The notes under the pieces: model-generated | The model's input: the letters and a program-made list of their open reading frames with translations, nothing else | What the model was told of the DNA's origin: nothing | The model's database searches: none | Assembly: GCA_949288455.1 (NCBI GenBank) | Contig: CASEKF010000045.1 | Coordinates: forward strand, 1-54,230 | DNA: 54,230 nt | Origin: an uncultured bacterium | GTDB taxonomy: Bacteria; Vulcanimicrobiota; CADAWZ01 | Direction of reading: 5' to 3' | Shown here: in pieces, positions 1 to 54,230 of the stretch | How the letters are laid out: each line of letters opens with the position of its first letter | Position numbering within the stretch: the first letter of the stretch is position 1 | Translations under genes and position numbers: made by a program

Positions 1-110
1 TAATATAATTAAATATTATACTATAATAATTAGGAAGGTTTTAAATTCTTTTTAGCGAATATTATTTTTATTGCTAGCGTAAATATTTATTTTTCATTTG
101 GAATGTTTTA

Positions 111-368
111 ATGCTTAAGGAAACATTTGAAGAAAAGGGGCGCTTCAAAGGCTGCCTTCCTTTTTTAATTTCAGGAGCTGTCATTGGCGTTTTGGCAGCC
201 TTGTTCTTTTTTGACAAGTTGTCCGAGACCTTCGCCATGCATAAATCCATGGGCATGGTCGCAGGGTTTTTAGGCGGCCTTGTTTTGGGAATTTTTGCCG
301 GAGGTTTGGCAGGTCTGATTTTTGGTCGTATAATGACTTTTTTAAAAAAAGACGAAGATGATTTTTAA
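111..368 (+). CDS. Small two-helix membrane protein, unknown function
   Basis: This is an 85-residue protein I do not recognise. It begins with a short polar stretch containing Lys and Glu, followed by two hydrophobic segments at about residues 16-33 and 46-71. The second is rich in glycine, with spacing typical of tightly packed transmembrane helices. The tail is charged and ends in Lys-Lys-Asp-Glu-Asp-Asp. It is probably an inner-membrane protein with both ends in the cytoplasm. The SD upstream of the ATG is weak. It lies 35 bases before gyrB on the same strand and could be co-transcribed, but nothing in the sequence links it to topoisomerase function. The 110 bases before it are very AT-rich and hold no gene I can see. 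Confidence 0.6.
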   Translation: MLKETFEEKGRFKGCLPFLISGAVIGVLAALFFFDKLSETFAMHKSMGMVAGFLGGLVLGIFAGGLAGLIFGRIMTFLKKDEDDF

Positions 369-379
369 CTCTCAAATAA

Positions 380-2377
<1,998 letters not shown>

Positions 2378-2380
2378 TTT

Positions 2381-2432
2381 GTATAGAATATTTAAATAAC
2401 GGTTTTTTTCAGTTTGTCAGATAATTCTATAC
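2381..2432 (+). promoter_or_regulatory. Inverted repeat in the gyrB-gyrA intergenic region
   Basis: A perfect 9-base inverted repeat (GTATAGAAT at 2381-2389, ATTCTATAC at 2424-2432) flanks a 34-base AT-rich loop containing a seven-T run. No T-tract follows the right arm, so it does not look like an intrinsic terminator. It could be an mRNA stem between the two gyrase cistrons or an operator. Function is not established. Confidence 0.3.
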
Positions 2433-2450
2433 TTTTGAAAGCAGGTCTTT

Positions 2451-5138
2451 ATGGATAAGTTAACGCCCGTTGAAATACAGTATGAAATGAAGGATTCTTA
2501 TATAGACTACGCTATGAGCGTAATCGTATCCAGAGCTCTTCCAGACGTTAGAGACGGTCTTAAACCTGTTCACAGGCGTATTCTTTACGCTATGGACAAT
2601 TTAAACTTGACGCCGGATAAGCCGTTTAAAAAATCGGCTACCATAGTTGGAGACGTCCTCGGCAAATATCATCCTCATGGCGATTCTTCGGTTTACGACG
2701 CGCTAGTCAGACTGGCTCAGGATTTCAATATGAGATATCCTTTAGTTCAGGGACATGGAAATTTTGGTTCTATAGACGGCGATACGGCGGCCGCTTACCG
2801 TTATACCGAAGCCAGAATGGCGAAGCTTTCTTTGGAGCTTCTCGCCGATTTAGATAAAGAAACCGTCGATTTTACGGATAATTTTGACGCTTCTTTGCAA
2901 GAACCTACGGTTCTTCCTTCAAAGATTCCTAATTTGCTCGTTAACGGCTCTACCGGCATAGCCGTAGGTATGTCCACTAATATTCCCCCGCATAATTTAG
3001 GCGAAGTTTCTGACGCTTTGATATATCTTATAGATAATCCCGAAGCCGATATTGAAGATCTCATAAATATAGTTAAGGCCCCCGATTTTCCTACCGGAGC
3101 TTTAATTATGGGAACGGGAGGCTGCAGAGAAGCGTACCGTACCGGCAAAGGCCTTGTGACCATGAGGGCTAAAATAGAAGATAAAGAAAAGAAAAACGGA
3201 CGGCATACTTTAGTCGTTACGGAAATTCCGTATCAGATCAACAAATCGCGCCTTATAGAGCAAATAGCCGATGGAATAAGAGAGAAAAAAATCAGTCATG
3301 TCACCGAACTGAGAGACGAATCAAACAGAGAGGGAATGAGGATAGTTTTCGAATTGGCGCAAAACGCAAACGTTCAGCTTGTGCTTAACCAGCTTTATAA
3401 ACATTCGAATCTTCAGTGTAATTTCGGCATAATAATGCTGGCTTTAGTGGACGGAGAACCTAAGCTGCTTTCTTTAAAAGATCTTTTAAGTCATTTTCTT
3501 GCGCACAGAAAAGACGTTACGACAAGAAAAGCGCGTTACGAATTAAAAAAAGCTCTTAATAGACGGCATATTCTTGAAGGTCTGAAAATAGCCTTGGATA
3601 ATATCGAAGAGATAATCTCCATAATACGCTCGTCTTCAGATAACAAAGAAGCTAAGAAAAGCATGTACGATCGCTTTTCTCTTACCGATATTCAGGCCCA
3701 GTCTATACTTGAGATGCAGCTTCAGAGACTTACCGGGCTTCAAAGAAACAAAATTGACGAAGAATATAGCGAAACGCTGGAAAAGATAAAGTATTTAAAC
3801 GAATTGCTTGCTAACGAAGCGAAAATAATGAACGTCATTAAAGAGGAACTTATAGTTCTGAAGGAAAAATACGCCGATCCCAGGAGAACTCAAATAATTG
3901 CGGCAAATCCGGAGATAATGCTGATGGACGATTTGATTCCGGTGCAGGATGCCGTTATCACTATTTCCGAATCGGGATATATTAAGCGCATGTCTCCCGA
4001 GATATATAAAATGCAGAATAGAGGCGGCAAAGGCGTTATAGGAGCTTCTCTTAAAGAAGAAGATCGTATACGTCATTTATGTTTTACCACTACTCATAAT
4101 TATTTGCTGTTTATTACGAACAAGGGGAAAATATATCGTCTGAAAGCTTATGAAATTTCTGAAAGCGGACGTCATGCCAAAGGAACCGCGTTAATTAATC
4201 TTATTCCGTCTTTATCTCAGGACGAATTGATTTCTTCTTTAGTTCCGGTTAAAGAATTGTCAGACGCATGGGATTTGGTTGTCGCCACGGCTCAGGGAAG
4301 AGTAAAAAAGACGTCTTTGAGCCTTTATAAAAATATTACCAAGACCGGCATAAAAACCATGAGATTAAACGAGAACGACGACATAATAGGAGCGGCCTTG
4401 GTTTCGCACTCTAAGGCGGCCGAGTTTATGGTTATCAGTCGGTTTGGCAAGTGCATTCGTTTCAGAGCCAATGAAGTTCGCAATATGGCCAGAGATACCG
4501 GCGGCGTAAAAACCATGAATTTTGATAAAGAAGGCGACGGCATCGTCTCTTTTGTCGATACGGCTCAGGGAAAATATCTTATGGTCGTAACTTCCAACGG
4601 TTACGCCTTAAGAACTTCGATAGAAGAATATTCCGTAAAAGGCCGGAGAGGAAAAGGCATTAGAGTTATGCAGCCTTCCGAGGATAAAGGGTATGTCGCG
4701 GCCGCCAGAATGGTTAACGATAACGAGGAAATATTAGTCGTTTCCAAAGACGGAATCGTTATAAGAACTAACTCTTCTCAGCTCCCCGAAGGCGGAAGAT
4801 ACAGACAGGGCAACGTGTTGATGAAATTGTCGGAAGGGGACGTAGTGTCGGCCGTAACCGTAATAAGGCCTGAGGTTTCCGCTAAAACCGTCTCCGAACG
4901 TTCTGACGACGAAAATATTAGCTCAGAGGATTCGAGCGAAGCCGAAGACGTTTTGTCGGAAGACTTCGCGGAAGAATTTTTTGACAGTCTGACCGACTCG
5001 GATCCGGATGTTGCGGCAGACCTGGAAGACGATACGAAATTTTCCGAAATCGAAGAGAAAACGGCCGAAGACGGCGGAGCTGCGGAAAACGCGCGAGTGG
5101 TAAATCCCGGAGAATTTAATTTTGGAGATTTTGCATAA
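2451..5138 (+). CDS. gyrA: DNA gyrase subunit A
   Basis: DNA cleavage and rejoining subunit of gyrase, 895 residues. The winged-helix region has the quinolone-determining stretch [12 protein letters not shown] (73-84) with Ser79 at the usual resistance position. The active-site Tyr is Tyr118 in AYRYTEARM. The C-terminal beta-pinwheel starts near residue 500 and contains the GyrA-box-like QNRGGKG, which separates gyrase from topoisomerase IV ParC. A second box-like GRRGKG occurs in a later blade. After the pinwheel comes an unusually long tail of about 80 residues that is very rich in Asp, Glu and Ser. Acidic tails on GyrA are known to tune supercoiling in other bacteria. The start has an SD-like GCAGG before ATG. 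Confidence 0.97.
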
Positions 5139-5160
5139 GAATGGCAATAATCTAAACAGA

Positions 5161-5257
5161 GGCCGGTCGATATTTTCCGTCTTTACATTATTTTGTACGC
5201 TAAGCAGGAAAAAAAGAAAAAAAATATAATTTTCATTCAATTAATTAAACGACCGGC
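5161..5257 (+). promoter_or_regulatory. Long-range inverted repeat in the gap leader
   Basis: GCCGGTCG at 5162-5169 is exactly complementary to CGACCGGC at 5250-5257 across about 80 AT-rich bases. These GC-rich arms stand out in an otherwise AT-rich intergenic region between gyrA and gap. They could close a structured 5' leader of the gap mRNA, since the gap SD (AAAGGAG) lies just downstream. A terminator is unlikely because A residues, not T, follow the right arm. No known riboswitch class was recognised. Confidence 0.25.
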
Positions 5258-5276
5258 TGTAAAAAAAAACATATAA

Positions 5277-6296
<1,020 letters not shown>

Positions 6297-6304
6297 TTAA
6301 ATTT

Positions 6305-6347
6305 AAGGGAGTATCGTTGAAAACGTTAAAGGCGATATTCCCTTTTT
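6305..6347 (+). terminator. Hairpin terminator between gap and pgk-tpi
   Basis: A 12-base-pair stem (6305-6316 with 6333-6344, one G-T wobble) is followed by a run of five T. It lies just after the gap stop codon and before pgk-tpi. It probably ends or attenuates gap transcription, which lets the downstream fusion gene be expressed at a different level. Confidence 0.65.
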
Positions 6348-6410
6348 GATTTTAAAACATGTCGCGTGACCGTTTAAATAACAGGCAAATATTGCAGGGG
6401 GAAAACATAC

Positions 6411-8351
6411 ATGTCTAAAAAAACGATAAAAGACGTATCCGTAAAAGATAAGAGAGTTTTTATAAGAGTCGATTATAACGTTCCGATGAAAGACGGAGTT
6501 ATAAGAGACGATACCAGAATACAAGCTTCTCTTCCGACGATTAAATATTTGTTGGAGCAGGGCGCCAAGCTTATTTTGGCTTCGCATATGGGAAGACCCG
6601 ACGGACAGAGAAATGAATCTCTCAGTTTGAAACCTGTTGCCGAAAGACTTTCCGAATTAATCGGCAGGCAAGTTAAAATGCTTCCCGACTGTATAGGCGA
6701 AGAAGTGGAAAAGGCCGTTTCCGAGATGAAAAGCGGAGACGTCGTTATGCTTGAAAATTTGAGATTCTATAAAGAGGAAACTAAAAATAATCCCGAGTTT
6801 TCAAAAAAATTGGCTTCTCTTGCCGATATATATGTAGACGACGCTTTTGGCACTTCTCATAGAGCGCACGCTTCGACGTACGGCGTAGCCGAACTGCTTC
6901 CGGTAAGAGTAAGCGGCTTCTTGATGGAGAAAGAGCTGGCGAACCTTGGCCTTATAACCGGCTCTCCCGAAAGACCGTTCGTAGCTGTTTTGGGAGGAGC
7001 TAAAGTTAAGGATAAAGTAGCGGTTATAAAAAACTTGATGACTAAGGTCGATTCTCTTATTATCGGCGGAGCTATGGCTTTCAGCTTTATAAAGGCCAAA
7101 GGTTTCGACGTAGGCAGATCTCTTGTAGACGAGAATCTTGATCCCGCGAAAGAAATTTTAAGTTTAGCCGAATCGTCTAAAGTTGAGCTTCTTTTACCTG
7201 TCGATATAGTCGCGGCGGACGAAGTGAAACAGGGATCGCCTTATAGCGTTTCTTCGGTTGAAGAGATCCCTTCCGATAAGTACGGAGTAGATATAGGGCC
7301 TAAAACGGTCGAACTTTTTGAAAAATGCCTCGGAAAAGCTAAAACCGTTTTTTGGAACGGTCCTATGGGCGTGTTTGAAATTCCCGAGTTTGCCGCCGGA
7401 ACTCTTAAAATAGCCGAAGCTATAGCTAAAACCGACGCGGTAAGCTGCATTGGAGGAGGAGATTCCGTAGCCGCGGTAAAACAGTTGGGATTTGGCGATA
7501 AAATGACTCATCTTTCTACCGGAGGCGGCGCGTCTCTTGAATTTATAGAAGGAAAGACTCTGCCGGGCGTGGACGTCCTCGACGACGCCGATGCCGGGAG
7601 AATTCCGGTTATAGCGGGAAATTGGAAGATGAACAAGACTATAGCCGAAGCCGAAGCCTTAGCCGCCGAGATAGTCGAAAAAACGAGCGGAATCGAGGAT
7701 AGAGAAATTGTGCTGTGTCCTCCGTTTACTTCTCTGGCCGCGGTTAAGGGCAAAATATCCGGCTCTAAAGTCAAAATGGGAGCTCAGGACGCGTATTTCC
7801 TTGAAAAGGGAGCTTATACCGGAGAAATTTCCCCAGCTATGTTGACCGACGCGGGCTGTTCTCATGTAATTATCGGACACTCTGAACGCAGACAGTTGTT
7901 CGGAGAGACCGACGAGTCAGTAAATAAGAAAATTAAAGCCGCCTTTAACGCGGGATTGACTCCTATAGTTTGCGTTGGAGAAACTCTTCGACAAAAAGAA
8001 GACGGAGCGACTAAAAAGATAGTAGCGGATCAGATCAAAGGAGCCGCAGAAGGTCTTCCCGGGGATTTGGCCGAAAAATTAATCGTCGCTTACGAACCTA
8101 TATGGGCTATAGGCACCGGAAAAACCGATTCTCCGGATGGAGCTCAGGATACCATTTCTTCCATACGCCGGGAACTTGCGGCAATTTACGGCGAAGCTGC
8201 GGCGCAAAAGATTAGAATTCTTTACGGCGGCAGCGTTAAACCCGGCAATATAGACGCTCTTATGAATATGCCCGATATCGACGGAGCTTTGGTTGGAGGC
8301 GCAAGTTTAGAAAGCGGAAGTTTTGAGAGAATAGTAAAATTCGTTATATAG
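6411..8351 (+). CDS. pgk-tpi: Fused phosphoglycerate kinase / triosephosphate isomerase
   Basis: One 646-residue reading frame carries two complete glycolytic enzymes. Residues 1 to about 395 are phosphoglycerate kinase: N-terminal substrate-binding RVDYNVPM, then SHMGRPDG, and the C-terminal nucleotide loop around GGGDSVAA. From about residue 398 ([12 protein letters not shown]) to the end is triosephosphate isomerase, with the catalytic His in IIGHSERR, catalytic Glu in [11 protein letters not shown] and the phosphate-binding GGSVKPGN. There is no stop or internal SD between the halves, so it should be made as one polypeptide. Such fusions are well documented in Thermotoga, where the isomerase part assembles into tetramers. 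gap lies immediately upstream, giving a three-enzyme glycolytic block. Confidence 0.97.
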
Positions 8352-8371
8352 AGCGAATATTAATACGCGTT

Positions 8372-8412
8372 AAATCGCTTTTATGCTTCAAATAGCCGAA
8401 AAGGCGATTTTT
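8372..8412 (+). terminator. Terminator after pgk-tpi
   Basis: An 11-base-pair stem with one wobble pair (AAATCGC arm at 8372, GGCGATTT arm ending near 8410) leads into five T. It lies about 20 bases after the pgk-tpi stop and is oriented to end that transcript. Confidence 0.6.
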
Positions 8413-8431
8413 AAAAACGAATTTGAACGTT

Positions 8432-8489
8432 AAAATAGCTTCCTTTAGTCATATAAAATTTTACGGCCTATAGGAAGCTATTTTTCTTT
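8432..8489. terminator. Bidirectional hairpin terminator between convergent genes
   Basis: A 13-base-pair perfect stem joins AAAATAGCTTCCT (8432-8444) to its complement (8473-8485). The outer ends are A-rich on the left and T-rich on the right, so it can work in either direction. It separates pgk-tpi on the plus strand from the secreted-protein gene on the minus strand. Confidence 0.65.
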
Positions 8490-8493
8490 TTTC

Positions 8494-8982
8494 TTATTGT
8501 AAGGCTCCGCTGAAATTATGCCAACCCGGTCTTTTTTTCGCGTCCCATATAGCCGGAATTTCAATGGAAGCGGCGTTTAAATTTTTGTATTGTTTTACTA
8601 TGACGTAGCATCCTTCCTTAAACGCCGATTTTGACGGGATAAATTCCGTGTTTCTGGCCGTTTTTACTTTGATTTCTCCGTATGAACTCGTATGTACTTT
8701 AAATTCTTGATGAGAAGAGTCTTCTTTTACGTCGAAAATGAAGCCTTCGAACACTCTGGTTCCGGATCGGTCGAAGGGAAGTTCTCCCATGTATACGTTT
8801 TGTCTGACAGGCTGAGTTTCCGGAGTCCGCGCAGGCTCTTGAAAGGGATACGTTTCCCTTACCGTTTCGGGGGCCTGAGGAAGCACGTCGAGATTTAGCG
8901 GCGGATTATTCTGAGAATACGCGAGATTTATTGATAAAATCAGACATAATAAAGTTAACGTTAAAAATTTTAGTTTTATCAT
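8494..8982 (-). CDS. Secreted protein of unknown function
   Basis: A 162-residue protein with a clear Sec signal peptide: a basic start, a leucine-rich core to about residue 20, and a likely cleavage after AYS. The mature part begins with about 50 residues rich in Pro, Glu and Thr, which looks like a flexible linker. It then has a compact domain of about 90 residues alternating hydrophobic and charged residues, consistent with a small beta-barrel such as an OB-like fold, but I do not recognise a family. The ATG is preceded by AAAGGA at good spacing. It is a single gene convergent with pgk-tpi and divergent from the next gene. It likely resides in the periplasm or outside the cell. Confidence 0.7.
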   Translation of the reverse strand: MIKLKFLTLTLLCLILSINLAYSQNNPPLNLDVLPQAPETVRETYPFQEPARTPETQPVRQNVYMGELPFDRSGTRVFEGFIFDVKEDSSHQEFKVHTSSYGEIKVKTARNTEFIPSKSAFKEGCYVIVKQYKNLNAASIEIPAIWDAKKRPGWHNFSGALQ

Positions 8983-9062
8983 TTTAGTCCTTTCCTTAAA
9001 TACTGAGTCTATATTTTCATTTTTCGGTGAGTTGCCTTAGTCTCCTTCGTCGTTTCTCTGCT

Positions 9063-9099
9063 AAAATCTTTTCTCGTAAATAAAAGGGAAAAGATTTTT
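9063..9099 (+). promoter_or_regulatory. Strong AT-rich hairpin upstream of a small orphan gene
   Basis: A 13-base-pair stem with one wobble (AAAATCTTTTCTC at 9063-9075 paired with 9086-9098) and a 10-base loop lies about 65 bases before the next start codon. The right arm ends in T, so it could be an attenuator or a leader structure. No gene lies upstream on this strand within 700 bases for it to terminate. Confidence 0.35.
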
Positions 9100-9164
9100 A
9101 AGCGTTGAAGAGGTTGAAGACAAAAGCGTTAACTATGCCGATAAAGTGGAGTAAGGAGGGATAT

Positions 9165-9536
9165 ATGACTGAAATCAGACGGACTTTTACGTCCGAAGGT
9201 CGAAAATTTTTAGAAGGTCAAATTAGTTCCGAAGAATTTTCGATTTTTTTCGACTCTTTTAAAAAAAATATGTCGTCCGTTAAAAACGAATTTGAAAAAG
9301 CCGTTTCTCCGGCGCTGTATTTTAACGCCGACGCAAAAAAAGTGACTGACAAGAACGCCGTTTTTAATTCGATTTACGACGATATAGATCGAGGAATAAG
9401 AATAGTCTCGGCCGCTCTTAGAACGGGCGATGCCGAAAAATTTAAAAAAGGTTACGCTACTATAGTCGAAGCCGGAGACAAAATGGAACATTTCCAGAAG
9501 GATATTTCAGCTCTTGCCAATTCTATTTCAATGTAA
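9165..9536 (+). CDS. Small helical protein of unknown function
   Basis: A protein of 123 residues if translation starts at the ATG at 9165, which has an excellent SD (AAGGAGG) five bases upstream. The same frame is open back to 9105, but no SD supports that longer form. The sequence is charged, lacks a signal peptide or membrane segment, and reads as mostly alpha-helical with a repeated Phe-Phe/Lys pattern. I recognise no family. It is 25 bases upstream of the nicotinate phosphoribosyltransferase gene on the same strand and may share its transcript. That is only a positional hint and does not establish a role in NAD synthesis. Confidence 0.6.
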   Translation: MTEIRRTFTSEGRKFLEGQISSEEFSIFFDSFKKNMSSVKNEFEKAVSPALYFNADAKKVTDKNAVFNSIYDDIDRGIRIVSAALRTGDAEKFKKGYATIVEAGDKMEHFQKDISALANSISM

Positions 9537-9561
9537 AGTCTGACGACTTGGAAAGGTTATT

Positions 9562-11316
9562 ATGCTTCCTACCGATAATATGGTCAATCCTATGCTGAAC
9601 GATTTTTATCAGCTTACCATGGCTTACGCATATTGGAAGAGCGGACGTCACGAAGCTCCGGCAGTATTCGATTTGTTTTTCCGAAAGAATCCTTTTGGCG
9701 GAGAATTCACTATATTCGCCGGCCTTGAAGAGGTTTTGCGGTTATTGGATTCTTTTAAATTTAATAAGGCTGATATAGATTATTTAAGATATGGAGTAAG
9801 ATACGATTCCGAAACCGTAGAACGGAAATTTCAGAAAGCTCTGGAAACAGGGCTTGTCAGAAAAACTCCGAGCGGATACGAGCAGTTCGTTTTTGACAGC
9901 GGACAGGAGCCTATTTGGCGTCCCGTCTCTTATCCTTGCCGAAGCGTTAAAACGCCTCCTCCCATGTCGCATTGCGAGGACGGTTTTTTTAAATGGCTTG
10001 AAAATATAGATTGTTCTCAAATTAAAATAAAAGCTTTTAGAGAAGGTTCTATAGTTTTTCCCAGACTTCCGCTTTTACGCGTCGAAGGCCCCGTGGCAAT
10101 CGCCCAACTGCTTGAGACTCCGCTATTGGCCTTGGTTAATTATCCCAGTTTAGTAGCTACGAAGGCGGCCAGAATGAGACTTGCCGCAGGCGAAAATAAA
10201 AAATTAATGGAGTTTGGCTTAAGAAGGGCGCAAGGACCCGATGGAGGCGTTTCCGCTTCCAGATATTCGTATATAGGCGGTTTTGATTCTACCAGCAACG
10301 TAATAACCGGAAAATTGTTCGGAATACCGATAAGCGGAACTCACGCTCATTCTTTTGTCTCTTCGTTCAGTTCCCTGTCGGAAGCCGCCGAAAGCAGAGT
10401 AATCTCTCCCGACGGCAGAGAATGCGATCTTTTGGAATTGGCGCTTAAATATAGGGAAGAGCTGGGTTTTGTTTCGTCAAACGACGGAGAACTCGCCGCG
10501 TTTGTTTCTTACGCGTCGGCTTTTCCTTATTCATTCTTGGCTCTTGCCGATACTTACGATATATTGAAATCAGGAATTCCCAATTTCCTCTCCGTCGCTT
10601 TAGCTCTTGATTCCATTGGCTTTAAACCTTTGGGAGTACGTATAGATTCCGGAGATCTAGCTTATTTTTCCAGAGAAATAAGGAAAATCTTTAAAAAAAT
10701 CGGCGAAAGATATTCTAACGGTTTTGGCGATTTGCAAATAGTAGCCAGCAATAATATCGACGAATCCACAATCGCTTCTCTTAACGATCAGAGACATGAA
10801 ATTAACTCTTTCGGCATAGGCACGCATCTTGTGACTTGTAACGGTCAACCGGCGTTGGGAGGAGTTTATAAATTGGTGGAGTTCAACGGGAAACCAAGGA
10901 TAAAATTATCTCAAGACGCCGAAAAGACTACTCTTCCCTGCAGAAAAACTCCTTACCGTTTGTATGGAGAAGAAGGCTATCCTCTTTTAGACATAATGCT
11001 TCAGGATAACGAAAGCCCTCCTAGGCCCGGAGTTAAGATTCTGTGCAGACATCCTTTCCGGTCGGAGAAAAGGGTTTACGTTATTCCGAAAAAAGTGGAG
11101 TCTCTTCATTATTGCGTTTGGAACGGCAGGAGAACCGTATCGGAACAGTCTTTAAAACATGTCAGAGATTACTGCGTAAGTCAGATCCATGGCTGGAGAA
11201 AAGACCATTTGAGAACTTTGAATCCTACGCCTTACAAAATTTCGGTTAGCGACGAACTTTACGAGATGCTTTATAGTCTCAGGCAAAACGAGATGCCTAT
11301 CGCCACTATACATTAA
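9562..11316 (+). CDS. pncB: Nicotinate phosphoribosyltransferase
   Basis: Makes nicotinate mononucleotide from nicotinate and phosphoribosyl pyrophosphate, using ATP, in the Preiss-Handler route to NAD. The N-terminus MLNDFYQLTMAYAYWKSG and the catalytic core with EFGLRRAQGPDGG and GIPISGTHAHSF are family signatures. GVRIDSGDLAYFSR and the SNNIDE segment of the phosphoribosyl-binding barrel also match. At 584 residues it is longer than most bacterial PncB proteins. The extra length includes an insertion of about 40 residues near 100-140 (around the SYPCRSVKTPPP segment) and an extended C-terminus. The upstream small protein and downstream EamA-like transporter are on the same strand, so a salvage-plus-uptake unit is possible but unproven. 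Confidence 0.93.
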   Translation: MLPTDNMVNPMLNDFYQLTMAYAYWKSGRHEAPAVFDLFFRKNPFGGEFTIFAGLEEVLRLLDSFKFNKADIDYLRYGVRYDSETVERKFQKALETGLVRKTPSGYEQFVFDSGQEPIWRPVSYPCRSVKTPPPMSHCEDGFFKWLENIDCSQIKIKAFREGSIVFPRLPLLRVEGPVAIAQLLETPLLALVNYPSLVATKAARMRLAAGENKKLMEFGLRRAQGPDGGVSASRYSYIGGFDSTSNVITGKLFGIPISGTHAHSFVSSFSSLSEAAESRVISPDGRECDLLELALKYREELGFVSSNDGELAAFVSYASAFPYSFLALADTYDILKSGIPNFLSVALALDSIGFKPLGVRIDSGDLAYFSREIRKIFKKIGERYSNGFGDLQIVASNNIDESTIASLNDQRHEINSFGIGTHLVTCNGQPALGGVYKLVEFNGKPRIKLSQDAEKTTLPCRKTPYRLYGEEGYPLLDIMLQDNESPPRPGVKILCRHPFRSEKRVYVIPKKVESLHYCVWNGRRTVSEQSLKHVRDYCVSQIHGWRKDHLRTLNPTPYKISVSDELYEMLYSLRQNEMPIATIH

Positions 11317-11381
11317 ACGCGGCGATTAATTTAATAAAGAAAGGATAAGTAATATAGCTTGCCTATATTCGGGACGCTTTA

Positions 11382-12503
11382 ATGACTGAAGAAGTTAAAA
11401 CACAAAATAATGAACCTGTTAAGCCCAATTCCGGCGGCAATTTTATGCGGCAGTACGGGATTTGGATTTATGCTTTTGGATATTTTGCCGCATATTGGCC
11501 TTACAGCGCGATCACTAAGCTTGTGACGGATAGACAGATCGCCGACAGACTTGCGGACGGCTCCTGGCTTAAACCTATAGCGGCGGCTCTTCCGGGAGCG
11601 GAAGTCTTGCCTATATCCGTTTTCGCGTCGGTTATAGGAATGCTTCTTTTTCTTACTTTTAAGAAATTGTGGAAATACGCTAATTATTATAAAATAGGGC
11701 CTTTTAATATTCCCGGACCTGATAAGTATACGTTTATGTCAGGTATATGCAGTTCCGTTATTATCGCTACTACGACTCTGGCCTATACTTTTACCGGCGT
11801 TTCCGTAATATTCATCATGCTTATAATGAGAGGCGGTCTTTTGATTTTAGGCCCGATCATTGACCTTTTAAATAAACGAACGGTAAGGTGGTTTTCATAT
11901 GCCGGTATGATTCTTAGTCTCATTTCCCTTATCGTTACTTTTTATATGAAACAGTCCGGAGAAAGTTTCGATTTTTTGAAAGCGTTCGGATCCGAGCCTA
12001 TGGCCTGTATAATAAACGTGTTCGTATATCTTGCGGCCTATTTCTTCCGTCTTAGTCTTATGAGTCAAAAGGCAAAATCTCAGGACGAAGACACTAATAT
12101 TCGCTATTTCGTCGGCGAACAGCTTACCTCAAGCCCTACGCTTTTCTTAATGATTCTCGTTATAGCCGTTATGAACGTAGACGGATGGACTTTCAGCAAT
12201 CAGCTGCATGACGGAATTACCTCCATTTTTGCCTATCCCTATTGGTGGCTGGTCTTCTTAATCGGAATTTTCTCAGCTTTAAACGGTATCTTCGGAGGCC
12301 TTATTTTATTGGATAAGAGCGAAAATACTTACAGTATCCCGGTAAACAGATGCTCCAGTATTATTGCCGGTCTCTGCGCTACCGGAACGATCGCCATTAT
12401 GACCGGAGGAACCGTTAATCTGGAAGAAATAGTAGGAGCCGGAATTATTATATTTGCGATTCTGTTCCTGACTCTGCCTCTCGTCTTCGCTAAAAAGTCT
12501 TAA
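11382..12503 (+). CDS. Multi-pass membrane protein, EamA/drug-metabolite-transporter-like
   Basis: A 373-residue integral membrane protein with about ten hydrophobic segments after a polar 25-residue N-terminal tail. The overall plan (ten helices, Gly-rich helix ends, and a first-half segment containing TLAYTFTGVSVIFIMLIMRGG) resembles the EamA/DMT superfamily of small-molecule transporters. I infer this family from topology and that segment and have not matched it exactly. The substrate is unknown. It sits 65 bases after pncB on the same strand and is followed by a strong terminator, so it is probably the last gene of that unit. Nicotinate or a related metabolite would be a reasonable first guess for the substrate. 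Confidence 0.65.
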   Translation: MTEEVKTQNNEPVKPNSGGNFMRQYGIWIYAFGYFAAYWPYSAITKLVTDRQIADRLADGSWLKPIAAALPGAEVLPISVFASVIGMLLFLTFKKLWKYANYYKIGPFNIPGPDKYTFMSGICSSVIIATTTLAYTFTGVSVIFIMLIMRGGLLILGPIIDLLNKRTVRWFSYAGMILSLISLIVTFYMKQSGESFDFLKAFGSEPMACIINVFVYLAAYFFRLSLMSQKAKSQDEDTNIRYFVGEQLTSSPTLFLMILVIAVMNVDGWTFSNQLHDGITSIFAYPYWWLVFLIGIFSALNGIFGGLILLDKSENTYSIPVNRCSSIIAGLCATGTIAIMTGGTVNLEEIVGAGIIIFAILFLTLPLVFAKKS

Positions 12504-12565
12504 ATATAAGCGGTTCCCGTTTATATTAGCGAGGTTTTTAAGTTTATAATTTGATTCATATATGG

Positions 12566-12611
12566 TCTGCGTTTATAAATAATGCCGTTATTTGTAAACG
12601 CGGATTTTTTT
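12566..12611 (+). terminator. Strong terminator after the EamA-like gene
   Basis: A 17-base-pair stem with two wobble pairs (12566-12582 with 12588-12604), a five-base loop and then seven T. This is a textbook intrinsic terminator. It ends the pncB/transporter unit and isolates the promoter at 12638. Confidence 0.85.
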
Positions 12612-12637
12612 ATTATCCGCTTCTCCTGTTGCGCTTG

Positions 12638-12667
12638 TTGATTATTTTTGGAAGAGTATGATATAAT
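12638..12667 (+). promoter_or_regulatory. Sigma70-type promoter for the deiminase-like gene
   Basis: TTGATT at 12638-12643 and a perfect TATAAT at 12662-12667 are separated by 18 bases. They lie between a strong terminator and the next gene, whose start is 93 bases further on. The long 5' leader contains no clear riboswitch. Confidence 0.65.
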
Positions 12668-12760
12668 TAAAGTTAAAGTATTTATTTACGGAGCTTTATT
12701 CTGCGGTTCATGTCGCTTAATTTCGCGCGGCTTTTTTGAAGCTCTTAGTAAGGAGGTTTT

Positions 12761-14329
12761 ATGCAGAGCGTAGTATCTTGCATGAACGCCGTCATGCATC
12801 CGACATATTCTTTAAATTCCGCGGCGGTTTCTTCGAAGGAAGCGGATGCGCCTCTTCCTTCCGATTCTTTTTCCGTTTCTAATGAAAAAGTATTAGCCGA
12901 TTCGATTATGAAAGAGCTTAAGTCTGATTCTTCTCGCATTTTGGATGAGAAAACCGTAGCTTTTCCTGATAATTACGGCAGAATAACCCATCTGGCCCTT
13001 CAATTAAGCGATTACGCTTCAGGCTCGATCAGAAAAGATATGCTTAACGCGTATAAGATACTTTTTACCGAAATGGAACCGGACACTAAATTTACGGTTG
13101 TGGTTGGTTCTGACAAAGACAGGCGGGACGTGGAAAACATGATGAAACAGGCCTCCGTTCCGAATCCTGAGAGGATCGAATTTATACAGCCCGATAATTT
13201 GGATCTTACAGTATGGGCGAGAGATCAAATGATAGGCATGTATTTTCCCGAAGACGATTCCAAGACGGCTATTACTAACCAGAGCATGCTTCATAATTGG
13301 CATGCCGACGACGAACAGGTTCCTCAATATATCGCCGGAAAATATGATTCCATAGAGCTTGACAGAGATAAAAGAATCGTTACGGACGGAGGAGAAGTAG
13401 TGTCGAACAGGGGCGAAACCTTTATAGGAGGTTTCTCGCTTATGGCTACGGCTAAAAAGCTGAAAGGATTAGCCGAGAAAAATCCTGATTTTTTCAAGCA
13501 GATTCAGGATTATGCAAAAGAAACAATGGGCGTTAATATAAAGTTGAGCGAAAGCGAAAATCCTTTTTCTTTCGACTTAATTCCAAAAGAAGAAGGTTCT
13601 CTTCTTCATGAACAGCCTTATTTTATAGCTGATAATCCCGAGTACAAAAAACAGAACTTAAAACCCGGAGAAATGGCTGAAGACGAAATGTGGCTGAAAG
13701 TCGCTCATGAATTGTTTGAAAAACAGTTCGGACAAAAAGTCACCGTTATGGGAATGGACGATCCTTCTACTCCCAGAATAGAAGGCCCGGCTAACGATCA
13801 TTTGGATATGGGGCTGACTCCTCTGGATGAAAATACGATGTGCGTAGCGGATCCTTCTTTAGCTAAAAGAGCTTTCGCCTCTATGAGTTCGGAAAGAAGA
13901 AGCGAAGTCGCGCAATATCTGTCGTCTGTTGCGGGCGAGCGTTATTCCGGCTCGGATCTCCTTAAAATGGAAAGTTCCAGATATTATCCTAATCAACAGC
14001 AGGATTTTGACGCTTATGCCGAAAAATTGGAAAAATCAGGCTATAGAGTCGTAAGAGTCCCCTATGCGGAACCGGGATGGGGAACTCCAAATATATCTTT
14101 TAACAACTGTCTTATGGAGCGATTTAAAAAGGAAGACGGCTCTGAGGTAAAAAGAATTTTTCTCCCCGTATACGGTATAGACGAGCTGGATAATCTCGCC
14201 ATCTCGACGTACGAAAAAGAAGGTTATGAAGTTCATCCCATGCCTCTTGCGAATCTTGCCACCAGGAAAGGCGCGTTAAGATGTATGTCTCAATGGCTTG
14301 ATAAAGATCAGCACCTGGCGAAGTTTTAA
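12761..14329 (+). CDS. Guanidino-modifying enzyme family protein (arginine/agmatine/peptidylarginine deiminase-like)
   Basis: A 522-residue protein with the catalytic signatures of the deiminase/amidinotransferase (pentein) superfamily. VWARDQ (151-156) corresponds to the Arg-Asp substrate loop, DGGE (209-212) to the conserved turn, DHLDM (346-350) to the His-x-Asp pair, and GALRCMSQ (504-511) puts a Cys508 nucleophile near the C-terminus. Family members hydrolyse or transfer the guanidino group of arginine, agmatine or protein arginine. The protein is longer than arginine deiminase (about 400) and carries an N-terminal extension of about 75 residues rich in Ser, Ala and Met that is not a classical signal peptide. 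Substrate is unknown. It has its own promoter and an AAGGAGG SD. No ornithine carbamoyltransferase or carbamate kinase partner lies nearby. Confidence 0.75.
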   Translation: MQSVVSCMNAVMHPTYSLNSAAVSSKEADAPLPSDSFSVSNEKVLADSIMKELKSDSSRILDEKTVAFPDNYGRITHLALQLSDYASGSIRKDMLNAYKILFTEMEPDTKFTVVVGSDKDRRDVENMMKQASVPNPERIEFIQPDNLDLTVWARDQMIGMYFPEDDSKTAITNQSMLHNWHADDEQVPQYIAGKYDSIELDRDKRIVTDGGEVVSNRGETFIGGFSLMATAKKLKGLAEKNPDFFKQIQDYAKETMGVNIKLSESENPFSFDLIPKEEGSLLHEQPYFIADNPEYKKQNLKPGEMAEDEMWLKVAHELFEKQFGQKVTVMGMDDPSTPRIEGPANDHLDMGLTPLDENTMCVADPSLAKRAFASMSSERRSEVAQYLSSVAGERYSGSDLLKMESSRYYPNQQQDFDAYAEKLEKSGYRVVRVPYAEPGWGTPNISFNNCLMERFKKEDGSEVKRIFLPVYGIDELDNLAISTYEKEGYEVHPMPLANLATRKGALRCMSQWLDKDQHLAKF

Positions 14330-14392
14330 TATTAGCAGATTCTCGTCATTGTACGTAAGCGTAAACGTGAAAAAAAATTAACAAAAGTTTCA

Positions 14393-14422
14393 TTGAATTT
14401 AGATTTTTGTTTATGCTATAAT
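14393..14422 (+). promoter_or_regulatory. Sigma70-type promoter for the repeat/coiled-coil protein
   Basis: TTGAAT (14393-14398) and a perfect TATAAT (14417-14422) are 18 bases apart, upstream of the orphan gene starting at 14484. The transcribed leader can form a short hairpin from CTTTG (14443) to CAAAG (about 14464), just before the SD. Confidence 0.65.
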
Positions 14423-14483
14423 ATACCTAAGAATATTTTATGCTTTGTTGTTTGCAGCAAAGCGTAAGCGAGGAGTTGAAATT

Positions 14484-16172
14484 ATGTCTAATGTCTATAA
14501 TAATGCGTTTTCTACAAATAATTTTAACACCGGTAATTATTTGATTTCCGCTGTGCCTGTAGGAATGGTTCCGGATCAAGCTATGTCTATACCTATGCTT
14601 GCTCCTCAGCAGACTTCTTCCGTCTCCGAGGTTCCGGCTTCGGCGGAAGCCGCTGAGGCGGAAATCGCTTCGGCAGAGGTTCAGGAAGAATCTGTATACA
14701 GCGTACGTTCCGACGATTCGTCTGCCTATTCTAATTATAATCGCTACGGTCACAGCCGTTATCATCATTGCCGCTGTCATCATCATAATATGTCGCATAA
14801 TCATGAATATCAAACGACTCATGCAGGAGCTTTTGCCGCTTATATGGGACAGATTAACGGTTCGTTTTCTCTTATGGGGATGAACGGAAATATGTTCCTT
14901 TACGGAGATATGAGCTTTTACGGCAATATGGGTATGTATGGCAATATGGGTATGTCTACGTATCCCGACGGCGGTATGTACGGCAATATGGATATGGGCA
15001 TGTACGGCAATATGGGGCAATATATGAATATGCCCTTCTGCTGTTCTTCGGGTTATCCCGGTATTCAAAACGTATCTTTACTTGACAATATTATGCAGAG
15101 ATACGGCGGTTCTTCTTCTTCCGCTTCCATAGATCTTTCTTCTCCTGAAGCTATCTCGTCGTTCTCTTTTCCGGGTTTATCTGACTCTGCGACGAGTTCG
15201 GCCGCTTATGAATTCTTGACTACCGGACAGCTGCCGCAGCTCTCCGGTTCCAGATCTGAAATTATGAATCAGCTTAATTCAATGCTGGAAGGCCTTAACG
15301 GACTAAAGTCGGAATTAGGCTCAAACATTGGACAGATAGAACAGCAAATCGCCACTTTAACGGAACATTTGGAAGCTCTTCGTCAGGAAGAACGTCAGCT
15401 TGAATCTGTCAAGCATTCTAAAGAGAAAGAAAAAAATCAAATTACAAAAGACCAGGAGAAGCAGACAAATCTTCAAAACGACTTGAATAACGAGGCGGCT
15501 AAGCTGCAGCAGACGAATACGGAGTTGAATTCGAGTATTTCCGCGCTTCAGACGTCTATCGAAACTCAAAAGACAACTTTGGAAGGTTTGAAGTCCGCTT
15601 CTTTGGCCGCTCTCGAGCCTACCGCTCAGGCTGCCATTCAGTCTCAGATAGCGGCGTTGGAAACGTCCATCGCGGCTAATCAAACTATGCTTCAGCAGCA
15701 GCAAGCTCAGCTTCAGCAGGTAGAAGCGCAGCAACAGACGAATCAGCGGCAGCTTGAACAGGTCGCTCAATCTCTTTCACAGCTGAGCGCTAAGCTTCAA
15801 ACGGTAAACGAAGAGCTTGAGCAAATCGATTCTCAGCTTTCTACCGTAAAAGAAGAGATTTCTCTTCTTACTCAGAAAGTAAACGAAGGTTTAAATATTG
15901 TCGTTGAGAGAAAAACTGAGAACTCTATGCTGGGAGCCAGGACGAATCAGGCCTCGCAGCTTCAGAATATTTATCAAGGCGCGTTCTCGTATCCTCAGCA
16001 GCCTACGGAGCCTTCTTACTCTCTTGGATTGAACGATCTTATGTATTCCAACGTTTCGCTTAATACGGATATGTACGGTTCCTCTTCTAAGAATTGGACG
16101 CTTCCGCTTCTTGGAGGCGGTATCTTATCCTTTGCCGGCGGTATTTTCGGAGGAGGAAACTCTATTTTCTAG
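14484..16172 (+). CDS. Orphan His-rich, Met/Gly/Tyr-repeat and coiled-coil protein
   Basis: A 562-residue protein with no family I recognise. I use the ATG at 14484 because GAGGAG lies just upstream; the frame is open to 14445 without an SD. Visible regions in order: a low-complexity Asn/Ser/Ala N-terminus; a His/Tyr cluster at about 90-113 with at least ten His and two Cys, able to bind metal; a block at about 120-185 with repeated MYGNMGM-like units; a Ser-rich linker; a long Gln/Leu/Glu coiled coil at about 260-480; and a Gly-rich, hydrophobic C-terminal end. There is no signal peptide. It could be a structural filament or surface-attachment protein, but that is inference. It has its own promoter and a terminator. 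Confidence 0.75.
   Translation: MSNVYNNAFSTNNFNTGNYLISAVPVGMVPDQAMSIPMLAPQQTSSVSEVPASAEAAEAEIASAEVQEESVYSVRSDDSSAYSNYNRYGHSRYHHCRCHHHNMSHNHEYQTTHAGAFAAYMGQINGSFSLMGMNGNMFLYGDMSFYGNMGMYGNMGMSTYPDGGMYGNMDMGMYGNMGQYMNMPFCCSSGYPGIQNVSLLDNIMQRYGGSSSSASIDLSSPEAISSFSFPGLSDSATSSAAYEFLTTGQLPQLSGSRSEIMNQLNSMLEGLNGLKSELGSNIGQIEQQIATLTEHLEALRQEERQLESVKHSKEKEKNQITKDQEKQTNLQNDLNNEAAKLQQTNTELNSSISALQTSIETQKTTLEGLKSASLAALEPTAQAAIQSQIAALETSIAANQTMLQQQQAQLQQVEAQQQTNQRQLEQVAQSLSQLSAKLQTVNEELEQIDSQLSTVKEEISLLTQKVNEGLNIVVERKTENSMLGARTNQASQLQNIYQGAFSYPQQPTEPSYSLGLNDLMYSNVSLNTDMYGSSSKNWTLPLLGGGILSFAGGIFGGGNSIF
14901..15033 (+). repeat. In-gene repeat encoding Met/Tyr/Gly/Asn units
   Basis: Within the orphan gene, TACGGCAATATGGG-like units recur about six times in roughly 130 bases, sometimes back to back and sometimes with spacers. 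They encode Tyr-Gly-Asn-Met-Gly-Met. The near identity of adjacent DNA copies suggests recent slippage or unequal crossover. Confidence 0.7.
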
Positions 16173-16206
16173 GACTTGAAAGCGCCTGTTAATTGAGAGT
16201 TTATAG

Positions 16207-16256
16207 TTTTAAATAATATAAAGGAGGCGTGTTAGCCTCCTTTATATTATTTAAAA
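16207..16256. terminator. Perfect 22-bp palindromic terminator
   Basis: Bases 16207-16228 are exactly complementary to 16235-16256, with a six-base loop. The upper stem is GGAGGC/GCCTCC and the lower stem is AT-only, so one strand ends in a T-rich tail in either direction. It lies 35 bases after the orphan gene stop. The stem includes an AAAGGAGG SD-like sequence, but it is about 45 bases from the next ATG and would be sequestered, so it is not that gene's ribosome site. Confidence 0.8.
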
Positions 16257-16269
16257 CGTAAAAATTGTT

Positions 16270-17088
16270 ATGAAAGATTTTTTTTGCGTTAAGAACAATA
16301 TAAAAGTTTTTAAATTCTCGTCTATAGAAACTCTTGATCTCGTCGAACATTTTTATACTTCGCGCCATGGCGGAGCCAGTTCGTCTCCTTATGATTCTCT
16401 CAATTTAGGTTTAAATTCTGCCGATTGTCCTGAGAATATAACGGAGAACAAACGGCTTTTTTTTGAAGCGTTCGGCATTTATCCTCAGGAAAGCGTGACT
16501 TTAGAGCATAAAGACGTAATTTTTAAAGCCGAAGTTCCGGAGGATCTTAAATCTAGACCTTGCGCCGACGCGGTTATTACAAATTCGCCCGGATTGCCTC
16601 TCGTAATTTGCTATGCGGATTGCGTTGGAATTTTTGTCGTGGATCCCGTAAAGAAAGCTATCTCTTTAATTCATGCAGGTTGGAGAGGCACGTTGCTTAA
16701 CATAGCCTTTAAGGCGGTTAAAGCGTTAGTTGAAAATTACGGATCTTCTCCGGGAGACTGTATCGCCGGAATAGCTCCTTCTATAGGCCCCTGTTGCTTT
16801 TATACGGACGAAGATGTCGCTTTGTCTTTTTTTGAGTCGTTTTCAAAGGATTATCCCGACGGCGTAGGGAAAAGATTAAAAGAGTCGGTCGTTAAGCTCT
16901 CTGTCTCCGAAAAATATTCCGTAAATCTTTGGAGTATAAATAAAATTCAACTTGAATACGCCGGTTTAAAGGAGAAAAATATTTCTATTTCTTCTTTATG
17001 TACTTCATGCAGGCGGGATTTATTTTATTCTTATAGAAGAGATAGTAGAGTTACAGGCAGAATGGCCGGCATTATAATGTTAAAATAA
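16270..17088 (+). CDS. pgeF: Purine nucleoside phosphorylase / laccase-domain protein (YfiH family)
   Basis: A 272-residue member of the YfiH/PgeF family. These proteins bind zinc, act on purine nucleosides, and in E. coli remove mis-incorporated residues from peptidoglycan precursors. Signatures are RHGGASSSPYDSLNLG near residues 34-49, a conserved His in the LEHKDV segment, the metal-binding ICYADCVG and LIHAGWRGT motifs, and the terminal SCRRDLFYSYRRD. Length is typical. Many family members start this region with QVHG; here it reads LEHKD, which keeps the His. The gene follows a strong terminator and has no obvious SD close to its ATG, so expression may be low or may come from read-through. 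The two-component genes start 58 bases downstream. Confidence 0.88.
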   Translation: MKDFFCVKNNIKVFKFSSIETLDLVEHFYTSRHGGASSSPYDSLNLGLNSADCPENITENKRLFFEAFGIYPQESVTLEHKDVIFKAEVPEDLKSRPCADAVITNSPGLPLVICYADCVGIFVVDPVKKAISLIHAGWRGTLLNIAFKAVKALVENYGSSPGDCIAGIAPSIGPCCFYTDEDVALSFFESFSKDYPDGVGKRLKESVVKLSVSEKYSVNLWSINKIQLEYAGLKEKNISISSLCTSCRRDLFYSYRRDSRVTGRMAGIIMLK

Positions 17089-17146
17089 AACTTTAAATTC
17101 TCTACTCGTCTCTTGTTAGCGGACAAAATTCTAAAGGAAGAAAAAA

Positions 17147-17842
17147 ATGGCTGAAGAGAAAATTCTTGTTGTCGACGATGAAAAAAATATCGTCGAGTTA
17201 TTAAAATACAATCTTGAAAAGGAAGGGTACGAAGTCATATGCGCCTACGACGGTTTTGAAGCCGTAAGCGTCGCCCGCCAGGAGCGCCCGGATTTGATTA
17301 TTTTAGATATAATGCTTCCGGGGCAAGGCGGTCTTGAAGTATGCAGAATCATACGCAAGGAAACTAAAATCCCTATTATTATGGCTACTGCGAAATGCGA
17401 GGAAATAGATAAAATTTTGGGGCTTGAGCTGGGAGCGGACGATTATGTTACAAAGCCCTTCTCGCCTCGCGAACTGGTAGCCAGAGTCAAAGCCGTATTA
17501 AGGCGCACGAGTTCTAAAGTCGATGAGAAGGACGAACTTGTTTTTGAAGATTTAACTTTGAACTTAATGAAGCATGAAGTCAGATTAAAAGGCCAGGAAG
17601 TCGATTTAAAGCCTAAAGAGTTTGATTTGCTTAAGCTGCTGACTACAAATCCCGGAAAAGTTTTTACAAGAGATTTTCTGCTAGAGCAGTTGTGGGGATA
17701 CGATTACCTTGGAGATACAAGAACGGTAGACGTTCATATGAGAAGATTGAGACAGAAAATAGAGGAAGATCCGGCAAATCCTCGTTTTTTAAGAACTGTT
17801 CATGGAATAGGTTATAAGTTCCAATTTGAGGCTAGAGATTAA
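17147..17842 (+). CDS. OmpR/PhoB-family response regulator
   Basis: A 231-residue two-domain regulator. The receiver domain has the acidic pair in VVDDEK, the phosphorylated Asp in LIILDIMLPG (near residue 53) and the conserved Lys in DYVTKPFSPRE. The C-terminal winged helix (about 130-228) has the signature DVHMRRLRQKIEEDP and ends at HGIGYKF, as in PhoB, PhoP and WalR. It would bind tandem promoter repeats when phosphorylated. The stop overlaps the next gene's ATG (TAATG), so it is translationally coupled to the kinase downstream. The kinase's PAS arrangement suggests a PhoB/PhoR- or WalR-like pair, but no pst or phosphatase genes are nearby to settle the signal. Confidence 0.95.
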   Translation: MAEEKILVVDDEKNIVELLKYNLEKEGYEVICAYDGFEAVSVARQERPDLIILDIMLPGQGGLEVCRIIRKETKIPIIMATAKCEEIDKILGLELGADDYVTKPFSPRELVARVKAVLRRTSSKVDEKDELVFEDLTLNLMKHEVRLKGQEVDLKPKEFDLLKLLTTNPGKVFTRDFLLEQLWGYDYLGDTRTVDVHMRRLRQKIEEDPANPRFLRTVHGIGYKFQFEARD

Positions 17843-18906
17843 TGGCCAGAAGGACGGAAATCTGTTTTCAGGAAATCCTTACGGAGCATATGGACGACGC
17901 GGCTTTCGCAATCGATAAGACCGGAGAAATTAAATTGTTTAATACGGCGGCCGGCGCGCTTTTCGGCGTTTCTCGGGACGTCGCTTTGAATAAAAAAATT
18001 TGGGACGTTATAAAAATTCAAGAATTGAATAGGCTTATTTTAGACGCCGCAAGAAATCAGGAATCTTCAAAAATAGAAAAAGTGGTCATTATAGGTCAGA
18101 AGATTCCTTTTCTTATAAAAATTTTTCCGGCCGCCTCCAAATCTATGCGGCGTTTCGGCGCCGTGGCTATTATGAAAAACCTGGGGGAATACGCAAGGAT
18201 AGAAGAAGCTCTCACAAATTACGTCGACGACATTTCGCATGAATTGAAAGCTCCTTTGACGGCGATTAAAGGTTATGTCGAGACTCTTTTGGACGAGTCT
18301 TATTTTACGGATCCGGACGTTAATAGAAAATTCCTTCAAATAATAAACGAAGAGACGAATCGTATGACCAGAATGATCGTGTCTATGCTCGATTCTTCCA
18401 GAGGTTCGGAAACTAAGAAAGACCGTTCGTCCGCAAATTTGGTAGAAGTAAGCAAAGTTCTTAAATGCGCCGTCGATTTGTTTGCAGGCGTAGCCATTCG
18501 GAAAAATATAGAAATGATTGTCGATATGGCAGATAATCTGCCGTATATTTTAGCCGACGAAGATTCTTTGCAGCAAATTTTTGTCAATCTTCTTGACAAC
18601 GCTTTAAAATTTACCGGCGTTAAAAAATCCGGAAAAATTAATATTACGGCTTTTCCTGACGGAAAAGTTATAAAAGTTCGTATAGTCGACACCGGCATAG
18701 GAATTTCTGCCGAACATCTTCCTTTCGTTTTTGATCGTTTCTATAGAGTGACTGAAGGCGACGCGGCTTTGTTAGGAGGAACAGGCATAGGTTTATCTAT
18801 CGTTAAAAAACTTTTGGACGATATATCGGGAACTATAAAAATATCGAGCGAATTAGGAGCAGGAACTTCGGTAACGGTTATTTTTCCCGCGTTTTTAAAA
18901 CATTAG
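17842..18906 (+). CDS. PAS-domain sensor histidine kinase
   Basis: A 354-residue kinase translationally coupled to the response regulator. Residues about 10-110 look like a PAS domain (FAIDKTGEIKLFNTAAGALF). The dimerisation helix follows with the phospho-acceptor His in DDISHELKAPLTAIKGY, and the ATPase domain has N, G1 and G2 boxes (VNLLDNALKF, VRIVDTGIGI, GGTGIGLSIVKK). There is no membrane segment, so the protein appears soluble and should sense a cytoplasmic cue or a partner. PhoR relatives normally have an N-terminal membrane anchor, which is missing here. The first in-frame ATG overlaps the regulator stop, which fixes the start. Confidence 0.93.
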   Translation: MARRTEICFQEILTEHMDDAAFAIDKTGEIKLFNTAAGALFGVSRDVALNKKIWDVIKIQELNRLILDAARNQESSKIEKVVIIGQKIPFLIKIFPAASKSMRRFGAVAIMKNLGEYARIEEALTNYVDDISHELKAPLTAIKGYVETLLDESYFTDPDVNRKFLQIINEETNRMTRMIVSMLDSSRGSETKKDRSSANLVEVSKVLKCAVDLFAGVAIRKNIEMIVDMADNLPYILADEDSLQQIFVNLLDNALKFTGVKKSGKINITAFPDGKVIKVRIVDTGIGISAEHLPFVFDRFYRVTEGDAALLGGTGIGLSIVKKLLDDISGTIKISSELGAGTSVTVIFPAFLKH

Positions 18907-18925
18907 AGTTAGCTGAGAGGTAAAG

Positions 18926-20113
18926 ATGAATATTTCGGATTTAACCGACGGAGCTCTCGCTTCTTTTGTAGAAAACAAAATGCAGGCCTCTTTGTCGAAT
19001 ATGAAAGAAGTTGGATACCTTTATTTTGAAGTTTCCAACGTTTCCGCAATTCTCAAAACTTTTAACAAAGAAGAACTGGACACGCTGATAGATAGGTTGA
19101 AAGCGGATATAAAGGGATATCAGGGAAGGCTTTTCAGAGAAGACGACGCGTTTTTTGTCGATCCTGCGTCTCCTTACAGGTTCGTTCTTTTTTTATTTTC
19201 TCCGCCAAGACATAAAGACAGTTTTACGGAGACGGATCTTAAGCTTGTTTCTACGAGAATTCTATATAGGTTCGATCTGTTTTTGCAGGAAGAGTGCGGT
19301 TATCGGGAAATTGCCGAACATGTTCAGTTTGACGGCGGATATGTCGCGTTGCGTAACGATTATAAATTTCGTTTTGATTTTCTTTTATACATAGCTTATA
19401 AACATGCTTCTTATCTTTCTCGTCAAAGAAAAGTAATCGCTTCGTTGCTTTCCAACGTATCTCATGAATTGAGAACTCCTCTTACATGTATAAAGGGATA
19501 TGCCGAATCTCTTCTCGAAGGAGCTATGGAAAACAAAGAGCTGTGCGGCAAATTTATAACTATAATCAGCGAGGAAACTCAAAGATTAGAGCGTTTAATT
19601 AATAATCTGCTTGACATATCTACTATAGATTCAAGACAGGTTCAGATGAAAACGCAGGAAACCGATCTTTGCGAGCTTATTAAAAGCGTATGCGATATTA
19701 TGAAGCCCGTAGCTGTAAGGACTGGTTTTAAGCTTGTTATGAACTTATGCGAGCCTTCCGTTATAGCGGAAGTAGACGAGGATAGGATAAAGCAGCTGCT
19801 TATAATCTTAATTGACAATTCTCTGAAATATGCCGATGCGGATACTTCTATCCTGGTTTCTCTAGAAAAAGCGGCTGGTTTTTATATTTTGAGCGTAGAG
19901 GATCATGGAAGGGGTATTTCCTGCGGAGAAATGGACAAGGTTTTCGAACGTTTTTACCGTTGCAACGGCGATACCCCTCAGAAGAAAGGATGCGGCTTAG
20001 GCTTGTCTCTCGCTAAATTTATAGCCGAGGCCCATGGAGGAAGTATAGAAATTGATAAAAATTATCGGGATGGATGTAGAGTAGTCGTTAAAATTCCTAT
20101 AGAAGAATTTTAA
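18926..20113 (+). CDS. Second sensor histidine kinase with novel N-terminal region
   Basis: A 395-residue kinase directly after the first, with the His box SNVSHELRTPLTCIKGY (near residue 177) and ATPase boxes LIDNSLKYA, VEDHGRGIS and GCGLGLSLAKF. The N-terminal 165 residues are charged and predicted soluble, with no membrane helix. They carry no PAS motif I can recognise, though the segment LYFEVSNVSAILKTFNKEELD faintly resembles a degenerate GGDEF/cyclase-like fold. An SD (GAGAGG) sits upstream. Two kinases behind one regulator suggest that they share it, or that one tunes the other. The downstream gene is on the opposite strand. Confidence 0.9.
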   Translation: MNISDLTDGALASFVENKMQASLSNMKEVGYLYFEVSNVSAILKTFNKEELDTLIDRLKADIKGYQGRLFREDDAFFVDPASPYRFVLFLFSPPRHKDSFTETDLKLVSTRILYRFDLFLQEECGYREIAEHVQFDGGYVALRNDYKFRFDFLLYIAYKHASYLSRQRKVIASLLSNVSHELRTPLTCIKGYAESLLEGAMENKELCGKFITIISEETQRLERLINNLLDISTIDSRQVQMKTQETDLCELIKSVCDIMKPVAVRTGFKLVMNLCEPSVIAEVDEDRIKQLLIILIDNSLKYADADTSILVSLEKAAGFYILSVEDHGRGISCGEMDKVFERFYRCNGDTPQKKGCGLGLSLAKFIAEAHGGSIEIDKNYRDGCRVVVKIPIEEF

Positions 20114-20118
20114 AACTG

Positions 20119-20382
20119 TTATTTGAGTTCGTCTTCAAAGTATTTGTCTTCTTTTATTGGAGCAAAGTTCCTAAGTCTTCCCGAGTCTTTTTCCGGAGGA
20201 TCTACGTAGACTATATTTTTTTTGTAGGCGTTTTTATCCGGTTCTTTTAGAATATCGCTTAGATTCGGATTTGACGAGATGTAAGCCGCCGTTTCCTTCA
20301 ACGTGTTAGCGGGATCGAAATAATATAAGTTGCCTTCTTTGTCGTTTATCGCAAGCAATCCTCTTTTTGTAAGGTATATCAT
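20119..20382 (-). CDS. Small protein of unknown function
   Basis: An 87-residue reading from the ATG at 20382. It begins MIYLTKRGLLAINDKEGN and is rich in Asp, Lys and Pro at the end, with no membrane segment and no family I recognise. The same frame stays open upstream to an ATG at 20589 (156 residues) and, without any start codon, to about 20663. The extra N-terminal stretch has no SD and less native-looking codon use, whereas GGAAAG lies nine bases before the shorter start, so I prefer that. The gene converges with the second kinase; its stop lies six bases beyond that gene's end. Confidence 0.45.
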   Translation of the reverse strand: MIYLTKRGLLAINDKEGNLYYFDPANTLKETAAYISSNPNLSDILKEPDKNAYKKNIVYVDPPEKDSGRLRNFAPIKEDKYFEDELK

Positions 20383-20679
20383 AACAATTTTCTTTCCAGA
20401 CAGTAAATTTATAAATATATAAGAAAAATTCAATTTTCCCCTGTTTTTTCCTTTTCTTTTATGTATCGGATAGCCGGCAAAACCCCCCGGTTTCAGCAAA
20501 GGGGATATAATGTCGGTCAAAAATAAAGCTGAGCCAAGGGCATTCGGAAACGGTATAATACGGCTTTGAGAGGCCGCCGCGTAAATCATTTGAACGCCGA
20601 GAATGCCTAGCGTATTTAACTGGCTGTTGAAGCAGGAATCTTTCTGATTTAGCCGCGGGGAATATCAATCGAGGTTTTT
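20383..20679. other. Intergenic stretch with ambiguous coding status
   Basis: About 300 bases between the minus-strand small gene and the plus-strand glycosyltransferase. On the minus strand it could encode an N-terminal extension of the small gene. On the plus strand it holds GC-rich hairpin-prone sequence around 20475-20510 and 20560-20585. I see no tRNA or recognised riboswitch. The promoter for the glycosyltransferase gene should be here but is not obvious. Confidence 0.35.
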
Positions 20680-21411
20680 ATGAATTTAAAAAAGACTTTT
20701 GTTCTTGGAATAAAAGTCCATGATCTGACTAAGAGCGAAGTAGTAGAAAGAATAAACGAACTTGCTCGGGATAAGTCGAAATCTAATATGATTGTGACTT
20801 TGGGAACCGAAATGATCATGGCCGCTAAAAATGATTCTTCTTTAAAAGAATTGATAAACGGAGCCGAATTGGTTTGCGCGGACGGAATAGGCGTAGTATG
20901 GGCTTCGGGCTTAAGAGGGGAAAAAATCAGAGAAAGAGCCGCCGGTATTGAGGTTTTGGAGGAAACCGTAAAGTCATCCGTCACTTCAGGCAGAAAAATA
21001 TTTTTTCTCGGAGCCTCTCCCGGCATAGCGGAAAAAGCCGCCGAAAGACTGCGCCTAAAATATCCCGGCTGCAATATTTGCGGGACTTACCACGGTTATT
21101 TTAAGGATGACTCCGAACCGTTTGAACATATTAGAAAAGCTTCGCCCGATATTCTTTTTATAGCTTTAGGATTTCCGAAACAGGAAAAATGGTATTTAAA
21201 GTACGGATCGGAGTTAGGCGTGCCGGTAGGAGTAGGAGTCGGCGGCAGTTTCGACGTGCTTTCAGGAAAACTTGACAGAGCCCCCGAGTGGATGCGCAAA
21301 ATGGGGCTGGAGTGGTTTTACCGATTGCTGAGAGAGCCTTCGAGATGGAAGCGAATGCTTTCTCTTCCCTTATTCGTTTTGGAAGTCATCTTTTCCGGGA
21401 ATAAAAAATGA
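20680..21411 (+). CDS. WecG/TagA/CpsF-family glycosyltransferase
   Basis: A 243-residue GT26-family enzyme. Members transfer an N-acetylmannosamine or related sugar from a UDP donor onto a lipid-linked acceptor during teichoic acid, enterobacterial common antigen or exopolysaccharide synthesis. Family marks are GTEMIMAAKNDSS and the active-site Asp in CADGIGVVWA, then FFLGASPGIAEKAA, and near the end ALGFPKQEKW and GVGGSFDVLSGKLDRAP. The C-terminal basic, aromatic stretch (PEWMRKMGLEWFYRLLREP) is the membrane-associating tail typical of the family. Its stop overlaps the ComF-like start in ATGA, so the two are coupled. The acceptor cannot be named; a surface glycan is likely given the LPS genes 6 kb away. 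Confidence 0.92.
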   Translation: MNLKKTFVLGIKVHDLTKSEVVERINELARDKSKSNMIVTLGTEMIMAAKNDSSLKELINGAELVCADGIGVVWASGLRGEKIRERAAGIEVLEETVKSSVTSGRKIFFLGASPGIAEKAAERLRLKYPGCNICGTYHGYFKDDSEPFEHIRKASPDILFIALGFPKQEKWYLKYGSELGVPVGVGVGGSFDVLSGKLDRAPEWMRKMGLEWFYRLLREPSRWKRMLSLPLFVLEVIFSGNKK

Positions 21412-22061
21412 AATTTTGTTTCAGCAAATATCTTAGAAATTTACTTTGTCTTATTTTCCCTGAAAAATGTCTTATATGCGGAAAATTAGGACCGTATGTG
21501 TGCCGGGAATGCATGCGAAGCTTCCCTCGTCATTCGTCCTGCGAAATAAAGCGTCCTCCTTACGTTGATCTGGCGATCGTATGCGGATATTACGGAGGAA
21601 ATCTTAAAAAAATTATTAAAATTTTAAAATTTTCCGGACGAAGGGAGTCCGCCGCTTATATAGCCGATTTTATGCTGGAATATTTAGCCGGGGACAAACG
21701 TTTGCTGAACGTTGATTTTATCGCTCCTATTCCGCTCTTCTCCGCAAGAGAGCGCGAACGAGGTTTTAATCAGGCGGAATTGATTGCTTCCAGAATAGCC
21801 GTAAGTCTCGGTATCCCTTTTGCCGCCGATTGTCTTTCGAGAATTAAAGAAACCGGCTTTATGTATAAATTGACAAAAAAAGAACGCTTTCAAAATATTA
21901 AAGGAGCGTTTACCGTCAATATGAGCGTAGAAGGCAAAAAGATTCTATTGATAGACGACATCTTGACGACCGGAGCCACGGTTTCTAAAGCGGCGGAAAT
22001 TCTGAAACGCAACGGGTGCTCATCGGTATATATTGCGGCCGCAGCCCACTCTGTTTTATAA
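21408..22061 (+). CDS. comF: ComF-family phosphoribosyltransferase-like protein
   Basis: A 217-residue ComF relative, coupled to the preceding gene by a four-base overlap. The N-terminus has a four-cysteine zinc motif (CLICGK then CREC near residues 23-42). The C-terminal half is a phosphoribosyltransferase fold with the phosphoribosyl-binding loop LLIDDILTTGATVSKAA (about 181-197). The segment PIPLFSARERERGFNQAE is diagnostic for ComF/GntX. In naturally competent bacteria ComF is needed for DNA uptake and helps single-stranded DNA reach the cytosol. In others its role is unclear. No other competence gene lies in the window, so function here is assigned by family only. Confidence 0.9.
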   Translation: MKFCFSKYLRNLLCLIFPEKCLICGKLGPYVCRECMRSFPRHSSCEIKRPPYVDLAIVCGYYGGNLKKIIKILKFSGRRESAAYIADFMLEYLAGDKRLLNVDFIAPIPLFSARERERGFNQAELIASRIAVSLGIPFAADCLSRIKETGFMYKLTKKERFQNIKGAFTVNMSVEGKKILLIDDILTTGATVSKAAEILKRNGCSSVYIAAAAHSVL

Positions 22062-22126
22062 AGACCCTGCGTAGAGGAAAAAAAAACCTGATATAGAAGA
22101 TAAGCTTTTATTCTGGAGGTAATTAT

Positions 22127-23035
22127 ATGAGCGAATATGAAGATAAAAACGACGTTAGTTCTGAAGCTCAGGCTGACGACGATTCTAAGCCGGATAGAGA
22201 TTATTTTTGGATGAAAGTTTTGATAGTGATGATAGTCGTCGTATGGTTTTCTTTGCTTGCCGGAAGCTGGGTTGGAAATTACTTGCTGGACAGCGATATT
22301 ATCCCAAAAAATCTTAATTCCGAAATAATGGAAGAATCTAAGCCTAAGGTGTGGAAGACTATCGTAGAGGTGGATAAGAGCGGAGCCGTAAGCAAATCTG
22401 CCGTATTAGCGGACAATACCTCAGATTTAAAAATCGACGATTTTAGAAATATAGACGATCCTATACCCGGGATTGACGACCAGTCTATAAAAAATTTTAC
22501 GCCTCAAGATATTTCTCCGCTTCAAGAACCGACGCATTCAAATTCTTCGTCGCCGAATCTTAACGGCAAATCGTATGAACGAGTCAACTCAGTAGAAACG
22601 CCGGGGCAACCCGAAATTAACAAGAGTCCGGACGACGCCGCTTCGTCGCATATTCCCGACGAGGAGGAGGAAGGGGTAAACGGCGTAGTGGCCGCGCCTT
22701 CCGAGCCGTCGCCTGCGACTTCCGTGTCGCCTTCTCCCGATAACGCCGTTTCGGAACCTTCGCCTTCTCCTTCGCCCTCGGAGCCGTCCGAAACCGGAGC
22801 GTCCGGAACTTATAATATACAGATGGGCGTCTTTTCCAATAAAGCCAACGCTGAAAACTTAGTCGAAGAGCTCAAGGAAAAAGGTCATAAAAACGTAGTT
22901 ATGGAAAAAGTCTCCTCCGGAGGCAAGGAAGTATATAAGATTAAATTGACTGAGACCGGAACCAGAGACGAAGTCGAGCACAAATCCGACTATCTTAAGA
23001 AAGACGGTTTCGATTCGATGGTTATTGCAAATTAA
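22127..23035 (+). CDS. Membrane-anchored SPOR-domain protein
   Basis: A 302-residue protein with a charged cytoplasmic start, one transmembrane helix at about residues 35-55 (VLIVMIVVVWFSLLAGSW), and a long disordered periplasmic linker rich in Ser, Pro and Glu. A C-terminal SPOR domain covers about residues 225-300 (YNIQMGVFSNKANAENLVEE). SPOR domains bind glycan strands stripped of stem peptides and so concentrate at division sites. The architecture matches FtsN/DedD-like proteins, so a role in septal peptidoglycan or daughter-cell separation is likely. A GGAGG SD lies just before the ATG. The Pro/Ser linker has clusters such as SPSPSPSEPSE, which are low complexity. Confidence 0.85.
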   Translation: MSEYEDKNDVSSEAQADDDSKPDRDYFWMKVLIVMIVVVWFSLLAGSWVGNYLLDSDIIPKNLNSEIMEESKPKVWKTIVEVDKSGAVSKSAVLADNTSDLKIDDFRNIDDPIPGIDDQSIKNFTPQDISPLQEPTHSNSSSPNLNGKSYERVNSVETPGQPEINKSPDDAASSHIPDEEEEGVNGVVAAPSEPSPATSVSPSPDNAVSEPSPSPSPSEPSETGASGTYNIQMGVFSNKANAENLVEELKEKGHKNVVMEKVSSGGKEVYKIKLTETGTRDEVEHKSDYLKKDGFDSMVIAN

Positions 23036-23043
23036 TTTGTATT

Positions 23044-23874
23044 ATGACGGAAATTATTAACGTTAGTTCTTCCTGTTTTGATTTTTCAATAGACGACGCC
23101 TGCGTTACGATGGGTTTTTTCGACGGTCTTCATATAGGTCACCGAAGATTAATTACTGACGTCGTCTCTTTCGCCGGAGCGCGCGGTTTGCCTTCTTGCG
23201 TTTTCACATATAGAAATCATCCTATGACGGTTCTATCTCCGGAGCAGTCTCCTCAGCTTTTATCTCTTCCAGAAGAAAGATTTGCTCTTATGTCTGAAAT
23301 AGGGCCTGATTATATTATCGTTAATGAATTTACTCATAGCTTCGCTAACGTTTCCGCCGAAGATTTTATATCGGAGATTCTTATAAAAAAACTGAGAGCC
23401 AAATATATTGCGATAGGGGCTAACCATAGGTTTGGACGCTATGCCGGAGGTAATCCCGAATTGCTTTTGTCTTATAATATGTCCGTTAACGTCGTGTCGC
23501 CGATTTTTTTTAACGGTTCAAGAGTTAGCAGTTCTGCGGTTCGACGCGCCGTTTACGAGGGGAATATGAAGTCGGTTTCATCAATGTTAGGGCGTCCTTA
23601 CGGTTTTGATTTTACCAGAACAGCCGATTCTCCCGAATTATTTGTCATAGACGGCAGAAGAGCTCTTCCGCCTGACGGAGAATATTTTGGAACGCTGAAC
23701 GGCGTAGAATGCGAGTTTGAATTTTTCGTTTTACGTCAGTCCGGTTCTTTAAATAAAATAATCGTATCTCTTAAAAGTCCCGTAATTAATCCTTCGGCTT
23801 TCCGTATTTCCGCGTCTTTTTTATCTTGCTTAAGAATATTTTCTGATGAATTAGGAGTTTTGGTTTATGAATAA
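23044..23874 (+). CDS. ribF: RibF-like FAD synthetase, C-terminal kinase half degenerate
   Basis: A 276-residue protein. Residues 1 to about 185 match the adenylyltransferase module of bacterial RibF, which makes FAD from FMN and ATP. GFFDGLHIGHRRLI carries the nucleotide-binding HIGH, then come ANHRFGRYAGG and RVSSSAVRRAVYEG, equivalent to the ISSTxIR motif. Normal RibF continues with a riboflavin kinase barrel containing a GxxLGFPTAN motif. Here the last 90 residues lack it and align poorly, so kinase activity is doubtful. Either another enzyme supplies FMN, or the domain has diverged beyond recognition. The stop overlaps the next gene by eight bases, so translation of the peptidase downstream is coupled to it. 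Confidence 0.82.
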   Translation: MTEIINVSSSCFDFSIDDACVTMGFFDGLHIGHRRLITDVVSFAGARGLPSCVFTYRNHPMTVLSPEQSPQLLSLPEERFALMSEIGPDYIIVNEFTHSFANVSAEDFISEILIKKLRAKYIAIGANHRFGRYAGGNPELLLSYNMSVNVVSPIFFNGSRVSSSAVRRAVYEGNMKSVSSMLGRPYGFDFTRTADSPELFVIDGRRALPPDGEYFGTLNGVECEFEFFVLRQSGSLNKIIVSLKSPVINPSAFRISASFLSCLRIFSDELGVLVYE

Positions 23875-25825
23875 AAAAATTGTGGACGAAATTGTCTCCG
23901 AACTTTCTAAAAAGTTTTCTCGTACAGAGATTATGGAACGCCGCGTTTCCGCCGCGGCCGGTTTTTGGACGGAAAAAGACGGTTCGGAAGAGGATTTTAA
24001 GTCGTTTTGCCTGACTAATTACCTTGAAAGCGAAGAAGACTTGGACAAGCTTGTAGAGAAGGCGGAACGTAATTTTGACGCTATATCGGGATATATGATT
24101 GAAATGTATAGAACGATTTTAGAGCCTCTTCATTTAGATTTGGGAGAGGTTTCTTCCGCCGATCAAATTTTTGCGGATTTTAATCCCATGGCGCATTTAG
24201 ACGAGGATTTTTTCGTTTCCAAGATAGCTTTTTTAATTCTTTTAAATTTTCCCGTTTATTCTCTTGAAGAGAAAAATACTCTCGGGAAAGACTGGGGACA
24301 TAAAGAGTGGATCCGAGCGAGGCTTGCCGATAGATTTACGGAAAGAATTCCTTCCGAAGTTTTGACAAAGGCCTCGTTAGCTTCTTCCAGAGCCGGGATA
24401 TATATTTCAAATTATAATATCCGTATGGATAAAGTCCTGGTAGACGGCAAATCCGGAGTTTTTCCCGAGAATATGAAGTTGATAAGTCATTGGGGACTTA
24501 GAGACGAGTTAAAGGCCCTTTACAAAGATCCTGACGGAATGAGAAAACAGGAAATAATAGAAACCATACTTGCCAGAATAGTTAGAGGCGAAATTCCTTC
24601 GATCGTTATTAATAACGGAGAATACGAATGGGATCCTGAAAAAAATCTGGTTTTTAAAGACGGCAAAGAAGTTCCTTTTCAAAAAGAAGGTTTTGTTCGT
24701 TACGAACATTTGAAAAAGATTTTTGACTCTGAAAAAAGCATAGATCCTTACGCGCCTAATCATCCTACGGCCATGGATCGAAATTTTAATTGCCATGTGG
24801 AAATTCCGGAATCGGAAGTCAGAAGTATGCTTCAGAACGTCCTCGACAGTCATGTGATTAAAGACGTCGCGTCGTTTGTTTCAAAACGCTTGGGACGTCC
24901 GTTGAGGGCTTTCGATATTTGGTACCCCGGTTTCAGAGACGCTTCCGCTTTGAACTCTACGGAGCTTGACAGAATAATTTTGGATAAATATGGAGACAGA
25001 GACGGTTTTCAGAGGAAAATTCCCGATATTCTGCGCTCGTTTGGCTTTTCGGACGAACGTTCCGATTATTTAGCTTCGAAAATAACCGTGGAAGCGTCCA
25101 GAGGAGCGGGGCATGCTATGGGAGCCGGAGGCCGTAAATTTAATTCTCATTTGAGAACCAGATTTGACGGCGGAAAAATGAATTATATCTCGTATAACGT
25201 GGCGATTCATGAATTGGGACATTGCGTAGAACAGGTTTTCTCATTAAATTTATCTCCTTCTCCTCTTATGAGCGGAGTTCCAAACACGGCTTTTACGGAA
25301 GGTTTCGCTTTCGTTTTTCAAGGCAGAGATCAGGAAATTCTCGGTTTAGGGAAAGACTCTTCTAAATCTAATATTATGAAGAGACTTCATGGTTTTTGGC
25401 ATTGTTTCGAATTATCAGGAATATCTCTCGTCTGTTTGGACGTTTGGCATTATATGTACGAACATCAGGACGCTTCTCCGGAGGATATCTGCGATTTTGT
25501 TCTTAAAAAATCCGCGGAATATTGGAATAAGTGGTACGCTCCCGTTTTCGGCGAAAAAGATTCTGTTTTGTTGTCCGTATATTCTCATATGATAGAATAC
25601 GGTTTGTATTTGCCTAATTATCCTTTGGGAGAAATTATCAGAAGTCAGATCGAGGCTCATCTGGTAGGTAAGAATTTGGCTCTTGAGATGGAAAAACTTT
25701 GTGCTCAAGGACGTTTAACCCCGGATATATGGCTTTTAAAAGGAGCCGGAAATCCGATTTCCGCAAAATTTTTGATATCTGCCGCCGAGAAAGCGATAGA
25801 GAGCTTGACTGCAGTCTGCGAATAG
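23867..25825 (+). CDS. Large HExxH zinc metallopeptidase, M3-like
   Basis: A 652-residue, probably cytoplasmic, gluzincin peptidase. The zinc-binding motif is HELGH near residue 448, followed about 25-30 residues later by TEGFAFVFQ, whose Glu is the expected third ligand. The long helical body before the motif and the absence of a signal peptide fit the M3/M32-type bowl-shaped oligopeptidases. It does not carry the standard M3 signature, which reads FHEFGHALH, so I call it M3-like only. The gene overlaps ribF by eight bases and is followed by a clear terminator, so it is the last gene of that transcript. Substrate unknown; peptide turnover is the natural guess. Confidence 0.7.
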   Translation: MNKKIVDEIVSELSKKFSRTEIMERRVSAAAGFWTEKDGSEEDFKSFCLTNYLESEEDLDKLVEKAERNFDAISGYMIEMYRTILEPLHLDLGEVSSADQIFADFNPMAHLDEDFFVSKIAFLILLNFPVYSLEEKNTLGKDWGHKEWIRARLADRFTERIPSEVLTKASLASSRAGIYISNYNIRMDKVLVDGKSGVFPENMKLISHWGLRDELKALYKDPDGMRKQEIIETILARIVRGEIPSIVINNGEYEWDPEKNLVFKDGKEVPFQKEGFVRYEHLKKIFDSEKSIDPYAPNHPTAMDRNFNCHVEIPESEVRSMLQNVLDSHVIKDVASFVSKRLGRPLRAFDIWYPGFRDASALNSTELDRIILDKYGDRDGFQRKIPDILRSFGFSDERSDYLASKITVEASRGAGHAMGAGGRKFNSHLRTRFDGGKMNYISYNVAIHELGHCVEQVFSLNLSPSPLMSGVPNTAFTEGFAFVFQGRDQEILGLGKDSSKSNIMKRLHGFWHCFELSGISLVCLDVWHYMYEHQDASPEDICDFVLKKSAEYWNKWYAPVFGEKDSVLLSVYSHMIEYGLYLPNYPLGEIIRSQIEAHLVGKNLALEMEKLCAQGRLTPDIWLLKGAGNPISAKFLISAAEKAIESLTAVCE

Positions 25826-25842
25826 ACGAGTTTTGAGAATAT

Positions 25843-25880
25843 AAAAAGTTTGGCCTTTTTATTACGGTCAAACTTTTTTA
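25843..25880 (+). terminator. Terminator after the metallopeptidase gene
   Basis: A 13-base-pair stem (25843-25855 with 25866-25878, one mismatch) leads into a run of T. It closes the wecG-to-peptidase direction and lies just left of the inserted tnpB element. Confidence 0.75.
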
Positions 25881-25938
25881 TTGCCTTTATTACGACGTCT
25901 TGTTGCTTCTTCCGGCGTACAATTTTTATAATATTCTA

Positions 25939-25968
25939 TTGACTTTATTTATATTTATATTATATAAT
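25939..25968 (+). promoter_or_regulatory. Promoter at the left side of the tnpB insertion
   Basis: TTGACT (25939-25944) and TATAAT (25963-25968), 18 bases apart, lie 40 bases before the TTG start of tnpB. It may drive tnpB and, by read-through, the glycosyltransferase operon beyond. Confidence 0.55.
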
Positions 25969-26007
25969 TATACAAAATCATTATCATAAATCAAATAAGG
26001 ATAAACT

Positions 26008-27219
26008 TTGCTGACGGCAATAAAATATCGAATCTATCCTACTAAAGCCCAACAAGAGCTTATACGTAAACATTTTGGCTGCGTTAGAGTCGTTTATAAT
26101 TATTTTTTGGATTATAGACAAAAGCAATATGCGCAAGGCATAAAAGAAACTTACTTTACAATGCAAAAAACGCTAACGAAGCTGAAAGCGCAAGCGAATT
26201 ACGCTTATCTTAACGAGTGCAACTCTCAAAGTTTACAAATGGCGTTAAGACAGCTTGTAACGGCTTTTGATAATTTTTTTGCCAGAAGGGCTAAATATCC
26301 AAATTTTAAATCTAAGAGAAATCCAAGGCAAAGCTTTGCTGTCCCTCAAAATATTAGTTTAGATAATAAAAAAGTCTATGTTCCTAAATTTAAGGAAGGC
26401 ATAAAAGTCAAGATTCATAAAACCTTAGATAAAGATTGCGCTATAAAGCAAGCTGTTATCTCCTGCGTAGCCGATACGTATTATATATCCGTTTTTTATG
26501 AAAATAATAAATCCATACCTAAACCTTTAGAAATAAAAAAAGCCGTAGGTTTGGATATGAATTTAGAGAATTTATTGATTACCAGCGATAGGATTATTTA
26601 TTCAGATAAAAAAAAAATACAGGATAAACAATCTAAACTTAAAAAGCTGCAAAGACGATTATCTAAAAAGAAAAAAGGAAGCAACAACAGAAAAAAAGCC
26701 TTTAAAAAAATCGCAAGACTCCATAATAAGATTAATCTTGCAAGAGACGACTATTTGCATAAAATCACTAATGAGATAACCAATCAATATGATTTTATTG
26801 CCTTAGGAACGTTCGACGCAAAAAGTTTCGTCGGAAATAATCGTTTGTCAGAAAGCGTGGCGAGCTTTAATCGGCATAAACTTATTAGAATGCTGACATA
26901 TAAAGCGGAAATAAAAGGCAAAACGCTTATGCTAATCGACAAGTTTTTCCCCGCGTATCAAATATGTTCTTATTGCGGCGCCGATACAGGCAAAAAATCT
27001 TTGCATATGAAACGTTTTGCTTGTCCGCATTGCAATAAGACGCATAATAGAGATCTGAACGCAAGCATTAATATAAGACGTTATGCGTTAGGTATGATAG
27101 ACGATAGACATAGAGTAAAAATAGATAAATCTAGGGTAGGAATTACCCGAAGTTACGCTTGTGGAGATAGCTCCGTAGTTATGTCAAGATATGGCGACAT
27201 ACTTGAATCCGGATGTTGA
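26008..27219 (+). CDS. tnpB: TnpB RNA-guided nuclease family protein, canonical RuvC-II Glu absent
   Basis: A 403-residue TnpB starting at TTG. The N-terminal helix-turn-helix/wedge region begins TAIKYRIYPTKAQQELI. RuvC-I has Asp183 in AVGLDMNLEN, and the zinc finger uses Cys320, Cys323, Cys339 and Cys342. RuvC-III has Asp349 in HNRDLNASINI. The RuvC-II strand reads YDFIALGTFDAKSF (261-274), where typical TnpB has a catalytic Glu in an IVVEDL-like context; here that place is Gly267. The protein may therefore be cleavage-dead, or use a displaced acidic residue as reported for rearranged TnpB lineages. It is otherwise full length with no frameshift. TnpB proteins cut DNA matching a guide carried on the right-end RNA. 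Confidence 0.93.
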   Translation: MLTAIKYRIYPTKAQQELIRKHFGCVRVVYNYFLDYRQKQYAQGIKETYFTMQKTLTKLKAQANYAYLNECNSQSLQMALRQLVTAFDNFFARRAKYPNFKSKRNPRQSFAVPQNISLDNKKVYVPKFKEGIKVKIHKTLDKDCAIKQAVISCVADTYYISVFYENNKSIPKPLEIKKAVGLDMNLENLLITSDRIIYSDKKKIQDKQSKLKKLQRRLSKKKKGSNNRKKAFKKIARLHNKINLARDDYLHKITNEITNQYDFIALGTFDAKSFVGNNRLSESVASFNRHKLIRMLTYKAEIKGKTLMLIDKFFPAYQICSYCGADTGKKSLHMKRFACPHCNKTHNRDLNASINIRRYALGMIDDRHRVKIDKSRVGITRSYACGDSSVVMSRYGDILESGC

Positions 27220-27268
27220 TCGTTGAATCAAGAAGCCCGATACTTCTTAGCGGATGGGCGATTCACTG
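27120..27268 (+). ncRNA. Putative omega/reRNA scaffold of the tnpB element
   Basis: In TnpB systems the guide RNA derives from the 3' part of tnpB and the transposon right end, with the guide just beyond the end. Here that segment can form several short hairpins: GGAG/CTCC near 27164-27175, ATGTC/GACAT at 27181-27200, and the terminal GCCC/GGGC stem. The expected guide would start at about 27265-27269 and read into host sequence. Boundaries are inferred, not seen. Confidence 0.45.
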
Positions 27269-27321
27269 GAATTTATATACTTAAGCCTAATATTAGTTTA
27301 GGATGTTCCCCGGAGGTTTTA

Positions 27322-28419
27322 TTGTCTGAATTTGCCGGTAAACGTATTTTAATTTTGCTTTTGGCCGGAGGCTTAGGAGACGTTCTTCTATCAACCGTAG
27401 TTTTGAAGCCTTTAAAAGCTTTTTATTCCAATTCTTCCATTACTATGATGGTAAAAGCAGGCATGGAGGCTTTGATTGAAGATAACGAATACGTGACTGA
27501 AATTCTTTCGGTAAAAGACGGAAATCTGAAAGGCGAAGCTTTTCGGAAGTGGCTGGTTCAGATAAAGGAACGTCATTTTGACGTCGCCCTGGTGCTTTGG
27601 AACAGATGCGAAGAGGCGCGTTTAGTTTATGAAGCCGGCATTCCCGTAAGGGTAGGGCAGGGCTCCAGATTGTTTTACAGTTTTCTTTATACGCATAAAG
27701 TAACGGTTCGTTCGGAAAAAGGAGATACCGTTACCCATTGGACCGACATAATGCTTGATTACGTCAGGGCTCTTGGAATTCCTGCGAGCAAAGCTGAAGT
27801 ATCGATAAGGTTCCCTTCGGACGAATTATTTTACGACATGCAGCTTTTGCTCCGTCATTACGCTAAAAATGCCGAAGGCCCTTTCTGGGGACTTCATGTT
27901 TCAAAAGGGCTTAAAGTGTCTCCCGAACAATGGCCTATTGATTTTTTTGCTAAGCTTGGAGATACAATCGTCGAAGAATTGGGAGGAGCCGTAGTATTAA
28001 CCGGAACTTCGGACGATCTTCCTATCGTCTCTTTAGTAGCTTCGAAAATGAAAAGGCCTTGCGTTAATTTAGCGGGCAAAACTGATTTAAGAGAGCTTGC
28101 GGCTCTTATGTGCAGTTTGAGGGGATTTGTGGCTCCTGACACCGGCCCCGGGCATATAGCCGCAGTAATGGGAGTCCCTACGGTTTCGATATTTGCTCTT
28201 AAAAGCGATTTTCCTAACAGATGGAAGCCTTTCGGCGTTAAGGTGGCGGTCATAACCCCTGAAAAGTTTAATTGTACTCAGAAAAAATGCGTAAAGGAAA
28301 AATGTTCCGAGTTTATATGTTACAACGCTCTGGATCCGAAACAGATTGTCGCTAAACTCGCCGGAGTGTCTTCTTTCCTTCCGCTTAACAGTCGTTTAAC
28401 GGATATTAAGTCTATTTGA
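27322..28419 (+). CDS. GT9-family glycosyltransferase (ADP-heptose:LPS heptosyltransferase-like)
   Basis: A 365-residue enzyme when started at TTG 27322, which follows a strong CGGAGG SD. The frame is open to 27223, but those 33 extra codons come from the transposon right end and are unlikely to be native. GT9 features are the N-terminal LLAGGLGDVLLSTVVLKPL loop, the FWGLHVSKGLKVSPEQWP donor-binding segment and VAPDTGPGHIAAVMGVPTV. Several Cys near the end (CTQKKCVKEKCSEFIC) are also typical of heptosyltransferases. It would add heptose to the LPS core or a related glycolipid on the inner face of the membrane. The hldE-type kinase two genes downstream supports heptose as the donor sugar. Confidence 0.9.
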   Translation: MSEFAGKRILILLLAGGLGDVLLSTVVLKPLKAFYSNSSITMMVKAGMEALIEDNEYVTEILSVKDGNLKGEAFRKWLVQIKERHFDVALVLWNRCEEARLVYEAGIPVRVGQGSRLFYSFLYTHKVTVRSEKGDTVTHWTDIMLDYVRALGIPASKAEVSIRFPSDELFYDMQLLLRHYAKNAEGPFWGLHVSKGLKVSPEQWPIDFFAKLGDTIVEELGGAVVLTGTSDDLPIVSLVASKMKRPCVNLAGKTDLRELAALMCSLRGFVAPDTGPGHIAAVMGVPTVSIFALKSDFPNRWKPFGVKVAVITPEKFNCTQKKCVKEKCSEFICYNALDPKQIVAKLAGVSSFLPLNSRLTDIKSI

Positions 28420-28429
28420 GGTGGTTCTT

Positions 28430-29551
28430 TTGAATATAGGTCTTGACGCGTCTTTTCTAGCCAGGGATTTCAGAGGTATGGGACGCGCTACGAAGTCTTT
28501 GTTAAATTTCATGCTATCGGATCATAATTGTAAATTTTCGTTTTTGTTTCCTTTGCATGAAAAAGACGAATTGAAAGTAAAAAAGATGTATTCTTTTGCT
28601 CCTGTCAATTATTTGCCCGTAGCGGAGGCGGATAAATTGGATTTGATTTGGTTTCCATGGGGTAGAGTCGACTTTTTCCCAAAATCGAAAAGACTTGCGA
28701 CTATTTACGATTTGGCTCCTTATCATTTTTTCCCGCGCGATAAACTTGATTCTTACAATGATAGAAAGCGAATTAAGCAAGCGGCGGAAGCCGCCGATAT
28801 TATTGTCACTTCGTCCGAATTTTCAAAAGGCGAGATTGTGGATTTTCTATCCGTATCTCCAAATAAAGTGGCCGTTATTCCTCTAAGCGCCGACGAAACT
28901 TTTCTTCCGGCGTCTCCCGAAGGAGTTTCGGCGTTTTTGAATCGTTTTTCCGAAGGCGCTCCATATATTTTATTTGTGGGAAATTTGGAAAAAAGAAAAA
29001 ATTTAAAGACTTTGTTATGGGGATTCGACGAATTAAAGAAAGAATTTCATTATCCTCATAAACTTTTGATAGTCGCCGGAAAGCCTGTTAAAACTTCCAA
29101 AAATAAATTTACCGATAAAATTTTATCGGTATTGGGCAAAAAATTTGACGCGGATCCTTTGCCTTACATTTATGAAAATATGGAGTTTAAAAAGGACGTT
29201 TATTGGCTTGGAACGGTGTCCGACAACGATTTGGCAAAATTGTACGGGCTTGCTTCCGCGTTTGTTTTTCCGTCTTTATACGAAGGATTTGGCATCCCGC
29301 TTTTAGAGGCTTTTGCATGCGCCGCTCCGGTAATAGCTTCGGATATTCCGGTTTTTAGAGAGATCGGCGGAGACGCCCCCGTATATTTTCAACCGAAAGA
29401 TCCTTGCGACTTGGCTTCCAAAATTCATAGAGTATTGTCTTCAAACGCAGTAGCCTCTTCTATGAGAGCCAGGGGCATAGAGAGACTGAAATATTATAGC
29501 TGGAAAAGCTCTTATTTGAGATATATGGAGATTTTTAGAAGTTTAGTATAG
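28430..29551 (+). CDS. GT4-family glycosyltransferase
   Basis: A 373-residue GT-B enzyme. I choose TTG at 28430 because GAGGTGG sits just before it; the GTG at 28421 lies inside that SD. The N-terminus NIGLDASFLARDFRGMGRATKSL is the acceptor-side start of the mannosyltransferase-like GT4 group. The C-terminal half has YILFVGNLEKRKNLKTLLWG and the donor-binding PSLYEGFGIPLLEAFACAAPV with its E-x7-E spacing. It likely uses a nucleotide sugar to extend the LPS core or O-chain. The gene starts 10 bases after the GT9 stop and precedes the heptose kinase. The precise sugar and linkage cannot be read from the sequence. Confidence 0.9.
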   Translation: MNIGLDASFLARDFRGMGRATKSLLNFMLSDHNCKFSFLFPLHEKDELKVKKMYSFAPVNYLPVAEADKLDLIWFPWGRVDFFPKSKRLATIYDLAPYHFFPRDKLDSYNDRKRIKQAAEAADIIVTSSEFSKGEIVDFLSVSPNKVAVIPLSADETFLPASPEGVSAFLNRFSEGAPYILFVGNLEKRKNLKTLLWGFDELKKEFHYPHKLLIVAGKPVKTSKNKFTDKILSVLGKKFDADPLPYIYENMEFKKDVYWLGTVSDNDLAKLYGLASAFVFPSLYEGFGIPLLEAFACAAPVIASDIPVFREIGGDAPVYFQPKDPCDLASKIHRVLSSNAVASSMRARGIERLKYYSWKSSYLRYMEIFRSLV

Positions 29552-29569
29552 GTTGTTTTAGGTGATTTT

Positions 29570-30571
29570 ATGAATTTAATCGATAGAAATAAAGCCAGAA
29601 ATATTATATTTTCATTCAGAGATAAAAATATAGTAGTAGCCGGAGATTCCATGCTTGATCAATGGATTTGGGGAAAAGTTAGCAGGATATCTCCCGAAGC
29701 TCCCGTTCCCGTGGTTGACGTCGATTATTTATCATATACTCCGGGAGGAGCGGCTAACGTCGTCAATAATATAAGCAGTCTTGGCGGTAAAGTTTCGCTA
29801 GTAACCGTGATCGGAGACGACGAAAACGGTTTGAAACTCTCTTCGGAGCTTAAAGGAAGAGGAGTCGAAACTGCCGGAATAATCCTTGATCCCGCTAGGC
29901 CGACTACGACGAAAACCAGAATTATAGCAAATAGTCAGCAGCTTTGCAGAACTGATATTGAAAAAAGGACGTCCGTATCGGGACGTATTCTTGAAAAAGT
30001 ATCGTCTATTCTTCGAGAAACTTCGTCTAAGGCAGATATCTGTATCCTTTCAGATTACAACAAAGGTTTCTTTTCTTTGGAGGTATGCCTTGCCGCCGCA
30101 GAAGGAACAGCTTCTTCCGGCATACTCGCCGCAGGCCCTAAACCTTCTAATATTCGTATGTTTAAAGGTTCCGATTTTTTGGCTTTAAATGAGAAAGAGG
30201 CGAGAGAAGCTTATTCCTCAGTTTCGCCGGACGCTTCTATGGACGAAGCCGGCTCTTATTTAAGAGAAGTTTTGGATCTTAAAGCTCTTCTTGTTACCAG
30301 AGGAGACAAGGGAATGACCCTGTTTGAGAAAGACGAGTCTCCGTTTTCCATTCCCGCTTTAGCAAGCGAAGTCTTCGACGTTAGCGGAGCCGGAGACACG
30401 GTTCTAGCGGTCGCGTCTTTAGCTTTAGCCGCGGGAGCTTCTTACCGCGAAGCCGTCGTAATCGCAAATTTTGCGGCGGCAGTAGTAGTAAAAAAAGTAG
30501 GCACCGCCACCGTTTCAGTTTCCGAATTGATCGATATAATAGATCGTCATCAATTAGTCGGGAGACTTTGA
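29570..30571 (+). CDS. hldE: D-glycero-beta-D-manno-heptose-7-phosphate kinase (HldE domain 1-like)
   Basis: A 333-residue PfkB-family kinase. VAGDSMLDQWIWGKVSRISP and EAPVPVVDV at the start, GGAANVVNNISSLGG (about 60-74) and the DVSGAGDTVLAVASLALAAG anion-hole/catalytic-Asp motif near the end match RfaE/HldE domain 1. That enzyme phosphorylates heptose-7-phosphate at C1 on the way to ADP-heptose. In E. coli the same protein carries a C-terminal adenylyltransferase domain. Here the protein stops after the kinase, so the split HldA arrangement applies and an HldC partner must be elsewhere. The two glycosyltransferases upstream are natural users of ADP-heptose. Confidence 0.9.
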   Translation: MNLIDRNKARNIIFSFRDKNIVVAGDSMLDQWIWGKVSRISPEAPVPVVDVDYLSYTPGGAANVVNNISSLGGKVSLVTVIGDDENGLKLSSELKGRGVETAGIILDPARPTTTKTRIIANSQQLCRTDIEKRTSVSGRILEKVSSILRETSSKADICILSDYNKGFFSLEVCLAAAEGTASSGILAAGPKPSNIRMFKGSDFLALNEKEAREAYSSVSPDASMDEAGSYLREVLDLKALLVTRGDKGMTLFEKDESPFSIPALASEVFDVSGAGDTVLAVASLALAAGASYREAVVIANFAAAVVVKKVGTATVSVSELIDIIDRHQLVGRL

Positions 30572-30710
30572 CGCCCTTATGGATTCCGCTTTAATAAAAT
30601 TATATAGGCCGGTCAATATTTTCTCAAATATGGCGTGTTCTAAATTTATTCGTATAGTCGGCGTTTTTGAGAGCTTAGGCTCAGACGACGTTAAAGCGAA
30701 TTATTGTCAA

Positions 30711-30739
30711 TTGATTTTTATCGCCTTTTCTTGTATACT
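30711..30739 (+). promoter_or_regulatory. Promoter for the lptC-lptB-lptF unit
   Basis: TTGATT (30711-30716) and TATACT (30734-30739) are spaced by the ideal 17 bases, 32 bases before the lptC start. The 200-base gap between the kinase gene and lptC holds this promoter and no gene I accept. Confidence 0.6.
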
Positions 30740-30771
30740 AGAAAGATATAGGTTTAATAGGATATTTTACG

Positions 30772-31374
30772 ATGAATTTTTTTCAAAAAGCTTTGTCTTA
30801 TCTGCCGGCCGCGCTTATTCTGCTTTTTGTCTTTTTAATTTTCACATATCGGGATTTTAACGATTCGGATACGGCCGAAGACCCTAAGACGGTCTTCCCG
30901 ACTAATTTTCCTCAGCCAGGTCTTACCAGGACGATCGTTACTTCTAAGAAGTCGGACGTAAAATATTGGGAATTGGAAGCCGATACCGTTACGTTTGACA
31001 ATGAAAACAATAAGGTCTTGGCTAAAGACGTTCTTTGCAGATTTTACGATAAGTACGGCAGCGTTTATATATTGTTCGAGTCTCCTACCGCCGACGTGAA
31101 TATGGATACCGAGCATATCGTTTTTCCGGAACTTTCTAAAGGAATGATTAAGCGTTCCGGAGATATTTTGGAGGTAGGAAGGCTTGAATGGGACGGCAAA
31201 AAGAAGAAAATTTTCGGGTTTAACGGCGTTAAAATGTTTAGAAGCGATTATATGCTTAAAGGAGACGAAATGATAGGAGATCCCGACGCAAAGAACGTCG
31301 AGATATTGAAAAACGTTTCCGGCCTATATTTTTCTCCCGAACTTAATCGAGAAAGTCTGTTGAAAAAAAATTAG
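30772..31374 (+). CDS. lptC: LptC-like LPS export protein
   Basis: A 200-residue protein with a single N-terminal membrane helix (about residues 8-26), followed by a periplasmic domain rich in beta-strands. The domain (VKYWELEADTVTFDNENN and following) has the repeated strand pattern of the LptA/LptC OstA-like fold. LptC takes lipopolysaccharide from the LptB2FG transporter and passes it to the LptA bridge. Identification rests on architecture plus the lptB and lptF genes immediately downstream, since LptC sequences diverge strongly. It has its own promoter and a weak SD (AGGAT). Confidence 0.78.
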   Translation: MNFFQKALSYLPAALILLFVFLIFTYRDFNDSDTAEDPKTVFPTNFPQPGLTRTIVTSKKSDVKYWELEADTVTFDNENNKVLAKDVLCRFYDKYGSVYILFESPTADVNMDTEHIVFPELSKGMIKRSGDILEVGRLEWDGKKKKIFGFNGVKMFRSDYMLKGDEMIGDPDAKNVEILKNVSGLYFSPELNRESLLKKN

Positions 31375-31498
31375 GAAATAACGCTTCTTTTTAAAACTTC
31401 GGTAGGCCGTTTTTATACGGATATTTAAAATTTATTTAAATCGCGGCAGATTTAAGCGCTTTTTGCAATTTTGAAATTTTTTGCTTGGGGGACTCTGC

Positions 31499-32236
31499 GT
31501 GAAGTTTGAGATAAGGGAAGTGGTAAAAACTTATAAAGGTCGTAAGGTCGTAAACGGAGTAAGTCTGGACGTCGTAAAAGGCGAGATAGTCGGTTTGCTC
31601 GGACCTAACGGAGCCGGAAAAACCACTTCGTTTTATATGGCGGTAGGACTTATACGCCCTGAAAAAGGACGAATTTTTCTGGATGGGAAAGATATTACGA
31701 AGCAACCCATGCATGTAAGAGCTAGAAACGGCATAGGATATTTAGCGCAGGAAAATTCCGTCTTTAGAAAACTTACGGTTGAAGAAAATATAAAGTTGGT
31801 ATGGGAAATAAGAGGCGTTAGCCGATCTGCGCAGGCTGAGCGTCTGCCGATTTTATTAGAAGAGTTTAGCTTGACTAAAGTCGCGAAGCAGCCGGCTTAT
31901 ACTTTATCGGGAGGAGAAAGGCGAAGAGTTGAGATCGCCAGAGCGATAGCTACGGAGCCTGATTTTATTCTTCTGGACGAGCCTTTCACGGGAGTGGATC
32001 CTATAGCCGTGGCTGAAATTCAAGAAATCGTAAAAAAATTAAAGAGTAAAAAAATAGGAATATTGATTACGGACCACAGCGTCAGAGAGACGCTCGCTAT
32101 AACTGAAAGAGCGTATATTATAAGAGAAGGTCAAATCCTTGTCTCCGGGACTTCCCGGGAAGTCGCTAATAACCCTATAGCCATAAAATATTATCTTGGG
32201 GAAGGGTTTCATGATAACCCGTTTGCCAGAAGCTAG
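31499..32236 (+). CDS. lptB: LPS export ABC transporter ATPase
   Basis: A 245-residue ABC ATPase with Walker A GLLGPNGAGKTT (about 34-45), Q-loop region YLAQENSVFRKLTVEEN, signature LSGGERRRVEIARA, Walker B FILLDEPFTGVD and the H-loop in ITDHSVRET. The Q-loop sequence and the SGGERRR signature are characteristic of LptB rather than other ABC ATPases. It powers LPS extraction from the inner membrane together with LptF and LptG. I place the start at GTG 31499, six bases after TGGGGGA; a TTG at 31481 is upstream of that SD and so less likely. The next gene encodes a cognate permease, 12 bases downstream. Confidence 0.95.
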   Translation: MKFEIREVVKTYKGRKVVNGVSLDVVKGEIVGLLGPNGAGKTTSFYMAVGLIRPEKGRIFLDGKDITKQPMHVRARNGIGYLAQENSVFRKLTVEENIKLVWEIRGVSRSAQAERLPILLEEFSLTKVAKQPAYTLSGGERRRVEIARAIATEPDFILLDEPFTGVDPIAVAEIQEIVKKLKSKKIGILITDHSVRETLAITERAYIIREGQILVSGTSREVANNPIAIKYYLGEGFHDNPFARS

Positions 32237-32248
32237 AGAGGACTAACG

Positions 32249-33379
32249 ATGAAAATTTTAGATCGCTATGTTTTGTCGGAGATGTTTTTCCCTTTTGTCT
32301 ATGGCGTCGCGGCTTTCAGCATCCTGTTTATGTCGGTAAGTTCGAGCGAACTTATATCCAATATTGTTTCGGTAGGAACCAAAGGCGGACTTCCTTTACT
32401 TTTTAAATATATTATATCCAGTCTTCCTCAAGTTTTCGTTTATACTTTTCCTATGGCCGTTCTTCTTTCTACTTTAATGGCTTTTGGCAGACTGTCGGGA
32501 GATAGCGAAATTATAGCTATGAAGGCCGGTGGGATTAGCTTTATAAGAATCGCTCTGCCCGGAATTATACTTACGTTCTTAATTTCCATGGCGGCTTATT
32601 TTCTCAGCGAAAATATCGTTCCTGACGCTAATTATACGGCTACGAATATTATACTTGAGCAGTTGATAAAAAATAACGTCGATAATAAACAAAACCTTGT
32701 TTTTTCCGACGTTGAAAAAGACGGTACCGAGCGTAGAATTTTCGCAAAGAGCCTCGACGAGGAACAGGGAGTTTTGAGAGGCGTATGCATTTTTTATTTT
32801 AATAAATCCCATAGAATCAGAGAAATTTACGCCTCGAAGGCAGTTTGGGAGAATAACGCCTGGTATCTGTATTCTCCTCGAATTTATGATTTTGATTCCG
32901 ATCAGGCTATAAAATACGAGTCGAAATCTGAAATGGGAATCCTTCCTATTACGGATAATCCAACCGATCTTTCTAAACGGGAACGCAAACACAGCGAACT
33001 TTCCAAAAGAGCTTTGAAAAAGAAGATAGCCTTGATGAAAGAGGTCGCTGCGACAGCTATAGATAAAGATATTGTGAACGAGTATACTAATCTTTACAGA
33101 AAACTTGAAGTTCGTTTAAATCAGAGGGTTTCCCTGCCTTTTTCTTGTCTTGTTTTCGGCTTGTTCGGCATACCTCTTGGACTTCGCCCGCAGAGAACCA
33201 ACACTTCCATTGGCCTTGGTCTGTCGCTTGTTTTTATTTTATTTTATTATGTGCTGCTTACCCTGGGAGGGGCTTTGGGCGAAAATGGAACGCTTTCTCC
33301 CGTTTTGGGCTCTTGGCTTCCTAATATCGTTTTTGGAGCGGTCGGAATTTATCTTCTGATAAAGGCTAGAAAATCTTAG
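32249..33379 (+). CDS. lptF: LptF/LptG-family LPS export permease
   Basis: A 376-residue inner-membrane permease of the YjgP/YjgQ family. It starts MKILDRYVLSEMFFPFVYG with the first helix, has three N-terminal helices, a large periplasmic beta-jellyroll domain of about 150 residues, and three C-terminal helices. The coupling-helix region resembles GDSEIIAMKAGGIS. LptF and LptG form a heterodimer with LptB2. Only one permease gene is present here, so the partner is elsewhere or the protein acts as a homodimer. F and G cannot be separated with confidence by reading; I use lptF because single copies near lptB are often so labelled. Confidence 0.88.
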   Translation: MKILDRYVLSEMFFPFVYGVAAFSILFMSVSSSELISNIVSVGTKGGLPLLFKYIISSLPQVFVYTFPMAVLLSTLMAFGRLSGDSEIIAMKAGGISFIRIALPGIILTFLISMAAYFLSENIVPDANYTATNIILEQLIKNNVDNKQNLVFSDVEKDGTERRIFAKSLDEEQGVLRGVCIFYFNKSHRIREIYASKAVWENNAWYLYSPRIYDFDSDQAIKYESKSEMGILPITDNPTDLSKRERKHSELSKRALKKKIALMKEVAATAIDKDIVNEYTNLYRKLEVRLNQRVSLPFSCLVFGLFGIPLGLRPQRTNTSIGLGLSLVFILFYYVLLTLGGALGENGTLSPVLGSWLPNIVFGAVGIYLLIKARKS

Positions 33380-33447
33380 TTGTTATTTTATGAAATATTT
33401 TGTATTTTTCTGCTTCTGTAATTATAATTATATGGAAAGGAGAATTT

Positions 33448-33852
33448 TTGTCGGTGTCCTTGATTATTGCGCTGGATCCGGGCAGAGATAAATGCGGCCT
33501 TGCCGTCGTCAGGGATTCCGGAGAAGCTTTAGATAGAAAAGTCGTGCCTACGTCTGCGATTTTGGAACAAATATCGGATTTGGCTTCGAAATATCCCGCG
33601 AATATATTAGTTATGGGTTCCGGCACTTATTCAAAACAGCTCAAGGAAAAGATATCTTCAAATTTTATTGATCTGGAAATTGTTACCGTCGACGAAAGTT
33701 ATTCTACCGAGATGGCCAAACGTCTTTATTTTGAGGAATTTCCGCCTAAAGGCTTGATGAAATTTATTCCTATTGGGCTTCAAGTTCCTCCGGCGCCTTA
33801 CGACGATTTTGCGGCCATAGTTTTGGCCAGAAAGTATTTTGATTCTTTGTGA
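33448..33852 (+). CDS. YqgF/RuvX-like RNase H-fold protein
   Basis: A 134-residue protein if started at the TTG at 33448 (SD AAAGGAG). Upstream codons in the same frame lack an SD and encode a hydrophobic run. The fold signature is ALDPGRDKCGLAVV with the first catalytic Asp, then VDESYSTEMAKRL with the Asp-Glu pair, and PYDDFAAIVLARKY with the last acidic residues. This is the pattern of YqgF, the Holliday-junction-resolvase-like nuclease that matures pre-16S rRNA. The spacing differs from typical RuvX proteins, and the genome may encode a second canonical copy. So the family is clear and the exact function is not. Confidence 0.75.
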   Translation: MSVSLIIALDPGRDKCGLAVVRDSGEALDRKVVPTSAILEQISDLASKYPANILVMGSGTYSKQLKEKISSNFIDLEIVTVDESYSTEMAKRLYFEEFPPKGLMKFIPIGLQVPPAPYDDFAAIVLARKYFDSL

Positions 33853-33918
33853 AAAATTTTCCGCCATGGGCACTGGGCGGAAGCGTTTGTGAAAGATTGA
33901 AGAAAGGAATGGATTTAT

Positions 33919-35451
33919 ATGTATAAGTTCGTTTATGTGATCGCGTTTTGGATCGTTTGCGGTTTTCTGTCGATTTCATATTCCTATGCGGCCGTAGTGA
34001 CAGGGCAAGTCGTAGAGTCCGCCGCTTCCGCGAAGAAAACTTACAACGTTAACGGCAATAGGGTTAACGGAGCTTTATTGACCATTGAAGGCACTAATTT
34101 TCAAGCGGTTACTAATTCCGGAGGAGCTTTTACCTTTACTCAGGAGATTCCTCCCGGAGTTTATAATATAGGAGCGTATAAAGACGGATATTATCTTGAA
34201 ACTAAAAGAGTTACGGTTGGCGACGTGCCTTTAAACCTTCTTTTCGTATTGACCAGAAAAACGAACGCTCCTATTTCGGAAAATCCGATGATGCCTTCCG
34301 GCTCTTCTCCCGGCTATATTTCGGACGCTTTGTACGTAGCTTATTCCGCGATAACTATACCGGGTTCTCCCGCGTCAAGCGGTTCCGCTTCGTTCCCTGC
34401 AGTCGGATCCAACATGACTTCCATGCAGTTTAAAGCGGCCATAGCGGCCGGAGCCGACGTAAATACCCTGCACGGAATGCCTGCTCCGAAAAGCATTTTT
34501 CAGCAGGGAGTAGATCTTGCCAATTCAGGCGATTTCTATACTCCTATAAGCAATCAGCCTAATACTATCGCCGTTGTCGATCCTTATTCTCCGAAAAATA
34601 CTACTTTCGTAACTATGAATACTAAGCCGTATTGGGTTTGTTTTGATAATTCCGGAAACAAGGTTTTCGTTTCTACGGATACTCAGTATATACATGTCAT
34701 CGACGTAAACGCAGGCAATAAAGTTATCGGGACTATACCTACCGGAGGCATAGTGACGGATATAACGCGCGCTCCCGACGGTAACGTTTACGCGTCAGTA
34801 TCGGGTTCAAGACCCGGAATTCTCGTTATTAATCCGCTTTCTAATTCTGCTTCGGCTTTTTATCCGGTAAAATCTTCCGGAAGAATAGGCTCGGAAGCTC
34901 AGCCCAGGGCCGTAGCCGTTGGAGCGAATTATATTTATGTCGCTATGGGCACTAATTCCGCCGGAGAAATTTTAGCTTTGAACAGATCCGGAGGATCCGT
35001 TTTAGGAGCATGTACGGTAGGGGCTTTTCCTTCGGGATTATGCGTCAGCCCTAACGGAAAGTATCTTTTTTCCGCAAATCGCAATAGCGGCACTTTATCG
35101 GTTCTGGACGCTTCAAGACTTTCTCTGTTAGGCACCGTAAGGGTAGGAACTCAGCCCACTAAAGTCGTGTCCAGCCCTAGAGGCGATAAAATTTACGTCA
35201 CTAATTACGGATCTAATTATCTCTCCGTTTTAGATGGAAGAACATGCTCGATTATAGCGACCGTTCCTACCGGAAAAGGGCCTATGGGGCTTGGCATAAG
35301 CGCGGACGGAACCAGAGTCTTTGTCGCTAACAATACGGAAAATAACTTAAGCATAATAAACGCCGAGTCTAACTCCGTGATACAGACGACAACTCCTTCG
35401 ACTACCAGCCGTCCTTTCGGACTTGCCGTCCGTCCCGGAGGAATGAGATAA
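33919..35451 (+). CDS. Secreted YVTN-type beta-propeller protein
   Basis: A 510-residue exported protein. It begins with a Sec signal peptide (hydrophobic core to about residue 22, cleavage after SYA). A carboxypeptidase-regulatory-like domain follows at about 26-115 (VTGQVVE, then a GGAFTFTQEIPPGVYNIG turn). Then come a Ser/Pro/Met linker and, from about residue 215, a seven-blade-like propeller built of about 40-residue repeats of the YVTN family (for example GDKIYVTNYGSNYLSVLDG). Such proteins often bind ligands or act as surface or S-layer components; no catalytic motif is visible. It has an SD (GAAAGGAAT). The next gene lies 52 bases downstream on the same strand. Confidence 0.85.
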   Translation: MYKFVYVIAFWIVCGFLSISYSYAAVVTGQVVESAASAKKTYNVNGNRVNGALLTIEGTNFQAVTNSGGAFTFTQEIPPGVYNIGAYKDGYYLETKRVTVGDVPLNLLFVLTRKTNAPISENPMMPSGSSPGYISDALYVAYSAITIPGSPASSGSASFPAVGSNMTSMQFKAAIAAGADVNTLHGMPAPKSIFQQGVDLANSGDFYTPISNQPNTIAVVDPYSPKNTTFVTMNTKPYWVCFDNSGNKVFVSTDTQYIHVIDVNAGNKVIGTIPTGGIVTDITRAPDGNVYASVSGSRPGILVINPLSNSASAFYPVKSSGRIGSEAQPRAVAVGANYIYVAMGTNSAGEILALNRSGGSVLGACTVGAFPSGLCVSPNGKYLFSANRNSGTLSVLDASRLSLLGTVRVGTQPTKVVSSPRGDKIYVTNYGSNYLSVLDGRTCSIIATVPTGKGPMGLGISADGTRVFVANNTENNLSIINAESNSVIQTTTPSTTSRPFGLAVRPGGMR

Positions 35452-35503
35452 AATTAAAAAATAATTATTAAAGGCAAATTATCCGCAAAGGAGATAAAAC
35501 GCG

Positions 35504-36184
35504 TTGAAATATGAGATTTTATACAAAGATTCATATCCTTTAGTCAAATGTTTCCTTGAACAAGGAGAAAAATTGAAAGCAGTTTCAGGATCTATGGTCT
35601 GTATGTCTTCTTCCATAGACGTAGACGGAGATACCGCTAAATGCGATTTTGTTCAAGGCGTTAAAAGAGCTCATTCCAAAGATTATTTTTTATGGCAGTA
35701 CATGACAGCGGCTAGAGGAAACGGAGAAGCCGTTTTCGCGCCTTCTTTGCCCGGATGCGTAGAAGTCGTCAAATTGGAAAGGAATACTTGCGTCAATCTT
35801 TTTAAGAATAATTTTCTTGCCTGCGAATACGGCTTAGAAGCCGTTTCCAAACCTATCAGCGAGTTTCATAAATTTTTGCCCCAGGAACTGTCGGGTATTT
35901 TCCAGGTTTCCGGAACAGGTTGTCTTTTTATAAGCGCTTTTGGATCTCTTCATAAAATTGATATAAACGAGGGAGAAGAATATTTTATCGATATCGAACA
36001 TCTTATAGCCTGGACCGATTCTCCGATGATAGAGATTGGAAAAGTTTCCGATAATTGGATTTCTTCTATTTCTTCGGGCGAAAGTTTTGTGTGCAGAATA
36101 GCGGGTCCTTGCTCCGTTTACTTGCAAACTTTGAATTTTAAGAGATTTCAGGAGCGTTTTATATTCCCTGCTATTGGGAAATGA
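35504..36184 (+). CDS. AIM24-family protein
   Basis: A 226-residue protein of the AIM24 (DUF124/TIGR00266) family, which folds as a double-layered beta-barrel. Family traits are the repeated Gly-rich strands with AVSGSMVCMSSSIDVDG near the start, the CVEVVKL segment, and the later GSLHKIDINEGEEYFID with its His-Lys-Ile. Bacterial members have no settled role, while the yeast mitochondrial relative organises cristae. Translation begins at TTG 35504, six bases after an AAAGGAGAT SD. It follows the secreted propeller gene on the same strand and precedes secA beyond a terminator. Confidence 0.82.
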   Translation: MKYEILYKDSYPLVKCFLEQGEKLKAVSGSMVCMSSSIDVDGDTAKCDFVQGVKRAHSKDYFLWQYMTAARGNGEAVFAPSLPGCVEVVKLERNTCVNLFKNNFLACEYGLEAVSKPISEFHKFLPQELSGIFQVSGTGCLFISAFGSLHKIDINEGEEYFIDIEHLIAWTDSPMIEIGKVSDNWISSISSGESFVCRIAGPCSVYLQTLNFKRFQERFIFPAIGK

Positions 36185-36249
36185 TTTGTGTTCTTGCGGG
36201 CAATGGAAGCCCTTTTAAAGGTTTTTAGCGTAAAATATCGAAATATTTC

Positions 36250-36290
36250 AGATTGCCGCAGGATTGTTTTTCCGGCGGCAGTCTATCTTT
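36250..36290 (+). terminator. Hairpin terminator before secA
   Basis: A ten-base-pair stem with one wobble (AGATTGCCGC at 36250-36259 with 36275-36284) is followed by ATCTTTTAT. The T-tract is short, so termination may be partial. It lies between the AIM24-family gene and secA. Confidence 0.5.
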
Positions 36291-36355
36291 TATGATTATT
36301 TTGCGGTCGCATTAGATAATAATTTCTGGGTATGATATTCGTAAGGGAGATTAAT

Positions 36356-38950
36356 ATGAATTGGTTGTTTAAGTTACTGGACGGTAATGAACGAGAAGTA
36401 GGCAAGTTAAGAAAAAGAGTCGAAAAAATCAACGCGCTTGAAACGGACGTTAAAAAATTAACGGCGGAAGAATTTAAAAATAGAATTAACGAGATTAAAG
36501 CTAAAATAAGTAAGGGCGACGACTTAGATATTTATCTTAACGAAGTTTTCGCTATGGCGAGAGAAGCTTCCGTTAGGACTTTGTCGATGAGACATTTTGA
36601 CGTTCAGCTTATGGGCGGCATCGTTCTGAACCAAGGCAGAATTGCCGAGATGAGAACCGGAGAGGGTAAAACTTTAGTCGCCACGCTGCCCGTTTCGCTT
36701 AACGCTCTTTGCGGAAAGGGAGTGCATGTAGTTACCGTAAACGATTATTTGGCTAAACGAGACTGTTCTTGGATGGGACAAGTTTATAATTATCTTGGTC
36801 TTTCGGTATCCTGCATACAGCATGACGCCGCTTTTATGTTCGATCCCGAGTATGACAATAAAGACGTTTCTCTGCGCTGTCTTCGTCCGATAACTCGTCA
36901 AGAAGCTTACAATGCGGATATAACTTACGGCACTAATAACGAATTTGGATTCGATTATCTTAGAGATAACATGGTTTTAAGTCTTTCAGATAGAGTTCAG
37001 AGGGAAAGATTTTACGCTATAGTCGACGAAGTAGACTCGATTTTAATCGACGAGGCTAGAACTCCTTTAATTATTTCTGGACGAGGCGTAGAAAGTCCTG
37101 ATTTGTACGTAAAATTTTTTAGATTAGTCTCTCAGCTGTCCCGCAATCAGGATTATACCGTTGACGAAAAGGCCCATTCGGTTCCTTTGACAGATAAGGG
37201 AGTAGCTAAGGTTGAGCAGGCTCTGCATATAGAAAATCTTTATGACAACGAGCATATGGAACTGGCGCACCATGTTAATCAGGCTTTAAGGGCAAGGGAA
37301 CTTTATAAAAAAGATACTGAATACGTCGTTCAAAACGGAGAAGTTATAATCGTCGACGAAAATACGGGACGATTGATGCATGGGCGAAGATATTCGGACG
37401 GTCTTCATCAGGCTATCGAAGCTAAGGAGGGACTCAAGGTTCGTTCTGAAGATCAGACTTTAGCGTCTATTACTTTTCAAAATTATTTCAGGCTATATAA
37501 AAAATTGTGCGGGATGACAGGCACCGCTTTGACAGAAGAGAGAGAATTCAGGGAAATTTATAATCTTGACGTCGTCGTAGTTCCCACCAACAGGCCTATG
37601 CTAAGAAAAGATTTGCCCGACGCGGTTTATAAAAGCGAAAACGGGAAATTTATGGCGGTCATAGAGAATATAACCGAGCTGCACAAAAAAGGACAGCCTG
37701 TTTTGGTTGGAACCAGATCTATTGAAAAGTCGGAATATTTAGGAAAATTATTGAAAGAAAGAAAAATTCCTCATCAAATTTTAAACGCTAAATATCATGA
37801 AAAAGAAGCTAATATAATCGCTCAGGCGGGGAGACGAGGAGCGGTAACTATAGCTACCAACATGGCCGGTCGAGGAGTCGACATAATTTTAGGAGGAAAT
37901 CCTCCCGAAAGCGAATCCGCTCAAGAAGAGGTTAAGGAATTAGGCGGTTTGTACATTATAGGAACGGAGAGACATGAATCTCGTCGTATTGATAATCAGT
38001 TAAGAGGAAGAAGCGGACGTCAAGGCGATCCGGGAGCGTCGAAATTTTACGTTTCTCTGGAAGACGAGCTTATGCGCCTGTTCGGATCCGAAAAAATAGC
38101 GGCGTTTATGGAGCAGCTTGGCGTTGAAGAAAGCGACGCGATAGAGCATAGTTTTATTTCCAAGGCGATAGAAAACGCTCAGAAAAAAGTCGAAATGCGC
38201 AATTTTGACATAAGAAAATCCGTGCTTGATTACGATAATATAATGAACGAACAGCGAAAGATCATGTATGACGATCGCGATCAAATATTACGAGGCGAAA
38301 ATACAAGAGAGAGCATTGTCGATATGATTAAAGTTATAGCCGATTCTATAGTAGATCTGTACGCTTCGTCTGAAACTAAGAATACTTCATGGGATTATGA
38401 AGGCGTCGTTTCTGAATTTTCAGACAGATTCCCGTCTTCCAATCCTTTGGACATAGAAAAACTGTATGAATTCACGTCGCTTCCCGACTTGAAAAAATAT
38501 GTCGGAGAACAGGCTTTATCTATTTATAATGAGAAAGAAAAAGAACTCGGGGAAAATCTTATGAGAGATCTCGAGCGTTTCGCAATGCTCAGAATTCTCG
38601 ATGAAAAATGGATCGATCATCTATATTCTATGGATATTTTGCGCGAAGGAATAGGTTTGAGGGCATATGGTCAAAAAGATCCCAGAATAGAATATAATAA
38701 AGAGGCTTACGAGGCTTTTACGGATCTTCAACAGAGAATTATGGAGGATACCATAAGATTTATCCTGCGCGTAAAGATTCAGACAAACGAGTCGCTTAGG
38801 CATAATCAAACTAAAAAGGTATATCAAAGAAGCGATGAAGAGAATGTGAAAACTCCCTATAAAAAATCTGGCGGACAAGTGGGGCGTAATGATCTTTGTC
38901 CTTGCGGCAGCGGGAAAAAATATAAAAAATGTTGCGGAAAAAACGTCTAG
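36356..38950 (+). CDS. secA: Preprotein translocase ATPase SecA
   Basis: An 864-residue motor of the Sec export pathway; it drives unfolded preproteins through SecYEG using ATP. I start at ATG 36356 after AAGGGAG; an ATG eight codons earlier has no SD. Walker A is MRTGEGKTLVATLP near residue 100 and the DEAD-type motif is VDEVDSILIDEARTPLI near 205. Further marks are ITFQNYFRLYKKLCGMTGTA, ATNMAGRGVDI, and the QLRGRSGRQGDPG arginine-finger motif. The protein ends with the zinc-binding SEC-C tail GRNDLCPCGSGKKYKKCCGK, used to bind SecB and lipid. prfB starts 13 bases after its stop. Confidence 0.97.
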   Translation: MNWLFKLLDGNEREVGKLRKRVEKINALETDVKKLTAEEFKNRINEIKAKISKGDDLDIYLNEVFAMAREASVRTLSMRHFDVQLMGGIVLNQGRIAEMRTGEGKTLVATLPVSLNALCGKGVHVVTVNDYLAKRDCSWMGQVYNYLGLSVSCIQHDAAFMFDPEYDNKDVSLRCLRPITRQEAYNADITYGTNNEFGFDYLRDNMVLSLSDRVQRERFYAIVDEVDSILIDEARTPLIISGRGVESPDLYVKFFRLVSQLSRNQDYTVDEKAHSVPLTDKGVAKVEQALHIENLYDNEHMELAHHVNQALRARELYKKDTEYVVQNGEVIIVDENTGRLMHGRRYSDGLHQAIEAKEGLKVRSEDQTLASITFQNYFRLYKKLCGMTGTALTEEREFREIYNLDVVVVPTNRPMLRKDLPDAVYKSENGKFMAVIENITELHKKGQPVLVGTRSIEKSEYLGKLLKERKIPHQILNAKYHEKEANIIAQAGRRGAVTIATNMAGRGVDIILGGNPPESESAQEEVKELGGLYIIGTERHESRRIDNQLRGRSGRQGDPGASKFYVSLEDELMRLFGSEKIAAFMEQLGVEESDAIEHSFISKAIENAQKKVEMRNFDIRKSVLDYDNIMNEQRKIMYDDRDQILRGENTRESIVDMIKVIADSIVDLYASSETKNTSWDYEGVVSEFSDRFPSSNPLDIEKLYEFTSLPDLKKYVGEQALSIYNEKEKELGENLMRDLERFAMLRILDEKWIDHLYSMDILREGIGLRAYGQKDPRIEYNKEAYEAFTDLQQRIMEDTIRFILRVKIQTNESLRHNQTKKVYQRSDEENVKTPYKKSGGQVGRNDLCPCGSGKKYKKCCGKNV

Positions 38951-38963
38951 AAGGAGAATTTGT

Positions 38964-40047
38964 ATGCTTGAAGATATCAACGTAGCCGGTTTAAAGGATA
39001 GAATAGCTAAAATAAAGGAGTATCTTTGACTTGCCGGGGACTTCCGAAGAATTATCGGAGCTTGAAACTAAACTCTCTTCCGAAAATATCTGGGACGATC
39101 CTAAATCGGCTCAGCCGCTTTTTGACAGACAATCGGAACTTCGATATAGAATTGACGCATGTTCCGATCTTGATAAACGTTTTGAGGATTTGATGATTTA
39201 TCTTGAAATGGCTAACGACGGGGATCAGGCCGCCGCGGCTGAGGCAGAAAAAGAATCCGCTTCCTTGACTTTGGCTTTGGAAAATATTGAAACCGAGGCT
39301 CTGCTTTCCGGGCCTTACGATCATGACAACGCTATTTTATCTGTTCATGCCGGAGCAGGAGGAACTGATGCTCAGGATTGGGCCGAAATGCTGTTGAGAA
39401 TGTATATGAGATGGTGTCAAAAAACGGGGTTGAAAGCTGAATTGGCCGATATGTCTTATGGCGAGGAAGCCGGAATTAAGTCGGCTACGGTTATGATTGC
39501 CGGATCTAAAGCTTACGGTTTTCTTAAAGGCGAGAACGGCATTCATAGATTGGTTAGGCTTTCGCCTTTCGATTCGGCCCATAGAAGACATACTTCGTTC
39601 GCGCAAGTGGAAGTGATCCCTGAAAGAAACGATAAGATAAATATAGAAATTAATCCTAAAGATCTTAAAATTGAAACTTACAGAAGTTCCGGAGCGGGAG
39701 GCCAGCATGTAAATAAGACTGATTCGGCCGTGAGAATTATTCATGTCCCGTCCGGAATTATAGTTCAATGTCAAAACGAACGATCGCAGCATGCTAATAA
39801 ATTGACGGCGCTGAAAATTCTTAAAGCGCGTTTGTTCGAAAAAGAGCGCGTTGAAAATGAAAGAAAGCTCAGCGAAATAAGGGGAGAACATAAAGACATC
39901 GGTTGGGGAAATCAGATAAGATCTTATGTCTTTCATCCCTATTCTTTAGTAAAAGATCATGTTACCGGCTGCGAGACCGGCAACGTTTACGGAGTTATGG
40001 ACGGAGCGATAGACAATTTTATAAAAGCTTTTTTGATTAAAAGGTAA
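38964..40047 (+). CDS. prfB: Peptide chain release factor 2 with programmed +1 frameshift
   Basis: Release factor 2, recognising UGA and UAA. The gene is in two frames: 21 codons from ATG 38964 reach CTT-TGA-C at 39024-39030, where the in-frame UGA is bypassed by skipping one base. Frame +1 then gives 339 more residues (360 in total). The classic frameshift signals are present: an internal SD (AAGGAG at 39015-39020) three bases before CTT, then UGA followed by C. Residues typical of RF2 are SPF in RLSPFDSAHR, which reads UGA/UAA, and the peptidyl-hydrolysing GGQ in SSGAGGQHVNKTDSAVR. Low RF2 promotes the shift, giving autoregulation. Confidence 0.96.
39015..39030 (+). promoter_or_regulatory. 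RF2 programmed frameshift site
   Basis: AAGGAG, then TAT, then CTT TGA C. The SD-like element is spaced three bases from the slippery CUU. Pairing with 16S rRNA pushes the ribosome forward while UGA with its poor-context C is read slowly. The same arrangement is seen in E. coli prfB. Confidence 0.95.
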
Positions 40048-40139
40048 AATCGGTTTTCGAATGTTATAAATATGAGCGTCGAGCTGAAAATTGAGAGTAT
40101 AATAATAGTTTGGAAGGAAGCGACATAGCGCGCTGAGAT

Positions 40140-40697
40140 ATGGAACAGAAAGTCGTAGTTGAACTTAAAAACGAAGATATGGCCGCTCTTTATCGTTATA
40201 TCGTAAGTTTAGAAACGGCCCCTATAAAAAAGCGAATTTATTCCATCTCCGTCTTCTTAGTTTTATGTATATTAACGGCCGTATTGTTTAACGTCGGCAA
40301 TATAGAAAACATGAAGACTTCCCTGTTTTATGCCGCGATAATTTCCGGTTTTATTATTGTTACGTATGTATTTCCCGGATTACTTCATAAAGCTACGGAA
40401 GGGTTTAACGAAAAACTAATAATGAAGCAATCTCCAAAAGAGCTTCAGATTGAGGGAACGAAACAATATTCCGTAAATAAAAGCGGATTGTTTGTGGGAA
40501 CGGTTTACGGAGATTTAGAGATATCTCCGGAGGAAATAGAAGATTTTAGACTTGACGGAAAACATATTTTTATTAAGTGCGTTAAGGGTAAGGGAGCTCA
40601 TGTCATACCTGTAAAATATTTTTCTTCGGAAGAAAAAAGAGAAAAATTTTTAGACGCTCTGGCGGCTTTAACAGCCGGACTTACCGATAAAGTTTAG
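40140..40697 (+). CDS. YcxB-like membrane protein
   Basis: A 185-residue protein with two transmembrane helices at about residues 36-53 and 62-80, followed by a cytoplasmic domain of about 100 residues with alternating strands. The domain (GLFVGTVYGDLEISPEEIEDFR and then IPVKYF) fits the YcxB-like C-terminal family of unknown function, and the two-helix start is the usual layout. A stop codon two codons before the ATG fixes the start, but the nearest purine-rich sequence (GGAAGGAAG) is about 20 bases away, so initiation looks weak. It is a single gene between prfB and the decayed transposon. Confidence 0.65.
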   Translation: MEQKVVVELKNEDMAALYRYIVSLETAPIKKRIYSISVFLVLCILTAVLFNVGNIENMKTSLFYAAIISGFIIVTYVFPGLLHKATEGFNEKLIMKQSPKELQIEGTKQYSVNKSGLFVGTVYGDLEISPEEIEDFRLDGKHIFIKCVKGKGAHVIPVKYFSSEEKREKFLDALAALTAGLTDKV

Positions 40698-40754
40698 CGG
40701 TTATCGATATATTGATATATCAAGAAACAAAAAAAGCTAAAATTTTTTAAGCGC

Positions 40755-41086
40755 CGTAACTTAGGGAGGCATCCTGCCAAAACACGAAAAAAATTAATCC
40801 GCAAACGCTTTGGCGGCTCCTGAGTAGTTTATAATTATTTCTTCGACTGTCGCCAAAGGCAATTTAGTAAAGGCGTAAAAGAGACCATATTTACTATGCG
40901 AAAATCTCTTGCCATCCTAAAAAGCAAGATAAGTATAAATATCTTAAGGAATCTTATTCTAAAAGAAAAACCCTAAGCAAAGTTACGCTATTCCTCCAAA
41001 AATTACAATCGGTAAACAGTCGAAAGATCAGAAATGATTATTCGCATAAGATAAGCCCTGAAACCAAAGGCAAAACGCTATTTCTT
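40755..41086 (+). pseudogene. Decayed tnpB remnant with internal deletions
   Basis: Pieces of a TnpB appear in order but in shifting frames with stops. HPAKTRKKLIRKRFGG and VVYNYFFDCRQRQFSKG match intact-copy residues about 10-45, and KETIFTMRKSLA matches 46-57. YKYLKES matches about 65-71, KNPKQSYAIPPKI matches 104-115, NDYSHKI matches 247-253, and KGKTLFLL matches 304-310. Only about 330 bases remain of roughly 1,200, so there are large internal deletions plus frameshifts and a TGA. It is clearly related to, but diverged from, the intact tnpB at 26008. No right end or guide-RNA region survives. Its right edge overlaps the stop codon of the PHP gene. Confidence 0.85.
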
Positions 41087-41923
41087 TTACATTAATTCGG
41101 CCCATTCCGTTCTGCGGCTATGAAGAATTTCAAGCTCTTTTATCGAGTGAGCGTCGCTGCCTTGAGAGACTTTAGCGTCAGGGAATAGTTTTATCATTTT
41201 TGTTATGAATTCCCTAGCGGTATCGGCAGTATATTTTCCATGAGTTGCGAGAGAGTAGGGATAATATGTTTCTATGCCGTCTAAACCTTTATTAAGAAGT
41301 TTATTTATTATTTCTACTAGATCTTCGTATTTAAAATCATATACTCCGGGATGAGCCAAAAACGCTTCTCCTCCGGCTTTATGAATCATTTTTATCGCTT
41401 TTGCCGCCTCTATCCTTTCAAGTTTGTCAGGAATAGCTTTTAAAAATAAGTTCCCCTCTTTGTAATCTTTAAAGATATTTTTCTTCAGCAGAGGGCGTAT
41501 TATATGAGGCTTTAAATAAGTTTCGGTATATTCTGAAAAAATTTCTTTGCCGGTTATCGTATTTTGTCCGAACCGTTCGTTGATTTTTTGCATATAAAGA
41601 CTGATTCTGCTTTTTCTTTGTTCTTGTATATCGCTCAGGTATTCGTTTAACTCTTTATCTTGAGGATTAAAGCCGTATCCCAGTATTTCTATCGAGATAT
41701 TTGGAGAAAATGCGCAATCTATCTCTACTCCCGTTTCCAAAATTAAGCCGTCGAAATCAAGACTTGTTTTTTGCGAATTTTGAGATAGAATTTTATATGC
41801 TTTTATGGAGTCATGATCGGTTATGGATGCTCGGCGAACTCCTAATTCTTTTAATTTGTCAACCGTTTTGTCAGGAGAAGCTTCTCCGTCAGATATTTGC
41901 GTATGAATATGGTAATCCAGCAT
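41087..41923 (-). CDS. PHP-domain phosphoesterase (TrpH/YciV-like)
   Basis: A 278-residue protein of the PHP family. Metal-binding motifs are YHIHTQISDGEASP at the start, ITDHDSIKAYK (about 37-47), a later AFLAHPG and the terminal QGSDAHS. In the TrpH/YciV/RnaA group these are tri-metal enzymes that release 3'-phosphates or act as 5'-3' exonucleases on short RNA or nucleotides. Length matches that group rather than the long polymerase or histidinol-phosphatase PHP proteins. A GGAGG SD lies before the ATG. The 3' end (EWAELM) runs into the tnpB remnant, so its last residues may have been altered by that insertion. Confidence 0.87.
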   Translation of the reverse strand: MLDYHIHTQISDGEASPDKTVDKLKELGVRRASITDHDSIKAYKILSQNSQKTSLDFDGLILETGVEIDCAFSPNISIEILGYGFNPQDKELNEYLSDIQEQRKSRISLYMQKINERFGQNTITGKEIFSEYTETYLKPHIIRPLLKKNIFKDYKEGNLFLKAIPDKLERIEAAKAIKMIHKAGGEAFLAHPGVYDFKYEDLVEIINKLLNKGLDGIETYYPYSLATHGKYTADTAREFITKMIKLFPDAKVSQGSDAHSIKELEILHSRRTEWAELM

Positions 41924-42228
41924 TTTTTGCCTCCGCTTTTATATGAAGCTTACGCTTTTGGTCAGTCTCGGTTTCTACGATATATTTCCGTAAATATATC
42001 ATATGTTTGTTTAATAGAATTTCGTTTGCCGAGACTCAGATCCTTTTTGACAGAAGTTTTGCGTAAGGCGATCCGACGCGGCGTCTGTTTCGGAGGAATA
42101 AGACGTTGAGCAAAGAAGTTAATAAAAAAGTTTTCGTTTATAATGATTTTAGAACCGCCGGTTCTGGATTTTTTAACGGATTTTTTATGCGTTTCTTTTA
42201 TTTAAGCAATACGATTAAGGAGTTTTTT
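41924..42228 (+). promoter_or_regulatory. Leader region upstream of ftcD with nested inverted repeats and terminator-like hairpin
   Basis: About 305 bases between the PHP gene and ftcD. An outer repeat AGTCTCGG (41964-41971) pairs with CCGAGACT (42029-42036). Nested within it is GATATATTT/AAATATATC (41979-41987 with 41992-42000). Further on, CGGAGGAA before TTG 42106 looks like a ribosome site for an open frame that runs into ftcD. Then comes a small GC stem (AGAACC/GGTTCT, 42151-42165) followed by six T after GGA, like an attenuator. This could be a regulated 5' leader, or the TTG could be an alternative ftcD start. No known riboswitch recognised. Confidence 0.35.
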
Positions 42229-43128
42229 ATGTTGGTAGAATCGATTCCAAATTTTTCAGAAGGCAGAAGACCGGAAATAATACAAAAAATTAAAGACGCT
42301 TTTCTGTCCGAACCCGGTTGCGCTGTTTTAGACGTTAAGCCCGATAAAGATCATAACAGAAGCGTTTTTACCGTAGCCGGAGAGCCGAATGCCGTTTTAT
42401 GCGGACTTTTAAAGGCCGTCGGAGCTGCGGTAGAAAATATCGACATGAATACGCATAGCGGAGAACATCCCAGAATAGGAGCCTGCGACGTTATTCCTTT
42501 TGTTCCTATTCAAGGTATTTCAATGAAGGAATGCATAGAGCTTTCAAGAAAATGCGCTGACATGATTTGGGATCAATATAAAATTCCTTCTTATTTTTAC
42601 GAAGAATCGGCGCTTCTTCCGGAAAGGCGCAATCTTGCGGATATAAGAAAAGGGGAGTATGAAGCGCTCAAGAAAGAAATAGGTTTGCCGTCCCGCAGGC
42701 CCGACGTGGGAGATCCGTCTCTTCATCCTACGGCCGGAGCCGTAGTAATAGGAGCGCGTCAACCTCTTATAGCTTATAACGTGAATTTGGCTTCTTCCGA
42801 TTTATCTTTGGCTAAAGCTATAGCTAAGCGTATGAGAGCTAAGACGGGCGGACTTTCTTATGTGAAAGCCATAGGAGTTATGCTTTCTGACAGGAATATC
42901 GCTCAAGTTTCAATGAATCTTACCGATTTTAATAAATCGGCGATTTATACCGTTTTCGAGATGGTTAAAATGGAAGCTCAGAGATATGGAGTCTGCGTTA
43001 CGGGAAGCGAAATAATAGGTTTAGTTCCAATGGAAGCTCTTATCGAAGCCGCGAGATATTATTTGCGGCTTGAGAATTTCGAGTCTTCTCAAGTGCTTGA
43101 ATCTTGTTTGGCGAAAGGCGGATTTTGA
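42229..43128 (+). CDS. ftcD: Glutamate formimidoyltransferase
   Basis: A 299-residue enzyme that moves the formimino group of N-formimino-L-glutamate to tetrahydrofolate, releasing glutamate. I use ATG 42229 after AAGGAG; the SIPNFSEGR signature begins four residues in, as in characterised FtcD. A longer frame from TTG 42106 adds 41 residues of no recognisable homology. Folate- and substrate-binding motifs are HNRSVFTVAG and HSGEHPRIGACDVIPF with the catalytic His. It lacks the fused cyclodeaminase domain of mammalian FTCD, which is encoded separately by fchA downstream. hutI starts two bases after its stop codon. Confidence 0.94.
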   Translation: MLVESIPNFSEGRRPEIIQKIKDAFLSEPGCAVLDVKPDKDHNRSVFTVAGEPNAVLCGLLKAVGAAVENIDMNTHSGEHPRIGACDVIPFVPIQGISMKECIELSRKCADMIWDQYKIPSYFYEESALLPERRNLADIRKGEYEALKKEIGLPSRRPDVGDPSLHPTAGAVVIGARQPLIAYNVNLASSDLSLAKAIAKRMRAKTGGLSYVKAIGVMLSDRNIAQVSMNLTDFNKSAIYTVFEMVKMEAQRYGVCVTGSEIIGLVPMEALIEAARYYLRLENFESSQVLESCLAKGGF

Positions 43129-43130
43129 TC

Positions 43131-44384
43131 TTGAAAAACGTCGATTTGATAGTCTTTGCAGATTCTTTGATTACTTGCCCTTCCGGAGAAGGCCCTAAAC
43201 GCGGGGAGGAAATTCGAAATATCGGTATCGTAAGCGACGGAGCGGTTGCCGTTAACGAAGGAATAATAGAAGATATAGGTTCTTCCTCTGAAATTCTGAG
43301 TAAATACTCTTCTTCGAATATTATAAAATCAAAATTGATCCTTCCCTCTCTTGTAGACGCTCATACTCATCCCGTTTTCGCCGGTTCCAGAATCAACGAG
43401 TACGCTCTTAGGTCCAAAGGCGCGTCTTATTTGGAGATAATGCGAGCGGGAGGAGGCATATCGGGAACGGTTAAGTCTTCCGTAAAAGCTTCGACAGAAG
43501 AACTTTTACAGCTTCTTCTTAAACGTCTTGACAGGATGTTTATGCATGGCACGGGCTGTATAGAAGCTAAAAGCGGATACGGATTATCCGCGAAGGAAGA
43601 GATTCGTCAGCTTGAAGTTTTGAAACAGGCTTCGTCTATTCATCCTATGGATATCGTTCCCACTTTCCTGGGAGCTCACGCTCTGCCTGAGGAATATGCT
43701 TCCAGACGCGACTATTACGTAGATTTAGTAATAAAAGATATGATTCCCGAAGTAGCGGAACGAAATCTCGCCGTATTTGCCGACGTATTTTGCGAACAGG
43801 GAGCTTTCACTATGGAAGAGACTGAGAAGATTTTCAGCGCGGCTATCGAACACGGTCTTAAGATTAGAGTTCATTCCGAGCAGTTTAATTCTTCCGGAGC
43901 TTCTTTAAAGTTCGCTAAAATGGGAGCTTATTCTTGCGATCATCTTTTGCGTCTTTCTATCGACGATATAAAGGAGATCGCTAAATACGATACGGTATGT
44001 ATGTTTTTGCCTTCCAGCGAATTTTTTCTTAACGTAAGAGACTACGGCTTGATGAGAGAGGCTATAGATTTAGGCGCGGCCGTCGGTTTGGCTACCGATT
44101 TTAACGCCGGATCCTGCTTATCGGAATCTTTGCCTATGACTATGTCGATAGCGGTAATACAGATGAAAGTTACTCCCGAAGAAGCAATTTCCGCTTCTAC
44201 CGTTAACGCGGCTTTCAGCGTCGGAAAACATAAAGAGGCCGGAACTTTAACTAAAGGACGCAAAGCTGATATGATCTCGGTAAACTGCGGCGATTATAAG
44301 GAATGGCTTTATCATTTTGGAGTAAATATGGTAGATAAGGTTATTAAGAATGGAGTAGTTTATGATAAGGAAATTTTCTGTTGA
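43131..44384 (+). CDS. hutI: Imidazolonepropionase
   Basis: A 417-residue amidohydrolase that opens 4-imidazolone-5-propionate to N-formimino-L-glutamate, the third step of histidine breakdown. I place the start at TTG 43131 with AAGGCGG nine bases upstream. Metal and substrate motifs are VDAHTHPVFAGSR near residue 70, PTFLGAHALPEEY near 175, RVHSEQFNSSGA near 245, and ATDFNAGS near 325. Its product is the substrate of FtcD encoded just before it, and its end overlaps the cyclodeaminase gene by 23 bases, so the three genes are a tight operon. hutH and hutU are absent from the window. Confidence 0.95.
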   Translation: MKNVDLIVFADSLITCPSGEGPKRGEEIRNIGIVSDGAVAVNEGIIEDIGSSSEILSKYSSSNIIKSKLILPSLVDAHTHPVFAGSRINEYALRSKGASYLEIMRAGGGISGTVKSSVKASTEELLQLLLKRLDRMFMHGTGCIEAKSGYGLSAKEEIRQLEVLKQASSIHPMDIVPTFLGAHALPEEYASRRDYYVDLVIKDMIPEVAERNLAVFADVFCEQGAFTMEETEKIFSAAIEHGLKIRVHSEQFNSSGASLKFAKMGAYSCDHLLRLSIDDIKEIAKYDTVCMFLPSSEFFLNVRDYGLMREAIDLGAAVGLATDFNAGSCLSESLPMTMSIAVIQMKVTPEEAISASTVNAAFSVGKHKEAGTLTKGRKADMISVNCGDYKEWLYHFGVNMVDKVIKNGVVYDKEIFC

Positions 44385-44997
44385 TCAATTTATAGAATGC
44401 CTGGCTTCTTCTAGTCCCACGCCCGGCGGAGGCAGCGCGGGAGCTATCGGGGGAGCTATAGGCGGGGCTCTTTTGTCTATGGCTTTAAACATTTCGTTTA
44501 AAGCGGATTCAAAGCCTGAGGAGATCGCGCGTTTAATTCAAAAATTGCGTCTTGACTCAGACGCTTTGAAAGAGCTTGCCGAACAAGATTCTAAGGCTTA
44601 CGACGTCGTAATGGCCGGTTTTAAAATGCCTAAGGAATCTCCGGAACAAAAGGAAGCGCGGAAAGCCGCTATACAAAACGCGTTGAAAATTGCGGCCGAC
44701 GTTCCTTTTAAAACTGCGTCTCATTGTTCGTCTGTTCTCGCAGCCGCCGTAGAAGTTTTTAAAGTTTGTAAATCGTCCTGTTTTTCCGACGCGTATTCCG
44801 GCTTTTATTTCGCTTTGGCCGGATTCCGTTCGGGAATGGCCAACGTTTTGATAAACCTTTCTTCCATAAAAGATCCCGATTATAAATCTGAATTGGAAAA
44901 TAAACTCTCGTCTTTAAAAGCGGATTTTGAAAAATCTTATGTGGAAGGTATAAAAATTTTAAAAGAAAAGTCTGAATATATTGAGTTTTTAGTATAA
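44362..44997 (+). CDS. fchA: Formimidoyltetrahydrofolate cyclodeaminase
   Basis: A 211-residue all-helical enzyme that converts 5-formimino-tetrahydrofolate to 5,10-methenyl-tetrahydrofolate and ammonia. The family mark is the N-terminal SPTPGGGSAGAIGGAIGGAL helix cap (residues 13-32), followed by MALNISF and a long helical body with the conserved LAEQDSKAYDVVMAGFKMP. Length equals that of stand-alone cyclodeaminases. The start overlaps the end of hutI, and it is the last gene before a bidirectional terminator. It takes the FtcD product and sends histidine-derived carbon to the one-carbon pool. Confidence 0.93.
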   Translation: MIRKFSVDQFIECLASSSPTPGGGSAGAIGGAIGGALLSMALNISFKADSKPEEIARLIQKLRLDSDALKELAEQDSKAYDVVMAGFKMPKESPEQKEARKAAIQNALKIAADVPFKTASHCSSVLAAAVEVFKVCKSSCFSDAYSGFYFALAGFRSGMANVLINLSSIKDPDYKSELENKLSSLKADFEKSYVEGIKILKEKSEYIEFLV

Positions 44998-45015
44998 TTT
45001 GTATTTTTAACGGCT

Positions 45016-45055
45016 ATAAAAAAACGCCCGGAAATTTTTCCTGGCGTTTTTTTAT
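45016..45055. terminator. Bidirectional terminator between fchA and rpsA
   Basis: A 16-base stem with one mismatch (ATAAAAAAACGCC... at 45016-45031 with 45040-45055). The seven-A run on the left and seven-T run on the right let it stop transcription from both sides. The two genes converge here. Confidence 0.85.
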
Positions 45056-45058
45056 ACC

Positions 45059-46285
45059 TTAAGCTTCGTTTACGACTTCGCTGATAGTTTTGCTGTCTTT
45101 GCTCTTAAGTATATTTCCTATAGTAGCCGAAGAAGGTTTGTCGCTCATATATTCGGCGTAATCGTTCTTGGATTTCTGAGATCTTGGTTTTTCAGGATTT
45201 GCGGCTTTCATAGAGAGAAGCATTCTTCTGTCTTTGCCCTTGACCTCCAATACTTTTACGGTTACCGTTTGCCCGAGTTTGAGGACGTCTTCAGGAGAAG
45301 ATATTCTTTCGTTTGATATTTCGGAAATAGGAATAAGTCCTTCAATGCCGTCCATTAATTCCACGAATACGTACTTCTTGGCAAGTTTTGTGATTTTCCC
45401 CTCTACGGTTGAATTAACCGGGAATTTTTCTTCCGCCACAAGCCAGGGATCCGGTTTCGCTTGACGAAGGCTCAGAGCTATTTTATCTTTTTCAGCGTCT
45501 ACTTTTAAAACTAAAACGTTGACATGTTCGCCGACCGATATAACGTCTGATGGATGGTTAATTCGTTTCCAAGACATCTCTGATATATGGATCAGTCCGT
45601 CGATTCCTCCAAGATTTACAAAGGCTCCAAAATTTGTCAGTCTGGCCACTTCTCCCTGTATGATATCGCCTTCGTGAATTTTACCTATGATTTCGGCTTT
45701 CGCTTTGTTTTTTTCTTCTATTATGATTTCTTTTCTTGAGAGAACCACTTTTTTCTTCTGTGAATCCAGCTCTATAATTTTAAGTTTAAGTTCTTCTCCG
45801 ACTAGCTCGGATAAGTCTTTAACGGGTCTGACGTCTACTTGAGAGGCGGGGACGAAACCTCTTACTCCTATATCTACGATAATGCCGCCTTTTACCGCGT
45901 CGGTGCAGGTGGCGGTTATGGTTTCGCCTTTTTCAAAAGCTTCTATAACTCTTTTCCAGCCTAATTCTCTGTCAGCTTTCTTTTTTGAGAGAATATATTC
46001 TCCTTCCGCGCCGCCTTTGCGTTTCAGAACTACAACGTCTATTTCGTCTCCTACTTGAAAATCGGCTGGAGCCGAGTTGAACTCTGAAATTTCAGTTGCA
46101 GGCACAATACCGTCTGTTTTTCCGCCCAGATTGACCGTAATTCCTTCGTTGTCAATCTTTTCTATTCTGCCTTTGACATAATCTCCCACTTTAATATTCT
46201 TAAAAGAATTCTCGTAGGATTCAAGTTCAGCCATAGAGGCCGTTTCATTTTGTACGCTGACGTCTGCGCCGGTCTGTTCGCTCAT
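45059..46285 (-). CDS. rpsA: Ribosomal protein S1 with four S1 domains
   Basis: A 408-residue S1-type protein with four tandem S1 RNA-binding folds. Domain 1 starts at about residue 30 (VGDYVKGRIEKIDNEGITV) and domain 2 near 115 (TATCTDAVKGGIIVDIG). Domain 3 is near 205 (GDIIQGEVARLTNFGAFV, the best match to the canonical fold) and domain 4 near 290 (STVEGKITKLAKKYVFVEL). E. coli S1 has six domains; four-domain S1 is common outside Proteobacteria. It binds mRNA 5' leaders and assists initiation on the 30S subunit. SD AAAGGAG precedes the ATG. polA lies upstream on the same strand, 85 bases away. Confidence 0.9.
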   Translation of the reverse strand: MSEQTGADVSVQNETASMAELESYENSFKNIKVGDYVKGRIEKIDNEGITVNLGGKTDGIVPATEISEFNSAPADFQVGDEIDVVVLKRKGGAEGEYILSKKKADRELGWKRVIEAFEKGETITATCTDAVKGGIIVDIGVRGFVPASQVDVRPVKDLSELVGEELKLKIIELDSQKKKVVLSRKEIIIEEKNKAKAEIIGKIHEGDIIQGEVARLTNFGAFVNLGGIDGLIHISEMSWKRINHPSDVISVGEHVNVLVLKVDAEKDKIALSLRQAKPDPWLVAEEKFPVNSTVEGKITKLAKKYVFVELMDGIEGLIPISEISNERISSPEDVLKLGQTVTVKVLEVKGKDRRMLLSMKAANPEKPRSQKSKNDYAEYMSDKPSSATIGNILKSKDSKTISEVVNEA

Positions 46286-46370
46286 TGTAAAAAACTCCTT
46301 TCGTCATGGAACTCGGCTTAAGCCTTATTCCTAAGCAATAAAAAATTGGGTAAATAACGTAATTTGTACT

Positions 46371-48896
46371 TTATTCCATTTCGCTTAAGTTTTTACCTCT
46401 TTTAATATTTACGAGCAGAGGAATTTTTAAGCCTATATTTTTTTCCATAGATTCCTGAAGTATCGTTCTCGCTATATTTTCTTCTTGTTCCGGGCATTCC
46501 AGCAATAATTCGTCATGAATTTGGAGAAGTATTTTTGATTTTAAATTATATTTGTTTAAATTTTCATGCGTTTTGATCATGGCCGCTTTGATAATATCCG
46601 CGGCGCTCCCTTGAATAACGCTGTTTACCGCGATTCTTTCCGCCGCCGCTTTCATTGTCTTATTTCTGTCGTTGATGTTCGGTATCGTTCTTCTTCTTCC
46701 GGATAAAGTGACAATGAACCCGGTCTCTTCCGCGTTTTCTATTGTTTTCAAGATAAATTCTTTCACTTTTGGGAAGCGGTTAAAATACTTTTCTATGTAT
46801 TCGCTTGCCTCCTGTCGCGAAACTTTTATCGATTGAGCCAGACCATGAGCCGACATACCGTAAATTATGCCGAAATTGACTTCCTTTGCTTTTTTTCTCA
46901 TAAGAGGAGTTATTTCTTCTGAGCTTATTCCGAATATTTCTCCGGCCGTTAGAGAATGTATATCTTTTCCTTCGCTGAATGCTTCTATCATTTTTTCGTC
47001 GCCTGAAAAATGAGCCATGACTCTTAATTCTATTTGCGAGTAATCTGCGGCTAAAAAAATAGAATCGTTTCGTCTCGTTTTAAAAGCTTTTCTTATTTCT
47101 TGTCCCATTAGAGTTTTGTTAGGGATATTCTGTAAGTTAGGCTCATACGACGCGAGTCTTCCCGTCGCCGTTTTCATAGAGTCGTAATGAGTTCGTATGC
47201 AGCCGTCGCTTTCAATTAAAGCCGGAAGTTTTTGAGAGTATGAGGATTGTAATTTTTTCATTTCTCTATATTCGAGAATTGGAATTATAATTGGAGACCA
47301 TTTTGCAAGCTCTATTAAAGTCGCTGCGTCGGCGCTTCGTTTTTTTCCGCTCGGCAGCCTGAGCTTGTCATAAAGAATTTCTCCGAGCTGTTTGGGAGAG
47401 TTGATTTTGAATTTTTCTCCGGCGATAGCGTATATTGTTTCTTCTATATCGTTAATTTTTCTTATAAGAGTTTCGTTCGCCGATTGAAGCTGAAGAGCGT
47501 CGCAAAATATGCCTTCCAGTTCCATGGAGCTTAAAATATGCAAAAGCGGCTGTTCGACGGTATAGAACGCTTTTTCCATCTTTTGCGTTTTTAGTTCCCG
47601 CTCGGCGGCCTTTTTCATTTTTCTCATCATGGAAAAAGCCAGGTTGGGATTTTGCCAGCTTTCCGAGGGTACCGTTATACCCGTTAGCCGAGTAAATGTT
47701 TTTGCCGGATCTCGGGCGTTTTCCGAAGAATATAAAAGGTATGAAGCCAGAGCTATGTCAAAGAAAGAATTCTTTAGAGTAATTCCGCTTTTAAGCAGTT
47801 TTTTTAGTATTGGCTTTATATCGAACGAACATATCGTTCTTGCTTTTATCGTATCGTTAAACCCGGAAAGATCGTCCGCGAATATTTCTCCGTTTTCGCA
47901 ATATATGGCGTCGTCTTTAAAATATATGTACAATTCATTTTCGTTTTTCACTTCGGATTCTAATAATAAAGCCGTCTTGGAAACGGAGTCTGTTTTAGAT
48001 TCCGTTTGTAAGTCTCCGCCTAGAAGTTTTGCTTTTAAGCTTTTCAACTCGAGTTCGTCCAGAAAATCGGCCAGTTCTTTTTCGTCTATATTTTGAAAAC
48101 GCATTTTAACGGCGTCGAATTCAAGAGGCAGATCAATTTTTATTTGAGCCAGAGTTTTGCTTAATTTTATCGATTCTGCGGACGCTTCTAAGAGCTTTTT
48201 TGATCTTCCGGTTATTTTGTCCATATTGTTTAAAATATTTTCTACGCTTCCGAATTCTTTGATAAGTTTTTTTGCCGTCGAAGGGCCTATGCCTTTGCCT
48301 CCTGGAATGTTGTCAGAAGCGTCTCCGGCTAGTCCTTTATAATCCGGAATCAGGAATGGGGGAAATCCGTATTCTTCGTTAACCGCGTTTTCGTCGTAAA
48401 TGACAAACGAAGAAATCCCTTTTCCCGGCTTTAAAATATTTACTTTTTGAGATACGGTTTGCAGAAGATCGCAGTCTGAACTTACTATGACGGAGACAAA
48501 TCCTTTTCTTTCGGCGTCTTTAGCCACCGTTCCAAGACAATCGTCGGCTTCGCTGTTTTTATAGGCGAGGATCGGAATTTTTAAAATTTTCATAAGTCTG
48601 TATATCAAATTAAGCTGCGAAACGAAATCTTCGGACGCTTTTTCCCGTTTAGCCTTATAATCAGGATAGAGCTTTAGTCTGTCGATAGGCCTTTCCGTGT
48701 CGAAAGCCGCGGCTATATAGCCCGGTTTAGTTTCTCTTATATATTTTAGAAGCATGTTTAAAAAACCGGCCGCGGCTCCTGTTTTTAGTCCCCCTGCAGT
48801 CGATAAAGCGGGCATAGCGTAGAAAGCTCTGTAAGCTATGGAATGTCCGTCTATTAACAGAAGAGGAGAAGTTTCGGGATTGTTCGCAAGTTTCAT
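46371..48896 (-). CDS. polA: DNA polymerase I, proofreading domain inactive
   Basis: An 841-residue enzyme with three regions. Residues 1 to about 290 form a 5' nuclease (LLIDGHSIAYRAFYAMP, SSDCDLLQTV, GLAGDASDNIPGGKGIG). About 300-440 is a shortened 3'-5' exonuclease-like fold in which the metal-binding Asp-x-Glu of the Klenow fragment is missing. The rest is the polymerase, with motif A AADYSQIELRVMAHFSG, motif B KKAKEVNFGIIYGMSAHG and motif C LQIHDELLLE. The absence of exonuclease residues resembles Taq and Bst polymerases. It fills gaps and removes RNA primers. The ATG follows AAAGGAG. Confidence 0.96.
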   Translation of the reverse strand: MKLANNPETSPLLLIDGHSIAYRAFYAMPALSTAGGLKTGAAAGFLNMLLKYIRETKPGYIAAAFDTERPIDRLKLYPDYKAKREKASEDFVSQLNLIYRLMKILKIPILAYKNSEADDCLGTVAKDAERKGFVSVIVSSDCDLLQTVSQKVNILKPGKGISSFVIYDENAVNEEYGFPPFLIPDYKGLAGDASDNIPGGKGIGPSTAKKLIKEFGSVENILNNMDKITGRSKKLLEASAESIKLSKTLAQIKIDLPLEFDAVKMRFQNIDEKELADFLDELELKSLKAKLLGGDLQTESKTDSVSKTALLLESEVKNENELYIYFKDDAIYCENGEIFADDLSGFNDTIKARTICSFDIKPILKKLLKSGITLKNSFFDIALASYLLYSSENARDPAKTFTRLTGITVPSESWQNPNLAFSMMRKMKKAAERELKTQKMEKAFYTVEQPLLHILSSMELEGIFCDALQLQSANETLIRKINDIEETIYAIAGEKFKINSPKQLGEILYDKLRLPSGKKRSADAATLIELAKWSPIIIPILEYREMKKLQSSYSQKLPALIESDGCIRTHYDSMKTATGRLASYEPNLQNIPNKTLMGQEIRKAFKTRRNDSIFLAADYSQIELRVMAHFSGDEKMIEAFSEGKDIHSLTAGEIFGISSEEITPLMRKKAKEVNFGIIYGMSAHGLAQSIKVSRQEASEYIEKYFNRFPKVKEFILKTIENAEETGFIVTLSGRRRTIPNINDRNKTMKAAAERIAVNSVIQGSAADIIKAAMIKTHENLNKYNLKSKILLQIHDELLLECPEQEENIARTILQESMEKNIGLKIPLLVNIKRGKNLSEME

Positions 48897-49292
48897 ACTA
48901 GGCTCCTTTATTAGATCTGGATGTTTCTATATTAAGCAAAAATATAAAAAATTGAGTTTTCAGATTGAGTATGTTGTCTATTATGTTTTTTAAATATATC
49001 ATAAAAATATTTAACGGGAAAGAAAAAGCAGGAAAATTATGTTTGAAAAACTAAAAAAGCTTATTTGGAAGATTTACAACGTAACGTTTGCCTTTTCCGG
49101 CAAAAAGTCCTTCGCCTCTAAGGCGGCGGATGAATCGCTTCTGTCGGGCAATACGAGCCGCGGAACATGCGGTTTTGGCTTCGATTATGCTTGGCAAACA
49201 GGATATATCGACCGTTCGCTTGGCGCGAAATGACGCTTCCGCTTCCTTAGGCGGAGAGAATGGAATAAAATATATTAAAGTTGGAGCGTTTT
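48897..49292. other. Divergent intergenic region, with a possible small ORF
   Basis: About 400 bases between polA (minus) and the TPR-HD-GYP gene (plus), AT-rich for the first 140. Promoters for both directions should lie here, but I cannot pick convincing boxes. A small reading frame at 49039 is listed separately. Confidence 0.4.
49039..49233 (+). CDS. Possible small protein, unknown
   Basis: A 64-residue reading frame, beginning MFEKLKKLIWKIYN, with AGCAGGA six bases before its ATG. The start is basic and amphipathic and the rest is polar, without a recognised family. An overlapping frame (49088-49342) has no SD. It lies 60 bases before the HD-GYP gene and could be a leader of that transcript. 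Coding status is uncertain. Confidence 0.35.
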   Translation: MFEKLKKLIWKIYNVTFAFSGKKSFASKAADESLLSGNTSRGTCGFGFDYAWQTGYIDRSLGAK

Positions 49293-51470
49293 ATGGATGG
49301 AGTACAATCTTCAATTTCATATTTAGAGCGACTTGCGTCTGAAAATCCAAAGGACGTTCAGATTCTTTTTAGACTAGCTTTGCTTTATGTGACGTCAGAT
49401 TCGCTCCAAAAGGCCGCGGCCGCGTTGGAAAAATGCCTTGCGGTCGATCCGGCGATGTATACGGCCAGATTTTTATTGGCCTGTATATATTCTAGAGGAG
49501 GAGCTTATAATTACGCTCTAAGGGAATTACAGAAAATAGTCGATAGAGAAGGCGATTTCTGTTTTGAGCAGATTGATTTTAAAGTTCTTGGAGATTTGCG
49601 GTTATCGTTAAAAGCTTGGGAAACGTACGAATTAAAAGAGAAAGATTCCGCAAATAAGTTTTTTGCGTTAGGTTTTGTCTTTTTCGCGTTTTACAGAAAC
49701 GACGCTTCTATTGCGGCTCTTAAAAAGTGTCTGGCGTTAAATCCGTTTTTCCCTCTCGCAAATTACGTTGCCGGTTTAACTTCTTTAAGGATGGGCGACG
49801 TTTCGTCCGCCTGGAAGTTTTTGCAGTCGGAGCCTTCGTCTCCTAATTCCGCCAATATTTTTAACGTTTTGGCTTCCGTCTGCTTAAGTCAAAAAAAGTT
49901 TAAGCAGGCCGAGCTTTTTTGCCGGAAAGCTTTGCGCATAAATCCTAAATATTTAAAAGCCATGAGGAATATGGCTTCCGCATATAAAGGATTGGGAGCT
50001 TATGAACAGGCTGAAAAAATTCTTAAAAATATTGTTTCGGTTGGCGAGCCTGCTTCTATAGATTATTATCTCCTAGGCGAACTATATGAAGTCAAAAACG
50101 CTTTTGAAGAAGCCGAAAAAGCTTACGGACAAGCGGTAGAATTAGATCCGTCTAACGCTAAGGCCGCCGTAACTCTAGGTCGGTTCCTATTAAAAATAAA
50201 CAAGCTTGGCGAAGCCGAGGCTTATTTGACTAAAGCCGCTGCGGCTATGCCGGGGAACGCGGAATTGAATCTTGCTCTTGGAAACGTATTTCAAGCTCAG
50301 AAAAAATATCAGGAAGCGGCGTTGGAATTCAATAAATGTCTTTCTTTAGATCCTTCTGATAAGGCCGCTCTCTACGCGTTAGGTTCTTCTTTGGCAGCTT
50401 TAGGAAGGATAAGCTCGGCCGTTGAAATCTTCCAAAGAGGAACGGAGGAATTTCCCGACGATCCTGACTTTAAAATTTCTTTGGCCCTGGCTTTTTCAAA
50501 TATGGGCAAATGCGAGGCGGCTCTTTCCGAATTAAACGCCGCCTTGAAAATTATCCCCGACGATCCCTTCGCTAATTATTGTCTTGGCGTTCTAAGCTCG
50601 GCGTCAGGAAATTATTCGCAATCTTTTTCCGCTTATGAAACTTCTCTCGGACTGTTAAAAAAACATATGTTCGAGGGATTTAAAAAAGGCGCGATCTCGC
50701 TTATGTCAGGCAATATTGCCGAGGCTGAGGCTGAGTTTAAAAAAGCCGCGTCTCCTGAACTTGCCAAGTCTGATTTGGAAGTTTACGGCGTTTTGGGATT
50801 ATTGTCTTCTTTATCTCTTTATAAATCTGAAGAATCGACTCGCGCCAGGAAATTTAACGTCGATTATTCTAAAATATACGAAACTTCGTCTTTAGCGTTG
50901 GTAAGGGCCATAGATTCCCGAGACGGATATTCAAGTCCGCATTCGGCAAGGGTGTCTAAAATCGCCCGTATATTGGCGGAACATATAAGTCTAAAAAATA
51001 AAGACTTGCTGTCCGAAGACGAGATTGCCGCGATAGAGACGGCGGCCTTTTTGCACGATATAGGAAAAATAAGCGTTTCCGAACAGATATTGTCGAAAAG
51101 ATCTCCGCTTACCGAAACGGAATACGCCTATATACGAAATCATCCTATTTACAGCGAGTCGCTGCTTAGAGACTCAGGTTTGCCTTTAGAAATTCTTCCT
51201 ATAGTCAGGCATCATCATGAAAAATTTAATGGAAAAGGATATCCGGACGGTCTTTCTAAAGATGATATTCCGTTTGGAGCGATGATTGTTTCAATCGCCG
51301 ACGTTTTTGAAGCTCTGTCTTCCGATCGCCCTTATAGACAGGCGTTTTCCGTAGAAAAGGCAGTGTCGCTTATCAATAAAAGCAAAGGCAAGGATTTTGC
51401 GCCGGGTTTAGTGGCCGCGTTTCTTGATATCGTTCCGGAAATTTCCCGCATTATAGCGGAAATTACGTAA
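49293..51470 (+). CDS. TPR-repeat HD-GYP domain protein, likely cyclic-di-GMP phosphodiesterase
   Basis: A 725-residue soluble protein. Residues 1 to about 510 are tandem tetratricopeptide repeats of 34 residues (for example AEKAYGQAVELDPSNAKAAV). The C-terminal HD-GYP domain (about 535-720) keeps the expected residues: the first His in SPHSARVSKIARI, AFLHDIGKI with the HD pair near 588, IRNHPIYS, HHHEKFNGKGYPDGL with the GYP loop near 649, and IADVFEALSSDRPYR. HD-GYP enzymes hydrolyse cyclic-di-GMP, and often the TPR part docks partner proteins. I start at ATG 49293 behind TTGGAG; a TTG at 49281 lies upstream without SD support. No GGDEF synthase is nearby. Confidence 0.88.
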   Translation: MDGVQSSISYLERLASENPKDVQILFRLALLYVTSDSLQKAAAALEKCLAVDPAMYTARFLLACIYSRGGAYNYALRELQKIVDREGDFCFEQIDFKVLGDLRLSLKAWETYELKEKDSANKFFALGFVFFAFYRNDASIAALKKCLALNPFFPLANYVAGLTSLRMGDVSSAWKFLQSEPSSPNSANIFNVLASVCLSQKKFKQAELFCRKALRINPKYLKAMRNMASAYKGLGAYEQAEKILKNIVSVGEPASIDYYLLGELYEVKNAFEEAEKAYGQAVELDPSNAKAAVTLGRFLLKINKLGEAEAYLTKAAAAMPGNAELNLALGNVFQAQKKYQEAALEFNKCLSLDPSDKAALYALGSSLAALGRISSAVEIFQRGTEEFPDDPDFKISLALAFSNMGKCEAALSELNAALKIIPDDPFANYCLGVLSSASGNYSQSFSAYETSLGLLKKHMFEGFKKGAISLMSGNIAEAEAEFKKAASPELAKSDLEVYGVLGLLSSLSLYKSEESTRARKFNVDYSKIYETSSLALVRAIDSRDGYSSPHSARVSKIARILAEHISLKNKDLLSEDEIAAIETAAFLHDIGKISVSEQILSKRSPLTETEYAYIRNHPIYSESLLRDSGLPLEILPIVRHHHEKFNGKGYPDGLSKDDIPFGAMIVSIADVFEALSSDRPYRQAFSVEKAVSLINKSKGKDFAPGLVAAFLDIVPEISRIIAEIT

Positions 51471-51496
51471 TCGTTTTTTATTTGAGGGTTAAAGCT

Positions 51497-52438
51497 ATGG
51501 ATAAATTAAAAATATCGGCCGGTAATTTTACGGCTAAATTGAAGAAAAGTCTTGAAAAAACAAGAGAAAAATTTGCCGCTAACGTAAATCGTCTCTTTTA
51601 TTTTTGGAAAAAGTTAGACGGAGAATTTTGGGAAGAACTCGAGGATTTGATGCTTTCGTCCGACGTTGGAGTCGCCACTACGGGCAAAATTATCGACGAA
51701 TTGAAAGACATTGCTCATAAAGAGCGTATTACGGAGCCTATGCCTCTTATGGAGCGCATGAAAGATTATATAGCCGATATACTTTCTTCCAGAAGCAAAT
51801 CTTTGATAAAGCCGGCGTCCGGACCTGCCGTCATTCTTGTCGTAGGCGTAAACGGAGTTGGAAAGACTACTTCTATAGCTAAACTTGCTTATTGGCTAAA
51901 AAGTAACGATTCTAAAGTTATGCTTGCCGCCGCGGATACTTTTAGAGCCGCCGCTATAGATCAGCTCCAGATTTGGGCTAATTCGCTTGGCGTCGATATT
52001 ATTAAAACGAAAGAAGGGGGAGATCCTTCGGCGGTTTGTTTTGACGCCGTAGCCGCCGCCAAGGCCAGAAAAGCAGATTATTTGATTATAGATACGGCCG
52101 GAAGACTTCATTCTAAAAGCAATCTTATGGAAGAGCTTAAAAAAATTCGCCGCGTTATAGCCAGAGAAATTCCGGACGCTCCTCATGAAACCTTGATAGT
52201 TTTAGACGCGGCTACGGGAAAAAACGCTTTAGCGCAGGCAAAAACATTTTCCGAAGCGGCTCCTTTAACGGGCATAATTTTGGCTAAACTTGACGGAACG
52301 GCAAAAGGGGGGATAATTCTGACTATTTCCGACGAACTTAGCGTTCCGGTAAAGTTTATAGGCTTTGGAGAAAAGCCTGAAGATTTTGCGGCGTTTAACG
52401 CGGCGGAATTTTTAGACGCTTTATTCGCACATGAATGA
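51497..52438 (+). CDS. ftsY: Signal recognition particle receptor FtsY
   Basis: A 313-residue GTPase that receives ribosome-SRP complexes at the membrane and hands nascent membrane proteins to SecYEG. After a short basic start comes the N domain (helical, WEELEDLMLSSDVGV) and then the G domain. Its motifs are GVNGVGKTTSIAKLA (G1), ADTFRAAAIDQL, LIIDTAGRLHSKSNLMEEL (G3), LAKLDGTAKGG (G4) and FIGFGEKPEDFAAF. It lacks the long acidic A domain of E. coli FtsY. I start at ATG 51497 behind TGAGGG; the TTG at 51482 precedes that SD. Confidence 0.95.
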   Translation: MDKLKISAGNFTAKLKKSLEKTREKFAANVNRLFYFWKKLDGEFWEELEDLMLSSDVGVATTGKIIDELKDIAHKERITEPMPLMERMKDYIADILSSRSKSLIKPASGPAVILVVGVNGVGKTTSIAKLAYWLKSNDSKVMLAAADTFRAAAIDQLQIWANSLGVDIIKTKEGGDPSAVCFDAVAAAKARKADYLIIDTAGRLHSKSNLMEELKKIRRVIAREIPDAPHETLIVLDAATGKNALAQAKTFSEAAPLTGIILAKLDGTAKGGIILTISDELSVPVKFIGFGEKPEDFAAFNAAEFLDALFAHE

Positions 52439-52570
52439 TACTTACTCCGTTTTATAATTTGTTGAAAATTTAAAAGGTTAACATTTTAGAAACAAAATTA
52501 ACTTTTAACCATGTTATAATTAAACATAATAACAATGTATTTACGCGCCTTTAATTAAGGAGGTCTTTTT

Positions 52571-52921
52571 ATGGAGAGAGATAGAAGCAGAATCGATCAA
52601 ATACGTATGCAGCGCGGCAAGGATATGGTTCAGGTCGGAATATCCCCTCATGAAGCCTCGCTTGCGGCTCCTATTGCGGCTCCTAGTCTTGCGGCTGAAC
52701 AAAGTATTCTTGGAGTTGATTTTAAAAGTCCTTGGCTTAGAGATAGGGTTACAATTAGTCTTGAAGCTCAGCTCTCCATGATGGAAATGAGGGGCAGTTA
52801 TAGAATTAATTTAGCTGATCTCGGGTATACGAATAGAATGTCTATAATGGCGATTCGTCCCGGAGTTTATATTAAAGTCGAGCCTACGGGATGTTATCGT
52901 CTTGTATACCATAATCGTTAA
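52571..52921 (+). CDS. Small orphan protein
   Basis: A 116-residue protein I do not recognise. A basic N-terminus (RDRSRIDQIRMQRGKD) leads to an Ala/Pro-rich stretch and a compact C-terminal half beginning at SPWLRDRVTISLEAQ, ending with Tyr and His. No signal peptide or membrane helix is seen. An AAGGAGG SD lies eight bases before the ATG, and a TATAAT box (52515-52520) lies upstream without a clear -35. It stands alone between FtsY and a terminator. Confidence 0.6.
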   Translation: MERDRSRIDQIRMQRGKDMVQVGISPHEASLAAPIAAPSLAAEQSILGVDFKSPWLRDRVTISLEAQLSMMEMRGSYRINLADLGYTNRMSIMAIRPGVYIKVEPTGCYRLVYHNR

Positions 52922-52940
52922 CGTTTCGCTTTAAAATTTT

Positions 52941-52977
52941 ATACCGCTCAAGTGATTGCCCTTGAGCGGTATTTTTA
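52941..52977 (+). terminator. Terminator after the orphan gene
   Basis: A perfect 12-base-pair stem (ATACCGCTCAAG at 52941-52952 with 52961-52972) and an eight-base loop are followed by a T run. It ends the plus-strand transcript. Confidence 0.85.
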
Positions 52978-53140
52978 TTGGCGTTTCGACAATCGCAAGC
53001 GGAACTCCGGTTATGATTGAGAAAGAAAAAAGCGTTAAGACGCGCAAAAAACGGGATATAATAAGATGTTTTTTGGGGTGAAGAATCAATGACGCTTACG
53101 ATTATTGCGAGTTGGCGCATCTCCGACGCTAATTTTAAAA

Positions 53141-54230
53141 TTAAAGGGTTATAACTCGGCTTTTAGGCTGCGAGGAAGATAAATATTCATGCAGAACTTT
53201 CGCGACGTCTTTCATTATTGTCGTTTGAAAGCGTTTGTCTTTTAATTTTTTAGCTTCCGAATTATTGCTTATAAAACAAGTTTCAATAATTATCGCGGGC
53301 ATGCGAGAGCGCCGTAAAATATAGTAATTTCCTCTAAATACGCCTCTGTTTTTTAGCTGAAGAGAAGGAGTGATAAAGTTTTTCTCAAAGATTTTTGCCA
53401 ATTTGTAATCTTGTTCTTTTGTCCAATAAACGGAAAAACCTTTAATATTTTTGTTTGTAGACGCGTTGCAATGTACGCTGACAAATATCGTCGCAGAATT
53501 TGAGTTTGCTACGTCCGTTCTGGCTTGAAGCTCCGTCGCGTCCGGGGAATTTGCCCAAGAGACGTCTTTATCCGTAGTTCTCGTATAGATAACGTTATAT
53601 CCGTAATTTTTCAGATAAGAACCAAGTTCCTTCGCAAGGGTTAGATTTACGGTTTTTTCCCTTACATTTTCCAATGCGTTGCATGCTCCGGCGTCGCATC
53701 CGCCATGTCCGGGATCGATTACTATCGTAGCGAATTCCCTTAACGGCAGCCCCGAAGCTCCTACTCCTTTTAATTTGTCGTTTTCGCCCGTGGAATCGAA
53801 AGTTAGCTTGATGCCGTTTTGAGGCGTAGATTCTATCAGAAAGTTGTTTCCCGTGTTAAAACTAAATTTCATAATGCCGTATCCCAATTCGACGAATTCT
53901 ATAGAAATATTTTCCGGAATATTTTCTTGCCATAAGCTATTTTCTTCAGGCGTCATCAGCGGAATTTCCAGAGTTAAGAGCCGCTTATCTTCGTCGTAGT
54001 TCCAGAAATATTGAAAAGGCGCGTCTGCTTCAATAATAAATTGATCGTTTGAAAAACTTGCCTTTTTTAGGCGCGCTCCGGCATAATTCGCCAAAAGATT
54101 AAAGTCGGGCAGAAAGTTTATTTCTATTTTAGACGCTTCTCTAGGCACATTAAAAGGAATTTTCCTATTATGCGGAAGCTTAAATTTTAGGATGGTTCCT
54201 TCCTCAGTAGTTTCCTTTTCCGTAAAAACC
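53141..54230 (-). CDS. N-acetylmuramoyl-L-alanine amidase, Amidase_3 type (5' end outside window)
   Basis: A cell-wall hydrolase cutting the amide between MurNAc and L-Ala. The frame stays open past the apparent GTG start at 54148 right to the window edge, so the true start lies beyond and at least 362 residues are present. The N-terminal portion is a beta-rich AMIN-like domain that targets periplasmic amidases. The C-terminal catalytic domain has VIDPGHGGCDAGA (first zinc His), a Glu in the following helix, FVSVHCNAS (second zinc His) and IIIETCFISN with the catalytic Glu. Such enzymes act in the periplasm during cell separation, and the SPOR protein at 22127 is a functional neighbour. Confidence 0.9.
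   Translation of the reverse strand, partial: VFTEKETTEEGTILKFKLPHNRKIPFNVPREASKIEINFLPDFNLLANYAGARLKKASFSNDQFIIEADAPFQYFWNYDEDKRLLTLEIPLMTPEENSLWQENIPENISIEFVELGYGIMKFSFNTGNNFLIESTPQNGIKLTFDSTGENDKLKGVGASGLPLREFATIVIDPGHGGCDAGACNALENVREKTVNLTLAKELGSYLKNYGYNVIYTRTTDKDVSWANSPDATELQARTDVANSNSATIFVSVHCNASTNKNIKGFSVYWTKEQDYKLAKIFEKNFITPSLQLKNRGVFRGNYYILRRSRMPAIIIETCFISNNSEAKKLKDKRFQTTIMKDVAKVLHEYLSSSQPKSRVITL

What the first reader, a model, noticed from the sequence alone, without database searches (positions are those of the whole stretch)
26008..27219. TnpB with canonical RuvC-II glutamate replaced by glycine
RuvC-I Asp183, the zinc finger and RuvC-III Asp349 are intact, but the strand that normally ends in a catalytic Glu reads YDFIALGTFDAKSF, putting Gly267 there. 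The gene has no frameshift, so it is under some selection or very recent. Two explanations: a cleavage-dead, RNA-guided DNA-binding protein (as for the repressors that evolved from TnpB), or a lineage with a displaced acidic residue (Asp270 or Glu282 are candidates).
Basis: partly seen in the sequence, partly recalled or inferred. Interest (0 to 1): 0.72.

Follow-up and report, generated by a model that had tools for sequence, protein, structure and literature searches.

The report
IS605 TnpB that lost catalytic glutamate
A stranded gene from a common bacterial jumping element (a TnpB, a small relative of CRISPR Cas12 DNA-cutting proteins) has lost the key glutamate it needs to cut DNA, which all of its close relatives keep, so it is most likely a dying or cutting-dead leftover rather than a new kind of enzyme.

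Summary
The 403-aa ORF at 26008-27219 is a TnpB, and its residue 267 (codon GGA, 26806-26808) aligns with Glu278 of ISDra2 TnpB, whose mutation to Ala is published as catalytically dead. It is not a misplaced strand or a known rearranged clade. The protein nests inside the Helicobacter/Campylobacter IS605 clade (60-69% identity to the closest members), and every relative that covers the site, about 90 sequences, keeps Glu. The loss is private to this gene. The known relocated-Glu position (pro-Fanzor E_alt) holds Phe313. D270 and E282 are private too, but no precedent or coordinates support a rescue. The change is not isolated: conserved positions are lost across the RuvC/zinc-finger half (11 of 42) and none of 28 in the WED/REC half. 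The tnpA gene and left end seen in most close relatives are gone, and the guide-RNA 3' hairpin is weakened (3 of 9 covarying pairs broken). The natural guide has no genomic target above chance. Best reading: a cleavage-dead, immobile, orphan IS605 remnant with an intact ORF, probably decaying. A retained guide-dependent DNA-binding (TldR-like) role is possible but unsupported by target, partner gene or conserved clade. Ordinary to mildly interesting.

The parts
26008..27219 (+). tnpB coding sequence, 403 aa, TTG start; IS605 type, Helicobacter/Campylobacter clade
26554..26556 (+). RuvC-I Asp183 (kept); the Gly of the D-x-G motif two residues on is Asn185 here
   Evidence: motif from PMC10711439
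26806..26808 (+). RuvC-II catalytic position, GGA = Gly267, aligned with ISDra2 Glu278
26815..26817 (+).
26851..26853 (+).
26965..27033 (+). four-Cys zinc finger (C320, C323, C339, C342), kept; the flanking PSSQ motif is PAYQ here
27052..27054 (+). RuvC-III Asp349 (kept)
25939..25968 (+). sigma-70-like promoter TTGACT-18-TATAAT (11 of 12) just upstream of tnpB
   Evidence: consensus match only
27135..27266 (+). predicted omegaRNA scaffold (overlaps the 3' end of tnpB) and transposon right end; less stable than in relatives
   Evidence: borders inferred from relatives
27235..27259 (+). right-end / omegaRNA 3' hairpin GCCC..GGGC; 3 of 9 covarying pairs broken in this copy
27267..27286 (+). natural guide segment just outside the right end (TGGAATTTATATACTTAAGC)
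   Evidence: inferred from the right end
40770..41080 (+). decayed relic of a tnpB of the same clade in the same window (in-frame stops, internal deletion removing RuvC-II)

Best explanation
This is the ORF-intact remnant of an IS605 element of the Helicobacter/Campylobacter type, whose tnpB has lost DNA-cleavage ability. It descends from a canonical D-E-D TnpB. After it lost tnpA and the left end it could no longer move, and its RuvC active site (E267G with G185N, W289R and S316A/S317Y) and the right-end/guide-RNA hairpin are eroding. The mechanism inferred is that without the RuvC-II Glu only two of three metal ligands remain, so any RNP that forms could bind but not cut DNA. The gene is most likely on its way to becoming a pseudogene. 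Shown here: sequence homology, the private loss, loss of tnpA and left end, and hairpin weakening. Inferred: catalytic death and decay.
For: G267 replaces a Glu kept in every relative that covers the site. E278A of ISDra2 is catalytically dead (PMC8612924). D191/E278/D361 form the catalytic centre (PMC10097598). The 41-sequence alignment shows 11/42 conserved positions lost in the RuvC/ZnF half and 0/28 in the WED/REC half, the highest RuvC count of any member (Fisher p=0.002). On this branch omega is 0.17 in residues 262-292 against 0.073 background; heterogeneity p=0.0015. Most close relatives examined have a divergent tnpA and a left-end hairpin next to tnpB; here neither is present between 25825 and 26008. 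The right-end hairpin is -10.5 kcal/mol against -17 to -20 in relatives, with all three broken pairs in this copy. Decayed relics of the same clade lie elsewhere in the genome, and no other intact copy was found.
Against: The ORF has no stop or frameshift, and the branch as a whole is under strong purifying selection (omega=1 rejected, 2dlnL 55). Pure decay should hit both halves of the protein, yet the WED/REC half has lost no near-invariant position. A strong promoter-like site precedes the gene, and the proximal GCCC/GGGC part of the hairpin is kept. The 262-292 segment was chosen because of E267; a scan over all 31-residue windows gives only p=0.11 for clustering. The C. jejuni copy L103 shows no annotated tnpA next to it either.
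Confidence: 0.6

Rival explanations
1. A nuclease-dead TnpB kept by selection as an RNA-guided DNA-binding protein (works like TldR repressors): RuvC inactivated, guide and TAM recognition kept, binds a promoter or plasmid site and blocks it.
For: Erosion is confined to the RuvC/zinc-finger half, with 0/28 near-invariant losses in WED/REC (permutation p about 0.01 in the clade set). Omega of the WED/REC half on this branch (0.042) is below background (0.077). The ORF is intact, has a promoter-like site, has left its transposase, and sits in a cellular gene cluster.
Against: The guide has no genomic match above the reversed-pattern control, with or without a TTTAA-like TAM. The omegaRNA is weakened. 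There is only a single copy in one genome with no orthologue in the 149 genomes of the phylum searched at that cut-off. There is no conserved partner gene: the downstream GT9-GT4-kinase block occurs in related genomes without tnpB.
Confidence: 0.25
2. An active nuclease with a displaced acidic residue: Asp270 (three residues on) or Glu282 replaces Glu267 as metal ligand.
For: Both acids are new in this protein (Asn and Lys in kin). Rearranged RuvC-II clades exist and one RII-r5 member cuts DNA (PMC10278001).
Against: The protein nests in a canonical Glu clade, not a rearranged one. The documented E_alt site is Phe313 (PMC10711439). Both residues lie after the strand, in the stretch that corresponds to the start of the lid in ISDra2 (its P282 is at the lid boundary, PMC11844463; P282 aligns with Ala271). 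Other active-site neighbours are lost as well.
Confidence: 0.07
3. A sequencing or assembly error at one codon of an otherwise normal, active TnpB.
For: The genome is fragmented (70 contigs), and GAA to GGA is one base.
Against: Many other conserved positions around it are changed in frame, and the right end is changed too.
Confidence: 0.03

Closest known systems
TnpB of IS605, Helicobacter pylori (WP_010889991, plasmid pHPM186), and the C. coli/C. jejuni plasmid copies (WP_002781047)
   Same: 62-69% identity over the whole length, same domain order, same omegaRNA/right-end motif
   Different: They keep RuvC-II Glu, the D-M-G motif, W289 and a stable right-end hairpin, and most have a divergent tnpA (tnpA not annotated beside the C. 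jejuni copy); this one lost all of these
TldR (TnpB-like nuclease-dead repressors; Wiegand et al. 2024, cited in PMC13418256)
   Same: RuvC domain inactivated while the guide/DNA-binding half is kept; no tnpA
   Different: No guide target, no partner gene, weakened guide RNA, no conserved clade; binding not tested
TnpB clades with rearranged RuvC-II (RII-r3, RII-r5; PMC10278001) and pro-Fanzors/Fanzors with E_alt (PMC10711439)
   Same: Canonical RuvC-II Glu missing
   Different: Not phylogenetically there; E_alt position is Phe313; private change in one gene

Membership tests
TnpB (IS200/IS605 RNA-guided endonuclease family) | Full-length family match (guided_TnpB above cut-off; OrfB_IS605, HTH and TNB domains) | tested here: met
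TnpB (IS200/IS605 RNA-guided endonuclease family) | RuvC D-E-D catalytic triad | tested here: not met
   D183 and D349 kept, Glu replaced by G267
TnpB (IS200/IS605 RNA-guided endonuclease family) | omegaRNA overlapping the 3' end and ending at the transposon right end | tested here: inconclusive
   Sequence present, but hairpin weakened; expression untested
Mobile IS605 element | tnpA and left end beside tnpB | tested here: not met
   no Y1 transposase near the gene, no left-end hairpin like that of relatives
TldR (nuclease-dead RNA-guided repressor) | Inactivated RuvC with conserved guide/DNA-binding half | tested here: met
   (pattern by sequence only)
TldR (nuclease-dead RNA-guided repressor) | Guide complementary to a TAM-flanked regulatory target | tested here: not met
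   matches not above control in the own genome (TAM inferred only loosely; genome 98.9% complete)
TldR (nuclease-dead RNA-guided repressor) | Conserved clade of dead proteins with a partner gene | tested here: not met
   only this one protein lacks Glu
TldR (nuclease-dead RNA-guided repressor) | Guide-dependent DNA binding and repression | not testable with these tools
   needs RIP/ChIP and reporter assays
Rearranged RuvC-II TnpB / pro-Fanzor (E_alt) | Glu seven positions before the first zinc-finger Cys (ExxxxxxC) | tested here: not met
   Phe313; definition from PMC10711439
RII-r3 / RII-r5 TnpB clades | Phylogenetic placement in the clade | tested here: inconclusive
   Nests in the canonical Helicobacter/Campylobacter clade; no RII-r references were at hand and the defining paper (PNAS 2023) is not held

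The most novel reading that the evidence does not exclude
An independent, recent origin of a nuclease-dead, RNA-guided DNA-binding TnpB caught at an early stage in the IS605 (H. pylori type) clade: the active site is already gone while the guide- and TAM-reading half is still under selection.
Probability: 0.2. Interest if true: 0.5.

Novelty: new member of a known kind. Interest (0 to 1): 0.25.

Why it matters
Catalytically inactivated TnpBs are known and some have become RNA-guided repressors. If this one still binds DNA it would be a very young case, showing that RuvC erosion can precede acquisition of a new target. If not, it is a useful example of how an IS605 element dies: transposase and left end gone, active site and guide-RNA hairpin eroding, ORF still open. 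It also cautions against calling any Glu-less TnpB a repressor.

Tried and rejected
Misplaced RuvC-II strand: rejected by alignment and AlphaFold2 secondary structure. Compensated double frameshift around RuvC-II: other frames read by eye against relatives, no match. Known rearranged Glu (E_alt): Phe313. Guide target elsewhere in the genome: 77 hits at <=3 mismatches against 79 in the control; TAM-plus-seed pattern 50 against 54. Idea that the genome's relics are sister copies of this gene, which would date its residence: relic 1 ties between this gene and H. pylori IS605 (29 of 53 each), so not usable. Defining papers for RII-r clades and TldR: not held. Further Campylobacterota genomes: 'of' does not accept loci.

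Full report
Observation. The ORF at 26008-27219 (+) encodes 403 aa with no internal stop and is a full-length TnpB: NCBIfam guided_TnpB 276 bits against a cut-off of 100, and Pfam OrfB_IS605, HTH_OrfB_IS605 and Cas12f1-like_TNB. Aligned with ISDra2 TnpB, D183 and D349 take the places of D191 and D361, and G267 (GGA, 26806-26808) takes the place of E278. By count along the printed chain, 278 is exactly the Glu in IIGTEHLKPDNM. The AlphaFold2 model built with 40 relatives (mean pLDDT 84.8) shows a strand 263-267, and its best PDB matches are TnpB structures. The strand was placed correctly.

Is it a lineage feature? No. I collected about 95 relatives from viral contigs, bacterial genomes, plasmids, phages and the host phylum. 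Every one that covers the site has Glu at the aligned position, including the closest: C. coli and C. jejuni plasmid copies at 69%, H. pylori IS605 at 62% and other Helicobacter at about 60%. A tree places the window protein beside the C. coli copy inside that clade (support 0.93 to 1.0). The loss is private to this gene. Within the host phylum (149 genomes) other TnpBs are at most 39% identical, which points to horizontal acquisition.

Is a replacement acid likely? RuvC-II rearrangements are known. In pro-Fanzors the Glu sits seven positions before the first zinc-finger Cys (PMC10711439); here that residue is Phe313. Clades RII-r3 and RII-r5 exist and one RII-r5 member is active (PMC10278001), but this protein nests in a canonical clade. 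D270 (Asn in most kin) and E282 (Lys in all 17 clade members) are private acids. [quoted passage not shown] I had no coordinates and cannot exclude them geometrically. The direct experimental analogue, ISDra2 E278A, is catalytically dead (PMC8612924).

How far has the rest of the protein changed? In 41 diverse sequences, using columns at least 90% conserved among the others, the window protein departs at 0 of 28 in residues 1-180 and 11 of 42 in 181-361 (G185N, G195R, V235I, S254T, E267G, L269F, I284V, W289R, S316A, S317Y, R335K). The Fisher p is 0.002, and this is the highest RuvC count of all 41. Some of these changes are shared with the clade (for example position 195 also departs in H. pylori), so the private core is G185N, E267G, L269F, W289R, S316A and S317Y. 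A codon model I wrote with shared neutral branch lengths gives, for this branch, omega 0.042 (residues 2-180), 0.058 (181-361 without RuvC-II) and 0.171 (262-292), against 0.077, 0.072 and 0.073 for the rest. Heterogeneity: 2dlnL 13.0, 2 df, p=0.0015. Omega=1 for the whole branch is rejected by 2dlnL 55. The C. coli branch shows no such rise. Caveats: synonymous sites are saturated, and the segment was chosen because of E267; a scan over all windows gives p=0.11 for clustering.

The element. In the Campylobacter, Helicobacter and H. pylori relatives tnpA is divergently encoded about 45-65 bp upstream of tnpB; the C. jejuni copy L103 shows no annotated tnpA there. A GAAATCCC..GGGATGAA left-end hairpin is visible in most of the loci printed. 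Here only 182 bp separate tnpB from the preceding gene; neither tnpA nor that left end is there, and the genome's Y1 transposases lie on other contigs. The right end is recognisable (AAGCCC..GGGC-GATTCAC, 27235-27266). Its hairpin shows clear covariation across relatives (97% of cells paired, covariation above all 500 shuffles), and the only three unpaired cells are in this copy. Its folding energy falls from -17 to -20 to -10.5 kcal/mol, and the whole predicted omegaRNA is -31.9 against -39 to -52. The four GC pairs at the base, the GATTCAC end and the conserved CCGAAGTTACGCTTGTGGAG block are intact, so the scaffold is weakened, not destroyed. The natural guide downstream has no genomic match above control. 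Decayed relics of the same clade lie at window 40770-41080 and on contigs C27, C53 and C24, so such elements have died here before.

Neighbourhood. Downstream are a GT9 glycosyltransferase, a GT4 glycosyltransferase and a PfkB kinase. This block is kept in related genomes without tnpB beside it, which also shows that the glycosyltransferase starts at 27322, not at the mechanical ORF start 27223.

Conclusion. Cleavage death is likely (about 0.85 to 0.9, inferred from E278A and the surrounding losses). For what it now does, decay as an immobile orphan is the most economical reading (0.6). A retained, TldR-like guided binder (0.25) is suggested by the untouched WED/REC half but lacks target, partner, clade and a sound guide RNA. 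A displaced catalytic acid (0.07) has no support beyond the presence of two new acids. Dead TnpBs are a known kind; the case is a new member, of modest interest.

Noticed in passing
window 40770-41080: Decayed tnpB relic of the same Helicobacter/Campylobacter IS605 clade, with an in-frame stop and an internal deletion that removes RuvC-II; similar fragments on contigs C27:884-996, C53:29298-29439 and C24:9488-9537 of the same genome.
   Followed up: partly
window 23867-25825: 652-aa protein with an HELGH zinc-protease motif upstream of tnpB; no Pfam, NCBIfam or PDB sequence match.
   Followed up: partly
window 27223-27321: The mechanical ORF of the GT9 glycosyltransferase runs back through the transposon right end; comparison with a related genome (L167) shows that the true start is the TTG at 27322.
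   Followed up: yes
L004 (G000:C19:24765-25907): Another TnpB copy in this genome is read through 3 TAA codons, with its neighbouring Y1 transposase carrying stops (L109), while the copies on C12 and C62 look intact with tnpA: several IS605-type families at different stages of decay.
   Followed up: no
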